Part shown: piece after piece, positions 1 through 64,000 of the stretch
How positions within the stretch are numbered: position 1 is the first letter of the stretch
Layout of the letters: every line of letters begins with the position of its first letter
Assembly (NCBI RefSeq): GCF_026262505.1
Contig: NC_067203.1
Span: 18,705,411-18,769,410, forward strand
Length of the DNA: 64,000 nucleotides
From: Trichomonas vaginalis G3
Lineage: Eukaryota > Parabasalia > Trichomonadida > Trichomonadidae
Direction: 5' to 3'
The notes under the pieces: generated by a model
The model's database searches: none
Told to the model about the DNA's origin: nothing
What the model saw: only the letters and a program-made list of their open reading frames with translations
Program-made: the position numbers and the translations under genes

Positions 1-493
1 TATATAGTTTAGCTGACAGATCCAAATTTCGATCTATCAATTATTTATCAAAGCGTTTGAAATGTTTTAACGTTCATTTTTATTATATGTTACATTATAT
101 TAGTAAAAAGATTTTACTGTAAAAAAATTCCCTCTGTTTCAGATTTCAATTGTCCAACGGTCTTTACAATTATCAAAATTAAAAAGGTAAAACTATATTA
201 TACTTAGGGCCAAACACCAGCTAAAAAAATAAAATATTTTTGACCGGTGACGATATGAATTATTTGGTCGAAACTGGAGGATCTGAAACAAAGGATTTTA
301 ATTTACTGTAATTTGATAATTCGACAGTGTGAGTATTGTATCCTTATCTGTACTGTCTTATTAAATATATTCCATCGCTTGGATTTTCCAAATAAGTTTG
401 TTTCGCAGAGTAGAATTCATGAGAAACTTTACATGGCATACCACAGATGAATTATGTCTGATTTCTAAAATGATGTTGTAACAAGAAGTTTGA
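1..493. other. Spacer, no gene seen
   Basis: A/T-rich sequence with no long open frame on either strand. It precedes the gene starting at 494. I saw no convincing TCA-type initiator close to that start. Confidence 0.5.
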
Positions 494-1771
494 ATGGATG
501 AATATAAAGAAAGCCAGCTCGATGTCATTAGTCTCAATGAAACGGACTTATGTTGTACTGAAATGCCTGTAACAGATGTAGATTTTGATAATATACAACA
601 AAAGATTCACTTATTCAACGAATCACAAATTCTAAATCAAAAAATAGAACTTGCCCATAACATATTGGCTTCATTTCAGAATTTCAACCTTGAAGATATA
701 GCATCTTTCGATTTTTCCGGATTTTTTGAAGCAATCAAAGATTTAATTTATGAAAACAATGAAAGTATCATCCGTGAAATTAATTATTTCGCTAAAGATT
801 GTAATGTGCTTAAAGACGCACTCATTCATTTCAAGATTTATGATTCAATCTTATTTTTCTTTGTTTCCATGAATACGGAATGTAAAAGAATTGCAATTAA
901 TGTCCTATCGCAAATGAACACTTTCGATCATTGCTTCTTATGTTCTTTTTACGAAACAATTTTGAAATTGAAAAAAATTGATGATTTAGAATTGATTTCA
1001 ACAATGTTGATTCATATATCAGAAACAACTGATTGTGTTAATGATCTCCTCAAGATATTACAATACTTTATCGTTGATCTTAATTTTTATCAAAATTCTT
1101 TGCCTTCTTTTCTCATTTTAATGAAGAGATCTAAGGTACATTGTTACAAAGCAGCGAATACAAGAATCCTACAGTTCATAACACAAAATTTTGAAAATAT
1201 CTCAAATAATTTTTTGGAAATTTCAATTGGATGCATTGAATTATCTTTACCATACAGAAAAATTCCTGAAAACTTCTTCTCAGCTCTGAATTTTGAAAAA
1301 TTAAAAAATATTTTTCAAAATTCTGGAAAAGAAGAGGAAATACATAAGATTGCTCTATTCCTTTCGCATCTATATTCCAGTGAAGACTATTTTGGATTAA
1401 TTCATAACACTGAAATTGAAAAAGTTATATTTGAAATTTTTTCATTATCTTGTTATGAAATCAAGAAAGAACTAGCATCAAACATTGCTATTAGTATGAG
1501 ATATATAACATACAATGAACTGATGACTGATTTTTTCCAAAATATCTTTGATGAAGTAATTTCAATTGCAGAGAGTGGTGAGACAGATGTTATTGTTGCT
1601 ATTATTGATACTGTTATTAGAATATCAGATACAAATCCTGATTTCTTAATTCATATTCAAAAATTTTATTCAATTTTCGAAGACATCTATATGTCAACAG
1701 ATGACAAGTACTTAACTGATCTGCTGGATGTATTTCTGACGAAAATTGATAAATTTGAAGAATATATTTAA
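494..1771 (+). CDS. Helical-repeat (Arm-like) protein, function unknown
   Basis: A 425-residue acidic protein starting at an ATG and ending in TAA followed by A; the TAAA overlapping the stop resembles the trichomonad cleavage/polyadenylation signal. The sequence is a succession of amphipathic helices of about 15-20 residues with regularly spaced Leu/Ile/Phe, as in armadillo/HEAT-like folds that are common in trichomonads. No catalytic motif, signal peptide or membrane segment is visible. It resembles in style the C-terminal half of the kinase at 56533-59790 and the protein at 41513-42967, but I see no shared motif that proves kinship. It converges tail to tail with Urm1, 60 bases away. The coding call is secure; function is unknown. 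Confidence 0.8.
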   Translation: MDEYKESQLDVISLNETDLCCTEMPVTDVDFDNIQQKIHLFNESQILNQKIELAHNILASFQNFNLEDIASFDFSGFFEAIKDLIYENNESIIREINYFAKDCNVLKDALIHFKIYDSILFFFVSMNTECKRIAINVLSQMNTFDHCFLCSFYETILKLKKIDDLELISTMLIHISETTDCVNDLLKILQYFIVDLNFYQNSLPSFLILMKRSKVHCYKAANTRILQFITQNFENISNNFLEISIGCIELSLPYRKIPENFFSALNFEKLKNIFQNSGKEEEIHKIALFLSHLYSSEDYFGLIHNTEIEKVIFEIFSLSCYEIKKELASNIAISMRYITYNELMTDFFQNIFDEVISIAESGETDVIVAIIDTVIRISDTNPDFLIHIQKFYSIFEDIYMSTDDKYLTDLLDVFLTKIDKFEEYI

Positions 1772-1831
1772 AAATATTTTTTTATTAAAGAATAGTATTT
1801 TTTAGAATTCTGTCTATTACTCTAATATTGT

Positions 1832-2128
1832 TTAACCACCATGGAGTGTAGAAATGAAAGTGATATGATCGCCAGATGATAATTTTTGGTCCATTCCGTC
1901 AATTTCAGAGTCAGCATCGTTAATCATGACGAGGATACCTGGCAATAAGTGACCGTTTTCTGCAAGGAATCTTGTTGGCTTGGATGGATCGAGGTATTTC
2001 TTGGAAAGAAGAGCTGGTAATTCTTCTAATTTCATACCAGCTGGAACCTTTTCCTTGAGGCCGTTTGGTGCCTTGAAATCGTGCTCAAGGCCTCCCTCAA
2101 ATTCGATGGAAATATCAAGCTCAGACAT
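1832..2128 (-). CDS. URM1: Ubiquitin-related modifier 1 (Urm1)
   Basis: A 98-residue protein, almost exactly the length of yeast Urm1 (99), ending in the diagnostic -HGG tail. Typical Urm1 features are visible: an FEGGLE-type beta hairpin near residues 10-15, a central PGILVMIND strand-turn and the terminal ISTLHGG. In this family the C-terminal glycine is activated by Uba4/MOCS3 and converted to a thiocarboxylate that gives sulfur to wobble-uridine thiolation of tRNAs (Ncs2/Ncs6); Urm1 can also be conjugated to proteins. The ATG lies only about 97 bases from the left end of the Maverick, so the element sits in its 5' flank. No clear TCA initiator was found there. Confidence 0.9.
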   Translation of the reverse strand: MSELDISIEFEGGLEHDFKAPNGLKEKVPAGMKLEELPALLSKKYLDPSKPTRFLAENGHLLPGILVMINDADSEIDGMDQKLSSGDHITFISTLHGG

Positions 2129-2224
2129 CCTGAAAAATTTTGTTTCTTCTCAAATTTAATGGAAATATTAAAATCATTTCAAAATATTATCAATTAATTT
2201 ACTAGGCATTTTTATATCTATTTC

Positions 2225-2786
2225 AGTAGTATATATACCGGATCCTATGACCATTTTTGCAAAACGAATTTTTACAAGAGTGAGAAAATAACCTAAAATA
2301 TATGATTTTTATAAAGAAATTGCCTCAAAATACACACTATTATTAATTTTCTAAAGCAAAATTAACATAAGTGTAAAGATTCTAAAGCAACTTACATGAA
2401 ATCATAAATATTTTAAGCAATTTTATCACTATTGTAGAAATTAAGGAAATTCATTGATTTTCATAAAGAAATTGTCAATATATGAACAAATTTCTCGCTA
2501 TTGTAATAAATCAATGAATATGATAATAAAAGGGTAAAATAGCCCCCTTTTATTAATGTTTTGCAGAAATGGTCATAGGAATCCGATAGGTTAATTAAAA
2601 AATTCTTCTGAATTATTAATTAACCATAAAGCCTCCTTAAAAATTATAGGGGCTAACTACTTCCATCAGTTTTTAAGTGATAAGACAGTAGAAAGGAAAA
2701 CATATAACACAAATACAAATAAAAAAATTAAAAAAATAAAAAAATTAAGTTTAGTTTTTTTAATGGTCAGTCAGTCAGTTGGTGGA
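2225..2786 (+). repeat. Maverick left terminal inverted repeat
   Basis: A 562-bp repeat whose reverse complement is at 18281-18857. Reading both arms base by base I found no difference except one extra A/T-rich unit of about 15 bases in the right arm (near 18325-18360) and one change near the inner edge. The arm contains an inner fold-back: 2239-2265 pairs with 2558-2585. It ends with (TCAG)n followed by TTGGTGGA. Confidence 0.92.
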
Positions 2787-2914
2787 GGTGGATAAATAGG
2801 TTTTTCATAAACAGGTGTTTGAGTTTTATTATTAATTTCTACACTTTCTCTTTTCACGGGTTCTATATTTTTTGAAGTAGTTTGAATTCTTCTTTTCACC
2901 CAGAATTTTCGCAT
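2771..2914 (-). CDS. Short basic peptide ending PPPPTD, Maverick edge
   Basis: A 47-codon ATG frame: the N-terminal half is rich in Lys/Arg (begins MRKFWVKRR) and it ends YPPPPTD with a TGA made by the inner edge of the left terminal repeat. Its ATG is 25 bases from the ATG of the divergent ATPase gene, which would give a shared promoter. Basic short peptides occur among adenovirus-like capsid cofactors, but that comparison is only by composition. The frame could be chance or the tail of a lost gene. Confidence 0.35.
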   Translation of the reverse strand: MRKFWVKRRIQTTSKNIEPVKRESVEINNKTQTPVYEKPIYPPPPTD

Positions 2915-2939
2915 TTTTTAAAAAATTAAAAATAAAAAA

Positions 2940-3464
2940 ATGTTTGAAGATGAAGATGAAAGTTTATCATTTGAAGAAGAGGAAGAAGAAACAAAAGAAC
3001 ATGTGAATTATGATGAATATATTGATAAACAAATTCAAGATGCTTTAAATGAAAATAAAGGAAATTTAGAAAGAGAATTATTACAAAAAATACCTATTTC
3101 TGAATGTTATTATAATTCAATAACAGCTGCAATAGGACAACAAAACAAAGGTAAAACATTATCTGTTTTAAAAGAAATTATTAAAATATCACAATATGAT
3201 CCTTTTTGTCATTTATTAGTTTATATTAATAAAACAGGAGAACCAACAGACTCAACATTTGAATCAATAAAGAAACTAATTAAAGTTCCCATAATATATC
3301 ATTCTCATGATGATGCTGAAGAATATATTCATCAATTATTATTATTTAAAAATTTATATAATTCAATTAAAGAAAATCATTATGAAGATAAAATAGATGA
3401 TAATCAAAAAGAAGAAATGTTTGAAAATTTATTTATTAAGGATACCCTTACATTGCGTAGTTAG
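2940..3464 (+). pseudogene. Maverick packaging ATPase, 3'-truncated
   Basis: N-terminal part of the FtsK/HerA-like genome-packaging ATPase of Mavericks. After a very acidic start (residues 1-20) comes a Walker A loop, IGQQNKGKTLSV, at about residues 64-75, then the following strand and helix. The frame is cut off near residue 165 before any Walker B aspartates: the last residues come from the end of the nested TTAA element starting at 3440. If that element is removed in thought, a stop still follows at once on the far side, so the 3' half was already lost or was deleted with the insertion. No ATPase C-terminus is seen elsewhere in the Maverick. Non-functional as a packaging motor. Confidence 0.75.
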
Positions 3465-5711
3465 AAAGAGAATATGATATTGTCATGATTGCTAAAGTTT
3501 TAGGCTCCAGAAATGAATATACATCAAACTGAAACAATTGATAAATTGAATGAACTTTTGAGAGGTTCTCAAATAAAAAAAATTATCTAATTTTTTACAA
3601 TATTACTATTATTTTATCCACATATGTATATATAGTAATTTGAGAAAACTTTTAGGAAAAAATAAGTTTAATAAAAATCTGAATTTTACTTGTTGTGGGA
3701 TTGTTATTAATTGACACTCCAGACGTATTACTAATAGTTATGCGTATGCAATTAAAGTATTTCTGATGGACAAAATGTGAGATTTATATCAGATAATTCA
3801 TTTCTACTATTAAGTTATTCATTTATGAGTTTGCACTTATTCGCACTAAATAAATAACTATTAAAAATTGTTTTAATTAATTGACACCATATAATAGAGT
3901 GAATTTTGTTTGATCAAACAACAATAGATGATAGATATAAAGCCAAGAAACTTGCTATTAATATGCTCTACTTGCTATTTCAATGTAAGTATGATATTTT
4001 CTAAATGTTTCGTTCAGATAACTTAGATATATTAGTCAAAATTTGAAATTTTAATAGCACATATATTAAAAATAATTATTATTCATAAAAGATTAATGAA
4101 ATAGTAAAAAAATCAATCAAATTATAAAAATACAACATTTAGAAGAATTCTTATTATCCTTCAAAAAGTCAGTATTTCTGCTGTAATTTTCTACAACATT
4201 GTAGTTATTGCACTTTGTCTATGGATTTGTATATATGTTATATATAAATTATATATCTAAACTGCCCATAAGTGCAATTTTTATATAAATTGTTTATTTC
4301 TTTAACAATTTCATATGAAATATGCTTTTTTAAGCGTATCAAAGCTGTGTTCTTAATGTGCATGGATATATCAAGAAAAATGTCGAAAAAAATGTGAATT
4401 CAAAAATTCACTGAATTTTCACCGTTTTTTGAATTTTGCTACAGCACTAATATTAAATAATACTAAAATCTTCTGTCTTTGTAAAAGAATAAATTCTGAC
4501 AAAAAGTGCTCGTTTAAATTTAATGATCATCTGTATGACTAAGTGGTAAAAAGTGTTTATGACCAAAAAAGGGTTACATGCTTAGTCTATTTTTCTGACA
4601 GGATACTCTAGATTTACATGATCTCTATTTCATATCTCCGTTTTTAGATTCTTCGACAGATTTTATGATAGAAAACCAAGATTAACAAATTTCCGGCATG
4701 TTAATGAAGAAATCTGCAGCTACCCTCAATATTATTTCAATAATCAGTATCGTTTCTCTTACAATTTATTTTTTTCTCAATAATTTAACAAGAAATAACA
4801 ATACACACTTGGTTTTACGTATAAAAGCTAAGTGTCGAACTTAATCAACTTTACTTACTTAGCAAATGAATATTTTTGTGGTTGCGAGTTCTGAATGCTG
4901 AAGTTTTAGATTTCTCTATAAATGATATCATTGCACTTACAATGTTGTTCCAGCCTATCGCATAAATCATAGAAAATCCAAAAAAAAAATAATATAAAGA
5001 AAATTCATGTCATGAAGTTCAAAAAATACCGTGTAACATTAAAATTTGTTATGCATAATACATTTTAGCTATTATTGATTTTTTTTAATTTTCGAGAAAT
5101 TGAATGGTGAGTCCGATAGAGAAATTTTTAAAAATCCTAGTGCCTCATAGAAGTAATTTCCCTCGTCTCCCATACTTCCAAATGTATGCATATGACATAA
5201 ACTTTTATGCATTACACAAGTGGCCAATAATATCTATAGAGTAAAAAATTAGAAATTTAATTTTTTTATATGATAGTTATATTTCAGATTTGCGAGCGTA
5301 ACTTTTTTCTCCATGGCATACTTGTTTTAAGAGCAAATGATCAAAATCGTCCTTCAATTATTGAAGGAGCTGATATCTTTTGAAAATTGAATTGAAAGGG
5401 TATTCAATTTTCAAATTTCCTCTCAATTTTGGAAACATATCAACTCTATGAATTAACAATTATGTGCCTTCACAGTTTATCAGTCATATAAGGTGCTTAT
5501 AAAGAAAAAAGTTACGCTCGCAAAATATGTTTTTATATAGATTTCACATAAAATAATTATGTAATTTCTAAAAAGAATATTTTTGTTCTTGAATATTAAA
5601 GTGTATTGTAGTTTAAAAAGTTTTAAATATGTTGCTAAAATTTCAGGTTTATAGCTCATGTCTAGCATGACTTCTTCGTATGCGCAAAAAATCTGACACG
5701 TAAGGGTATCC
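3440..5711. mobile_element. Nested DNA element with TTAA target duplication
   Basis: A 2.27 kb segment beginning GGATACCCTTAC and ending with its reverse complement (5700-5711), flanked on both sides by TTAA (3436-3439 and 5712-5715). TTAA duplication is known for piggyBac and Kolobok superfamilies; Kolobok is the likelier match in trichomonads, but this is inference. There is no open frame of transposase size and no recognisable transposase motif, so it is non-autonomous. It lies at the broken end of the ATPase gene. Confidence 0.6.
5289..5524. repeat. Perfect 22-bp inverted repeat, 236 bp apart end to end
   Basis: 5289-5310 is the exact reverse complement of 5503-5524 (core TGCGAGCGTAACTTTTTT). 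The space between contains a second weaker fold (GAAAATTGAAT ... ATTCAATTTTC near 5380-5420). No clear target duplication flanks it. It could be a small MITE inside the TTAA element or an internal hairpin of it. Confidence 0.6.
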
Positions 5712-5735
5712 TTAAATAAAAATAACGTTATTTTT

Positions 5736-6137
5736 TCAGTAAGGAAACGCAGGAGTTTTACGATTTATTTGAGGAGTAGGTTCTGGTTTAAATGTTGGAG
5801 TCGGTTTAGGAGTTGACTTTTGAACAGGAGTTTGTACTTCCATAGGTTCAGGAGTCATTGAAGGTTTTGCTTGTGAAGGCGTTGGAGTTTGTTTAACTTC
5901 AGCTACTTCAGTATTATTTACAACATTTGCTTTATTTCTTTTCAACATCATAACTGCTACTGCTGTAGCTAGCAAACCTAGTGGGAGACCATATTTTATA
6001 TAAGGACTTGACCAAATGCTATTTTTGACAGGAGCTGGTGGAACACCTAACCTTGGTGAGACTGCTCTTTGCCATTGTGCAGCTCGTAAGAAATATTCAA
6101 TAGGTGCTCCATAATCGTTTGGTAAAGTTTGTTTCAT
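5736..6137 (-). CDS. Pro/Thr-rich protein with one membrane segment (Maverick)
   Basis: A 133-residue protein. Residues 1-45 are mixed and aromatic; about 47-65 form one hydrophobic segment (YGLPLGLLATAVAVMML) followed by a KRNK stop-transfer-like cluster; from about 80 to the end it is built of short TP/KP/EP units. Such Pro/Thr tails resemble the PVKT-repeat relic at 12990-13376. It lies directly downstream of the capsid gene on the same strand, so a virion-associated or membrane role is plausible by position only. The frame is intact and starts at ATG. I do not recognise a family. Confidence 0.6.
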   Translation of the reverse strand: MKQTLPNDYGAPIEYFLRAAQWQRAVSPRLGVPPAPVKNSIWSSPYIKYGLPLGLLATAVAVMMLKRNKANVVNNTEVAEVKQTPTPSQAKPSMTPEPMEVQTPVQKSTPKPTPTFKPEPTPQINRKTPAFPY

Positions 6138-6206
6138 AGATGGTGAAGGTTCATGAGAGCTTGATGAAGAACTCGTTTATAAGCTTTAAAAATAAACATT
6201 CATCCT

Positions 6207-7778
6207 TTATTCCTCACTGTCGTCCGTGGCTAAGTTATAGTCATCTAATCTTATTATGGGGATGCCATTAGCACGCACCTGAATGGCAAAGCAACAATCC
6301 CTCATAAATCCAATAAGTGGCTTTGGTACGTTTTCAGTTGCTAGTTCAATAGGTCCTTTAACAGACAATTTGTATGTTATTGGAGCAGTAGATGTTTGAC
6401 CTTGCTGGAAGCAAAAGTCCACTTCTGTTGGAAAACCACATAAGAAATGTGTGTTGTCATAGCTATCCCATTTATGTTCCACACTACCATCATCCACCAA
6501 TGACCTCATAACATCTTCATTAAATCCTATCATATCATTGTTTGTATTGCAAGCGTTCGCAACCATTTCATAAAATACAGGTCCATATGATTTTTCAGGT
6601 TCTGCAGGCATATTTCCATAAGCTCCCATGGAAAGCTGAAGATATTTAAACTTAGGGTTCTCAAAATTAACATAATAGTTGTCTTTCTTTCTAAATAGTG
6701 CCCAAATACTTTTAACATTAATAGGCGTATAAGCTGCTGTAAATGTTGCACTTGAACTATCTGTATTCTTTGAGAATGAACCGTCCATAGGAATCCAATC
6801 CATAACTTTAACAGGAAAACATAAAGCCTCGTTTGTATAATGTTCTACAAGTTCTGTATAAATGTTAGGTCTAAAGAGAATGACTTTGGATGAATGAAAC
6901 ATTCATTAAAATCCATCTTTGTTCGAAATAGTTGCTGGGTTACAGTTGTAATAGTAACTGTTCCACTAGCTTCTACTGACTTCGTTATCATAGTGAATGG
7001 TTCATTCCATGGAACAAATTTATTTGTCGGTGGATTTGAATCTGAAGCAAATGCAACTTTAAGAGTTGGATTGAAAGCAATGATATCATTTACAGATATA
7101 GATGTGCATTGTAAGGCGTCGCTACTGAACTTTACTTTAAGCTGAATGTTTCCTGCAAAAGCTGGAATAAATCGAATAGCTTCTAATGGAAGGAATCTCT
7201 AACAGGAATTCTTAAACGAAGCTTAAAATCAAATGATTTTCCTGCTGTAATTGGACCACTAACAATTTGTCCTGTTCTGCATGTTCCCGAATGACTCCAT
7301 ACATCTTCATGTCGAGTCTTTGAGAAAACATCTACTTTCTTTATTTGTTCGGTAGTTTGTGAGTTTGAAGTTATATATGCTTCTTCTCTTGCGTTGTCTG
7401 AGAATATACGATACGACCATTTGCAAGGATTTGATATCCAGCAACTGCATAGAAAGCGTCATCGAAACCAATCCAAAATCCTGGTGGGTTTGTTTTATTG
7501 GAACCTGAACCAATTTCTTTATCTACAATAAATTGACCTTCCATTTTATACGTAATGAATGTATTGTAAAGGTCCAACATATTTTCACCAGGAGGTGAGA
7601 GATTGAATGTTACCCATGTGTTATCTTTAGCAGTTCCAGGTTGTGATGGAATCTTTGCGTCAGAATATTTTCTATTAGTGTCACCAATTTGAACTGCATT
7701 GTCTATGATATCGAAATATGAGCGAATCTGATGAATATGCTCTGCTGGAGTAAATTCGTTTAACTGTTCGTTCTGCAT
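6207..7778 (-). pseudogene. Maverick major capsid protein (PY), frameshifted
   Basis: Coding sequence for the double jelly-roll major capsid protein continues through 1.57 kb but needs at least three reading-frame changes. The first piece (7778 down to about 7395) begins at an ATG and holds the N-terminal jelly-roll strands; the frame then changes near 7385-7400, again near 7185-7200 just before an in-frame TAG, and again near 6895-6905. The last piece (6902-6207) is the C-terminal jelly roll with an acidic end (TDDSEE). Identification rests on position beside the other capsid-module genes, on size (about 520 codons in all) and on Maverick PY-like beta-rich sequence. The decay is seen directly; the family assignment is an inference from context. 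Confidence 0.7.
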
Positions 7779-7805
7779 GTATTTACTTCAGATAAAAATA
7801 TCTAT

Positions 7806-8234
7806 TTACTTCATTATTCTCACTCTTCTTCTTGGCATTCGTGGTGGAAGTTGTTTCTTGACATTTTCAATGAACTGTACATTCTCTTTTGTCTCAACTT
7901 CTTTCACTGGCGGGTCAGGATTCTTTGACTCGGTTTGTTTTTCAATGAAATTCACGAACTTTGCAATAAGCTCTTGGTTCGTTATTGAAAGTACATCTGG
8001 CTTCTTTTCTTCTGGTTCTATTGACTTTTCAGTTTGAATAGAAGGCTTAACATGGGCTTCACCCTCAGTGCCATGCACCTTAATACTGTCACTTTCTGCA
8101 TTCGCTAATGGAACCTTTCTTTTTCTTACGTATATTTTACCATCTTTACTCTGACTTACGTAATAGAAAGGATGTTGTATTCCTCTTGCGTCATTTAATA
8201 TAATAGACTCTCGCTCTGATTTTGACAAGCTCAT
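7806..8234 (-). CDS. Maverick small protein with Arg-rich C-terminus
   Basis: A 142-residue protein with an intact frame from ATG. It starts with a charged helix, has an aromatic stretch near residues 20-35 (HPFYYVSQSKDGKIYVRKRK), a long acidic/Pro-rich middle, and ends in a strongly basic PRMPRRRVRIMK tail that could bind DNA. It lies 27 bases upstream of the capsid gene on the same strand and diverges from the gene at 8280 with 45 bases between the two ATGs. Its position suits one of the unnamed Maverick structural proteins. I do not recognise its family. Confidence 0.65.
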   Translation of the reverse strand: MSLSKSERESIILNDARGIQHPFYYVSQSKDGKIYVRKRKVPLANAESDSIKVHGTEGEAHVKPSIQTEKSIEPEEKKPDVLSITNQELIAKFVNFIEKQTESKNPDPPVKEVETKENVQFIENVKKQLPPRMPRRRVRIMK

Positions 8235-8279
8235 TTTACATCGGTTAAAGTTTTAATTTTGTTTTTTATCTGCAGTCAA

Positions 8280-8540
8280 ATGACTCAGACAAGCCCTACG
8301 GACAAGACCCAAGGGGTCATAGATGTTGAAGCATTGAAGAAAGAAATTCGCGAGCAAATTTTATCCGAACTGAAGGAACAAAAACAAGAACAAAAGCCAG
8401 AGAGACCAAAGAGAAAACTTAGTGAAAAACAACTTGCTGCATTAGCTGCTGGAAGACAAAAGAACCCAAGACTACTGGCGAAAAAAGCTAGAGAAGAAGC
8501 TGAAGCAAAAGCTAAAGAAGCTGAAGCAAAGAAAGAGTAA
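8280..8540 (+). CDS. Short Lys/Glu-rich coiled-coil protein (Maverick)
   Basis: An 86-residue protein when started at the ATG; the frame is open further upstream but only non-ATG codons lie there. Residues 15-45 form a charged heptad-like helix, followed by a conserved-looking KRKLSEKQLAALAAGR segment and an Ala/Lys/Glu tail that would be a single alpha helix. It precedes the putative minor capsid gene on the same strand. A DNA-binding or scaffold role is possible from charge; no family is recognised. Confidence 0.6.
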   Translation: MTQTSPTDKTQGVIDVEALKKEIREQILSELKEQKQEQKPERPKRKLSEKQLAALAAGRQKNPRLLAKKAREEAEAKAKEAEAKKE

Positions 8541-8564
8541 ATGGTTTATTTTTATCCGAATTAA

Positions 8565-9422
8565 ATGTATAGACAAATACCTTTATCTGTTGCGTTCAGT
8601 AGTGAAAACCCTGACGTTAAAATAAAGGGGAAATGAGTAATGTTTAAGTTTCCAACAGACTGGATTGTGAACATAAATGAAGAGAAGTACATTGGCATAA
8701 CATCTATGTATATAACACGTGCTTTCAGAAAGGTTGACTTTATACTTCAAGTCGAGATAGAAAATGACGAACAGTCTTTAAGCGCCCAAAACATTCACAT
8801 ATACAAATACTTTAAAGACGATACAACATTGCTACAATGTATGATTTCATTTAATGAGATGTTTGAGAAAAAGTTCAACATTGAAGTACAAACTTTACAG
8901 CCTTTACGTGAGTTTCTTGCACAACTGAAAGAAGAAGGTAGTCAGCCACAACTTATAGACTTTCATTATGAATTTAATGAAAATGAAGATGGAACTCATG
9001 ACTGTCAGTTTGTTATATATTCACCATTCAATGAAGTCGCTAAAGAGAAAGAAAATCCATTACGTATAAGATTTCAAATCTCTGAACCAAGTGATGATTT
9101 CAAGAATGTTTTCAATTATGATGCAATGCTTCCGAGGAAAAATGAATTTTCCGAAATTAGATTTCCAGGTATTTGGGATAGAAAACAAGCAATATTATAT
9201 TCAAACCTAAGTAAAGGAGTTGAAAATGAGTTCATTGGTCATACAAGAAATTCACCATTACCAAATCCTAAGTATTACAAGCTTACTGGCTTCAATCGTG
9301 AGTTTTGGATAGACATGTTCTCCACTCATGACCATAAAGCACCTGTTTTGCTACCTCCAGACCATAAGGACTGTCTCTATATTGAAGCACAACTCTTAAA
9401 CTCTACAATAGCTGTATTGTAA
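8565..9422 (+). pseudogene. Possible Maverick minor capsid (PX) gene with in-frame TGA
   Basis: The 260-codon frame from the ATG at 8640 is beta-rich and sits between the capsid and polymerase modules, where Mavericks carry the single jelly-roll penton protein PX. The same frame is open upstream to an ATG at 8565, interrupted only by TGA at 8634-8636. The 23 upstream codons (MYRQIPLSVAFS...) look like coding sequence, so the gene probably began at 8565 and has acquired a nonsense codon at position 24. Alternatively translation begins at 8640 and a shorter protein is made. The PX label is contextual. Confidence 0.55.
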
Positions 9423-9477
9423 ATGACCTCATTATTTTTATCACGAATGACCTCATTGCTGACAAAAATAAATGACA

Positions 9478-12400
9478 TCAGAACTTCAACTTACGAATAA
9501 AGCTTGTTTTAGTCGTTATTGAGAAGTTAAACTTCTCCTCAAAGCAAGGTTGACATGACTTACATAAGTCAAATCCAATCTCTTGACCATCATGAAGTGC
9601 TTTGTAAAGTTTCATTAAACTGAACTCAGAGTCTTTGTCATATGTTCCTTGCGGAACCATTAAACCTTTATCTTCATCATAGAAACACTGAACAGAGTCA
9701 GGAAACATTTCATTTGCTGTTAAAGCAAGAACGTCTTGTTTTACACCTTTACAACGTGCATGAAATGCAACTTCATTTAAATCATTCGTGAGTAAGTCTA
9801 TGTAAGTCTTCTTTCCACAAAATATTGACTTGTATGCTAAACTTTGTTTTCCAGGTGTTATTTCTGCGAAGTCAGAATGAAATTGACCAAGGTTTTTACC
9901 AATGAGAACTCTTCCATAACGTTTCTCAAACTCTTCAGCTAAACGAGGGATATCTTCATTGTAGAGATGCATACTGTCCGTATCGCTATAAAAGATGTCC
10001 ATTCCTAAGTCCTCAGCAGTACAGAATACTTCACACATTATTCTCTTCGACATAGACAGAATGTTAACACCAAGTGGACAGAAGTTAAAGTGTCTGCAAA
10101 TGCTTTTCGTTAGCTTGAAATAGTTTTATCTGAACCATCCAAACCTTCGAACTTCACTATATGGTTGTAGTTTCTGATGGCATATCTTATAGCATCTTTG
10201 TCATTTACTATGGTTATTTTTGACTCAATAGGAGATAGAATAGTTTTGCCATAAATACTGTTCAGAATGAGTTTTATATTTTCTTGCAAAGGATTTCCTT
10301 CTTTCTTATACTTTAACCTTAACTCAAACAACTTCTTTACTTCATCTCTTATTCTAATATCTCTGTTTCCATCGTAATAGTATCCTTGCAACACTTCACA
10401 TTTGACACCTTGATATTTTATGAGGTCTTGTAATGTTATATGGTCAACATACATTAAACAGCAAGTGTTTGAACTTCTGGGAACGTTAAGTTCTGGATTT
10501 AGTTCAGGGTCACAAACTATTAAAGGAAAGTGTCTATGTATTCCAATCTCTGTTATCTTAATGAGAACAAAGAAGCCAGACATAAACTTTTCACCAATGG
10601 GTTCCTTTTGGTCGTCATCGAATAAATGTCTCATGAGATACTCTGTGCTTAACATTTCTTTCTTCATAACCTTTGGAATTCCTTCTAAAGTATAAAGTCT
10701 CGCAATAGCTGAGGGATATAATGAAACAGCGTCGAAATCAGCAATGAGTTTCTTTTCGCTCTTTTGTTTCATGTTATCTGACAACATACATCTTCCACCT
10801 TGAATGCATCTCGAAATAAACTCTCTTGGTTTATTTGAGAGGTCATATAAATTTCCATTCGGGAAGTACACTCTGTTCTCAAATAATTTGTTAGCAATTG
10901 AACAAATGCTAACGTAGTCATAAACGTTTAAATCAAATTCTTTTAATAAGTCATTTCTGAACTTTACAAATCCTTCTCTTAAAATTCTTACATCTTGTTT
11001 GCAATAGAATGTGCTATACTTTTCTAAGTCGAAGTGGTTCTCATCTATTCTGCAGTTTTCGATTAAATCTATGTTTTTCATGAATGTATCCGCATCCTGG
11101 ATAAACTTACACGCTTCAGAAATGACACCAGTTCTGTTGTCATTTGCTAACAAAACACTGCTGTAGTAGTTGTATGGAAATACTCTTTCGGTCCTGTTTG
11201 TAAGTTAAACATAGCAGGAAATAGTTTAAGCTTCTTATTTATAACACTGTAAGAGTCTTTTATAATAATTGCCCTTCCTTTATATAAGCCAGTTATTTGC
11301 ATTGTTCGTGAACCTTTAATGATGGGAGTTCCTTTCACTTCTGTCATGTGTCTTAAGATGAAGTTTATGTCATAACTGAGGTTATGGAAATATATTAAAC
11401 TCTTGTCAGGAAGTCGCTCCAAAAATTCTGTTGCACAGTTCTGACCCCAAATGCTTTCACTCACTGAACCATCTTCACTGTCATAACAAATGTTAAAGGC
11501 TTTATGAACTCCATCAGTACTGCACTCAAAGTCAGCAAAGAAAACGTGCTCAGGAATGAACTTGCACTTATTTTTATTTACTTCTTTTGACTCGGCTTTC
11601 TTCTTCAGTTGTACACAATACTTTGGAGCATATGTCAAATCTTTAAATGGTGCAAGGTTCTGTTTATATAAGTCAGTCGTATATGTGAAAAGTTCTCCAT
11701 AAGAAATAGGTTCGAAATATTTGCACACCCACAATGTTTTCATAACATCCCATAACGGTGTTGTTCTATCATAACGAACTACATATTTGTTCTCTCTCTT
11801 TGTATAAATCTTCATCTGTTTCTCAATGTTCATTCCACCACACTCCTTCAAGATTTCTATATAGTTGCGAATGAAATATGTTGTCATTGGTAATCTTTCA
11901 TTTAGCATGTAGTGGTCTTCAACAAGAAGTAAGTCAATAGTTCGAACAGTTTCACATTCTTTTGGTATGTATCTCTTTATTTCATTATGTCTTGAGTCAT
12001 TGAAGTAACCAATGGTAACATTAAATGCTATACCTGTTGCGTCAGAAATTTCTTGTACTTTACTTTGAGGAAAGTCTCTAACACGAATGACTTCTCTCAT
12101 GTGGTCAATAGTTTCTTCATTTACTCCAGCCTGAATGCAAGCATAAACGAAGCAGTTATCTTCTGTCATAAGTGTTGCAGTTCTTTTGTTCAGTTCATTG
12201 AAGATTTGGTAGCGTTCAAGATTTATAGGTAATGTGCAAAGATACTTCCAGAACTGACCGCTTCTCTTCTTATAAAACTTCTTTTCACCATTATCTTTCC
12301 AAAAGCTTTCTATAAGTGCTGGGTTTCCTGTTTGCTTAAGAGCTTCCAAAATGGCTTTCTGGTCATTTGTCAGTGTGCTTTCATCTCTATATGGTCTCTT

Positions 12401-12763
12401 TTTTGGTTTGCCTTTCTTTACATCTGACATCGTTAAGCCTTCATATTCTGTTAAATCATACATCTTTATTTCAGTAAGATTCTTTATGTTTGTCAAGAAG
12501 AAGTCATAGTGCATTTCAACAATACCTGCAGCATTTGCTTCTATCTCTGATATAAAGTTCTCCTTCAAGAGCTGATGTAGTAATGTTCCATAAGGAATGT
12601 ATGCAATGAACTTTGCGTCATATGGGATTGTAATATATTCAGGGTTTCTTTCATCGTCAATGGGTCTATCTTTGTTAAAATGCATGTTTCTCAGTTTTAC
12701 TTGAGTTTTAAACAGCTCACGGAAACGTTCTGGGAAAGAGTCATAGTAAATGTAGTCAGACAT
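9478..12763 (-). pseudogene. Maverick protein-primed DNA polymerase B, two frameshifts
   Basis: About 1,095 codons split into three frames. Piece 1 (12763-11147) has the 3'-5' exonuclease motifs ExoI (FADFECS) and ExoII (HNLSYDINFIL). The frame changes near 11178 in a short T run of the coding strand. Piece 2 (to about 10110) has ExoIII (YCKQDVRIL), polymerase motif A (DFDAVSLYPSAI) and motif B (KLILNSIYGK). The frame changes again near 10116-10130. Piece 3 (to 9478) has motif C (YSDTDSMHLY). All catalytic motifs remain, so the damage is probably recent. This polymerase normally copies the element from a protein-linked end. The ATG at 12763 has a TCATTGTAAAG initiator 11 bases upstream. Confidence 0.92.
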
Positions 12764-12776
12764 GTCTTTACAATGA
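12764..12776 (-). promoter_or_regulatory. Inr element of the Maverick polymerase gene
   Basis: On the minus strand TCATTGTAAAGAC directly precedes the ATG, putting the A of TCA about 11 bases upstream. It matches the trichomonad TCA-Y-T/A initiator and suggests the element uses host-type core promoters. Confidence 0.55.
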
Positions 12777-12989
12777 AATAAAAAATTTAAAAAATAAAAT
12801 AAGGTTATTTTTTATTTAGTGAGGACGGTAGTGAATTCGTTAGTGAAGTCATTGGTGAAGTCGTTTATGTATCAGACGGTTTTGTAAATATTTAAGGTTA
12901 AGTTGGTGTTATGGTTTCGTAAAGTGTCAAAACCGCTAAGTCGTGTACGGAGGCGCGCAGTGCCACAGTACGCAACTTAGGGATACTAA

Positions 12990-13376
12990 CTTGATAATAG
13001 AAATACTTGTGAGGAGGAGGGATACCCAGGATATATTTGGACTGATAAAATACATGGACCACATTATCCAGATTGTTGTTTATGGAGACCTTCAGCAACT
13101 AAAGCGCCAATTCGAACACTTGTACAAACCCCTGTTAAAACAGCTGTAGAAACAGTAGTACAAACATTTGCTATTACAGCTGAAAAAACATTTGTACAAA
13201 CTCCAGTGAAAACAGTAGTTCCAACCCCAGTTAAAACAGTTGTAGAAACCCCAGTTAAAACAGCTGAAAAAACACCTATTTCTACACCAATTAGAACTTT
13301 GCATGTTCAATCCTTTAGTCGAGAAAACAAAATGAATAAAAAACTTATTGCAGCTCTTTTTATTGCTCATCATTAA
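12990..13376 (+). pseudogene. Relic of a Maverick gene with PVKT repeats
   Basis: An open frame without ATG, running from a TAA at 12987 to TAA at 13374. It begins with a Gly/Tyr/Pro/Cys-rich stretch (GYPGYIWTDKIHGPHYPD) and then has several TPVKT/VETPVKTA units. Upstream in the same frame (12930-12989) an Arg-rich segment is broken by two stops. The Pro/Thr repeat style is like the tail of the protein at 5736-6137. It may be the remains of a small capsid or membrane protein. The cysteine-rich frame on the other strand is only its antisense shadow. Confidence 0.45.
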
Positions 13377-13442
13377 TAATTTCATTCAATTTTTTATAGG
13401 TCCTCAGAATTTTTGAAAAGTTTATTTTTTGAAATAAACTTT

Positions 13443-14621
13443 TCAAAAGTCAAATGGATATGTTACAATTGTAAGTCCAAGTTCATATAATCTTTTTAAT
13501 ATGTCTGCATCTTTGTGATAATCTAAATATGTAGTAACATTTTCCCAAAAATCTTTATTATGTAGATTAGGATTAGCACCATTTTCTACAAGTTTGATAA
13601 CATAATTTTTCTTTGAAGATGCAGCTGCTGCAACAATAGGTAAATGTCCTTTAAAATCTGGAGCATTAAGATCAATATCCTCTGAAATTAAAAAATCAAC
13701 AACATCCCATATATTTTTTTCAAATGCATTATTTAATGTCTCACTTATACTTTTAGGATGATGTGGATAATTATAAAATATATATTTGAAAAATTCCAAA
13801 TCATTTGATTGACTTGCATATAAAAGGATATCAATATGAAAATCTTTAAAATTTGTATCATTAATTATTTCAATTGTTTGTGGAAATTTAGCACACCATG
13901 GGAAAATATCGTAACCATATTTATGCAATAAAAACACTGCATTTAAATTCAAAAAATGAAATATAGAAAATATATAATCATTTGGATTAAATTTAAAATT
14001 TAATCTAGCTCGACTTATAACAAATTCAAACAAATCATGAAAATGTGCTTGAATAATTGTTTCAATACATTCCTTATCAAAATCAACATATCTTAAGCAT
14101 TCATTAATTATATCTATATTTCTTCCCATAATTGCATTTTTTAAACATTTAGTAGTAATTAGTTCATCATAACTCAGATTTGAATTATTCAGTAAGAAAT
14201 AAAATATATTTACTGAACCAAATATACAACTAGCTTCAAGTGGCGTCAAATTTCCAAATGAATAATAATAAATTTTATCAGGTAATCCACGTCTGAAAAT
14301 ATAATCTCGAAAATTTTCAATTGCATCATACAAAATTATTGTTTGTAACTCATCAAGTATTCGACATTGATAAACCGGTTCTTTATCATCAATTAAACAA
14401 GATAGTATAAAATATAAATCTCTTGCCTTATAGTTATACATTTCTAATGATTCAATAAAAGAAGTAAATCTATAAGGTGGGTTAACTTTATATTTAATTA
14501 ATAATATATCTTTTACTCTTTGTGCAAGATCATATAAATCTGTTTCTTCATTAATTGTAAATAATTCATTGAAAAGATTTATATAATCTCGATAAGGTAA
14601 AGAATAATCTTTTTTTGTCAT
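13443..14621 (-). CDS. DUF3447/ankyrin protein carried by the Maverick, copy 1
   Basis: A 392-residue protein with intact frame. Residues 1-100 are the trichomonad N-terminal helical region (LPYRDYINLFNELFTINEE...), about 125-270 contain the DUF3447 hallmark (LTPLEASCIFGSVNIFYFLL, CLKNAIMGRNIDIINECL), and the C-terminal 100 residues hold degenerate ankyrin units (FKGHLPIVAAAASSKKNYVIKLVENGANPNLHNK). Ankyrin repeats bind proteins; no enzymatic domain is present. It is the first of three homologous genes in tandem on the minus strand at the right side of the Maverick, and the only one without an obvious lesion. Confidence 0.85.
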   Translation of the reverse strand: MTKKDYSLPYRDYINLFNELFTINEETDLYDLAQRVKDILLIKYKVNPPYRFTSFIESLEMYNYKARDLYFILSCLIDDKEPVYQCRILDELQTIILYDAIENFRDYIFRRGLPDKIYYYSFGNLTPLEASCIFGSVNIFYFLLNNSNLSYDELITTKCLKNAIMGRNIDIINECLRYVDFDKECIETIIQAHFHDLFEFVISRARLNFKFNPNDYIFSIFHFLNLNAVFLLHKYGYDIFPWCAKFPQTIEIINDTNFKDFHIDILLYASQSNDLEFFKYIFYNYPHHPKSISETLNNAFEKNIWDVVDFLISEDIDLNAPDFKGHLPIVAAAASSKKNYVIKLVENGANPNLHNKDFWENVTTYLDYHKDADILKRLYELGLTIVTYPFDF

Positions 14622-14651
14622 TTTAATATCAATTTAAAAAAATTAATCTCA

Positions 14652-15490
14652 CTACTTACTCATTAGATATTTAATATATTTATATACAATTCGACCCATT
14701 ACTGTATTAGCAAATGTCTTTACATAATTCATGAAATTTGGATCAATTTGAATATTTTTTGAAGTTGACCATATTGATATAATATATCCAATGCTACTAA
14801 ATTAAAAGAATCTCTAATAGTTGTAAGATATAATTTTATTGGGAAAATACCAGTAGTCGAAGAAACTTTCTTCGGGTTTGTTTCGAATAATTTTACAGCA
14901 TATTCAAAGAATTGATGATTATGTGTTTCAATACTAAGTTGAACACTAGTAACATTAATTGTTGGAACTCGTTCTATACAATATCCAATTAGGTCATCAT
15001 TTTTCCCAACTATTGCATCATATAAATGTTGTATTTTAATTGGGATGAAACTATATCTAGGATGACTGCGTAAGTAATAAAATATATTTACAGCACCCAT
15101 TCTACAACTAGCTTCGAGTCCATTTCCAAAATACAAAATACTAAAATACATGGTGTTTGGTAATTTGTCATTCTGTAAAAGATAATCTCTCATTGCATCA
15201 ATATTATCATTCATAATCATATTTGTTATATCATTATCATCATCTCGAAGTGATATCCAATTTACTGGAAATATTATATCACATAATTTTTTATATAAAA
15301 ATCTTAATTTATAACGATATCTAAGAACAATTTGCTCAAGATCTGTTGAAAAAGATAGAGGTGTTGCAAGTTTATATTTTTCAAATAGAATGTTATGTAT
15401 ATAAGGTATCAATAAGTACATGTCATATTCACTATTCAGCTCCCATAAATTTTTGATCACCCATTTAAGATCACTATAATCTTCTGTCAT
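14652..15490 (-). pseudogene. DUF3447/ankyrin protein, copy 2, frameshifted
   Basis: A 253-codon frame from the ATG at 15490 down to 14729 has the same N-terminal region and DUF3447 core (GLEASCRMGAVNIFYYLR, AIVGKNDDLIGYCIE). Near 14757-14765 a run of A residues precedes a premature stop; in the neighbouring frame a plausible coding sequence continues for about 35 codons to TAG at 14652-14654 (ending YIKYLMSK). So either a one-base slip truncated it, or the short form is the real product. The ankyrin C-terminus of copy 1 is missing. Confidence 0.65.
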
Positions 15491-16353
15491 ATTTCAAATC
15501 AAATAAAAAATCAAATATAATTTTCCCATCAACTGACTGACTGACCTAAATAAAGTCAAAAGCATATCCCATTAGAATTATATCTGCTGCTATTGGATAC
15601 ACTCTTTCTATTGGAGTAGTGTCATACCCTTTTTGAAATAAAAGAAAGAATGCTGGCAAATTGTGGGATAAGGCAATTATTTCTGCATGTCTACTTGGAC
15701 GAATCATGTGATTCTCGAGAACCCATTCAAGCAAATTGTGAAAATGTGTTCCAACCATCAAATCAACGCAATCGGTAGTCCAATCACACTCTTTCAGACA
15801 TTCATTAATAATATCTGTATTTCTTCCATAAATTGCTTGTTCTAAACATTTATCTGTAATATAATTATCCTCACATATATCATCAGGTAGATTTAATATG
15901 AAATAAAATATATTTGGTGCACCAAAATGGCAACATGCTTCGAGTGGTGTTAAAGTAAAAGAATTAAAAGAAAGCATACCTGGTAAACTATGTTCTACAA
16001 TATAATTTCTAAACTCTTGAATATTATCATTTATTATTATTTTTCCCAAAGTTGAATCTTCCTTAATATTTAATTTATCCGATGGATTTAATAAATGATA
16101 TAGTTGAGCATACAATTCTTTTGATTTGTAATTACATTCAAGTAAAATCTTCAGAATAAAATTTCTAAATGAATATATATTAAAAACTTTATTGTTTCGT
16201 ACCGAAATGGCTAACAAAAAGTGACAGAAAACCTTAAATTGCGCGGCAATTTTAATTAAAAAAATAAACATTAATTTTTGTGATTGATATTATGCATTTT
16301 ATTTATATTATATAAGATTTAAATTTAGGGGAAAAATTGGAAAAAAAATAAGA

Positions 16354-16609
16354 TTGGAAGTCTTTAGGTAAGAAGGAAAGGGCAAGAGATATATAGTGTA
16401 CCTATATACCTCTTGCCCTTTCATTCTAAGTAGAAATGGGAGAAACTTTGTCCGCATCATAAGTTATGCGGACAAAGTTTCTCCGATTTCTAATGGGAAT
16501 TGCAGGCTATGAGGCACTGATATATAATCAGTACCTCATAGCCTACAATTCCCCTTATTAGACTTCCAAACTTTGAGTTAATGTCTTGACATTAACTCAA
16601 AGTTTGGAA
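16354..16609. repeat. Array of four adjacent long hairpins
   Basis: Hairpin 1: 16376-16394 with 16404-16422, one mismatch. Hairpin 2: 16431-16457 with 16466-16492, 27 bp, one mismatch, 8-base loop. Hairpin 3: 16495-16521 with 16527-16553, 27 bp, two mismatches. Hairpin 4: 16564-16584 with 16589-16609, 21 bp perfect, 4-base loop. A further pair, 16354-16363 with 16560-16569, brackets hairpins 1-3. The mismatches of hairpins 1 and 3 are A-C on the plus strand and would be G-U pairs in RNA from the minus strand. The four stems have different sequences, so it is not a simple duplication. Confidence 0.85.
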
Positions 16610-16689
16610 AACTTCTCGTAAGAATCAATCGTCAAAAACCTCGATTGCAGTTATATTCATTGTGTTAAATTTGATTTATTTTGAAATTT

Positions 16690-16959
16690 TTACAAATTAA
16701 ATTTTATATAACATAAAGCGTTATGAATTAGTATTTCCATATGAATTTTATCTCGAAAATAGTAATTCTGTACAGTTATATTTCGGTTAATTTTGGAATT
16801 TCTAGAATACTTTAAGATAGTATGATTATATATAACTCTGCCTTCATGATTATTTTTAGCTTTCGCGCAAATATCAGTTAACTTAACTCCATTATTTGAT
16901 TTTGTGATGGCTTCACAAAGCCAATCAATATCAATCTCTTCTGGAGAATGTCTTCTCAT
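16690..16959 (-). CDS. Small frame inside the nested element, doubtful
   Basis: An 89-codon ATG frame beginning MRRHSPEEIDIDWLCEAI and rich in Asn, Lys and Ile. The first 40 residues look helical and non-random, the rest less so. It lies upstream (minus strand) of the hairpin array, so hairpins would be in its 3' region if transcribed. No family recognised; it may be a remnant of a longer element protein. Confidence 0.35.
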   Translation of the reverse strand: MRRHSPEEIDIDWLCEAITKSNNGVKLTDICAKAKNNHEGRVIYNHTILKYSRNSKINRNITVQNYYFRDKIHMEILIHNALCYIKFNL

Positions 16960-17674
16960 CTAGAATATTTTCAATACTTTACATACAAACATTTTTATTT
17001 CTAAAAAACTTTTTAATTTTTTCTAGGATATATGAATGAAAATAGTTAGAACAAGATTTTGAAGCTCAAAACATTAAAAATTATTAAAGATTTGTATAAT
17101 ATGATTAAAAATGGGAAATAATATGAGGCAATATAAAGGAATATGAATATTAAATAAATATATCTAAATAGAAAGAATCAGAAAAATCAAATTATTGGCG
17201 CCAAAAATGTCACCTTTTTGGTGAGCCATTTCGGTATGAGATATATTAAAAACTTTATATTTATCAAATAAAATAATTTTTACTTTTGCTGCAATTTCTC
17301 CTAAGTTACTCTCATGATTTATTATATATAATTGTTCGATAATATCTAAATAATCTTTATATGGTTTAGAATTTTGAATATTTGTCATCTTTCAACATTT
17401 TTAAAAAAATTAATTATTTCCCAAAAAATATAGAAGACAATTCAACATGAGTCTTTGTTTTTACCCTTGAACATTTTCTCTCATCACTCTATTCAAACTT
17501 CTATCCACCTCCACCAACTGACTGACTGATGACTAACCAAACAATTCAGAAAAAATTCAGAAGAAAAAAACTATCATTTTTTCGAATTTTATTGTTATTT
17601 TTTTCTTACTTCATTCTTACGGGCAATTTCAAAAATTTATAAAATTTTTGAATAGATTCGCTAACCGTTTTATG

Positions 17675-17685
17675 TCACTTCATAT
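17675..17685 (+). promoter_or_regulatory. Inr element before the 17693 gene
   Basis: TCACTTCATAT matches the trichomonad initiator; the A of TCA is 16 bases before the ATG at 17693, which supports that start over the earlier ATG at 17672. Confidence 0.55.
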
Positions 17686-17692
17686 TTCCACA

Positions 17693-18279
17693 ATGTCGGA
17701 AGTCCTCGCGTGCGGCGAAAGTAAGGAAGGTAAAAGCCTTAGTGCAACCCCTGAAAGACTCCCCGATTTTTCCAAATTCCATAGAATGCGTTGTGGTGGA
17801 GAACCCCCAAGAAGAATTGAAGTCTCACTCCATGAGTACCAGGACTTAAAAAAGAGCAATGAGATCCTTCACATCCTGCATCAAGAAGCAGACCTTGAAA
17901 ATACCATACTCAAGAGGTTATTAAGTACTCCGAAAGACGAGATCAAAGTTCAGTGTGGTAATATCAGACTTCATTGTGGTGATATCAGAGTTCCAGATGG
18001 ATACCAAAAACTCATTGATGAACTTGAAGAGAAGATGAAACAACGTGAATATGTGGCATACCAGGACTTCTTTGAAAAATGAAAAAGGATTACAGTAATT
18101 GGTACCCCAGAAGACAATTTCTTTTTTGCCTCATGTGAAAACATGTTCCAAGAGTGGAGAAACCAAGAAAATGAGGAAGCCCGCCCTGCAAAACGGGTTT
18201 ATGTAATGCTCTTCAAATGGTGTCATGGTTGGATGACGATGTATGGCAATTCCAGAACAGTTTTCAAAGAAATCCGTTA
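17693..18279 (+). pseudogene. Maverick right-end protein with in-frame TGA
   Basis: The frame from the ATG at 17693 (MSEVLACGESK...) runs 129 codons to TGA at 18080-18082, then stays open in the same frame for 65 further codons to TAA at 18277-18279, just before the right terminal repeat. The downstream part looks coding (ITVIGTPEDNFFFASCENMF, VYVMLFKWCHGWMTMYGNS). The upstream part has a paired motif (VQCGNIRLHCGDIRV) followed by a helix. GC content is higher than in neighbouring spacers. This is best read as a roughly 194-residue gene with a nonsense codon. No family recognised. Confidence 0.6.
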
Positions 18280-18280
18280 A

Positions 18281-18857
18281 TCCACCAACTGACTGACTGA
18301 CCGTTAAAAAAACTAAACTTAATTTTTTTATTTTTTAATTTTTTTATTTTTTAATTTTTTTATTTGTATTTGTGTTATATGTTTTCCTTTCTACTGTCTT
18401 ATCACTTAAAAACTGATGGAAGTAGTTAGCCCCTATAATTTTTAAGGAGGCTTTATGGTTAATTAATAATTCAGAAGAATTTTTTAATTAACCTATCGGA
18501 TTCCTATGACCATTTCTGCAAAACATTAATAAAAGGGGGCTATTTTACCCTTTTATTATCATATTCATTGATTTATTACAATAGCGAGAAATTTGTTCAT
18601 ATATTGACAATTTCTTTATGAAAATCAATGAATTTCCTTAATTTCTACAATAGTGATAAAATTGCTTAAAATATTTATGATTTCATGTAAGTTGCTTTAG
18701 AATCTTTACACTTATGTTAATTTTGCTTTAGAAAATTAATAATAGTGTGTATTTTGAGGCAATTTCTTTATAAAAATCATATATTTTAGGTTATTTTCTC
18801 ACTCTTGTAAAAATTCGTTTTGCAAAAATGGTCATAGGATCCGGTATATATACTACT
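18281..18857 (-). repeat. Maverick right terminal inverted repeat
   Basis: A 577-bp reverse-complement copy of 2225-2786. The extra length is one additional A/T unit within the poly-T/A tract near 18325-18360. The fold-back pair is 18497-18524 with 18817-18843. Confidence 0.92.
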
Positions 18858-19172
18858 TATTCTTCAAAAATCTAATGCTTGTAATGATTTTGAAAAAGTG
18901 ACAATTTGAATGAACAATTTTGCCAAATCAAGATTGGCAACTAATCAATAGTGTATTGCTTTCTGCTCCCGGGAAAATTGCATATTTCAAGTGTTTTAAC
19001 ATCTTTTATTAAAGAAATTATTCCGATTTGAATTTTTGTCAAATGTCATCATAAACAATTCAATTTTTCTTCATCTCTCTATAAAGTGAATTTTCATAGT
19101 CCAAAGATCTCAAAAACCAAATGTGCTCGTATAAACTATGAAATGTCAATCGGAATTGCGATTAATAAATTG

Positions 19173-19183
19173 TCACTTTTTAG
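19173..19183 (+). promoter_or_regulatory. Inr element of the VPS9-like gene
   Basis: TCACTTTTTAG directly abuts the ATG at 19184, giving a 5' leader of about 9 bases, typical of trichomonad genes. Confidence 0.7.
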
Positions 19184-20626
19184 ATGTCGGGGGGATCATA
19201 TCCATCAAGTAATTCAGATAGAATATCGAAAAAATATACCACATATGAAGATTGGTGCCTTATAAATGCCCAATTATGTGGTTATTTGGAAAATTTAACA
19301 CTCAGAGTTCGAGTTTCGACTTCTCAATTCAAGGCTAAACGTGAAGGAACTCATAGTCGATGTGCAGATGCATTAATATCGCATATAAAAACCCTCGAAT
19401 CACAAATGAATGATCTACAAGATCAAATTATTTCTTTATCGCAAATGCCATTTCCTCAAACACTATTTTTACAATATGATGATCAAAAGAATAACCTTGT
19501 TGTCCGAAAGTATATATTTTCGTATAGAAAAGAAAGAGTGCAGCAAATTGAGATTCTTTCGCAAAAATTCGGCTTTTTGACAGATCTGAGATCAAATTCT
19601 AAACTTATGTACAACTTATTTTCAGGGAATGTCATTCCTTCATCGAAAATTTTACGTCTTAAAGATAATTTTTTCAAAATTACATTTCCTGACAGTATAG
19701 CTCACGAAGAGAAAACGCTTAAATACTTTCAAGCATATACAAAACGCCTTGCTGCGCAAATTGCACAATTTCAAGAGCCTGTTTGGAAGAATTCTTTCCA
19801 TTCGTTTTTAATCGATCTAATCAAGCAAGGTAAATCTCGTCTCGATCAAGAACTAATGTATTTTCGTGAACTCGAAGATGAAATTTCATTTTCTCGAGCT
19901 TTATTCAACCCCCAGTCAATATATCAGAGCAAAATCGACGAATTGTTCAAATCTGACCTCAAAACCGAGAATACAAATGAATTCGTCTTAGAAATCATGG
20001 ATTTCTGTGACGATTTCGTTCCAGAAGATGAATTAGATTCAGATGAGCAGACATGTTGCATTTTAATTCTCGTAAGGGCCATTTTCAATAGATTCTACGA
20101 ACGATGCGAGAAACTATTCGCTCCAAAGTACGATTCCGACTATCAAAAGATCGAAGATCTGAAACAGATCCCTGTTCTTCTCTTTACTATCCCTACAGAG
20201 CTTGTACAGCTTCCAATAACAGGATCCATCAGCTCGTATTTCCGATCAGACCCTTTCTTCCTTGCTGCAGCTCAATTTCTTTCCCAGACCATTTTCCAGT
20301 CAAATCCGATCGATTCACTTTACTACATACACAAATGTCTGATCGGAATTCAGAAAGGCGCTTTGATTCGACGCCTCGGAGGCGTTGATGCAAAATTAGA
20401 GGATGTTAGGTCTCTTCTTTGCTTCGACGACCTCTTCTCCCTGTTGTTCGGTATACTTATGGCCTCTGATATCCCTGACATTTACTTCGTCGCAGATTTC
20501 ATCTCGCGATATGCACCGAAAAACAGCCTTTCGCCGGCTTTTGAGTACGCTACTGCCAACATCGAAGCTTTGATCGAACATGTAAGAAGAGTCGATCTTG
20601 CTGAGCTGAAGGAAAAGGCAAAATAA
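19184..20626 (+). CDS. VPS9-domain protein, likely Rab5-type exchange factor
   Basis: A 480-residue protein starting at the ATG next to an Inr. Residues 15-120 are helical with a coiled-coil stretch; the C-terminal 180 residues fit the VPS9 fold: an N-terminal helical layer near 290-320, FFLAAAQFLSQTIFQSNPID and, most telling, FDDLFSLLFGILMASDIPDIYFVADFI near 413-440, which matches the D-x-L-x-P-x-L-x-Y-x-x-x-K/A-x-x-x-P-x-L pattern of Rab5 exchange factors, followed by the closing helix with an aromatic pair (FEYATANIEALIEHV). VPS9 proteins load GTP on Rab5/Rab21 at early endosomes. The invariant Asp and Pro are present in altered spacing, so catalytic activity is likely but not certain. The Maverick ends 327 bases upstream. 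Confidence 0.65.
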   Translation: MSGGSYPSSNSDRISKKYTTYEDWCLINAQLCGYLENLTLRVRVSTSQFKAKREGTHSRCADALISHIKTLESQMNDLQDQIISLSQMPFPQTLFLQYDDQKNNLVVRKYIFSYRKERVQQIEILSQKFGFLTDLRSNSKLMYNLFSGNVIPSSKILRLKDNFFKITFPDSIAHEEKTLKYFQAYTKRLAAQIAQFQEPVWKNSFHSFLIDLIKQGKSRLDQELMYFRELEDEISFSRALFNPQSIYQSKIDELFKSDLKTENTNEFVLEIMDFCDDFVPEDELDSDEQTCCILILVRAIFNRFYERCEKLFAPKYDSDYQKIEDLKQIPVLLFTIPTELVQLPITGSISSYFRSDPFFLAAAQFLSQTIFQSNPIDSLYYIHKCLIGIQKGALIRRLGGVDAKLEDVRSLLCFDDLFSLLFGILMASDIPDIYFVADFISRYAPKNSLSPAFEYATANIEALIEHVRRVDLAELKEKAK

Positions 20627-21059
20627 TAATTTTTGTTTTTTAATTTAAAAAAATTTCTGTTGTGTGTTTTAAATGTTCTTATTTTTCTTTTGAAACAAAT
20701 TATACCATGTAATTTGAGAGGTATATGTTATTAAATTGGAATTCTTTCAATGTTGATATCTTTTATAAATAGATGACTGGGAATGGTTTCCATTTTGAAC
20801 TATATTTAATAGTCTAATAAGAGCTTTGAGTCATTATGCTGCTTGCTTTGAATGAAACAGTGATTTGAAATTTAAAGCTTTCATGGCAAACAAATGAGAG
20901 AAATCTTAGTTTATGTATAGTGTTGGGGATTTTACAGTGATTAAAGCATTTTACATGAATCATATATGAAATTATTTGTTAAACATTGCAATTGACTTGA
21001 ATTAAGGTATTTGAATCAGCAAAATCTGTGTTGTTGATTATAAAAGTCTTTGTTTTTCT
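20627..21059. other. Spacer, no gene seen
   Basis: A/T-rich, with short interrupted frames only. It ends in the T-rich tract leading into the Inr of the next gene. Confidence 0.5.
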
Positions 21060-21076
21060 TCATTTTTGTTCATTGT
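21060..21076 (+). promoter_or_regulatory. Inr element of the D-box protein gene
   Basis: TCATTTTTGTTCATTGT lies immediately before the ATG at 21077; the A of TCA is 15 bases upstream. It contains a second TCATT, close to the extended consensus with TCATTA at the 3' side. Confidence 0.7.
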
Positions 21077-21400
21077 ATGCAATCGAGATTCGTTAACAGA
21101 ATTGAAAATCCATATGCCAGAAATGCAGCACCAACAAAACTCAATCCTGCTAGGAACAGGACGCCCCTTGGTGCCATTAAGAATACTGAAAGAGAAAGAG
21201 ATACTAATGCTCAAAGTGCATTTACATTCAAACGAACCCAAAATCTACGATCTTTTGAAGAAACCCCCGAAAAAATGTTTTTACAGAATCCAGAACAGCC
21301 ATACGATGCAGTTTGGTTCGAATTCGAAGAAGACAATACGTTAATAAAAGATGACTTAGAATTGGAATCAATGCCGAATATACAAGCTATTAGATGGTAA
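21077..21400 (+). CDS. Small D-box protein, candidate securin
   Basis: A 107-residue protein; the Inr selects this ATG over the upstream TTG. The N-terminal half is basic and disordered and contains RTPLGAIKN (about residues 32-40), a full match to the APC/C destruction box R-x-x-L-x-x-x-x-N, in the form seen in cyclin B and securins. Next comes a Phe/Arg segment, then a conserved-looking FEETPEKMFLQNPEQPYD block and a strongly acidic tail (EFEEDNTLIKDDLELESM). Basic N-terminus with D-box plus acidic C-terminus is the layout of securins, which hold separase inactive until anaphase. Other small APC/C substrates share it. The D-box is seen; the securin role is inferred. Confidence 0.5.
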   Translation: MQSRFVNRIENPYARNAAPTKLNPARNRTPLGAIKNTERERDTNAQSAFTFKRTQNLRSFEETPEKMFLQNPEQPYDAVWFEFEEDNTLIKDDLELESMPNIQAIRW

Positions 21401-21654
21401 TGTTGGCAAGGGAAATTCTATTTTACTTCAAAAAATCTATCCAAAAATTTTCATAATCGAAATAATAATGATAGCACTTATTGGAGAGCATTATGTATGA
21501 AATATATGTTTGTAATTACATAAATATAGTTAATATTACTAATTAATTTTTTTTTATTCAATAAATTCAAACAAAAGAATAATTTGCATATGAGCATTAC
21601 TGAATACATATGTCTTGCAGGTGTATTATGTGTTAATCACATGTTGTAATTAGA

Positions 21655-22740
21655 TTATTTTTCTCCTTTCTTCTTTAATAATCCTCTTTCTGGACTCGTA
21701 ACTGCTTCTTTATAAATTTGGTTTCTATATTCGCGAATTGTATGTTTGTTCGCATCGCATAAAGCCATTTTAACTTTAATTGAAGAAGAAACTTCTCTAC
21801 TTTCAAAATGAAAGTCTTTTAAGTAAGGATGTGCTAAGCATTGTTCTGCTGATGGTCTTTTATTAGGATTAAAAGAGCAAAGCTTTTTAATTAAATCGAT
21901 AGCGTTTGGATCGGCATGTGAAAGCCTTTCCTCTAAAACAAGTTGTGGCCTAGAAAATGTCAAGTTCCCCAGCATTGTTTCAACCATTTGACAACCCATT
22001 GATTCGATATCTTCTTTATTTGGCATTCCTGTAAATGAGATTACACGTTCAAGCTGATCCATAGTAGAAGCTCCAGGGAATAAAGGTCGTCCTCCCACTA
22101 ATTCAGCTAGAATACAGCCTGCTGCCCACATGTCAATTCCAGGACCATATTTCGATGAGCCAAATAAGATTTCTGGTGCTCTATACCATCTTGTGGCAAT
22201 ATAATCTGTAAGAAGCTCATCTTTATGCATGTCATTGATGCAACGCGACAAACCAAAATCACAAACTTTTATTGTGGAATCTGATTTTATGAGCATATTA
22301 GATGGTTTTAGATCTCGATGTATAACACCAGCTGAATGAATAAATTTCAATGCGCATAAAAGTTGCCAAAAAATATATCTTTGATGAACATCAAGTAAAA
22401 TTCCAGCACGAATTACAGTGTGAACATCCGTATCCATGAATTCGAAAGCTAAATAAATGTCAAGATCGTTTTCTGCGCGATGAACTTGTAATAATCCGAC
22501 AATAAAAGGATGCGATTTTAATTGTCTCAATAGAGTGATTTCACGATATGTGAGTAGTGCATCGATCTCGTTTTGGAATGCTCAAAAAACTTTTTTAAGT
22601 GCGACTAAATGACCTGTCACTCTATCCTGAGCACGCCAGACAATGCCGTATGCTCCTTTTCCTACTTTTTTAATGATTTCATAACGTTTTAAGATTTGTT
22701 TACCCAAGTTTTCCACTGATGCATCGTTATCTTCTTCCAT
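21655..22740 (-). pseudogene. ERK7/8-like MAP kinase with in-frame TGA at codon 53
   Basis: A complete CMGC kinase of about 361 codons starts at the ATG at 22740. It has the Gly loop (VGKGAYGIVWRA), the ATP lysine (HLVALKK), HRDLKPSN, DFG (VCDFGLSR), a TDY activation motif (LLTDYIATRWYRAPE) and the MAPK insert region, with best likeness to MAPK15/ERK7-8. The reading frame is continuous except for TGA at 22582-22584, right after ALKKVF, where relatives usually have Asp or another residue before AFQN. Downstream of it no ATG precedes the catalytic loop, so a truncated product would lack the ATP-binding lobe. It is a recent pseudogene, a sequence error or a read-through gene. Confidence 0.85.
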
Positions 22741-23178
22741 TCACAAATTTTATGAATATTTAAATCAAATAAATTTTACACGCAGGGATTGAATAGTTTA
22801 CAAATTATCGAATTTTTATCAAAATCAAAGATTTAATATAAATAATACTATTTAGCTTCTATTTATATAATTTCTAAGATTTATTTTCATTTTTATTTGA
22901 TTGCTTTTTTTACAATATATTAGCCGAATGTTTTCAAAAATTGAATTGTGTTGAATAGTCATACGGATTCATTATTAAATAATTATTTTTAATTCGGAAA
23001 TATGACTGATAATACCTCTTTGGCATAGTACAGATGGAATTATAATTCAGACATTTCATATCCCATTGACATGATTAGCCATCGAAGATAAACAGTGATT
23101 GTTATTGACTATTGTTTTAAATTGATTCTTTGATATGTGTGAAGGTATATTTCATTATTAAATCTGCCATTCCTTTGA
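22741..23178. other. Divergent spacer between MAP kinase and ArfGAP genes
   Basis: A 438-bp A/T-rich spacer. On the plus strand TCATTATTA at 23152-23160 is a possible Inr, 25 bases before the ArfGAP start. Nothing coding was seen. Confidence 0.5.
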
Positions 23179-24717
23179 ATGTCATCAAGAGCAATTTCGC
23201 TTGTACAAAGACTTCAAAGGATTCCCGAGAATTCAAGGTGTGCAGATTGTTTAGATAGTCGTCCTGAATGGGCTTCTTCTAAACTCGGTATATTTATCTG
23301 TTTAAATTGTTCCGGAATTCATCGCTCTCTCGGCACACATATATCATTTGTTCGATCTTGCAAGCTTGATCAATGGACTGATGATCAAGCTGCAGTAATG
23401 CGTGCAATTGGTAATAAAGTTGCAAATAATTACTGGGAATACAATCTTCCTGCAAATTTTCAGCGACCAAACTCTAATAATAGAGCTCAAATGGAAAACT
23501 TTATCAGACGAAAATACGTTGACCGTGAATTTGCACGACCAAACTGCAAAGCTCCCAATGAATTACCTTTATCCAAGCTCAAAGGTTTAACAGATGATCA
23601 AATAAATCAACTTATAGAAGAGAGTGCAAGAGCTGAAAGCCAAAACGGACAAAATGGACTTGATTTCGATGATAATGATTTATTAGATCAAATTAATTTT
23701 TCAAGTAAGACTTCTGATCTAAACAAACCAATACCAGCTAAGTCCAAACCAGAATATAGCCAAAGTTATGGCTCTTGCAATGAATTTCCAAAGCAAAATA
23801 ATACCGAAATCCAACAACCCACTCAAAAACAATCAGATTTCAGCGACAAACTTAAAAAAGGCGTTCAAGATGTATTTAACGTTATCGGAGATAAATTTAC
23901 TGTCATCAAAAACTACACAACAGAACAAATTAAATCTTTCAACTTAAATTTCGGAGACAGCTCAAATAATCAACCAAAAGAAGTTGAAACAAAGTCTGAA
24001 GATACGCCAAAGCTCGATCCTCTTTCTCAAAATTTTGATCTCGGATTTGATGAAAATCCGAACGAACAATTCGATTTTCTGTATGAAGGAAAGACAGAAA
24101 ATGTACAACAAGCAAAAGAACAGTCAGAACCTTTTGAAATAGAACAAAATGAAGAAGAAGAAAATAAATTAGATTTTGGAGTTGAAAAAGATGACAAAGA
24201 AAAGGAATTTGACTTCTTATTCGATGAGAAACCAATTAAAATTACTAAGAAGGAAAAGAACCCTGAAGAAAAACCAAATAAGAAAAATGAAGAAAATAAT
24301 GATGAAGATTTTGATTCTTTCTTTGATAAGCCTTCAGAGAAAGAGTCTTCTAAAGCTAAATCTTATCAAAATGAGCTTGAATCTACAAAAAAACAAAAGA
24401 TAGTTAAGGAAGAAGATTTTGACTTTCTTTTTGAAGATTCGGATGATAAAAAAACTTCTAATCCTAAAGAAATAGAGAATGATGAAGCTCTTGAGCTTGA
24501 TTTTGCAAAAGAAGAAAAGAAAAATACAATAAAAGATGATGATTTCGATTTCTTGTTTGAAGAGTCACCAAAGCCTGAAAAGAAAGAAACAAATGCTAAA
24601 AATGATAAACAAAAAACTAGTAATGGATTGGATCCACTTGCACAAGAATTAGATCTTGGATTTGCTGATGATAAGGATCAAGATGATGAATTTGATTTCC
24701 TGTTTATAAAGAAATAG
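23179..24717 (+). CDS. ArfGAP with acidic FDFLF repeats
   Basis: A 512-residue protein. Residues 1-125 are an ArfGAP domain of the SMAP/AGD5/Age type: zinc ligands C-x2-C-x16-C-x2-C (CADC ... CLNC), followed by the catalytic-arginine helix (SGIHRSLGTHISFVRS). ArfGAPs stimulate GTP hydrolysis by Arf and shape coat turnover. The rest is disordered and highly acidic, with repeated modules of the form D/E-F-D-F-L-F at about six places, plus two copies of LDPLSQNFDLGF / LDPLAQELDLGF, one mid-protein and one near the end. Repeated Phe/Asp motifs resemble adaptor- or clathrin-binding peptides (DxF, FxDxF), so the tail probably docks coat proteins. A single Lys-rich linker separates domain and tail. 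Confidence 0.88.
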   Translation: MSSRAISLVQRLQRIPENSRCADCLDSRPEWASSKLGIFICLNCSGIHRSLGTHISFVRSCKLDQWTDDQAAVMRAIGNKVANNYWEYNLPANFQRPNSNNRAQMENFIRRKYVDREFARPNCKAPNELPLSKLKGLTDDQINQLIEESARAESQNGQNGLDFDDNDLLDQINFSSKTSDLNKPIPAKSKPEYSQSYGSCNEFPKQNNTEIQQPTQKQSDFSDKLKKGVQDVFNVIGDKFTVIKNYTTEQIKSFNLNFGDSSNNQPKEVETKSEDTPKLDPLSQNFDLGFDENPNEQFDFLYEGKTENVQQAKEQSEPFEIEQNEEEENKLDFGVEKDDKEKEFDFLFDEKPIKITKKEKNPEEKPNKKNEENNDEDFDSFFDKPSEKESSKAKSYQNELESTKKQKIVKEEDFDFLFEDSDDKKTSNPKEIENDEALELDFAKEEKKNTIKDDDFDFLFEESPKPEKKETNAKNDKQKTSNGLDPLAQELDLGFADDKDQDDEFDFLFIKK

Positions 24718-24901
24718 ATAAAGTATAGATTTATATTATTTATTCATTAAATTCTTTAAAAGTGAACTTGAGCACATCTGATTTAATTAAAATTTCTAAC
24801 AACATGCCTGAAGTATCTTTGAAAATTAGACTTAAACATTATAGTAAAGGTCATGTCATACGGAATAAAGTGCGCTCTTAAGATGTTTATTAACCTACCT
24901 G

Positions 24902-25560
24902 TCAATAAATCATATGGTTAAAGTCAAATTCTTTTAAAAAATCTCTATAGAAGGAGCTCGAATAATTATGTGTTTCTATGATATGATGTAATATGAAGAG
25001 CCGTTGATCTTCTGTAATTTTTTCATTGACATTTGAACCATGTAAAAGAAGAAATGGTATTGTTTCTTTATTATTTGAAAATGCTGCACTATGAAGAACT
25101 GTATTATCATTTATATATTTTTCATTGATATCAGCACCATGGTGTGTTAAAAGGAACTCAGCTACTTCTGTACTATTATTAAATACTGCTGAAAAAAATA
25201 GTTCGTTTACGCCCACCTGACTTTAATTCAAATATCTGACAACTGGCATGATGTATTTTTGAAAAATAATCTTAAAGACTAGAATTAAAGGCCACGTAAT
25301 ACGGGTTCACTTATCTGTTTCATTGAGACTTATGTTATGTTAGAGAAGTTTGACGATTCCTTTTACAATTACAAAAAGCTGTTCTTCCAAAAATATCAAA
25401 TGAATCGATATGTGCACCATGTGAAAGGAAATATACACAAAGGATGATAATATTAAACATTATTGAGTTAAAAAAGCAATTACTAGCATCATTATAGTGG
25501 TGCAAAAATAAACTGCATGAATTTCGAAGTTTTCTCTTATGCAAAGGTTTAGAAACCGCA
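24902..25560 (-). pseudogene. Decayed ankyrin-repeat gene
   Basis: Two pieces of trichomonad ankyrin units on the minus strand without any ATG: 25216-24902 (AEFLLTHHGADINEKYINDNTVLHSAAFSNNKE and a further unit) and about 25544-25335 (FLSHGAHIDSFDIFGRTAF). They are in different frames with stops between them. The N-terminal DUF3447 part is missing. Remnant of a larger gene of the family at 48109. Confidence 0.65.
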
Positions 25561-25570
25561 TTTTGTCAAT

Positions 25571-26551
25571 TTGAATGTATTTGAGAGGGAGTCATCTGAC
25601 GAAGATGATGACCTATGGAACAGCTACTTTGGCATTCAATTTGTAGGCCAAGAAACCAAATTATGCAAAAATTGCAATCCTTCATCCTTAAATAATCAAT
25701 ATTACTTAGATGAGTGCAATTTTTTTAACGATAATAACCGAGTTATCAACTTTGATTCGATTTCCGACTCTTTGTTCTTACATAATCGCTGTTCCTTTAG
25801 AAAATGTATCTCATCAGAAGATGGAAATTGCATTTATTACGTCGTTAACAGAAATAGTTCGATCGTTCAACGAGAATTCTGTTGTACAAAATGCCAAAGC
25901 CAAAGTGATGGACATTTTTCATATACAATGGTTGATACAGATAACTTAAACTTTTTAATTGAAGGTTCCCTTTTCGATGTAGGGGATTCAGTTGGTCGTC
26001 GTTCCGTTAGTGCACAAGCTGATAATATTGTTGTTTCATCAACAAATTACTCATCGTGTAAAGCGCCAAACCAGCCTGTTGGTTTGTTTCAATGTCCTTC
26101 ACTTAGTTACACAACAAAATTTAACTACGCAACTGTTGTTAATGATTTAGCAACAGGTTACGGATCGATAATAAATATTCAATATAAAGCATCTATTGAT
26201 TCATGTAATATTATAAATAATACCGTAAAAGGCGGCTCAATTATTTACCATAAAAATAATGATCTTTCAATAACAAATTGTTCATTTATTAACAACAAAG
26301 GAAGTAAAAATTTGATAGAGAATTGGAACCTTTTAATAGTTGATAGTTGTTACATGGATAATTGGAGTGGAACAACATTTTTTAATTATATTCAGCCTCA
26401 AAACTCAAGGATACTATTCACAAACGAATTGACTCATTTTTCAACTGACATTTGCTTAGCAGAATTTGCAGTTATCAATAAAAGTATAGATATAGATAAT
26501 AACTTTTTCATTTTCTTCATAGCTTTAGTAAACATTAAAAAACCTTCATAA
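25571..26551 (+). pseudogene. Fragment of a beta-helix type surface protein
   Basis: A 326-codon frame with no ATG before about codon 119. Repeated short strands with Asn/Cys/Ser spacing (SIINIQYKASIDSCNIINNTV, GGSIIYHKNNDLSITNCSFINN) are those of a right-handed parallel beta helix, as in large trichomonad surface or Pmp-like proteins. Cysteine-rich N-terminal part (KLCKNCN, CCTKCQSQS). It lacks a signal peptide at the start and a proper membrane segment and cytosolic tail at the end, so both ends seem lost. It lies next to another relic (24902-25560), marking a decay-prone spot. Confidence 0.55.
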
Positions 26552-27065
26552 TTAATATTTCCTTCTTTTAGAGTAAAGTAATATGAATGTAAAACGAGAA
26601 AAAAAAATATATTTAGTTTAAACGATTTTTTCAAGGATTAAAGTAATAATTATGCAAATGCTTACATTATTAAGCATTTTTGCTATTCCAAAAATTTTCA
26701 TTTTCCTAATTATGATGTTAAATTTGTATATTTTGCCTTCGAAATTAATTTTTTCAACTTTATTTAGGAACTAGATTTTAGGAATAGACTAAAATCATGG
26801 GTGTAATTGTAGCACGAAGAATGATGTTGTTCAGTTTCTTCAGTTATTCAATATTAAAAATGTTACGGAAGAATAAATCTTTTTCATATTCATATGAAGA
26901 AAGTTTATTGGCGGATATTCTACATGGTGTTGAATCCAAGTGATAAAATACACCATTATACATACGCAAATTCTATTTGAATACATTCAATCTCGTTGAA
27001 TTTGAGTAAATTGTTTATAATTATTCGAAGGCTTATGGAAAAGTGACAAATTTGCTCGAATAATT
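26552..27065. other. Spacer with only short doubtful frames
   Basis: Holds a 40-codon hydrophobic ATG frame near 26652 and a 48-codon ATG frame at 26797-26943 (begins MGVIVARRMMLFSFFSYS). Neither has an Inr or a recognisable family. They may be debris of the neighbouring surface-protein fragment. Confidence 0.4.
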
Positions 27066-27770
27066 ATGTGGGAATCTGGAGATTTAGTGGAAGTAGATAG
27101 AATTTATATAAAGGTTCGCTACGAAGGCGACTCTGCTGAATGTGACAAATGCTTTGTATCAACATCACAGACAGCAGCTACTTATTTGCAGGCTATAACT
27201 CAAAAATTCAAAAAAATTGGCAATGTAATTGTAGAAGAGTACGTATTACAAAATATTGTAGAATATGCACGCGGAGGTGAACCAGATCTTGGCCCAGATC
27301 CAGAAATACTCAAGAAGACATTATTCCCAGTCTATAGACATGAAAATAATGTTTTCATTAACTTTGAAACTAATCCACTTTCACCAGCAGAGTGCTCTGA
27401 TCTTATATTTGATATCGCAAAGCCAAAAGAATTAATTATTTTATCAACAATCCACAGATCTTACTTCATTCCTGAACCAATAGAGCCCAACGTTGTTTAT
27501 ACTATCTCAAGCGACTCTGCAAAAACTACATTCCCGGCTCCAAACACAGTTGGCGGATTTTCTGCTTCATTGTTAACAAAGTCTATTACATTGAATGTAA
27601 ATTATAACTTCCAAGCAGTTATTGAGGATGATTCTGGCCCAACACCTAAAACATTCGAAGCATTCAATAAGATTTATCCAGAATTAAACGTAGAAAAGAT
27701 AGATCTACCTCAAAAAGCTTTCGATATTTACGAGCTTAAGATTAATGATCATGGATTGATATTTACATAA
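27066..27770 (+). CDS. Conserved-looking protein of unknown function
   Basis: A 234-residue soluble protein from ATG to TAA. It has alternating strands and helices across the whole length and no low-complexity segments, no signal peptide and no membrane span. A Gly/Pro turn (ARGGEPDLGPDPEIL) sits near residue 70, and a nonpolar core (PKELIILSTIHRSYF) near 118-132. I considered a proteasome-assembly chaperone-like fold but see no motif to support it. It converges with the FHA-RING gene, 142 bases apart. Confidence 0.7.
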   Translation: MWESGDLVEVDRIYIKVRYEGDSAECDKCFVSTSQTAATYLQAITQKFKKIGNVIVEEYVLQNIVEYARGGEPDLGPDPEILKKTLFPVYRHENNVFINFETNPLSPAECSDLIFDIAKPKELIILSTIHRSYFIPEPIEPNVVYTISSDSAKTTFPAPNTVGGFSASLLTKSITLNVNYNFQAVIEDDSGPTPKTFEAFNKIYPELNVEKIDLPQKAFDIYELKINDHGLIFT

Positions 27771-27912
27771 ATATTATTTGATATATTTTTTAATTATTTT
27801 TCTTTTTAATTAAATCTATATATGATTCCACACATTTATTGAAATAAGTCCCATTTACTAACGAAAGTTTATTCAAACAATAAATTACAAACAAATATAA
27901 CAAAAATTAAAA

Positions 27913-28935
27913 TTAATAATTCAACATCTTATATCTAGAATTGGTTTTTCTAGAATTAAATATTGGTTGTTTCACTTCTGGTTTTGGCAACAATTTTTCG
28001 AATAGCAATAATAAGAATTGCAAAATAAGCTTATTTTTGTCATTATCAACAGGTTTTGAGTCCATATTGTTGATAGCATTAATAAGTGCTGGTACTTCCT
28101 GATTGAATGCTTGGAAAATTGTTGCCTTTGTTAAATGTAAGAAAATAGGAAGTCTTGTTTCACTATCTTTGCAGCAAGTATACATCTTGTTGAAAAATGC
28201 TTTATGCTCTGGAGTCCATTTCTTGAATATATTAACTTTCTTGATCTCTTTGCAGCTTTTAATGCCTAAATCTCTTAACATTGGTTCCATACTATAAACT
28301 TTAACTTCGTCGCTAGTCTTTTGAGCTTCTTCTGGAGTTAAATCAGAAGCTGAGTATGGAGTTCTACACATTGGGCATACACATGGCCTCATTCCTTTGT
28401 AGCAGGCTCTAGACCATTCATGAATGCATGCTAAACAAAACTTATGACCACACGGTAGTGTTTCGGAGGCAACCGTTGGACAATAGCATATTGCGCATGT
28501 TTCAAGTAAATCTGAAGCGAGTAATGACGCATTAAGATCAATATTGTGGCAAAATTTCACGGGGACGGGAGCTAAATAGAAAACGTATCTGCATTCAGCA
28601 AGCTTTGTAGATTCAACAATATCACCGAGTAAAAACGTAGATCCGCCTCCGAAAACAATTTCATCACCGTAATTTAAAATGATTCGATGTATTTTCTTGC
28701 CATTTACAAATGTTCCATTGAGAGAATTGTTATCTTCAATGATCCAAATTTCAGATTTCTGATGTTGTCGCCTGTATATTGTTGTATGGTGTTTTGATAC
28801 TTCTTTTCCACGAGAGGTATCCATTTTAACAGCAGCTTGCCTTCCGATTGTTACCTTTTCTTGGTCTAATACAACGATTGTTGGCGCATTAGGGTTCTCC
28901 ATTGGAGAAAGCCTCAATAAAAGGCCAATTCCCAT
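27913..28935 (-). CDS. FHA-RING protein, probable E3 ubiquitin ligase
   Basis: A 340-residue protein. Residues about 20-105 form an FHA domain with its phosphothreonine-binding signatures: GR (VTIGRQ), S-x-x-H (EVSKHHTTI) and NNSLNGTFVNG. A C3HC4 RING follows at about 145-195 (CAIC ... CGHKFCLACIHEW ... CPMC). This FHA-plus-RING order is that of RNF8, CHFR and yeast Dma1/2, which read phosphothreonine on partners and ubiquitinate them in DNA-damage or mitotic checkpoints. The C-terminal 140 residues are helical and basic at the end. A second Met at residue 12 could also serve as start. It is divergent from the BET-like gene, with 86 bases between the ATGs. Confidence 0.88.
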   Translation of the reverse strand: MGIGLLLRLSPMENPNAPTIVVLDQEKVTIGRQAAVKMDTSRGKEVSKHHTTIYRRQHQKSEIWIIEDNNSLNGTFVNGKKIHRIILNYGDEIVFGGGSTFLLGDIVESTKLAECRYVFYLAPVPVKFCHNIDLNASLLASDLLETCAICYCPTVASETLPCGHKFCLACIHEWSRACYKGMRPCVCPMCRTPYSASDLTPEEAQKTSDEVKVYSMEPMLRDLGIKSCKEIKKVNIFKKWTPEHKAFFNKMYTCCKDSETRLPIFLHLTKATIFQAFNQEVPALINAINNMDSKPVDNDKNKLILQFLLLLFEKLLPKPEVKQPIFNSRKTNSRYKMLNY

Positions 28936-29021
28936 AATGTGTACGTTTAAAAATAATCGGAATTTTTAATTTTGTCATGTAAACTTAAATGTAAAATATT
29001 TGACAATTTTTTTTCTAAAAA

Positions 29022-29705
29022 ATGGATATTACAAGTTATAATCTTTGTCTTAAGACAATGGAATCGGCTTTATCTAATCCATTAACTAAAGTAATATCAC
29101 CTAAAATAAGTGATTATTCTAAAATGACGAAGAGCAAATTAACATTAGAAATAATTAAATCTAAATTGGAAGAAAACAAATATAAATCATTCCAAGAATG
29201 GGCAGCTTATGTTAGGTCAATGTTTTCTGAGCAAATTAAACTTGTTGGCTCAACAACTCCTTTAGGATTATCACTTGAAACTATTTTTCAAGGGATAAAA
29301 GAAAAGTTAGCAGATCATTCCGTCGATTTTGACAATGTTCCGAATGCTGAAGCAATTTCTATTAACAGAATTTTAACGCAACTTAATGATATCATTCAAA
29401 TCATTCCAGAAAACCTTACAGATATTTTCCCTCTTCCTAATCTCGATGATGAAGAAATGTTTCGATTTGAAAATGAATCTGTTCCAAAACCAAATTACAA
29501 TGAAAATGATTTAACCGAAATTACTCATGATATTAACTTATTATCAACTGATGAAGATATGAATAAGTTGATACATATAGTCAAAACATGTGAATTTATC
29601 ACTCCTCAAGATGATGGCTCAGTTACACTTAATCTAACAGCAATGTCTCCATTTACGATTTCTGTAATTAAATCCCAGCTTAGAAAGCTTGCACAACCAA
29701 AATAA
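29022..29705 (+). CDS. BET-like protein: degenerate bromodomain plus NET domain
   Basis: A 227-residue protein. Residues about 5-90 fit a bromodomain outline (helix Z with NPLTKVISPKISDY, then TLEIIKSKLEENKYKSFQEW and AAYVRSMF), but the acetyl-lysine asparagine region reads MFSEQIKLVG and the usual Y-N pair is not evident. Residues about 165-225 fit the extra-terminal (NET) domain (LTEITHDINLLSTDEDMNKLIHIVK ... then SVTLNLTAMSPFTISVIKSQLRKL). BET proteins read acetylated histones and recruit partners through NET. A shortened BET with a weakened reader pocket is inferred; helical similarity rather than strict motif match supports the first domain. Confidence 0.5.
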   Translation: MDITSYNLCLKTMESALSNPLTKVISPKISDYSKMTKSKLTLEIIKSKLEENKYKSFQEWAAYVRSMFSEQIKLVGSTTPLGLSLETIFQGIKEKLADHSVDFDNVPNAEAISINRILTQLNDIIQIIPENLTDIFPLPNLDDEEMFRFENESVPKPNYNENDLTEITHDINLLSTDEDMNKLIHIVKTCEFITPQDDGSVTLNLTAMSPFTISVIKSQLRKLAQPK

Positions 29706-30036
29706 TTTTTCCGAAATTGAAGCAAATTCAAAAATTTGAATTTTGGAGCTGAAAATGAGATATCTGCATTCATTTCTCGTTGACATTCGTAGATCGTATT
29801 GAAATTTTTATATACATGATTTCTATTTCTTGGATTTTAACTTGAATTGTAATGCATTTTTGACTTCAAAAAGGTGGTAAATTTACGACAATTTTCAGAT
29901 AAAGTCGATGTTCGAAATTAGAGATATTTTACTGTATTGTTTGAATATAAAAATTGTTTTTTAATAATTCCGTATCTTATCAAATTTTGAGAATTAATAC
30001 TGAAGGCTACGGCAGAATTTTTGAACCAAAATTTTG
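29706..30036. other. Spacer, no gene seen
   Basis: A/T-rich; at its right edge TCATTTTTTTTATTTT (from 30037) may be the Inr of the next gene, with its A 22 bases before the ATG. Confidence 0.45.
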
Positions 30037-30060
30037 TCATTTTTTTTATTTTTAAACTAG

Positions 30061-30756
30061 ATGGCAACATTAGTAACGTTTGACATTGATGGGACGTTAA
30101 TAAAGTTCGGTGGAGCATCTAGAAATCATCCCCTTTCATTCATGGACGCCTTCGAACAATTATATCAGAAAATTGATTTTCCTGAACGATTCATTGGCAA
30201 ATCAACCGATGGTAAGACAGATTCATGGATTTCAAAAGAAATATTACATAAAATCAAACAAAATTATACGAAAACAGATTTAGAAGAAATTAATAATCTA
30301 ATTATTACAAAATATTTAAACAAATCTAATGAAATACCGAACTTGGTTCCAGGAGTTCACGATCTATTCAAACAAATTCTAAAAATGAAAGACGTTTCAA
30401 TTGGAATCGCAAGCGGAAACTTCCCAACTATCGGTTGGAAAAAGCTAGAAATCACAAATCTGTTACAGTATTTCCCAAATTTGATCAGTGGAATGGGATA
30501 TTTTGACACAAGAATTGAATGTCTATTAGATGCCAAGAAAAACGCTCAAAAACAAAGTAGTAAACAATTCAAGCGTTTTGTACATATTGGAGATACTATC
30601 AATGATGTTGAATCAGCAAAAGCGGTTAATTTTACTCCAATATTAGTTAAAACAGGTAGGGCTATACCCGAATCTATTATATCCACATTACATTGTACTG
30701 TTGTTGAAAATTTTGAAGAAGGAATCGATAAGATTCTGCAAACTATAGCTGAGTAG
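30061..30756 (+). CDS. HAD-superfamily phosphatase
   Basis: A 231-residue protein with all HAD motifs: I at the N-terminus (TFDIDGTLI, nucleophile and acid/base Asp), II (IGIASGNFPT), III a Lys in the following segment, and IV (HIGDTINDVESAK). A helical cap of about 80 residues lies between motifs I and II, so it is a C1-capped enzyme as in phosphoglycolate phosphatase or beta-phosphoglucomutase. The substrate cannot be read from the sequence. It is soluble, with no targeting peptide. Confidence 0.88.
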   Translation: MATLVTFDIDGTLIKFGGASRNHPLSFMDAFEQLYQKIDFPERFIGKSTDGKTDSWISKEILHKIKQNYTKTDLEEINNLIITKYLNKSNEIPNLVPGVHDLFKQILKMKDVSIGIASGNFPTIGWKKLEITNLLQYFPNLISGMGYFDTRIECLLDAKKNAQKQSSKQFKRFVHIGDTINDVESAKAVNFTPILVKTGRAIPESIISTLHCTVVENFEEGIDKILQTIAE

Positions 30757-31014
30757 ACTTTCTTAATATTAATTTATGTTTATGTATTGTGTGTGACTAA
30801 ACTATCTATGTCTAAGCGTAAATTATTAAAAATAACGAAATAAACTTGAAAATTACTCTAATTCTTATGATAGCATTTTAATCCCCAAAAGCTAATGCTT
30901 TTTGAACGATAATTACTACACTTTTAATGCTTGTGCAAATCCAATATGGGTGTGATTTTTCACAAGTCCCTTTTCAGCATCTGGATCTATGATCATATGA
31001 TAGGCTTTTATATA

Positions 31015-32778
31015 ATGCAATTTTATCACGCCCGTAACTTGAAATCCAAATTTAAAGAAGAGTTCTATGTAACTAAGTCTCTTTTGGAAACTGTGGAAGT
31101 TATAGACGAAATCAAAACAATGGAGCAGCTTGATTCTGCTTACGACGACTTATACAATAGTTTAGTTTTCAAATTCGTTGGTACAAACGGAGATGTTGGC
31201 ATTAAAGAGAAGCTTATCAAACTCAGATCCTTACTTGTAAAACATAATGCATCAGAAGAACTAGAAAATGCTGTCCGTTCCGGTAATTTCGAATTAGCCG
31301 TTAAAATCAGCAAAGAATTTCCAAAAAACAATCCAGCCGCCAAAATCGATAAGCTCATCAGCATTGCGAATGGCTCAATGAAGAACGTTTTCGGCATCGG
31401 CCAAATTAAGTCAAATCGCGCTGCCAGAGCTGTTACAGTCCAAGACATGGACATTAGTGACTTGAATGACCTTGGCGATGGCCAACCAGACGAAACACCT
31501 GTTCTCATTTTATCAAAACTTCCGAAAAAAGTGAATAGTCTCTTATCATGTTTTGATGCAGAAAAAGTGAAGAAACAAATTGATTTCCCACTGAATGTAT
31601 TGCTTCATATCAGTTGCATCAAGCGCATTCAAGACCACGTAATAGCTAGTATTCCAAACAGCCAATTCATGGAAATCGATAAAATACAAGACGAAGTTTT
31701 GGATGATGAAAACTTTTATATTCCAATGGGCGGAATTCCTCTTGGATGTGATCCAACACACGTCAAGATGGCGAACAAAACAATCATGGATTTCATTGCA
31801 GGAGGAAAGAAACTTGGAAATCCAGATTTCTGGTTCGCAACAATTTATTTCTGTCTCGAGAAAGCGGATCCAGACAAATCTAAATATGCAGAGTTGATGG
31901 TTCCACAACTCAAATACAGATTGCGTAAGAGATTTTCGACTTTGTCTCTTTCAGGAGCTTCAAATTTCAACCTGACATCTTTACCAATCGATATCAGCTT
32001 GTGGTACACATTAAACTCTATCTATTTCGAGTCAGATGTCTTCAATCTCCATGCAAGTCATATTAAATATCTCCAGGAATTGTACGAAATGACTTCTTTG
32101 ATGCCTTTGGATGAAAAAGTTAAAACAGCCATCAAAGTTGTCGGTGCCAAGAATTATTTGCATAAGCTTGCAAGAACTAATCCACTTGCATTCGAATCGA
32201 AGAAGAACGAAATTCTTTATAATACAGTTACAATCAATCTTTCTAAAATGAAATTCGAAGTTCCTATTGATGGAGTTTCAAAATATGATGAAAATAGTTT
32301 TTCAATGATGGCAAAGTTATGTCAAATCACCGACAGAAACATCGCTTGCCATTTGATCCCAATTCCAACAGAAATTCCTGAAATAAAGAAGGAAGATTAT
32401 CAGGAGTGGAAGAACTACAAATTTGTTCCATTTACAATTTATCCAAAGACTTTCAGACCACCTGTAAACCAGTGTCCTCCTTTCAATGAATTGAAGAATT
32501 CAAATGCTGAAGTTGTTCCTTGGACAAAAATCTTTTACAAGGCTGCAAAGAGAATCAAGAAATTCCCAAATACAAATGACTTAGCGTATCAGACCTATTT
32601 GGAATACGTCAAGTCAGGAAAGAAGAAGACTTTGATGCCAGATGTTTTGAAAATTTGTTCCCAAGTTGAAAAAGCTTATAAACCTGCCATTCAAGGAACA
32701 CAAGTTGACGATTTCTTGAAGATATTCAACATGTCCGCTAACAGAGAAAAGAGAATGGAGATGGAAAATGAGAAATAA
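31015..32778 (+). CDS. Large conserved-looking protein, function unknown
   Basis: A 587-residue protein when started at the ATG at 31015 (MQFYHARNLKSKF); the frame is open upstream with another ATG at 30946, but the intervening residues look non-coding and TCATATGATAG at 30992 could be an Inr for the later start. N-terminal 150 residues are helical and charged; the middle is a compact all-alpha region with Phe/Trp-rich helices (GNPDFWFATIYFCLEKADPD, IDISLWYTLNSIYFESD); the C-terminal part is basic. Codon use and GC are higher than in the spacers, as in well-expressed genes here. No motif recognised; a RasGEF/VPS9-like helical domain was considered and not supported. Confidence 0.7.
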   Translation: MQFYHARNLKSKFKEEFYVTKSLLETVEVIDEIKTMEQLDSAYDDLYNSLVFKFVGTNGDVGIKEKLIKLRSLLVKHNASEELENAVRSGNFELAVKISKEFPKNNPAAKIDKLISIANGSMKNVFGIGQIKSNRAARAVTVQDMDISDLNDLGDGQPDETPVLILSKLPKKVNSLLSCFDAEKVKKQIDFPLNVLLHISCIKRIQDHVIASIPNSQFMEIDKIQDEVLDDENFYIPMGGIPLGCDPTHVKMANKTIMDFIAGGKKLGNPDFWFATIYFCLEKADPDKSKYAELMVPQLKYRLRKRFSTLSLSGASNFNLTSLPIDISLWYTLNSIYFESDVFNLHASHIKYLQELYEMTSLMPLDEKVKTAIKVVGAKNYLHKLARTNPLAFESKKNEILYNTVTINLSKMKFEVPIDGVSKYDENSFSMMAKLCQITDRNIACHLIPIPTEIPEIKKEDYQEWKNYKFVPFTIYPKTFRPPVNQCPPFNELKNSNAEVVPWTKIFYKAAKRIKKFPNTNDLAYQTYLEYVKSGKKKTLMPDVLKICSQVEKAYKPAIQGTQVDDFLKIFNMSANREKRMEMENEK

Positions 32779-32802
32779 AGTATTTTTGTTATTGCTTTAT
32801 AT

Positions 32803-32933
32803 AATTTTACTAAAGCTTCTTTATCAATCATTGACAAACTAAACATACCTTTATACCAACAATGCTAAAGTAGATTTGAAAAGGAAAATCATTCAAAGTC
32901 ATAAAAAATTTTACTAAAGCTTCTTCATCAATC
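32803..32933 (+). repeat. Short direct repeat in the spacer
   Basis: AATTTTACTAAAGCTTCTT followed by one variable base and ATCAATC occurs at 32803-32829 and again at 32907-32933, one mismatch in 27. It lies in the 3' flank of the gene before; role unknown. Confidence 0.6.
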
Positions 32934-33057
32934 CTTATTATTAGATATAGTATTTTGGAGTAGAAGTTTCTATTCTGAACAGTCTGGTAATGGTATTTAA
33001 AGATAAAATAGAGATTTTCTCCAAACTCTCAAATCAAAAAAAGTGTCAAAAAATTTT

Positions 33058-34209
33058 ATGATTTTATCATTATTTTTTTGGAAAGCAATCTCATTTGAAT
33101 GCTCTGCACCACTCAAACATCCACCTGGCATTCCAAATGGAAAACTTCAAGTGATGTTTTTGATTACTCGCCATGGAATTAGGACTCCTAATGATGCTGT
33201 TATGCCTCAAGAAGTGGATGGTTACTGGCTTTGTGATGCCCATGATGCAGTATCACCTCGTATGCGAGTCAGTCAGTTAAGTGGCGTGTTACGTCGTTAT
33301 CGCCAAACAATATTTCATAATCAAGCTCCATTTCCTCCAAATTGTGATACAGGCGAACTTTTGGTTGAAGGTATGCAACAACATCGCGAACTTGGTGAAT
33401 TTTACAGTAATTATCTAATTTATGAAACAGATTTTCTTCCAGAAGATTTCAATGAATCACTCGTTGAATTCCGTTCAACATATTACACTCGCTGTTATAA
33501 GTCAGCACAGTCTTTCATTGATGGATTTTATCCTCCACAGCAAAAAGGCGAAATTATCAATATATCAGTCGGTTCTACAACTAAGGAGTTCTTATATCCA
33601 GACCCTTCTACATGTCCTGAGATGAATCAGGACTGGAATGACATGGTCGCATCTGATGAGTACATTAAAAGGCGTGATGCAGCCAAAATTAACTACGAAC
33701 CTATATATAATTATACAGGCGTTGAATGGGATGGGTTTAACTGGCAATGGTGGGGAGATTCATTGATTGCATATTATTGTACCGGAAATCCGATGCCAAA
33801 AGTGGTAACAGAAGAAATGTTCAAACAAATGGTTGATGACACTCAATTTGCAATGCCAGGATTCTATAACAGAAGGAAAGGAGTCGCTGCATCCCCACTT
33901 TGGAGAGAAATTTTCCTCAGAATTGACGAATTTCTCAACAAAACAACGCCAATAAAGTTCAGACTTTATAGCAGTCATGATTCAACAATTGCTGGTCTGC
34001 TTGGATCTATTGGAGCATATACAATCTCCCCTCCATTTAGAAGTCATTGTACTGTTGAACTTTGGAAAGTTAAAGGAAAAGATATTGTCAGAATTGTCTT
34101 CAATGGAGAGCCTGTTCCTATTGATATAGCAGGAGGAAAGACAACAATAGAGCTGAAGAAGCTAAAGGATGGTCTTTCACAGTATCTCAACCACTGTAAA
34201 TATGATTGA
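33058..34209 (+). CDS. Histidine acid phosphatase, secreted or lysosomal
   Basis: A 383-residue protein from the ATG at 33058; the upstream GTG is not needed. The N-terminus (MILSLFFWKAISFECSAP) is a signal peptide. The catalytic motif RHGIRTP lies near residue 43 and the proton-donor HD (SSHDST) near 320, as in branch-2 histidine phosphatases (prostatic/lysosomal acid phosphatase). Conserved Cys pairs and several N-glycosylation sequons (NESL, NISV, NYTG, NKTT) suit a secretory protein. No membrane anchor at the end. It would hydrolyse phosphomonoesters in lysosomes or outside the cell. Confidence 0.9.
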   Translation: MILSLFFWKAISFECSAPLKHPPGIPNGKLQVMFLITRHGIRTPNDAVMPQEVDGYWLCDAHDAVSPRMRVSQLSGVLRRYRQTIFHNQAPFPPNCDTGELLVEGMQQHRELGEFYSNYLIYETDFLPEDFNESLVEFRSTYYTRCYKSAQSFIDGFYPPQQKGEIINISVGSTTKEFLYPDPSTCPEMNQDWNDMVASDEYIKRRDAAKINYEPIYNYTGVEWDGFNWQWWGDSLIAYYCTGNPMPKVVTEEMFKQMVDDTQFAMPGFYNRRKGVAASPLWREIFLRIDEFLNKTTPIKFRLYSSHDSTIAGLLGSIGAYTISPPFRSHCTVELWKVKGKDIVRIVFNGEPVPIDIAGGKTTIELKKLKDGLSQYLNHCKYD

Positions 34210-34517
34210 TTATGTATAATATATTATTTGTTAATTGTATAGTTATAAATTTATATATTTACTTTCATACATGTGATTTTTTCTTTATCTTTATATATAG
34301 AGAAATTTTTTCGGATCTGGATTCGAAATTCGCATTTGAGAATCTACGCCCATCTGTTCATTACACATATTCTAAAATATTTTAAAATACTAGATTTAGT
34401 TTAAAAAATAGTCTCATTTTTTTGAAAATGGTAATTAATTATCCAAGTTTAATGAATGATATCTCAAAACCAAATGCTTCACTTTGAAATTCTCTACATT
34501 TATCACATGCGACAATC
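34210..34517. other. Spacer, no gene seen
   Basis: A/T-rich, no supported frame. A short overlapping frame from 34456 is out of phase with the next gene. Confidence 0.45.
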
Positions 34518-34534
34518 CTTCATCGTTTTTCGGA

Positions 34535-35359
34535 ATGATTACGATCTTTCTTCTCGATATACCATTTTATTATTTTGCAATCCAAATGATGCGAAAAAAT
34601 ATATTTACTCTACGAGGAAATTTCGCGCCAGGAGTTTGTTTTTGCATTGTTAAAGTCTTTGTTGACGTTTCAAGTATTTATTTAGTTTTCATGTTTTATT
34701 ATCCAACTGATGCAATTGAGCGCACACCATTAGAAAGATTCAAATATGTCACATACGATATAAAATATTTAGCACAAGCTTTATATTGTTCCCAAATATG
34801 TCAAATTCTGATATTATTCGGAGTTAAATTTTCAAAATGGCTTAATTTCTTTTCAAGACTCATGCAATCCTACTTCACAACTCTTGCTATTGTCAAAATA
34901 ATTTTGCAATACATTAATGATGTAAGAAATGACTCATTTTATAATCCATTCTATATTAAATACAATCGCATAAACGAGAAATACATTTGCGCTTTCATGG
35001 TTAGCCTGAATTTTTTATTATTAGCAGTTTGTTTTCTTTTCTCAAGTGTTGGTGAATATCTACCTCCGAAACTCCGAAAACCTACATTTGCTGCTATATT
35101 TTTAGTGGCTTTCTTTTTTATTATCGGAACTATATTAAATGAAATAATGAGCTCCGATTTGTTTGGATATGATTTAACAGTTAATCAAAGCAAATATTTA
35201 TGGAGATATACAATAGCTTTCATTTTTGTAACATCTCTTGAAGATTATGGCACTTTATTCATTATTAAATTACTTTCAATCGATGAATTCAGTTATGGCC
35301 AAGATAAGAAAGGCAATCAACATGCCATTTCTTTAGATAATATCTTTGAAAACATATAA
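34535..35359 (+). CDS. Multi-pass membrane protein, function unknown
   Basis: A 274-residue protein if begun at the first in-frame ATG (34535), where TCATCGTTTTTCGGA precedes as a possible Inr; the frame is open for 17 codons before it. Six or seven hydrophobic segments are visible, at about 1-16, 30-50, 85-100, 110-130, 158-178, 188-210 and 228-247, with short charged loops. The C-terminal 30 residues are polar. There is no channel or transporter signature I recognise. A seven-span receptor-like topology is possible but unproven. Confidence 0.65.
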   Translation: MITIFLLDIPFYYFAIQMMRKNIFTLRGNFAPGVCFCIVKVFVDVSSIYLVFMFYYPTDAIERTPLERFKYVTYDIKYLAQALYCSQICQILILFGVKFSKWLNFFSRLMQSYFTTLAIVKIILQYINDVRNDSFYNPFYIKYNRINEKYICAFMVSLNFLLLAVCFLFSSVGEYLPPKLRKPTFAAIFLVAFFFIIGTILNEIMSSDLFGYDLTVNQSKYLWRYTIAFIFVTSLEDYGTLFIIKLLSIDEFSYGQDKKGNQHAISLDNIFENI

Positions 35360-35675
35360 ATAATATTGCGGAATATATATACCCTTTTATTCACTATTGT
35401 TTTGTTAGTTTATAATAATATCATTATTAAATCTTTTATATAGCTTTGGTATTTTTTTTATTTTTAAAATTATTTTTGATTTTGTTATCAACCATGATGC
35501 ATGAAGATTGGGAATATGCTTGATAACATATTTTATTAATATTTAAAGTAAAATTTGATTTTGATTAAAAATATTAACAAAACATTCATTTTTGATACTG
35601 AATTCAACGATACTATTTTGTGTATTTTCTTTCAACAATATAATAATTCAATTAAATCATTATATTTCAAATTGG
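35360..35675. other. Spacer and 5' flank of the Spt5-like gene
   Basis: Non-coding apart from open codons without ATG upstream of 35676. TCATTATATTTC around 35656 is a possible Inr, about 20 bases before the start. Confidence 0.45.
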
Positions 35676-37478
35676 ATGAATCAACAAGTTGATCCATTAC
35701 AGTTAAACATCATCCAGTTATATAATCCAGACTTTATAACGAGCAACGATAGAAACTATTTGATTAGTCTATTCGGACAAGGAGAATCTTACTTTATAAT
35801 TCCAATCATTGTACAATCAGACGACAAAGCCCTGGGAAGATTCGAAATTTTACAACAACTCTTTGAAAAATATCGGCCAAATAAAGAATTTCTAGCAGCA
35901 TTTTATTGGAAAGGCGAAGATTTCTTAGTTATAGAATTGAAAAGCGAATCGAAGCTAATTGATGAAATAATAAAGGAACCATTTATCATCAACAGCAAGC
36001 AAATAACATCTCTACGTGAATTTTCAAATTTTTTTATCAATAGAATTATCATTTCATATTTAACGCCTAATACCATAGTCAAAGTACACGAAATACCTGA
36101 CAATCCAGATGTAGCCGTTATTTTTTCAAATAGCTTTAACGATGATGGCATTTATAAAGGAATTTCTGTTAAAAGGTTACCACGCATAGATTACCCACAA
36201 TTGAATAGTCGCTCCATGAAATTACAAAGCAGGCTTAACGAAGTCATGTTTAAAACTAATAATAAATATCTTCCTCCAAAAGCTCAGTTTAATGCAGGCG
36301 CTTATCCAGATGTGACTAAGAAAGGTTCTATTTTGCAGAATGGCGAATCAACTGACATATACATATGGGATAATAAAAAATTTAAAGATGAATTTGAAAT
36401 TGTCAAAATACCATATAGATCAATCGAAATCAATCCAAGTTTTTCATCATCAGAGATCTCTAGTTGTTTGCCAGCTGAAAAAACATTAGTTCAGAACTAT
36501 ATTAAGTCAAAATCTAAAAATGAGCAGCCAGCATTAACTTCAATCTCTAAAAATTTACAGGATGATCAACGAGTTCGTCCACCTCCACCAAAGGTCGGCC
36601 AATTAATGAAATACTCACAATTGTACCAAAATGTCATTTTCATGGGATTTCTTCAATCCCAAGAAGTAATTTACAGGCCAAGCCTAGATCTATTTACCAT
36701 TAATGGTGTCAACTCCCTGGCTGACGTATCCCGTGTTTCTCCAGGAGTTATTCAAATTCAAGATATTAACGCCTATATGAATTTTAAGAAGGACAGATTG
36801 AAGTCGCTACATCTTGTTGATCCATATGCTATAAAAACTGAAGATAAAGAAACACAGCCGATGACAGAAAAATTTTCATATCCTGTTCAGTATCCAACGA
36901 ATCAGAAAATACCTTTGGAGAAGCTCTCAATAGTAAGGAAAGCATATGTGTACAAATACGACCTTTTACCTGGCGATTTGATCAGATTAAAAAATGATGA
37001 CAATGTTTACGCTATTCATACGGTCAATGATGGATTCACTTATGATCTATTGAAAATTGATAACACTATTATGTATGATGTCTCAAAATCAATGATAGAA
37101 ACCGATCAAAAAAATATTCCTAAATTAGTTATGCCATCGAACAATTGTTTAGATACAAATCAATTCAGATTGATGGTACATGATAAACTTTTTTATGAAG
37201 GCCAGTCATGGACGATTTTGGCACTACATAACGGTTATGCATTGATTCAAGCAGCCGGATCAATGAAATGGATCCAATCCTCTGTAGCACCGTACGAAGG
37301 TGAAAAGCCTCCTTCGAAGAAAATTAATACTTTCGTTGGAAGAGTTATCCAAACATTTAATAATGAAATTTATACTATTTACGAGGTTGACTATGATAAG
37401 GGATTGTTCTATTGCGATAAGGATCATGAAATATCCTTCAACATCTGTGATAGTGGACAAAAATATTATTTTACTTAG
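35676..37478 (+). CDS. Spt5-like transcription elongation factor (NGN-KOW)
   Basis: A 600-residue protein from the ATG at 35676. Residues about 45-120 fit an NGN domain (LAAFYWKGEDFLVIELKSES followed by two helices). The most telling part is near 150-180: IYKGISVKRLPRIDYPQL, close to the first KOW region of Spt5, where a YKGD segment is followed by a VKLIPRIDY strand. C-terminal segments (LLPGDLIRLKNDDNVYAI, DKLFYEGQSWTIL) look like further KOW/Tudor barrels. Spt5 with Spt4 clamps RNA polymerase II on DNA. The canonical acidic N-terminus and a phosphorylated repeat tail are absent. Divergent, so the call is probable rather than certain. Confidence 0.65.
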   Translation: MNQQVDPLQLNIIQLYNPDFITSNDRNYLISLFGQGESYFIIPIIVQSDDKALGRFEILQQLFEKYRPNKEFLAAFYWKGEDFLVIELKSESKLIDEIIKEPFIINSKQITSLREFSNFFINRIIISYLTPNTIVKVHEIPDNPDVAVIFSNSFNDDGIYKGISVKRLPRIDYPQLNSRSMKLQSRLNEVMFKTNNKYLPPKAQFNAGAYPDVTKKGSILQNGESTDIYIWDNKKFKDEFEIVKIPYRSIEINPSFSSSEISSCLPAEKTLVQNYIKSKSKNEQPALTSISKNLQDDQRVRPPPPKVGQLMKYSQLYQNVIFMGFLQSQEVIYRPSLDLFTINGVNSLADVSRVSPGVIQIQDINAYMNFKKDRLKSLHLVDPYAIKTEDKETQPMTEKFSYPVQYPTNQKIPLEKLSIVRKAYVYKYDLLPGDLIRLKNDDNVYAIHTVNDGFTYDLLKIDNTIMYDVSKSMIETDQKNIPKLVMPSNNCLDTNQFRLMVHDKLFYEGQSWTILALHNGYALIQAAGSMKWIQSSVAPYEGEKPPSKKINTFVGRVIQTFNNEIYTIYEVDYDKGLFYCDKDHEISFNICDSGQKYYFT

Positions 37479-37812
37479 AATAAACGCTTTGTTTGTATAA
37501 TATAATTTACTATGTAGTAAAAGATTTATTTGTCACTATTATTTACATGTAATTGATTGAAATAGAAAATATGACAATCTAATTTTAGAAAAATCAATGA
37601 AAAAATATTCAAATATCAGCAAAACTGCCATTTTAAAATAAATGTGCTCTTTGATGATTGATATTCAATGAAATTTCAGAATTTTCATATGGAATGTAGT
37701 TATTTATTTGTAAAATTTAGAACCTTTTAATCATGTTTTATCGATTTTCAATAAAAGAAATACCTGAAACACTACTTTATCTGGGAATATTTGTAAAGTT
37801 TACAAAATCCAA
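37479..37812. other. Spacer, no gene seen
   Basis: A/T-rich without supported frames or clear repeats. Confidence 0.45.
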
Positions 37813-38274
37813 ATGAGTGAACTGTCTTTCTTGAAAGAGATCAAATCCCCTGTCGAGGCATGGAAGAGTGTTTTGACAGGTAGTGATTTAGCCGAGAAAT
37901 TAACAGATTCTCAAATAGAAAAAATCAAACTCACCACAAATTATGTATATAAACAACCAGCTGAAAAGCGCTCTGCAATTTTAAGCGAACTTGGCTGCCC
38001 TAATGCAGATGGAATTGCTGATCTTCTTAAATCATATGAAGCATTCCTCAAAGAAAAGTCAACAGAGCATAATCTTGTCGATTTCGATTGGTCTGCATCA
38101 TTAATTCTTGGTACAAGCAAAATTTCAAACTTAAAAGAACCAATTGTTACATTTTCATTCCAACTTAAAGATGGAACTCAGCGTCATGTTGAATTTACTG
38201 CTGATGAGGCTGAAGCTTTCTTAAAGCAACTCACAGCAGCACAAGATGCAACAACTGCTCTTATTCCAAATTAA
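37813..38274 (+). CDS. COMM-domain protein
   Basis: A 153-residue protein. The N-terminal 75 residues are all-helical; residues about 85-150 are a COMM domain: LVDFDWSASLILGTSKISNLKEPIVTFSFQL, then the G-T/D turn and a terminal helix (TADEAEAFLKQLTAAQ). The W in D-F-D-W and the P-x-V/I strand are hallmarks. COMMD proteins form the Commander/CCC complex with CCDC22 and CCDC93 and the Retriever, sorting membrane cargo from endosomes. Which COMMD paralogue this is cannot be told. Confidence 0.8.
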   Translation: MSELSFLKEIKSPVEAWKSVLTGSDLAEKLTDSQIEKIKLTTNYVYKQPAEKRSAILSELGCPNADGIADLLKSYEAFLKEKSTEHNLVDFDWSASLILGTSKISNLKEPIVTFSFQLKDGTQRHVEFTADEAEAFLKQLTAAQDATTALIPN

Positions 38275-38733
38275 AGTACGTAAATATCCAATGTTATCTC
38301 TCAAAAAGAAAAATTATTTATTTTATACTTTTTTTTTCTCTCACTATATATATAGTAAAACTAAGGATATAATATTTCAGAATTCAATTCTTAGGTTCAC
38401 AATCATAATATACCCACTTATCTAGCAATGTCGAAATTAATTTCGAAATCATTGGATAATTATCAAAAACATCTTATCCATCCTATGCAATTCTGGTTTC
38501 AAAATAATAGATTCGAATTCTGTTTATCTAAGAAGAAATGAAAACTTTTATTACTGAAGGAAATAACTTTATGCATTAATTTTAGCGAGAAGTACTTAAA
38601 CATATGGACATATGACCTTGAAATCAAATAGTTTCCTCATACGAGCCCGAATTGTTCGAATATTTAAAAAAAATTAAAAAATCTTTATTTAATGAAGCTA
38701 AATTAAACTGTTCGATTTATTAAATTATGCAAT
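38275..38733. other. Convergent spacer, no gene seen
   Basis: A/T-rich spacer between two convergent genes; nothing coding found. Confidence 0.45.
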
Positions 38734-39495
38734 TTAATCGAAGTGAGCCTTAAGCTGGTCAATTAATTTTTCTGGGATTGGATAAATAATTCTGCAGTAT
38801 TCTGGAACTTGGCCGAGGATTCCACGAGCCTGGTCAACCTGTGGGTTGTTCAATCCAGCTAACTTGGAGTCAATGAAATGATAAACTTGTTTGTGGTTTG
38901 GATCTGCAAGAATTGCGTAAGCTGTATATCCAATAAAGTAGATAAGGAATGCAATGAAGACAGAGCCATTCCAAGCAAAGAGTGCGTAGAAGAAAAGATA
39001 AACATTCAAGAAAATCTCAAGTCCAGCGCGGAAAACAAGAAGGTACTGGAAACTAAGGATGGAATCGCAGAGTTTTGCAATAGATTCTTTAGCACCACCT
39101 GCACGTGGAGCAACTTCTTGTTTGATAACAACAACAAGGCGGAGAGCTTCGATAATAACGAAAACAGTCCATGTAAATATTGAGGAAATGCTTGGGAAGA
39201 AGAGTGCGAATGCGAAAATGATAATGTGTGTTTCTGGGTGAATAATGATTTTCTTGATCATTGGATCATTGTTAAGTGTGAATGAATCAAGCTTGATGTA
39301 TAATGAAATTCCGTGAAGAGCCATGATAAGGAAATATGTAAACCTTGTGAAAGCTGGATGTGCTTCTTCAAAACACAAATGAATTAAGATGAAAAGGAGA
39401 ATAGCTCCTGGTAAGCCCATCTCTGCATAGTGGAGATATTTCTTAATATCATTTTGTCCGGAAAAACGAACCTGAATTTGTGACTCAGATCCCAT
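38734..39495 (-). CDS. Multi-pass membrane protein, TMEM33/Pom33-like
   Basis: A 253-residue protein with hydrophobic segments at about 28-45, 50-67, 90-125, 150-175 and 180-200, and a polar C-terminus of 50 residues. Size and topology, together with SFQYLLVFRAGLEIFLNVYLF and the loop before ADPNHKQVYHF, resemble the TMEM33/Pom33 family of reticulon-binding ER and nuclear-envelope proteins. No catalytic motif. GC content and codon use are higher than in neighbours, suggesting strong expression. The family call is tentative. Confidence 0.5.
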   Translation of the reverse strand: MGSESQIQVRFSGQNDIKKYLHYAEMGLPGAILLFILIHLCFEEAHPAFTRFTYFLIMALHGISLYIKLDSFTLNNDPMIKKIIIHPETHIIIFAFALFFPSISSIFTWTVFVIIEALRLVVVIKQEVAPRAGGAKESIAKLCDSILSFQYLLVFRAGLEIFLNVYLFFYALFAWNGSVFIAFLIYFIGYTAYAILADPNHKQVYHFIDSKLAGLNNPQVDQARGILGQVPEYCRIIYPIPEKLIDQLKAHFD

Positions 39496-40119
39496 ATTTA
39501 TAAATAAAAAATTTTTTTGCAGTGTAATTTTTAATTTAATTTGACTATCGCAATGTATACTTTTGATTTCTTAAATATCGATTTTTCCAAAAGGTGAAGT
39601 ATTTTGAAAGGAATTCTATGAATACTCTCAAAAAAAGTTTACATGTAAAAAAACCAAATTGGATTTTTCATTTCCTTCTATCGGCACTTCTGTGATCGGA
39701 TCTATTTTATGAAATGATAATGCTAAACTCGAGAGCAATAAGATATTTGAAAATGGCGATCTAAAATGGATTTTTTTGTGATTTCATTAATTCTATGCAT
39801 AAAAGATAAACAAATAATATAAAATTTTATTCTATAGCATTTGTTGCTGTATTGACAAGGAAATCAACAATTTCAAGACTTTCGATCGAAATTCAATTTA
39901 ACAAGAACGGGCATTGGCTTTTCGAGCTGGTTAACATGCCAAATAAACCGGAAGAAACAGTTAGCTAGCATTTATGGGCGAAGTTCTTTTGTAATCCGCT
40001 GATTAATTGAGCTAATCTTTTATTTTTTTAAACTGGAGACCAAAGCATCGGCTATTTAAGTCATATTGAAAAACAGACATAATTTTTATGACAATAAAAA
40101 GAAAAAAATAAAAAATTAA
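39496..40119. other. Spacer, no gene seen
   Basis: 624 bp, A/T-rich, separating two minus-strand genes. No frames, no inverted repeats noticed. Confidence 0.45.
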
Positions 40120-41460
40120 TCACATTCCCCAATGATTTTGAGGCTGACCGAATTGGTTTGGAGACTGCCCATACTGGTTCGGTGATTGGCCGTATTGATT
40201 TGATGGTTGACCCATTTGCATTGGAGATCTTCCCATTTGCATCTGATTTTGCATTTGGTTGGACATTTGGTTCTGCATTTGGTTTGGCATCTGGTTCATC
40301 ATCTGATTTTGCATCTGGTTTTGCATTTGGTTTGGTATTGGATTTGACATTTGGTTTGGCATCTGATTTGGCATCATATTAGGCATATTATGCATCTGGT
40401 TCATCATTTGGTTCTGATTAGGCATCTGCGGAGGCATATGGTTCATTTGATTTTGTTGCATCTGATTTTGCATTTGATTTTGGTTCTGCATCTGGTTCTG
40501 AGGTTGCTGAGGTGGTTGGTGTTGAGCGCGTTGTTGCTGTTGTCGTCCTTCTTTCCTTGTTGATAAGATTTGGATAATAACATTGTTTGCAATGTTGCTT
40601 CTTTCAAAAGAAAGGACGCATTGTATATCATTAACGGTGATTTCCCTTGGGAATGTGTTGAATTGTAAGAGTTCCTGCTTTGGAGTGCTAATTTGAGTGT
40701 TGCTTCCTCTTTTTTCACGAATTTTGTTGTCATTTGTATTTTTAATATCGATGAAGTCCTTTGTCGTATACTTTATGGAGTCTTCTTGAATGTAGAGGTC
40801 CTTGAATTTATTTTGTCGGTCAATATATCTTTCTAAAACTAAAGAAATGAATTCTCTTAATGAAAACGCATATGAAGAATCACCAATAGGTTGGTTGATG
40901 CTTTTCATAAAGTTTTGTTCCATAAACCCGTTTGGATTAAGTTCTATATTATAATAATGGAAATAATGGTTAGGAGAACACGAAACAGGATAGTTTGGAG
41001 ATGCAGCTCCACCTGGAGGTGGTTGGACCATTTTCATTGCTCTTATGCAGCATAGTTTGTAAGCTTCAACAACAATTCGAGTTAATTCTTTACTGAGCTT
41101 CTTAAGAAGGAGATCTAAGCATTTTTCGTCAATGTTGATACGGTTTTTCGCGAAAAATTGTTCCCTTATAAAATTTCTATAAGCATTTGCAAAAAGATTT
41201 TCGATTTTATTTATTTGTTCAGGTTTAAGGGCCGTTGGCCTATCATTTACGTAATAGTCGAACTTTGTGTTAAGCATTGCCTGTTGATTTATTTCAAATG
41301 CTTGCTTTCCCTCGTTGATTTTTTGAATAAGATTTTTAATATGCGGTGTATTGTCCATATGATCAAACAAATCCCATGAGCGTCGTTGCTGTTGTTGTTT
41401 CTGCTGCTGTTGCTGCTGCATCATCTGCTGTTGCTGTTGTTGTTGCTGTGGGTTCATCAT
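40120..41460 (-). CDS. Q/N/M-rich protein with TAF4-like core
   Basis: A 446-residue protein. It starts with a polyglutamine/Met tract (residues 4-25) and ends with about 135 residues of NQM/NQ repeats, a prion-like low-complexity tail. The folded core lies between: a helical region (about 75-140) and, near 285-312, REITVNDIQCVLSFERSNIANNVIIQIL, which resembles the end of TAF4 (a basic turn, DLIFCLE-type helix and a final helix). TAF4 with TAF12 forms a histone-fold pair in TFIID. If correct this would be a TFIID subunit in an organism with an unusual core promoter. The resemblance is short and low-scoring by eye. Confidence 0.4.
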   Translation of the reverse strand: MMNPQQQQQQQQMMQQQQQQKQQQQRRSWDLFDHMDNTPHIKNLIQKINEGKQAFEINQQAMLNTKFDYYVNDRPTALKPEQINKIENLFANAYRNFIREQFFAKNRINIDEKCLDLLLKKLSKELTRIVVEAYKLCCIRAMKMVQPPPGGAASPNYPVSCSPNHYFHYYNIELNPNGFMEQNFMKSINQPIGDSSYAFSLREFISLVLERYIDRQNKFKDLYIQEDSIKYTTKDFIDIKNTNDNKIREKRGSNTQISTPKQELLQFNTFPREITVNDIQCVLSFERSNIANNVIIQILSTRKEGRQQQQRAQHQPPQQPQNQMQNQNQMQNQMQQNQMNHMPPQMPNQNQMMNQMHNMPNMMPNQMPNQMSNPIPNQMQNQMQNQMMNQMPNQMQNQMSNQMQNQMQMGRSPMQMGQPSNQYGQSPNQYGQSPNQFGQPQNHWGM

Positions 41461-41494
41461 TTTTTTTTTAAGATTCCAATTGCCACTTTAATTG

Positions 41495-41512
41495 TCACTT
41501 TTTGGAAATTCA
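41495..41512 (+). promoter_or_regulatory. Inr element in the 52-bp divergent promoter
   Basis: TCACTTTTTGG lies 16 bases (A of TCA) before the ATG at 41513. Only 52 bases separate this ATG from the start of the divergent Q-rich gene, so both genes are driven from this short region. Confidence 0.65.
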
Positions 41513-42967
41513 ATGAGTTCCAAAGAATCTTCATCAAATATCAAAGTTTTCAGGAAATATTCAAACAAAAACTTCGCGGAAGGACTTGAAAAGGCCCATG
41601 AAACAATCCGTGAAAAGGACGCGCTTGAATTTTTTAAAACTGTTTTAGGAAATTTTTCTCGTGAAGATTTACCGTTTGAATATGGAAATATGATTATGAA
41701 ATCGATTGCAAAAGTGATACAGGTCGATGAAAACGCATCAGTTTTCATTAAAAACCATATAGCGACATTACTCCCAATAACGAACAACCAATATAATGAA
41801 GGCTTGTTTAATTTATACTACATCTTATTTACAAAGTATGCAGTTCAATTGGATGACTGTATTGTTGCTATTTTGAAAACTTTGATAAATGCAAATCCTA
41901 AAAAAGTCCTTACATTGATTGCATTGTATTCACAACAATTTGACGAGATAGATAACCCGTGGTCCGTTGTAGATTTGCTTATACAAGAAGGAAATCTCTT
42001 CAAAGGAGCGGATTTAGCTCCAGATTACGTTTCATTGCTTGCCTACTTGAACAAGAAGTTCCCAGAATACAGAAGTGGAAGAGCTCAGCATTGCTGGAAC
42101 CAGATAACTTCAATGCTAAATCTAACAGACAAATCTTCAATAAAATGTTGTTATGGAGCTCTTTGTTCAATTTCAGAGAAATACACAGATGGTCCACTAC
42201 AACTAGAAATCATCTCTTTACATCTAAAAGACCCAGAACTTCAAGATTCCGTACTTGCGTTTTTAAATGTCGCAAACTTCGGTTCTAAAGATCTTTCGAA
42301 CGAAAAACTCATATCTACGCTTATTAGACTATCCGAAAAAACCGTCAAAGCTACATTAGTTCTCATGAAATTTGCAGTTGATCTTTCATCTGCGAAAACT
42401 ATCATGTCTGACTCGAACTGGATACTAAAGAAGCTTCCAACCATTACAGATACGCTCAGATTGTTCCTTGTTATACTCAGACATAAGGAATTAAGGGAAG
42501 AAATCGTAAGTAATCCTGATTTTGTCAATTTCTTGATTTCCATCATCAAAGAGAAGCCAGGAACAGTTCCTATTGTATGTACAATACTCAGACGTGTTCC
42601 TCTTTCGAAAGAACTCGTTCAAAATTTGAGTAAATCCGGATTCTTGAAATTATACTACGAATCGGAAGATATTGATGATGACGGACTTACTCCTCACTCT
42701 AAACTTCTCCTTACAGACACAATCTGCAGAGTTTCTTATGTCAGAGATTATTTGATTATGTGTGACCGAATTGCGAAGATAATTATCAACAAAGAGGAGT
42801 TTGCTGATGCTGCTGCACTCGTAGCCATAAGATTGTGCAAATACAGTCGATGCAAAGCGAGAATGAAAGAGTTAAAACTCGAAGAATATTTCAAACAAAA
42901 CAGAAACGAAGCAAAACTTCAATCAGTCGCACGTAAGTTCTTGCGTGCAATGAGCGAAACTGATTAA
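41513..42967 (+). CDS. Arm-like helical-repeat protein
   Basis: A 484-residue protein from the ATG after the Inr; the frame opens slightly upstream at a TTG that forms part of the Inr itself. It is all-helical, with Leu-rich repeats of about 40 residues from residue 30 to 470. The style is that of the long C-terminal halves of trichomonad TKL kinases such as 56533-59790, but no kinase domain is present. An adaptor or scaffold role is likely. No further motif recognised. Confidence 0.75.
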   Translation: MSSKESSSNIKVFRKYSNKNFAEGLEKAHETIREKDALEFFKTVLGNFSREDLPFEYGNMIMKSIAKVIQVDENASVFIKNHIATLLPITNNQYNEGLFNLYYILFTKYAVQLDDCIVAILKTLINANPKKVLTLIALYSQQFDEIDNPWSVVDLLIQEGNLFKGADLAPDYVSLLAYLNKKFPEYRSGRAQHCWNQITSMLNLTDKSSIKCCYGALCSISEKYTDGPLQLEIISLHLKDPELQDSVLAFLNVANFGSKDLSNEKLISTLIRLSEKTVKATLVLMKFAVDLSSAKTIMSDSNWILKKLPTITDTLRLFLVILRHKELREEIVSNPDFVNFLISIIKEKPGTVPIVCTILRRVPLSKELVQNLSKSGFLKLYYESEDIDDDGLTPHSKLLLTDTICRVSYVRDYLIMCDRIAKIIINKEEFADAAALVAIRLCKYSRCKARMKELKLEEYFKQNRNEAKLQSVARKFLRAMSETD

Positions 42968-43719
42968 CTTATCAAATGTTGTATTATATTTTTTTCTTTT
43001 TGTCTCATATTAAAATAATATGTTTTGATTTTTTTTTAGAAAAAAAAATGGAATTTCTAAAAGTATTGAATATGATGTTTGGACTTTGTGCTGTAATACT
43101 ATCATTAACACTTCAAATAGAACACCACCAAATTATTCTAGCATATTGATCAAGAATTTCCAAGAGCTTTATTGAGCAATAAGTATGTTTAGATGCGAAA
43201 TTTTAGCGATTCTAAACAAATTGAATGAAGCATAAATGTATGGCATGATTTTTGAATAAATTAGAACATTATAATGAACTAATAGACAATCAAATTGCAC
43301 ATGATTTTGCTTGCAATAGGTAGGCAATTTTAGATATCAATGGATTAAGCTTTGATAAGTTATTATTATAACGTCCATAGACATTAATTAAATTTTTGCT
43401 AAATCAGAATACAACAAACCAAATATATCTAATCATGGTTTTTACATTAGCTTGCTGCTTTCTGATTTATTCGAACCCATCTAGAATAATTAGCTGAATT
43501 CCCTGAATAATAAACTTTAAATCATTCATAAATCAGTTAAAAAATAATGATAAATTTATTTGCTATATCTATTATCATATCATATTGAAATGCTCTTTTT
43601 CTAATGGAATCTCCCTTCAAGATCAAACTTATTAATCCATTATCAGTAGAGGCGATCAATATATAAGAAATAAAAGAATAAATTAAGTTTATAAATATCA
43701 TAACAAATTAATATAAAAT
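42968..43719. other. Convergent spacer, no gene seen
   Basis: 752 bp of A/T-rich sequence between convergent genes, with no frame or repeat that I can support. Confidence 0.45.
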
Positions 43720-44952
43720 TTAGAAAATGTCATCTGCATCGTTACCTAATTTTCGCCTTATAATAGTCAATTGTTCCTTTACGAGATATTCTTCGATTGT
43801 CATAAGAATATCAGAACTTCTCAAGCCCTGGAATGTTGGAAAACCAACTAACAATTCAACAGAATTCACTCCAAAACTATGAGAAATTTGCGAATGGAAA
43901 CAATGAGAAACATCAGACAAAATCAACATCGTTGTTCCAGGAATCATCCATATTTCATTCCCATTTGTGCCATTTATTGATGTAATAACAATTCTAGCAT
44001 CTGACCAGAACTTCAAACGATCTGAAACTGATTCATATTTAGTTGGAGGAATCATAAAAGTGACATCAGAAAAATATTGGTCCAATTCGGATTTGATGCG
44101 GAATAAGTCATTGCGCTCTGAATCAGTAGTTGCTAATACGACAGAGCGAGGGTTCTTTCCTTGGACAGGATAATGGGAAAGTAATCCCGTCTTAAATTTC
44201 GATAAAGCAGTAAATGAAATCTGATGACAAAATGGACCGCTTAGAATGATCAATTCTTTGGCACAAATACCTCTTGGAAGCATGTACTGTGTATCTTTGT
44301 AACCAAAAATCTTTGCAAACCCGATTTCGTCCTTTTTCCAAAAAGTTGTGATTAATAAAACCGAATCACTTCTTTCTTCAGAAGGAATTAAGGATATAAG
44401 TGGTATTTCGTATAGTAAACGATCTGACATGGAGCTATATGTGTTGTGTGAGATGAATACAGCTTTTTCAACTGAAACTTGTGGAAGATCACTTAATCCT
44501 GATGTATCGGCGTTTGATTGACAAGTATTTTCTATACTAAACGTAAATGTTTTGTTTTCGATGTTTGAATTAGGAAATACGCATACATTTTGCAATTTTG
44601 TATAAAATATTGTTTCATTTGCATCAATATTTACCTTTAAATCGCGTTTTATTGTTCCTTGTTCTGTGAATGTTCCATTATTAAGTAAGTTATTACTAGA
44701 GTCGATTTGTTTCCATTGAATTTCGTATTTTTCTTCTACAGGGGGTGGAATTTCAATATTTTCTTGGACAGGTATCTTAGTTTTGTTCTCTTTCTTTACT
44801 TCTATTATAGGTCCTGATGCACTTCGCCCTTTCGTTAAAAATCTGATTTGAAAAACCATAAAAACTAGAACAGAGCAAAGAACAAACGAATATATTATAT
44901 TTTTGCGATGAATTCTTCTATGTCTGTGGCCTGGGATCGGAAGCGCTGTCAT
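43720..44952 (-). CDS. Type II membrane glycosyltransferase, GT61/DUF563-like
   Basis: A 410-residue protein. A short basic N-terminus (HRHRRIHRKN) precedes one membrane segment at about 19-38, then a Pro/Lys stem and a lumenal domain with sequons (NKTF, NGTF, NETI), which is Golgi type II topology. Residues about 300-380 have the GT61 outline: FWSDARIVITSINGTNGNEIWMIPGTTMLIL, i.e. a strand, a Gly-x-x-x-N turn and a P-G-T strand as in EOGT/xylosyltransferase relatives. The usual His before the Gly turn is replaced by Asn, so activity is uncertain. The start is fixed by a TCATTTCTTAG Inr abutting the ATG. Confidence 0.7.
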   Translation of the reverse strand: MTALPIPGHRHRRIHRKNIIYSFVLCSVLVFMVFQIRFLTKGRSASGPIIEVKKENKTKIPVQENIEIPPPVEEKYEIQWKQIDSSNNLLNNGTFTEQGTIKRDLKVNIDANETIFYTKLQNVCVFPNSNIENKTFTFSIENTCQSNADTSGLSDLPQVSVEKAVFISHNTYSSMSDRLLYEIPLISLIPSEERSDSVLLITTFWKKDEIGFAKIFGYKDTQYMLPRGICAKELIILSGPFCHQISFTALSKFKTGLLSHYPVQGKNPRSVVLATTDSERNDLFRIKSELDQYFSDVTFMIPPTKYESVSDRLKFWSDARIVITSINGTNGNEIWMIPGTTMLILSDVSHCFHSQISHSFGVNSVELLVGFPTFQGLRSSDILMTIEEYLVKEQLTIIRRKLGNDADDIF

Positions 44953-44963
44953 CTAAGAAATGA
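44953..44963 (-). promoter_or_regulatory. Inr element of the glycosyltransferase gene
   Basis: Minus strand TCATTTCTTAG directly before the ATG, leader about 9 bases, the same spacing as at 19173-19183. Confidence 0.7.
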
Positions 44964-45217
44964 AATCTGTTTGAGTTTTTAAAATTTTATTTGTTTAACA
45001 AATGAATTTTTCTTCTTAGGGAATGAATTAGCCTTTTACATTGCAATTGGCTATTTATGGAATTTGATTTTTATTTATTTTGCCGTCAATATATTGAAAA
45101 TAATTCAAATTTTGAAAAAAGACGGAATTATTTTAAAACTCTAAAATATACTTAAAGAAATTTTATTAATTCTATATTTATGAAAAACATAAAAACAGTC
45201 TTATAGTGATATTAAAA

Positions 45218-46321
45218 TCATTCTTTTGCTCCACTAGCTATTAATAATCTTCTAATTTCTTCCATCCAGGATATTTTGAGAGGCGTTCTTCCTTTGATAT
45301 CCTTGATGTTTATATCAATAGTAGGAAGGGAAAGTAGATATTGTACAATTTGAAGTCGATTTGAATAACATGCTTCATGCAATGTTGTCAAACCAAATCT
45401 ATCGGGTGTATTTACGTCAATTATGTTTGCGAAGTATTTTACAGCTTCCAGATTTCCTTCCTTGGCAAAGAAATATAAAACTGTATTTCCATTTCGACTC
45501 TTTTTGTTGAAATCAGCACCGCATTCAACAAGTATTTTGCAAAGTTCGAAGTTGTTTGAATACGAAGCTTTGATCATGCATGTTGAACCATAGCCATCAC
45601 GAACATCAACATAACCGTTTTTAACAGCGTATTTCAGTGCGGCGACATCATTTTCTTTGGCACTTTTATCTAAAATATCGTAAATATTTTGGAAGTCGGC
45701 ACCAATTTTTTGAAGATTCTTAAGTGCGTCAATATTTGGGCTTGGTATGCGTGATTTATCAGGTTCATCATCAACTTCTCCACTTAAATAAGATTGAGTG
45801 GTCATTAATGGTGATATTTTGAGCGATGATGAAGAATTGTTTGGAGAAATTCCAGGTGATGGAACATGATAAAGGCTATCAAAAGTTGAATATGATCCAA
45901 CACTCTTAAAGTTACCGGATTGAACTTCCAGTTGTTGTATCCTCTCATCTTTAAATTGAAGCTGATTTTCTAATAAAAGAATCTTCTTATTCATATCTTC
46001 AAACGCTTCAGAAATTGTTTTTACGATTGGGGCTTTAAGAGAAAGATACATACTGTGAAGGAAGTTGAGTGTTGATTCAGTGTCCGGTCCAAAATTGACT
46101 TTAATTGCCATGAAAATACGGAAGATTTCGCTCGCATCGTATCTGAAGTTGCATTCATCAAAAATGTATGACGCTTGATCAGTTGTAATGGATCTTAATG
46201 AAATAATTTTGCATATTTGAGGGAGAGAGAATTTCTTTATCAGTGATTTGTTGTCAATATAGCGTTGCAGATTTAATGCAATTTCATTCATGTCCATATC
46301 GAAGTCGGTAACGCAAGTCAT
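45218..46321 (-). CDS. Ankyrin-repeat protein with coiled coil
   Basis: A 367-residue protein. Residues 1-105 are helical and resemble the N-terminal regions of trichomonad ankyrin proteins; 105-130 are a short coiled coil (EDMNKKILLLENQLQFKDER); 135-200 are a Ser/Pro-rich linker; 210-365 contain about five ankyrin units (e.g. GYGSTCMIKASYSNNFELCKILVECGADFNKK, DRFGLTTLHEACYSNRLQIVQYLL). Ankyrins bind partner proteins. Unlike the 48109 gene its units are diverged from each other, so this is an old, single-function gene. Confidence 0.85.
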   Translation of the reverse strand: MTCVTDFDMDMNEIALNLQRYIDNKSLIKKFSLPQICKIISLRSITTDQASYIFDECNFRYDASEIFRIFMAIKVNFGPDTESTLNFLHSMYLSLKAPIVKTISEAFEDMNKKILLLENQLQFKDERIQQLEVQSGNFKSVGSYSTFDSLYHVPSPGISPNNSSSSLKISPLMTTQSYLSGEVDDEPDKSRIPSPNIDALKNLQKIGADFQNIYDILDKSAKENDVAALKYAVKNGYVDVRDGYGSTCMIKASYSNNFELCKILVECGADFNKKSRNGNTVLYFFAKEGNLEAVKYFANIIDVNTPDRFGLTTLHEACYSNRLQIVQYLLSLPTIDINIKDIKGRTPLKISWMEEIRRLLIASGAKE

Positions 46322-48108
46322 CGTTCTGGAATAAATAATCGTTAAAAAAGTAGATTTTATTAAAAAGTTTTTGAATTTACATGTCTTTTATGAAACAAAT
46401 ATGTTCACAATCAATTTCGGTTTAATAAAAAAAATTAAGATATTTACATCAAAATATCAAAACATCATTTTTATTTAATTTTGCACAATGTTCTTTTTCT
46501 ATCAAGATAATATAAAATCGTAATTTCAAAATTGAATGATTTTATACGTTATTTTTCCTATTGGTTTGAATTTTCGATAACAAAATTTTATCTTAAAGAT
46601 GAATATATTGAATGAATATTCGGAATTAAAATGAACGATCAATTAAAAAAAACGAAATTTCAATTAAGCCGGAAAATTGTATTCAATTTCATTTTTTGAT
46701 AAATCAAAAAATTGTACAAAAAATATTGATCACAAAAAAAATATGAGGTTCTATCTAGAATTAGACCAGATTGTATATTCATGTAATATAAGGTAAAAAA
46801 ATTTATGATAAAGGTAACTAAACTCCTTTCGCCGATCCGATTTGCTCCATATTTAAAATATAGCTTGCATATGTAGAAGAAAAGCTAATTTTGAAGTACG
46901 CCCCAAATCCATCAACAGGATTTCGAGCTACTAAAAAGGTACTTTTAAATGTGATTTTTTTTATAAAAAATTAAATTTATTTTAAGATCAGACTAAAAAC
47001 TAATTTTATGGAAAATCTATATCGACAAATTTATTACTTATTGGGTATATAGATTTTTTGATTATGGCGATTATGTCTGATATGCTTCCAATAAGCCAAA
47101 ACACATTTCATACTGATTTCTATAAAAGGTATCTTTATTATAGAAGTGTAAGCTATATCTGTTTGTTTTTTTATTATAACAAATTCAAAATTCTCTTATA
47201 AGGACTAGATGAAATCTGTATTATTAAATCATTAGCTAAATGAAGGTTCAAATAGAAAGTAAATATCAATTTATATGATACTGAAACCAAATAGTTCTTT
47301 TAATAAAAGATAACACGCTGAAAATTATTGAGTATTTGCAAATCTCAAAAATCTATTGGTGAATTTGGCTCAACTTTTAAAATTATAACATCCATATCAA
47401 ATCATAAAAGCAGACAAAAATTAAAGCCAAACCTATCGGCCATTTTTTTTTGATATTTTGATTTTTGAGGTATACTTTTAAAAGTGGATTTAAAGCACTT
47501 ATGAAAAAAAATTAACTTCTGTCGTTATGATTATTGATTTAGACAATAATGATTTTAATCTTTGATTATCAAAACACTAAAGTCACTAAAGGGGTTAGTT
47601 CATTTGATCCTATAAGACTAAAAATAATTAGGAAATTACCAAGGGATATATCAAAGCCGAATATGTAACAAAACAAGAAAATCAACAAAAATGTAGGTCC
47701 ATCACAGCCATAATAATATGAGAAAAGTTCTTAAATTTTATAATATAGTCAAAATCTTTGATTTATCCATTTTACTGTTTACATCTTTCATCTAATATGT
47801 TTTCCTTACTGTACCTATCGGCGTTTTGCGACAAAAAAGTGATGATAATCAATGTGTACTTTTAAATAGTTCTTAGTCTCTTTTATGATTTGTTATTCTA
47901 AATTGAATTGAAATGTTCCTGGATGAATTCCTTATTGTCCGCGCCTTTACCGCTGTTACTGCATCATTTCAATTCTATGAACGAAATCCAAATTCATAAT
48001 TTATCACCTAAATCATTGTTTTCTGTTTGTTTTTTATAGTATTTTTCTCTTAATGAATTTAAATATATTCTGTTATGTAAATTTCAAATTTGACGCTTAA
48101 ATTTTTGA
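46322..48108. other. Long spacer, no gene seen
   Basis: 1.8 kb of A/T-rich sequence with no frame over 60 codons and no inverted terminal repeats noticed. Short higher-GC islets (near 46825, 47440 and 47940) could be relics but translate to nothing recognisable. Confidence 0.5.
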
Positions 48109-49716
48109 ATGTCTGATCAAGATGTTCGCCTAAGTTATTACAGTGAATTGAGAAATATCTACAAATGTTATATTGATTCATATATTGCATTGTATCAGCT
48201 GAGAACGGAAAATGAAGAAGAATTAAGCTCGATTTACAATATGATCAAAACAAATTTGATTGAATCAAAGATTTATCTCCCCAAATATACTATAAAAGAT
48301 ATTTTAAATATCATTCCGTATAATAATAGGTATGCAAAGTCATATTTATCTCTTGCCAAACTCATATCTGATGAATTTCATGTAAATGAGGTCAACAACG
48401 TCGAAAGTATTTCAAATTATCTGTTTTATAAAGAATACGGAATTAAATTAGACAAGTCTAATGATTTCGACAAAATTAAATCAGAAAATCTCAATATTCA
48501 TATAGAAAATACAATTTACAGGGCAATTATGGATGATAACAAAGAAAGATTCATCCAATTTACGGAAATTGATGGATTTGATAAAGATCAAAAACTCCAT
48601 AGCAAATTATATCCAGTTTCTTATTATGGATATTCATTACTTGAATTATGTTGTTATCATGGATCTGTTGGTTGTTTCAAGTTATTAAGATCAAAATTTA
48701 AATCTGAAATAACATCTAAATGTCTAGAATTATCATTTTTAGGCGGAAATCCAGATATCATGAGTGAATGTTTGAAATATCAAGAACCTAACTATCAATG
48801 CATGGAAACAGCAATTATTTCGCATAACATTGATTTTGTTACATTTTTGACGAATGAGTATAATATAAAGATCGATTTAGAATGTTGTGGAATGTACAAT
48901 AATCTCGAATCATTTTTAGTTTATTTCGATCAGACCAAAGATTTTAACAATTGCTTTATTAAATCCCCAAGTTTCAATATTCCATCTTTTTGTGAATTTT
49001 TTCTTTCAAATGGTGCAAATATCAATGAAAAAGATAAATATGGACAAACTGCTCTTCATCATGCAGTAGAATATAATAGTAAAGAAACCACTGAACTTCT
49101 TATCTCACATGGTGCAAATGTCCACGAAAAAGATTCATACAAATTCACAGCTCTTTATTATGCCGTATTAAATAATAACAAAGAAATGGTTGAACTTTTT
49201 ATTTCATATGGTGCAAATGTCGATGAAAAAGATGAAGATGAAAGAACTGTCCTTATTACTGCAGTAGCTCATGATAATAAAGAAATAGCCGAACTTCTTA
49301 TTTCACATGGCGCAAATGTTAATGAAAAAGAAGGAGATGGGCAATCCATCCTTCAAAATGCAGCATATTTTAACGCCAAAGAAACAGCTGAACTTCTTAT
49401 TTCGCACGGTGCAAATATAAATGAAAAAGATTATTTCGGAAAAACCGCTCTTCATATTGCAGTAGGAAAAAATAATAATGAAATGGCCGAACTTCTTATT
49501 TCACATGGTGCAAATATAAATGAAAAAGATAATGTTGGAAAAACCGCTCTTCATATTGCAGTAGAAAATAATAGTAAAGAAACAGTTGAATTTCTTATTT
49601 CACATGGTGCAATAATCAATGAAAAGGATGAATATGGGCAAACCGCTCTTCATTATGCATTAAATTATAATAGTGAAATATCTCAACTTCTTATTTCGCA
49701 TGGTGCAAAGAATTAA
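48109..49716 (+). CDS. DUF3447/ankyrin-repeat protein
   Basis: A 535-residue protein. Residues 1-110 are the N-terminal helical region, about 170-275 the DUF3447 core (GYSLLELCCYHGSVGCFKLL, CLELSFLGGNPDIMSECL), and from about 295 there are one partial and seven full ankyrin units of exactly 33 residues of the form TALHxAVxxNxKExxELLISHGANxNEK. The units are almost alike, also at base level, so they have spread by recent duplication and can be expected to vary in number between strains. This is the large trichomonad ankyrin family. Intact from ATG to TAA. Confidence 0.93.
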   Translation: MSDQDVRLSYYSELRNIYKCYIDSYIALYQLRTENEEELSSIYNMIKTNLIESKIYLPKYTIKDILNIIPYNNRYAKSYLSLAKLISDEFHVNEVNNVESISNYLFYKEYGIKLDKSNDFDKIKSENLNIHIENTIYRAIMDDNKERFIQFTEIDGFDKDQKLHSKLYPVSYYGYSLLELCCYHGSVGCFKLLRSKFKSEITSKCLELSFLGGNPDIMSECLKYQEPNYQCMETAIISHNIDFVTFLTNEYNIKIDLECCGMYNNLESFLVYFDQTKDFNNCFIKSPSFNIPSFCEFFLSNGANINEKDKYGQTALHHAVEYNSKETTELLISHGANVHEKDSYKFTALYYAVLNNNKEMVELFISYGANVDEKDEDERTVLITAVAHDNKEIAELLISHGANVNEKEGDGQSILQNAAYFNAKETAELLISHGANINEKDYFGKTALHIAVGKNNNEMAELLISHGANINEKDNVGKTALHIAVENNSKETVEFLISHGAIINEKDEYGQTALHYALNYNSEISQLLISHGAKN

Positions 49717-49818
49717 TGTTCCTGCATGAGATACTTCTCACTCTTTTTCTGATCATTTTCTTCGATTAATTTTTCAGCAAAAAAAAACATAAAATATAGC
49801 AATAGTAGTTTTCTTTGG

Positions 49819-52540
49819 GAGGGAAGACCAAAATTTTTGTTACGGGCGCGACTAAGACCAAAAATTCACTATTTCTGACAAAATTTACGTGTCAAAATCG
49901 TAGTTTAGCTTGAAAATCCTCCAATACTAATCATCATGTCTTTCAACTTTGGAATTATATGGCCTAGCATATACTCTATCATATTATGCTATCAAACACA
50001 TATGTTAATAAAATTTATGCAATTAAATAGGATGATTCTCATTGAATATGAGCGTTTCAAATCGTTTATAATTGCCTCAACATACTATAGTATCAACTGA
50101 AGTAGATTTAGCTGTGAAATCTTAAAAATGAAGTATTCTGTATCGTATTCATATATCAAATATAATATTGATGAACATATACCTTTGGTCATATAGAATA
50201 CATATATAGTGAATCCATTCTAGTAAATTGTTTCATTTTCGCCTGCAAATTTCCAAAATGATGGTTAATATTATGATTTAAAAAATAAAATGTGTTTGGA
50301 AGGAGTTTAAACTGTAATATCAATAACATTGAAACTATGAAGCAACCTATAAACAGAAAATAAAAATTGGAAGAAATTCAGAAATAATTATTCATATTAG
50401 AATAAAATTATGTAGATATTCTATCAATGATATTACTATATAAATATGTCATATTTGGATAACTATCTTTGTTTAAAATATGATTCATGAAGCTCATTGA
50501 ATTGAATATCTGCGTTAAAGTATAAATAGTGGATTTCATATAGCACTTTGTTTGTATATTGTATGAAAGCTCAATCATATTGTGAAAATGAGTTGAAATC
50601 TAAATTTTATGATAAATAAGCAATTTCTTTGTGTGAAAATGCTATTTGATTGATTAACAGATTGAATATTGACTTTAACTAATAAACATACAAAAATGTC
50701 ATTGAGTTTAGAATAATTCTCTTTGGTTCATGAAATTGAAGAATCTCATTCAAAATCATCGATAAAAGGCATCCAAAGATGTGTTTTAGCTTTATTGTGT
50801 AGTGTATTTTATTTATGATCAATAAAATTGATTTTATTCATATTATTCAAATATTGTCATTTCAAATTGATTATTTTGCCATTTTATTTCTGGATTTCAA
50901 ATTATATTAGTATATAAATGAATAAAGCTACAGATTTTATCTTTTTGCAAAAATAATTTAGATATAAAACTAGTTTATGAAATTTTGATCTCATATGTAG
51001 ATTTAGAAAACCATATACTTATATGTTTTGGTGTGCCCCTACTAAAATTCAAAGTATTATTTTATCAATATTAATAATGCAGAATTTATGATGAATTTGA
51101 AAGCAATTCTAATGAATTACTAAAAATAATGTATATTCACTGATATAATTTTTCCAAATTTTTTTTATTTTCTTCAATTTGATGTAAATTTTTTCAAATT
51201 TCATATTAAATCTTAAAATTTCAAATATTTTTGGAGATTTTTGTCTGTCTTATTTTAATCCTTATTAATCTATTATTGCATTTTCACTATCAAATTGGGA
51301 ATTCCTCTATTCAATTATCATAATTTGTTATATCACAGTATTAGATACGATACTAAGCATAAATAACAAAGTATATGAAAATCTAAACTATAAATAACGT
51401 AATTATCGGGGAAAATTTCCATAAGATTGTGTTGTTTGTTATAATGAACATCACACATTTTAACAAACATGCACATAATAGATTTTCAAACGGAATTTTG
51501 AATAAGGTGAATGTTCCTTATTGTAATCCATTGAATGAAGCCTTAAATCATATAAAATCGCAAATCTTAAAACTTATATCATTCGATTAAACTAATAATT
51601 TCATCGGAAATTCCACATACATGGAGATTTACCATCAATGACACAAGATATTATACAATAATCGATTTATTTTTCAAATTCAATAATTTATTAACACAAA
51701 GAACAATAAATCTATAGGCAATTGTAATTTCAAGTACTAGCAACTACGAATTATATTTCCATTTAATTCGAATTCATATAAATATATAATAGAAATCACT
51801 CAAATTGAACAGGTTCGATTTTAAATGCGTTTTTTCAATTTACATACAAAGGTAAAATACAAATTGCATAGATCATACTTTGATTACGTTGATATAAAAA
51901 GGCAAGATTATTAAATTTGGATGTATATCCTTATTATTTCCAAAATTATAATGTAGTTTTATTTTTACATTGTTTGCTGAATAAACAATACTTTTTAGGT
52001 AATAATATTTATTTTTTTTGTAATTGAGACATTTTGGAATAATTACATTAGAATATCTAATGCTTAACTATAAATATATTTATTCCCGTTCTAATCTAAC
52101 TAATAGACTATTTCATTCCATAACTTTGATATTCAATACAATTTATAAGCATTTAAAGCGTTATCACAATATAAATGAGTTTTAATATATAATATTTATC
52201 TATTTGTATACTATTACACAATAAAAAAGCATTTTTGGTGGAAATGAAATACATTATACTTAAATGAATAAATTTAATCATTAATACAGGATAGATTTGC
52301 AATAAGTGTACTAATATATACAACATATTGAAGAATTGCATAATATTTATATAATAATCAATAATCAATTTTTATATAATCTTCAGACTTCATCATCAAG
52401 ATAAAGTATGATAGTATGGAGTATGCTCTGATGAGTGGTATACATAGAAGTCCCAGATAATGATTTTTCTCAAAAAAGCGTCACTTTTGGTGAAATTTTG
52501 GTCTTGGTCACGCCCGTAACAAAAATTTTGGTCTTCCCTC
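49819..52540. mobile_element. Non-autonomous Mutator-like element, 2.7 kb
   Basis: Ends at 49819-49869 and 52490-52540 are 51-bp inverted repeats with three differences, starting GAGGGAAGACC and including GTTACGGGCG. The 9-base direct repeat TTTCTTTGG flanks it exactly on both sides (49810-49818 and 52541-52549), a target duplication size typical of Mutator-like elements. The interior is very A/T-rich with no frame beyond 71 codons, so no transposase is encoded. It sits 3' of the ankyrin gene. Confidence 0.8.
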
Positions 52541-52549
52541 TTTCTTTGG

Positions 52550-52615
52550 TATTAAAAGAACTTGTTTGTTACCATGAATACATTTTTCATTGACGTTTGC
52601 ACCATTGTATTAAGA
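52550..52615 (-). pseudogene. Ankyrin-repeat scrap
   Basis: On the minus strand NGANVNEKCIHGNKQ is the junction between two trichomonad ankyrin units. No longer frame surrounds it. It lies next to the right end of the Mutator-like element, which may have split a former ankyrin gene here. Confidence 0.45.
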
Positions 52616-52862
52616 ATTAGACTATTTCTTCTCAATATTCTTGATACAATATCTATCTGAGTTAAGTTTTGTTCTTAAATAAATGAAGCAGGCAACTATT
52701 CCGTGATCGCAATTCAATTCTATTTTTGAATCATTAAAATAAATGTAATTTCATATTTCCATTCATCACTATGGAACTTAAATTGCATATATCTCCAATA
52801 AATTCCCTAAAATTTTGATGTCTTTTTCACTGGCAAATTATTGAATGGTTTACGTACTTTAG

Positions 52863-53141
52863 ATGTCCGATGCAGACTCTTCAGCCGATACCGAACCCCC
52901 CTGTAGTGGCTCTACCACTGACAATAAATCGATAACTATCTGCAACACTGATTTCATTACATCAGGAGAGAAATATTACGGCTGTCTTAAGTATCATCCA
53001 ATGCATTTTCATTCTGAAGTCCGTCGCCCAAAAGCACCATTCAACCCACGAGTTTTTGATTGGTCGATTGCAAACAAAAATTTTTCAAAACTTGTGGTGG
53101 ATAACAATAAATACGCACAATTTCGTGCGAACTTTAGCTAA
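52863..53141 (+). CDS. Small protein, function unknown
   Basis: A 92-residue protein from ATG to TAA. The first 25 residues are Ser/Asp/Thr-rich and disordered; the rest has aromatic and Pro residues in a pattern that looks selected (YYGCLKYHPMHFHSEVRRPK, FNPRVFDWSIANKNF). No membrane segment or signal peptide. GC content is above the flanks, which supports coding. No family recognised. Confidence 0.6.
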   Translation: MSDADSSADTEPPCSGSTTDNKSITICNTDFITSGEKYYGCLKYHPMHFHSEVRRPKAPFNPRVFDWSIANKNFSKLVVDNNKYAQFRANFS

Positions 53142-53379
53142 ATCCATAAGGAGTACATTCTGTACTTCTTCTTCTATCAATACATAGCTATCATTAACTT
53201 CAGGCGAATAAAGATATTGTTCTTTGTTCATATTTTTTGAATTTTTTTACAATCACTATAAGAATCATTATACATATCATTATAAAATCAGAATTCTAAT
53301 TTGTAAAACATCAATTTCATATTTTTTATTTTTAGGGGGTATCACCATAAAAGTTACCATAATAAATATAAAAAAAATT

Positions 53380-54441
53380 ATGTCAAGACGTTCTACAATT
53401 GTAGGAGATATTAGGATGTCAATAGGTGTTGTTGAACAGCAAGATATCATGATGTCTTATATGTCACGTGATATTAAGCTTGAAACTTTTTCTCCTTTTC
53501 TTCATCTTCCACCAGCAGAACTTGTTTGTAAAAACTTGCACTCATCAAAATGCTACTCTGGTCTACCTATGTTTCTCGTAGTTTCTGTTACAAATTGCAA
53601 ACCAGTGAAAATTCAAAAGGCATCTGTAAAAATAAAAGGAAAGCAAGATAAGAAAGTGATTTTCAAACACGAATCTCCACCGACTGACATAGCTCCTCAT
53701 GAAACTATGAATGTTCAAATCAATTTTATCCCACAAACAGAAACAATTATCAGAATTGAAGCAAATTTAGTCTATTACGTAGAAAACTCAAAATATTCAT
53801 ATGATGATAAAGCATCAATACAAGTATTACCTATGACAACTATTAAATACTCATTACTTCCAAATCCAAAAATGATTCAGGTGTTTATAAAGAATTTGTA
53901 CACAAAGCCGATCTCAAACATATCCTTATTAACTGATGGTGGCGATCAATATAAGATTCCTATCTCAATTAGCCCTCAAAACGAATATGCTGATATAATG
54001 ACACTAACGAGGCCTCATACAAATCTAATGCTTTCGTTTGCAACTTCTTCTTCAAGAAATGTCGTAACTTATACACATTTTCCGAATACAAAAGACGAAA
54101 AAGCAGAAATTCCGATTAAATTAATAATTAACAACGTTCCAAATGAAATTCCTGTAATGAAAACATTTAACTGTACATTGGAACTCACTAATCTTACTCA
54201 AACAGCAATTTCTGGCAGGCTTCAGGTTGCTGAATTAAATGATTCTATAATTGCTCATGGAAACAATGATTTGAGCTTCACAAATGTTCAGCCAAACAAA
54301 TCTATTAGTATTCCAATAGAATTCGTTGCTTTAAAGCAAGGAACGTATTGTTTGCCTTCTTTTGATTGTTTCTACAACGATTCTAAGCACACAAGAATCA
54401 AAACTGATAACGGATGTATTGTTTTAGGAAATGCGATTTAG
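53380..54441 (+). CDS. TRAPPC13-like beta-sandwich protein
   Basis: A 353-residue protein from the ATG at 53380; the 52 open codons upstream lack ATG and look like leader. It is nearly all beta, with Ig-like strands: FLVVSVTNCKPVKIQKASVKIKG, an APHETMNVQINF turn, then IRIEANLVYYVENSKYSYD, and two further sandwiches to the end (FNCTLELTNLTQTAISGRLQV). This is the layout of TRAPPC13 (DUF974), a subunit of the metazoan/plant TRAPPIII-type vesicle tether. There is no signal peptide, arguing against an extracellular Ig protein. Tentative. Confidence 0.45.
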   Translation: MSRRSTIVGDIRMSIGVVEQQDIMMSYMSRDIKLETFSPFLHLPPAELVCKNLHSSKCYSGLPMFLVVSVTNCKPVKIQKASVKIKGKQDKKVIFKHESPPTDIAPHETMNVQINFIPQTETIIRIEANLVYYVENSKYSYDDKASIQVLPMTTIKYSLLPNPKMIQVFIKNLYTKPISNISLLTDGGDQYKIPISISPQNEYADIMTLTRPHTNLMLSFATSSSRNVVTYTHFPNTKDEKAEIPIKLIINNVPNEIPVMKTFNCTLELTNLTQTAISGRLQVAELNDSIIAHGNNDLSFTNVQPNKSISIPIEFVALKQGTYCLPSFDCFYNDSKHTRIKTDNGCIVLGNAI

Positions 54442-54838
54442 TTTTTCTCTTTGTTTTGTAAAAAATTAATTTTTTTTTTTTGTTGATTCATCAGAAATAG
54501 AAAGAATTATATTTGCAACATAGTAAAGTTTAGTGGAAATAATTGATATGCTTATACACAAGGTGATTTTAAACACGAATTTATGAAATATTGAAATTAT
54601 TTGATAATGAAAATTACACAACTTATTCATGCTAGTGGAAATAAATGCCTTTCTTTTTGAAGACTTTTAAGATTATCAATGCTATTCATGACAACATGTT
54701 CATGGTATGATTATTCTTAACATAAAATTTGATACTATAGAATGGATAAGAGCCATATCAATATAAATAGGTAGAGCTGAAGCCTGCGCAATTTAAAGAT
54801 ATCTGTTAGGGAAAAAATTTCGGAATAGAAAATAAAAA
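54442..54838. other. Spacer, no gene seen
   Basis: 397 bp, A/T-rich, nothing supported. Confidence 0.45.
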
Positions 54839-56065
54839 ATGGTTCTAATCCAGTTAAATAATCGAACACTCCAGAGGGTTAATGATTACAATGCACAAGA
54901 CAAGATTACACTAACGATTAACAATATCGAAATCGTATTTAACAAAGCATTTGCAATTGCAATTTCAAATTTAATATATTCTCAGTATCTTTTAGATAAA
55001 AATATTGATAAAATTGATATAAGTCCTGATGTTGTTTCTGATGATACATATAATGTATTAAAAGATTTCCTTCAATATAGAATTACTGAAATCGAAGTTA
55101 ATGAAACAGTAATGAAAGATCTTTTTCAAATCGGATTGTCACTTGAAATCGAAGAATTAACTGATTTATATAAAACTAATGTAATTGATAAAATGAAAAT
55201 AGATAACACAAATTGCATTAAATTACTTGAATTTTATATGAATGTTTCCTCAGATGAGAAATCTATTGAATGTATTGACTTCATTGCCGAACATTTCTAC
55301 GAAATCGATCAAAATCAACTCAAAATAGTTCCTAAAAAGTTTGGAATTGATGTTTTTAAGCAAATACTTAGCAACAAAAAACTTCAAATCACAGATGAAG
55401 ATTCTCTAGCTAAACTCATTATTTCTCTTGCAAGGGAAGATATTGTTTTCAGTTCATTAGTTGAATTCATTTATTTTGAGTTTTGCAGCGAAGAAATAAT
55501 CAGAGAAATGAAAGATTTCGTTTCTTCTGATAACTATCAAGATGTTGTAAAATTCCTTGTTGACTCTATTATAAGATCAAGAGATCCTAAAAATCAAGAT
55601 AGAGTATTTATGAAAGAAGATACAAACTATTTTGAAAGCGGTAATGTCGTAATGTCTGCTTCTTCTACAAGCTATGGATCTGTGGAATTGATTAACAAAT
55701 ATAGAACTGATACTTATTTTAAAACTCACAATGAACCGAATTCATGGGTTGAATTGAAACTAAAACAAGATCTTTTAATTCAACCAACAAGTTATATTGT
55801 TAGAACGGCACCCGACTATGGATCCTTTGTTAGCAGACTTCAATCATGGAAAGTTGAAGGATTAACTATTAATGGTGAAACAAAAGTTATTCACGAAGTC
55901 TCTAATTCTCTATTAAATCAAGGTGAAATTCGCAAATATAATATTACTTCTAATGATAAATTTGCCTCATTCAAACTAATTCAAACCGGCAAAAACAGTA
56001 GTAATTTGGATAACTTACTAATTGATGTTTTTGATTTTTCCGGAAAAGTGTTTAATAAAAAATAA
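54839..56065 (+). CDS. BTB-BACK-discoidin (F5/8C) protein
   Basis: A 408-residue protein. Residues about 20-115 are a BTB/POZ-like fold (ITLTINNIEIVFNKAFAIAIS, then alternating helices), 120-250 a BACK-type helical region, and about 265-405 a discoidin/F5-8C or SUN-like beta sandwich (WVELKLKQDLLIQPTSYIVRTA, LQSWKVEGLTING, then FASFKLIQTGKN near the end). In this trichomonad family the BTB probably dimerises or binds cullin-3 and the C-terminal sandwich binds a partner. Intact frame. Confidence 0.75.
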   Translation: MVLIQLNNRTLQRVNDYNAQDKITLTINNIEIVFNKAFAIAISNLIYSQYLLDKNIDKIDISPDVVSDDTYNVLKDFLQYRITEIEVNETVMKDLFQIGLSLEIEELTDLYKTNVIDKMKIDNTNCIKLLEFYMNVSSDEKSIECIDFIAEHFYEIDQNQLKIVPKKFGIDVFKQILSNKKLQITDEDSLAKLIISLAREDIVFSSLVEFIYFEFCSEEIIREMKDFVSSDNYQDVVKFLVDSIIRSRDPKNQDRVFMKEDTNYFESGNVVMSASSTSYGSVELINKYRTDTYFKTHNEPNSWVELKLKQDLLIQPTSYIVRTAPDYGSFVSRLQSWKVEGLTINGETKVIHEVSNSLLNQGEIRKYNITSNDKFASFKLIQTGKNSSNLDNLLIDVFDFSGKVFNKK

Positions 56066-56532
56066 AACAATAATGTTAAGGGATTATTTAAACTTATAAG
56101 ACTTTAATTCAATTTTTTTGACGACTTTCACATCAATCTTCATTGAAAATAAATTTTATACTACCGAACTGAATGACATGACACCATGGCGTCAACGCAA
56201 CCTTAAGCTCGCTTCTAAAGTCATTGGATGTCTCTAAATCTTTATATTTCTATTCACACTATAGGTCTGTGTTAAACTTCGAATACATCATCTGGTTAGA
56301 ACCTTTAAATTTACTGCCCAAGCTAATTATGGTTCATTCTTTCATCAAGTTTCTATTATCTTTAATTAAGCGAATTTGTCTTTCATAAGAATAAAAAAAA
56401 TTAGAAATACATTCTATGAAAAGATTTTATTTCCTATAAATATAATAGATAAAAGAATAGAATATATATAGATATATAAACAAGAATAATAACAATAAAA
56501 TAAATATATATAAAACAAATAAACAAATAAAG
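56066..56532. other. Convergent spacer, no gene seen
   Basis: 467 bp, with a long TATA-rich tract before the kinase 3' end. No gene. Confidence 0.45.
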
Positions 56533-59500
56533 TTAAACAGAAAAAGGGAATTTCATTTCAGATTTGAGGAAAACAGTATTTGTAAATGCAGATTTTTGTT
56601 CAAACTTTTTGACATATTCCAAAATCTTCTGTTTCTTCGCATCATACTTAACAGGGAACTTATCAACTGTCTTCTTTAAGAAATTGATCAAATCCATTCT
56701 ATCGAAGATACTTTTCGCGTATTGTTCATCCAGAGAATGAACGTTATTCAAAACATCAGCTGCAACTTCAATAATACTTGGATACATCATGTCCTTGTTG
56801 TTCAACATGTCATTGATAGCACTAACAAGTTCATTTGTCATGTCTGGTTGGAATTTTGCAAAATTGCAGTGCTTGATAAATTTCAATGAATGATAAACGA
56901 TTTTGGGGTCGTCACTATTTATTTGGGGGATAATTATCGTCTTTATATCATGAATTTGCACTGAACCTTCCATGTAAGTGACTAAGACTGTGAGTGTGTC
57001 AAGGATCTCTTCCTTCCGAGAGAGCTCGTTGACCATCTTCTGCATAAGGCAGGAAACAATAACTGATGGCTGCTGAAGACGAACACGAGCTTTCACGGCG
57101 TTTTTAATGATAGTGTTCGGAGATAATGAGTCTGGAATGGAGGAACTGCAGAAATATTGGACGAAAGGAAGGAAAACGGTGTTCTCTTCAAGCTTCTTGC
57201 AACCGGTTTGATGTGAGGACATGGCAGAGATTAATCTGACAGAACAATCTCTGTATTTGTCGTCCATTAGATCTCGTGCGAGTAAATGGATCGTGGAATC
57301 CATGTAGAGATCTTTCTTCTTGCAGAACTCTTCGTTGGCTGTTAATGCCGTAAGAATTTGAAGTTGTTGCTCGTCATGGTCTTTGATTTCAAATAATGCC
57401 GTCATTAAGTCTTCGTGGTCGGCCATTTCGAGGGCTGCTTCTGGGATTTGCGCAATACAGAACATAACGGCAAGAGGTGGAGTGACTCTATCGGACGATT
57501 TGAGCTTTTCTTCGAGAATCTTGAAAAAGCCATCGATTTTCCAGAGTTGTGAGATTGTTTCTCCTTTGCACTTGAAAAGGAAATCAACAAGATTGTGGCT
57601 GCCGGCCTTTGGATGAGCTTTTAACATAGATAAGATTAATAATGGATAATTTGACTCATCGGACAAACTATCGAGGTCACTAATGAAGGTCTTCTGCATC
57701 TTATCATCAACATAAGACAGGAGGGGATAGAATTTGGAGATGTCTGAACGATCAATATTCGAACTTACGTAACTAAACAAGGTAATAAGAGTCTGGAAAT
57801 TTTTGGGAGCTTCCAGGTTGTCGGTATGTTTAACAACATAGTCGACAACTGTTGGTAATTTATGACCAATAATTTCTTTGTACTCTTGCAGCTGTTCGTA
57901 CTCGAATCTGAAGATAACACGGAATATACATAGTCTGTGGTTCTTGATTTCATCTTCCTTTATGTCCTTTGGAGGGTCTTTTTGCAATAAACTAATAATT
58001 TTAGGAAGAAGGTCTATATAATTGGACAAAACACCATTAGGCATGCGAACCAAGAACCAGAGTGTACCGTACTTCAAGTATTCGTTGGATTCGATCGTAT
58101 ATCTCAACATTTTTGTTGCACCTGATTCGAGAAATCGGATCCAATCAGTTGTTTGGTCAAGTATATTAGAAGCAAGTAGCAAAACTGAATCGAAATTCTC
58201 CGACCTGCATTGAACGATATCATCTAAAATATTTACATTTCGCATGATTTCTACAACATGAGCGTCAATGTGTTGGGCAATAAACTTCAAAACGCTTCCG
58301 AAATATGTGTTCGTTACATGTTTTAATACATCAATTGCGTAATTTTCGTTGATAGGAGGACATCTTATTTCCTTCTTGATCATTGTGTAGTCCAAGTCAT
58401 CGCTATCTGGGAATTTGATCAATCCGTCCTCAAACTGTTTGACAATTTGATGAAATTCAGGACGCTCGGTAGGATCCTTCGACCAGCATGTAGTAATGAG
58501 CTTAACCAGACCTGGAGAAGCTGAATCGGGTATAGGAAGTCGCCAACCGAAAGTTACGACGTGTTCATAAATTTTATCAAGAACTTTGTCGTTGAAAGGG
58601 ACTTCTCCGGTAAGCATCTCCCATACAACGATCGCGTAAGAGTAAACATCGACTTTGCTTGTGTATGCGGTGTGAACTAACATCTCTGGAGCTGAATAAT
58701 GAGGAGTTCCGACGGATTCGTTCATTTGGTTCTCAACGTGGCCGGAAAGACCAAAATCTGCAATAACAGCGTTGTTTTTATCGTCTAAAAGAATATTTAA
58801 TGTCTTCAAATCTCGATGAACAATTTTTTGGGCGTGGAGATACTCCATACCTAAAGCAATCTGGTATGCGATCTTTGTAAGTTCCGTTGGTTGTAATGCT
58901 GGGAGCTGATTTGTCTTTTGTCGATGAAGACGATCAAATAAAGACCTTCCTGAGCAAAATCGAGTAATAATGCAGTACGGTTCGTGAATTTGAGCACCAA
59001 CTAATTCTAGAATGCATGGATGATGGAGTTTCTTCATTAATGTGATCTCATCCCAAATTGATTGCCATGCTTTGGGACTGAGCTTGTCGTATCTGATTTT
59101 TTTGACAGCAACAAACTCTGAGGTACGTTTCAATGTTGCTTTTGAGACAGTTCCGAATCCGCCGGCACCTAAATGATTATCATTCGGATTTAGAGTATAA
59201 TCGAGATCTGATTCGTTTAAATTTATGTCTTCGTATGAATTTTGTATTAATGCTTCGAAATTTGATTTCTGACCTTCAATTTCTGTGATTTTTTGAATTT
59301 GATTTTGTATTTGATTTTTTAATGCAAGATTTTGATCCGAATTACCTAACTCTTTGAGTATTTGATTAAGTTTCTTGCGTATCTTCGATAAATCTGATTT
59401 TTTATTTATATTTAGTTGTTCTTGTTTGATTTCGATAGCCTTTTCAACGCCAAGTTTATTACATGCCGACATAAATGAAGTTAAAAAGATTTCTTGAAAA

Positions 59501-59790
59501 TTTCCTATTTCCGCTTGATCCCAATTTGATATATACGTACGCCATTGATTTGGCTTACAACTTTCTAAAGACCGATTAAATTCTTCTATTAGACTTATAA
59601 TATCCTCGAAGATTTTCGTATAATCTTTAGGTAGTTTTATATTTTTATTTTCCCTTAGATAATTTATCAGTGATTGCATATGTTGGCAGTTATATGCACT
59701 TGAAGCTCGAAAAATAACACACTCTTTCGCTGTGTTTTTCGTTCTTTCGACAACATTATCTAAAGTTTTAAGTATATCCTCAAGCGACAT
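56533..59790 (-). CDS. TKL-type protein kinase with Arm-like C-terminal half
   Basis: A 1,085-residue protein. Residues 1-195 are helical with a coiled coil (150-190). The kinase domain at about 205-460 is complete: Gly loop LGAGGFGTVSKA, VAVKKI, HRDLKTLN, IADFGLSG, and YSAPEML in place of APE, with the tyrosine-kinase-like features of TKL kinases. Residues 480-1060 are an all-helical repeat half that probably docks substrates or regulators. This architecture is one of the largest kinase families in trichomonads. All catalytic residues are present, so it should be active as a Ser/Thr kinase. Targets unknown. Confidence 0.92.
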   Translation of the reverse strand: MSLEDILKTLDNVVERTKNTAKECVIFRASSAYNCQHMQSLINYLRENKNIKLPKDYTKIFEDIISLIEEFNRSLESCKPNQWRTYISNWDQAEIGNFQEIFLTSFMSACNKLGVEKAIEIKQEQLNINKKSDLSKIRKKLNQILKELGNSDQNLALKNQIQNQIQKITEIEGQKSNFEALIQNSYEDINLNESDLDYTLNPNDNHLGAGGFGTVSKATLKRTSEFVAVKKIRYDKLSPKAWQSIWDEITLMKKLHHPCILELVGAQIHEPYCIITRFCSGRSLFDRLHRQKTNQLPALQPTELTKIAYQIALGMEYLHAQKIVHRDLKTLNILLDDKNNAVIADFGLSGHVENQMNESVGTPHYSAPEMLVHTAYTSKVDVYSYAIVVWEMLTGEVPFNDKVLDKIYEHVVTFGWRLPIPDSASPGLVKLITTCWSKDPTERPEFHQIVKQFEDGLIKFPDSDDLDYTMIKKEIRCPPINENYAIDVLKHVTNTYFGSVLKFIAQHIDAHVVEIMRNVNILDDIVQCRSENFDSVLLLASNILDQTTDWIRFLESGATKMLRYTIESNEYLKYGTLWFLVRMPNGVLSNYIDLLPKIISLLQKDPPKDIKEDEIKNHRLCIFRVIFRFEYEQLQEYKEIIGHKLPTVVDYVVKHTDNLEAPKNFQTLITLFSYVSSNIDRSDISKFYPLLSYVDDKMQKTFISDLDSLSDESNYPLLILSMLKAHPKAGSHNLVDFLFKCKGETISQLWKIDGFFKILEEKLKSSDRVTPPLAVMFCIAQIPEAALEMADHEDLMTALFEIKDHDEQQLQILTALTANEEFCKKKDLYMDSTIHLLARDLMDDKYRDCSVRLISAMSSHQTGCKKLEENTVFLPFVQYFCSSSIPDSLSPNTIIKNAVKARVRLQQPSVIVSCLMQKMVNELSRKEEILDTLTVLVTYMEGSVQIHDIKTIIIPQINSDDPKIVYHSLKFIKHCNFAKFQPDMTNELVSAINDMLNNKDMMYPSIIEVAADVLNNVHSLDEQYAKSIFDRMDLINFLKKTVDKFPVKYDAKKQKILEYVKKFEQKSAFTNTVFLKSEMKFPFSV

Positions 59791-61141
59791 TAACTTGTCA
59801 CTTTTGGAGTATTCAAATTAAATTCGATAAATTTATGAGTATATTTATTAAATTTGGCGAGTAGTACTAATTCACAAAAGAATTTATTCTCAAAATCTCT
59901 GAAATTCATTAATTTAGAAAGATCAATTGATTTGATGCATATATAACTAAGATATAAGATATTGATTAAGGTTTATAAGTTGAAAAACGGGGTTCTACTT
60001 GATAATATGGGTATCAAAATGCTATAGATCAACTCATTTTTAATTATAGCATTTTGATGACTTCACAATTCAAAACATTTCGATATTGCAGTATTAAAAT
60101 CACATTCTTGATATAACTTGACTTTGCACTATGTGAAATAAGAAGTTCAACTGTTTCATTTTTGTTAGTGTGTGCTGCCTTATGAAGTGCGGTTTCTCCA
60201 TTTTATCTTTTTCATTAATATATTAAAAAGAGTTGCCTTATGAAGAGTAGTTTCTCCATTTCTTTGAAATCACTTGACATTTCTAATTTGATTCCATATT
60301 CTTTTAAAGCATGCAATTACACATCTTTCTCATGATAATAATCAAATGTGATTTTTGCAATTTCCAATTATGACTTGAGTGGTAAATATTTGAATTAATC
60401 AAGTTTGTTTTGATTATCTTGTCAATCGAGACTAATTCTTCTTCTTTTTCCGTTTTAAATATTGTATTTATTTCTTCTTGTCAAATCACTGCATGTTGAG
60501 CATTGATTAGTCATTTCAATGGAAATGATTATATTGGATTCAATTGATGTGCGCCATTATTCACAAAATAATCATATCCTGGAGAATTCACGCTTATTTG
60601 ACATTTTTTGGAGGTTTCTTAATCTTATAATTTTGGGCAAAAGTGTGAATTGACTAATAAATCTAGTTTACTGGCTTTTTGCCAAATGAAATGTCTCTAT
60701 AACTCATTAAGAGATGTGAAAGGCCAAGTTATTCATAGTGAAAACAAAAAAAATCAAAAATTGTCAAAAAATTTATTAAAAATAAACGAAACACTAATAT
60801 TTTATTCTAACATATGTTTAAAATGTAACTAATACATGGTAATTTAGTGAGGATGGCCAATAATAACTAAAATGTGAATCTGTAATTTTGCGAGAAGACA
60901 AGTTAATAAAATGGATATACGAATATGACTTATGAGGTATTAAACTAAATTGTTCGATTGATTCATAAAAAAAAATTATTCTGAAAATTTCGTAAGATTA
61001 TAATAGTAATAAATTGTTTCATAACGATATATCATGTTATAATTGTAATAACGATGGTATGATGAAAGAAATCGATAAACGTCTTAAATATATCTAAAAT
61101 AAGTCAAAATTAGATTTGGAATCATTCCATGTTTTGTAATT
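59791..61141. other. Long spacer with a decayed ankyrin unit
   Basis: On the minus strand about 60110-60215 reads, with one frame change, as an ankyrin unit of the local type (ETALHKAAHTNKNETVELLISHSAK), and a second partial copy of its start lies near 60235-60260. The rest is A/T-rich. The 60-codon frame at 60650 has no support. Confidence 0.5.
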
Positions 61142-61465
61142 TTAAACGGGTGTAAAACCACGTCCGTATGGTTTGACTGTTCCGACTCCTATTTGAAGTT
61201 TATTTGATTTAAATTGTTGGACTGTGATTTCTGGTAATTGAACTGCTTCTACTGTCGAGACATTACATCCTCTCATCACCATTAAACCAATTCTCTTTGG
61301 CTCTCTTTGCTGATTATCTTGTGGAATTTCTTCAACTTGTCTTAATACTAAATTCATGTGTTCATCGTAATTCATTAATATACCTTGAAATGATAGACCT
61401 TCAACTGTTGTTACAGTTACGAGACCATTTAATAGGCGCTGAAGATTCCGAACTTGAGACTCCAT
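61142..61465 (-). CDS. Sm-family protein, probably SmB
   Basis: A 107-residue protein with Sm1 (TVTTVEGLSFQGILMNYDEHMNLVL) and Sm2 (RIGLMVMRGCNVSTVEAV). The long charged loop between them and PKRIGLMVMRG resemble SmB, where KRVLGLVLLRGE is found. Sm proteins form the seven-member ring around spliceosomal snRNAs. The Pro/Gly/Arg tail of metazoan SmB is reduced to a short GRGFTPV end. SmB is preferred, other Sm or LSm paralogues are possible. Confidence 0.75.
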   Translation of the reverse strand: MESQVRNLQRLLNGLVTVTTVEGLSFQGILMNYDEHMNLVLRQVEEIPQDNQQREPKRIGLMVMRGCNVSTVEAVQLPEITVQQFKSNKLQIGVGTVKPYGRGFTPV

Positions 61466-61641
61466 TAAAATTATAGGGGGAAGAAATAGTTAATTATGGG
61501 AGAAATACAAAAATCTCATTATCATGGATTTCATAAAGACTTCTGATAACCATTTGATAAAATAGCTCAATTCTGATTAAATGGATATAAAATTCAAACA
61601 AAAAATTAAAAAAAAATTAAAATCAAGATAAAATCTGACTT

Positions 61642-62430
61642 TTACCTCGGTCTTACAATTCCTTCTTCAACCTTACATTGCTGGCCTTTATATATTGGAG
61701 GCGGAGAATGAATCGCTGCATTTTTAGCTTCAACTGTTTCAAATTCGATATAAACTGTTCCGTACGTAAAATATTTATTTCTAACTGGACCATATTTCTG
61801 GAAAATTTGAGTAACTTCCTGACCACTATATGTTTTGGTTAAATCAGTAATAGTAATAGATCTTGATGGATCCAATGTATCAGGTCTGCTCTTTTTAGAT
61901 GAATCTATGCGTGAGGGTTGATATGGCGTACTTTGTGGTCGAATTGGCGGTGATGGTTGTACTGCTGGGGCAGATTGTGGAATAAATGTATGCTGTGGTA
62001 TTCCTTGCACTTGCATTGGGTGCATCTGCTCTGCTCCATACAATTGTACATCGATATTTTTATAACAAAAATATACATCATTAATAATAAACCATTTTCC
62101 TGAAAAGCGTTGTAAAACAAATTCTTGTGTAAAGAAGAATTCATATGATTGAGTATTCGGCTTGACAATTCCGTATACAGTTATTAATAAGTTATCATTA
62201 CAAGTTGAATCGGAATAAGATAAAACTTTCAACACTCCTGAAATAAATTCGTCTGGGCAAACTTCTTTTGCTGGTTCATTGGCAATTTTAAAACTTATTG
62301 AAGAAATTGGTGATAATCTACTGATTTTTGCATGAGAATTATAAAATTTTTTAACTGAAATGTAGTTCTGAACTACCATAGAATAGTATGTTGTTACGAA
62401 TTGCGAAGCAACATCTTTGATATGGCTCAT
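61642..62430 (-). CDS. G3BP-like protein: NTF2 domain plus RRM
   Basis: A 262-residue protein. Residues about 8-128 are an NTF2-like domain (VASQFVTTYYSMV, then FFFTQEFVLQRFSGKWFIINDVYF, the typical closing strands). A Pro/Gln-rich linker (135-185) follows, then an RRM at about 190-262 with RNP2 SITITDLT and RNP1-like GTVYIEFET. NTF2-linker-RRM is the order of G3BP/Rasputin/Bre5, which nucleate stress granules and assist the Ubp3/USP10 deubiquitinase. The acidic and RGG regions of animal G3BP are absent. It is followed downstream on the same strand by the Sm gene. Confidence 0.85.
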   Translation of the reverse strand: MSHIKDVASQFVTTYYSMVVQNYISVKKFYNSHAKISRLSPISSISFKIANEPAKEVCPDEFISGVLKVLSYSDSTCNDNLLITVYGIVKPNTQSYEFFFTQEFVLQRFSGKWFIINDVYFCYKNIDVQLYGAEQMHPMQVQGIPQHTFIPQSAPAVQPSPPIRPQSTPYQPSRIDSSKKSRPDTLDPSRSITITDLTKTYSGQEVTQIFQKYGPVRNKYFTYGTVYIEFETVEAKNAAIHSPPPIYKGQQCKVEEGIVRPR

Positions 62431-62682
62431 TCAGATTAAAAAAAGATTCTCCAAAAAAAAATTGCACTAGCTCTGCTCAATTTGAGGTAACGTTTGGTGT
62501 TACCCCCTAATATAAATTAGCCACATTCCTAAATGTAATTATGACATTAATATTGCAGTCCTTCATCCACCTTGGATTTTAAAATTCAAGACGACTAGAT
62601 CAAATTTTATTGTTCCAATTTACTGGTGCAATACGCCGATAAATTTATTATTTTATCGTTTAGAAGTGAAGGAAAAAAAAAT

Positions 62683-63213
62683 ATGAAACCATCTGCTATT
62701 GCAATTCTGGAGGAAAGAGGATGTGAAATTCCTAAAGAAGCTCCTCCAAGTGAAGCAGTTAATACAAAGAACCCTGTAAATACAGATGGTCCAATGAAAA
62801 ATTTCAATTCTATTCACATTGTACAAGCTTGCAATGAACAATCAAATCCTCAATCTAAAGAAGATAAATACATACATTTACGTCAATATTATGTAAATCA
62901 AGTAAAGGGTGAAACAAGAAAGCAAATCCTCGATAAAAAAGCAGATGAAATTCGCAAAATATTACTAAAAGGATCACCAGAACAAATCGAGCAGCTTTAC
63001 TTAAATCGTCATAAATGGCGCCAAGCAATTCATGAATTTCGAAACGATGATAAACCTATTTGCAAGGTAGAAAATTGTATCAACGTAGTAGTTCCTGGTT
63101 GTGAGTACTGCATTAATCATATCAATTTGGATCCAAATCAAAAATTATTTGTTATTTGCGAAAAATGTCATAGACCGCATCCTGTATGCTCCGAATGTTT
63201 CACATGCAAATAG
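62683..63213 (+). CDS. Zinc protein of the KANSL2/INO80D type
   Basis: A 176-residue protein from the ATG at 62683; the upstream GTG is not needed. The N-terminal 55 residues are Pro/Asn-rich, 55-120 form basic helices, and residues about 126-160 read CKVENCINVVVPGCEYCINHI followed by DPNQKLFVIC: a C-x4-C-x7-C-x2-C-x2-H-I-x(n)-Q-x-L-F pattern close to the zf-C3Hc3H domain of KANSL2 and INO80D. The end has four more Cys and a His (CHRPHPVCSECFTC), perhaps a second zinc site. Such proteins are subunits of histone-acetyltransferase or remodelling complexes. Confidence 0.55.
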   Translation: MKPSAIAILEERGCEIPKEAPPSEAVNTKNPVNTDGPMKNFNSIHIVQACNEQSNPQSKEDKYIHLRQYYVNQVKGETRKQILDKKADEIRKILLKGSPEQIEQLYLNRHKWRQAIHEFRNDDKPICKVENCINVVVPGCEYCINHINLDPNQKLFVICEKCHRPHPVCSECFTCK

Positions 63214-63682
63214 ATATTTTAATGTTTTGTAAAAATAAATACACTTTGTTTATTTACTTATATGCCTAAGTTATATTTTTCCTTCACTCATTACTCACAT
63301 TAATAATATTTTCATTACTTTATACATCATGTTTAGAATTAAATTTTCAAATAAATTTCATTACATTTGTTGAAATTTTAAAAATTATTTTAAAATTGAT
63401 ATCATTTTTGATGAATCTAAGGAAATTTTAAGTAAGTGTTTATTTTGGAAGCAATTTCTTGATGAAAAATTCTCCCAAAAAAAATCAAAAATTTGATTTT
63501 GATTTTAATTTTTACAATTCTTTTCCTGTTTTTTAGGAAAATGAAAAATTTTTGGAAAAATTAGATCATATAATATCATCAAAAATAACTAAAGAATGAT
63601 GTCAGCTCGATTCTATCTCAAAACATTCACTATTTCCAAAATTACTATCATTTTTTTGTAAAGTAACTCAAAGGTTTTTACC
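63214..63682. other. Spacer, no gene seen
   Basis: A/T-rich, with short direct repeats of AAATTTT-type tracts only. Confidence 0.45.
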
Positions 63683-64000
63683 ATGGATATATTAATTGAT
63701 TTCCGGAAGTTACTTTTGACAGGCAAAAAGTCAGGCGTTCATAATGTAATAGAGTATATAGAGAAAAATCTTATCAATGCCGAATATTCCAAATTTATTG
63801 TCACCGAAGTACTTCATGTTTCAACCATTCGTCCATTTTTCACAGAATTTTTAGCAGAAATTATCATTGAAGCATCAAAAATCCCATATTTATTAACATT
63901 GAAAACAGATTTACTAAATTATGTCGAATACATTCATGGCCCACTAATAAGAATGCTTTATGACAGAAAATACTACTCTCTTGATGACTTACAAGTTTTA
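63683..64000 (+). CDS. Partial gene running off the window
   Basis: An ATG frame (MDILIDFRKLLLTGKK...) stays open for 106 codons to the last base. It is helical (EYIEKNLINAEYSKFIVTEVL, FFTEFLAEIIIEASK) and resembles in style the N-terminal regions of trichomonad ankyrin proteins, but no repeat is reached. Coding is likely; the family is not determined. Confidence 0.55.
   Translation, partial: MDILIDFRKLLLTGKKSGVHNVIEYIEKNLINAEYSKFIVTEVLHVSTIRPFFTEFLAEIIIEASKIPYLLTLKTDLLNYVEYIHGPLIRMLYDRKYYSLDDLQVL

Follow-up and report, generated by a model that had tools for sequence, protein, structure and literature searches.

The window examined here, a stretch of 64,000 nucleotides of the Trichomonas vaginalis G3 genome (contig NC_067203.1), contains a 1,051-bp transposable element of a family designated W. 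The initial annotation had already recognised a nested element at this place, and W is indeed an insertion, bounded by terminal inverted repeats (TIRs) of about 34 bp and by a perfect 15-bp target-site duplication (TSD) (Table 1). It splits a minus-strand gene matching DUF3447 (window 15546-17388), the parts of which lie at 17244-17388 and from 16192 downward, and the motif CAACTGACTGACTGA occurs at three places round the insertion (window ~15530, 17515 and 18285). An open reading frame (ORF) of 89 codons within the element has neither a Pfam match nor a homologue, and the idea that it is the remnant of a transposase was dropped for this reason.

Table 1. Features of the W insertion and of its palindrome array, in window coordinates
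Feature	Position	Strand	Remarks
Left target-site duplication TATTAAAAACTTTAT	16178..16192	.	identical to 17244-17258
Non-autonomous IS481EU-type element, family W, 1,051 bp	16193..17243	.	TIRs and TSD; genome copies
Left terminal inverted repeat TGTTTCGTACCGAAATGGC...	16193..16226	+	
Hairpin 1	16371..16427	-	class G, G2; dyad 16399
Hairpin 2	16431..16492	-	class A, A2; dyad 16461.5
Hairpin 3	16495..16553	-	class G, G1; dyad 16524
Hairpin 4	16564..16609	-	class A, A1; dyad 16586.5; central TT/AA found either way round in different copies
89-codon ORF, no known relative	16690..16959	-	absent from internal-deletion derivatives
Right terminal inverted repeat ...GCCATTTCGGTATGAGATA	17210..17243	-	
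Right target-site duplication	17244..17258	.	

The element carries four consecutive long hairpins, as first described, with 26, 27, 27 and 22 opposed positions in stems 1-4. The hairpin stretch has a fold z-score of -20.0 on the plus strand and -23.5 on the minus strand, neither of which is equalled in any of 200 shuffles, and its top palindrome score is 24.5, whereas 500 first-order Markov sequences, each of 1.2 kb, reach no more than 19.0. Ten palindromes in the 64-kb window score at least 13; four of them are these hairpins, and the remaining six are solitary. The outer pair that was thought to bracket the first three hairpins exists (16350-16363 with 16560-16573), but it overlaps letters of stem 4 and so competes with that stem. 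The dyads of the four hairpins are exactly 62.5 bp apart in all three adjacent pairs, a spacing that had escaped notice.

W is present in many copies in the genome, which was searched over 180.9 Mb in 86 contigs (C1-C6 being 20-40 Mb long). Near full-length copies with 98-100% identity, the window copy included, make up 39 of the 40 scored candidates (of 829), and the other one is partial. The TIR pattern is found at 128 + 125 genome places and its reversed control at none, and a direct repeat of at least 12 bp lies near the ends in 29 of 30 fetched copies, the exception being L006; six of the 30 (L023-L027 and L030) represent one common insertion site. No autonomous partner with the window TIRs was found among the first 100 listed of the 253 TIR places, leaving out the ORFs of the inserts in L031-L034, four wider TIR pairs that contain insertions into W. 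Eight W-type TIR pairs less than 1,015 bp apart occur among the 100 listed places (L035-L038, L040, L044, L045 and L048), and the array is kept in all eight. Large internal deletions are seen in seven W copies, which are of the form 1-598+958-1051 (L035, L036, L045 and the second copy in L046) or 1-477+876-1051 (L037 and, twice, L038); the first copy in L046, which is cut by the locus end, is not counted. All seven have lost the ORF and retain the array, six with four hairpins and one with three, and six have end direct repeats of at least 15 bp, which the second L038 copy does not. Three W copies (L033, L045 and the first copy in L046) have lost hairpin 2 (element positions 250-299), each with an identical junction.

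In the main text of the paper describing them, IS481EU (Banshee) elements are parabasalid DNA transposons with TSDs of about 4, 15 or 25 bp, TNT..AYA termini, TIRs mostly shorter than 50 bp and an IS481-like DDE transposase, and three non-autonomous families are listed there without a partner (PMC10045372). With its 15-bp TSD, TGT..ATA termini and short TIRs, W fits within this superfamily; the DDE transposase is found in relatives of W, not in W itself. TSDs of 15-16 bp and 4 bp, termini, TIRs, enzyme and non-autonomous families with no known partner are all alike in the elements described here and in that main text, from which the palindrome array and its phasing are absent. The remark in the initial annotation that no named trichomonad element has this design therefore needs dividing: the element itself fits IS481EU, and its design is one for which the main text of PMC10045372, supplement aside, uses none of the terms hairpin, palindrom-, stem or secondary structure. 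No title on IS481EU palindrome arrays was among those listed in a literature search, and neither of the two papers using the name IS481EU mentions a hairpin or palindrome in the text covered. The superfamily is known, and what goes beyond the main text of its paper is the array of long palindromes.

Arrays of this kind are found in several other families. Outside the window, elements carry from one to about 20 hairpins, which either follow an IS481-type transposase downstream or make up most of the element; the autonomous families A, C and D have the array on the 3' side of the transposase, and short non-autonomous derivatives retain it too. Family A (TIR TGTAATGCATGAAAATTCGG.., 310-aa transposase) has six hairpins and a TSD of about 14-15 bp, as judged by eye in L060 and L057. 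Family C (L052 and L053, with L051 similar) has two hairpins and, in L053, a TSD of ~15 bp, and family D (L074, L075 and L082) has three; the 323-aa transposase of D is in L081, a locus that itself is without the array. Family B, of ~950 bp, with a 4-bp TSD and five hairpins, was found nested within a W copy, and about 40 near full-length matches of 99-100% identity are listed for it (40 scored of 810 candidates). Its 4-bp TSDs were read by eye within W (L032) and within A (L055, C4:17950311-17954060), where it is inserted near the end of the transposase gene and flanked by ATAC. In family F (L054, with L163 and L166), 17 dyads were detected on a ladder of about 20 slots in a fetched stretch that does not reach the left end, and because this array is followed by a B TIR, F is probably the autonomous partner of B. 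Another element, L228, is composed of at least 14 hairpins in modules repeating at exactly 250 bp, with little else between its ends, which form a 13-bp inverted repeat. Family E is represented by L070, a mosaic locus whose orientation is uncertain. In a family A locus, L068 (C3:3553291-3556935), an inversion with respect to the transposase affects the 3' half and with it the complete array.

At least one pair of palindromes 58-68 bp apart accompanies the transposase in 29 of 32 loci (L051-L082), those without it being L059, L079 and L081; in L054, L055 and L058, it is an inserted non-autonomous element that carries the pairs. Near-identical family A copies on C2 account for many of the 32 loci, and therefore families weigh more than loci. 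Families A, C, D and F have the array and E probably does, and L165, examined for the family of L058, has one A-class-like hairpin and no phased pair. At E <= 0.01, W has no DNA in common with A or with B apart from the array; between W and C there is one 20-bp match elsewhere, and between W and D nothing. The family A match P0001 (100% identity) carries the domain PF00665, and the transposase residues D139, D202 and E238 are invariant in 18 aligned proteins. NF033577 matches the genome in 63 of 63 scored cases (of 1639 candidates), none of which is above the 224-bit cut-off. Of 173 prokaryotic IS481 relatives, 80 were scanned, and the array is present in none of these. Single pairs 58-68 bp apart occur in 3/80 of them, as against 3/61 viral-contig loci drawn by the core pattern, and the idea that the array came from prokaryotic IS481 was rejected on these 80. 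No viral contigs with the transposase were found, and phage and plasmid records gave no match to the element or to the array.

Two classes of palindrome alternate along the arrays, G with the core GAGGTA and A with the core AAACTTTG. The class labels were assigned by eye before the arm-similarity test, in which z exceeds 3 in 31 of 64 comparisons within a class and in 0 of 72 between classes. The order of the hairpins is A1-G1-A2-G2 in W, A1-G1-A2-G2-A1-G1 in A, G2-A1-G1-A2-G2 in B, G-A-G in D and G-A in C, and it alternates among the classable hairpins of F. The absence of shared sequence between the four stems, on which the initial annotation had remarked, is hence superficial: once relatives are aligned, stems 1 and 3 fall into one class and stems 2 and 4 into the other. 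Nor does the view that this is not a duplicated repeat hold, since other families carry the module with hairpins recurring 250 bp further on. The hairpins in the window are one module of about 250 bases, in the order A1-G1-A2-G2, of a transposon-internal palindrome array.

The dyad step of 62.5 bp found in W (3/3 adjacent pairs) recurs in A (5/5), B (4/4) and E (1/1), and in 13 of 16 steps of F, the others of which (189.5, 124.0 and 124.0) amount to about two or three slots. It is 63.0 in C and, twice, 63.5 in D. Departures in single copies reach 1.5 bp (L058, 64.0 twice; L055, 62.0; L229, 61.5 twice), and the steps of L228 vary from 62.0 to 63.5, yet they sum to 250. Two G dyads exactly 250 bp apart are found at 754 genome places, overlaps in long arrays being multiply counted, and at none with the reversed pattern as control. 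There is no enrichment of the loose pattern AGGTA..TACCT (8-22 apart) as such (3383, against 4843 in the reversed control), but only of its 250-bp spacing; by hand count over 100 listed places, nine of the ten intervals below 400 bp between its 25-bp matches are 250 bp and one is 248. Modules of W, A, B and F have identities of 0.49-0.72 when aligned in dyad register and of at most 0.39 when shifted by 1-8. The best gapped alignments between family modules insert 2-28 gap letters, and small compensating indels may have occurred between them.

Pairing is maintained between families through changes on both arms. In the G class (11 rows), 93.1% of positions are paired, 19 of 27 pairs have changed on both sides and the covariation score is 0.517, compared with 0.200 in shuffled data; the A class (7/9 rows) has 96.8% paired, 10 of 18 pairs changed on both sides and a score of 0.646, compared with 0.139. 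C_A and D_A were omitted from the A-class count because a bulge shifts their arms. Neither class score is matched in 500 shuffles, and after sliding by 1-3 columns the scores are 0.02-0.19. When F is included, the paired shares are 91.5% and 94.1%, with one of 19 rows misfiled, as the parity rule places the A-class hairpin of C in the G class. The initial annotation had proposed to judge its reading by whether the stems are kept as pairs in other copies, and in the relatives they are.

Within the W family the picture is a different one, as 51 copies show 20 one-sided and no two-sided changes at paired sites. A further 12 changes fall at pairs that are unmatched in the window, and 11 of these create a match. 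The centre of hairpin 4 reads TT in 24 of the 51 copies, AA in 23 and otherwise in four, and this presence of the loop in both orientations about equally often is a DNA-level event. In an alignment of 30 copies, the two orientations form all four combinations with sites 16213, 16332 and 16772, and only three with sites 16554 and 16770; recombination between copies, besides repeated inversion, could be the source of the four combinations. Loop flips of hairpins 1-3 were not seen within the W family, and hairpin or loop inversions also occur in A (L060 versus L057) and C (L052 versus L053). From the loop inversions and the uncompensated stem changes it follows that the hairpin DNA forms or acts as a template, and that the arms are not quickly repaired to match each other.

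These observations bear on the possibility that the palindromes are passive, a tandem satellite trapped in the elements, with its symmetry kept by hairpin-templated repair and with no function for the element. Such an origin would agree with the inversions, in which the arms pair or template each other as DNA, and with the capacity of arrays to collapse between identical hairpins. An example of the latter is L039 (C4:14939300-14945000), where tandem units of ~2.5 kb combine a W fragment with a B element, the array of the latter being reduced to one hairpin, the pattern expected from recombination between identical first and last hairpins. It is nevertheless unlikely, because 20 one-sided against no two-sided changes mean that repair is not fast, and because alternating classes, fixed spacing and occurrence in several families that are 28-51% different are unexpected for a neutral satellite.

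Structured RNA, small-RNA precursors and a recombination or replication structure had been offered as explanations of the hairpins, and the third fits best, at the level of DNA. A transposase-sense transcript might instead fold into hairpins that are diced or bind protein, for which speak fold scores of both strands well beyond those of shuffles, with the minus strand ahead of the plus strand, and the ~34-nt small RNAs reported to be tied to gene and transposon silencing in T. vaginalis (PMC7845603). The three wobble-type mismatches of stems 1 and 3 are, as first noted, all A-C on the plus strand and G-U on the minus strand (3:0). However, the argument for RNA drawn from them fails when widened, as the G-U:A-C ratio is 9:5 over 23 hairpins in transposase orientation, a count in which W and B are oriented by hairpin order, several near-identical A hairpins are included and E is excluded. 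New stem changes in the 51 W copies are divided 6:5 between the two types, and a wobble bias as proof of RNA was rejected on both counts. Matches in Rfam are all below curated scores, the best having 33 bits where 82 are required, so that a known RNA family or microRNA precursor was rejected as well. In addition, the array persists in non-autonomous copies, even though an RNA would be able to work in trans, and an RNA has no need of a fixed spacing between hairpin centres, all of which makes this reading improbable. If the array did act as RNA, this genome, which has a small-RNA pathway, would contain a very abundant source of hairpins.

The strict spacing suggests that the array works as a DNA structure, not as RNA, mainly because 62.5 bp corresponds to six turns of B-DNA at 10.42 bp. 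With 6.0 turns per step, the phased dyads would all face one side of the helix, where they may be held by a regular protein scaffold, made of the transposase or, by analogy with BIMEs, of a host architectural or topology protein; alternatively, the palindromes might be extruded as cruciforms. Either arrangement could help synapsis, replication or spread, and non-autonomous copies would retain the array because it cannot be supplied in trans. With about even confidence, the array can be regarded as a module of IS481EU-type transposons that acts in cis as DNA and aids one of these processes. The phasing, the 250-bp module period, the covariation and the flipping centre of hairpin 4 all agree with this, as do the limitation of the DNA shared with A and B to the array, its survival in all seven internal-deletion copies and the existence of L228. 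On the other hand, the equal steps may descend from tandem duplication of a 125-bp unit, not from selection, some copies are off 62.5 bp, and 3/32 transposase loci lack a phased pair. L045 lacks hairpin 2 despite its 16-bp TSD, and L048 has lost part of hairpin 3. No excess of AA/TT phasing at 10.3-10.5 bp over block shuffles was found in W, A, B or D. In F, AA/TT power is high, but equally so in the upstream flank, and helically phased A-tracts (curved DNA) were rejected. A transcription boundary or insulator that shields the element from neighbouring genes would suit the location of the array 3' of the transposase ORF in A, C and D, but elements without a transposase (W, B and L228) retain the array too, and this function is very unlikely.

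Most likely, then, the array is a cis-acting DNA platform that formally resembles bacterial BIME/REP arrays. BIMEs have been reported to bind IHF and DNA gyrase, and REPs DNA polymerase I (PMC2817692, PMC3116915). As far as these sources describe them, BIME/REP sequences with RAYT are likewise regularly spaced, alternating palindromes in many copies and linked to a transposase. They differ in being bacterial, in alternating the orientations of one palindrome, where two sequence classes alternate here, and in lying outside DDE elements bounded by TIRs and TSDs, inside which the present arrays are found; the linked enzyme is a DDE transposase of the IS481 type and not a tyrosine (RAYT) transposase. 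REPs are also shorter, with a reported 20-40 bp (PMC3733652) compared with palindromes of about 57-66 bp here. A more far-reaching and still doubtful proposal is that IS481EU elements have as their framework a lattice of two alternating palindromes in helical phase, a eukaryotic counterpart of BIMEs that would be read as DNA by the transposase or by a host topology or architectural protein, and that the ends together with this lattice make up the smallest mobile unit.

Accounts of DDE transposons usually deal with the ends and the enzyme, whereas here an internal structural module is shared between families and persists where the transposase is missing. Should this module act in cis, it would represent a novel type of signal for transposition or propagation. 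MITE-derived microRNAs come from a single hairpin formed by the two ends of the element, and DNA hairpins serve as cis signals of mobile DNA at the ends of IS200/IS605 and in integron attC sites. In these two systems and in Helitrons, as far as the latter are described, one or few hairpins lie at an end or a recombination site, in contrast to the internal arrays of up to ~20 hairpins associated here with a DDE enzyme. The 3' hairpin of Helitrons is likewise a DNA hairpin acting as a cis signal (PMC4778049), and the hairpins of Made1/mir-548 likewise lie in short non-autonomous DNA transposons (PMC1784062), unlike which the elements described here have many internal palindromes on a fixed lattice.

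The hundreds of places with a 250-bp period are a natural test bed for palindrome stability and for loop inversion versus arm mutation. Among the places listed, W-type TIRs are dense on C4 at 13.7-17.5 Mb, and dense small RNAs from two strands have been reported for T. vaginalis chromosome IV at 14-24 Mb (PMC7845603). Elsewhere in the window, a minus-strand ORF at 10110-11153 has a match to DNA polymerase B (PF03175) and is Maverick/polinton-like.
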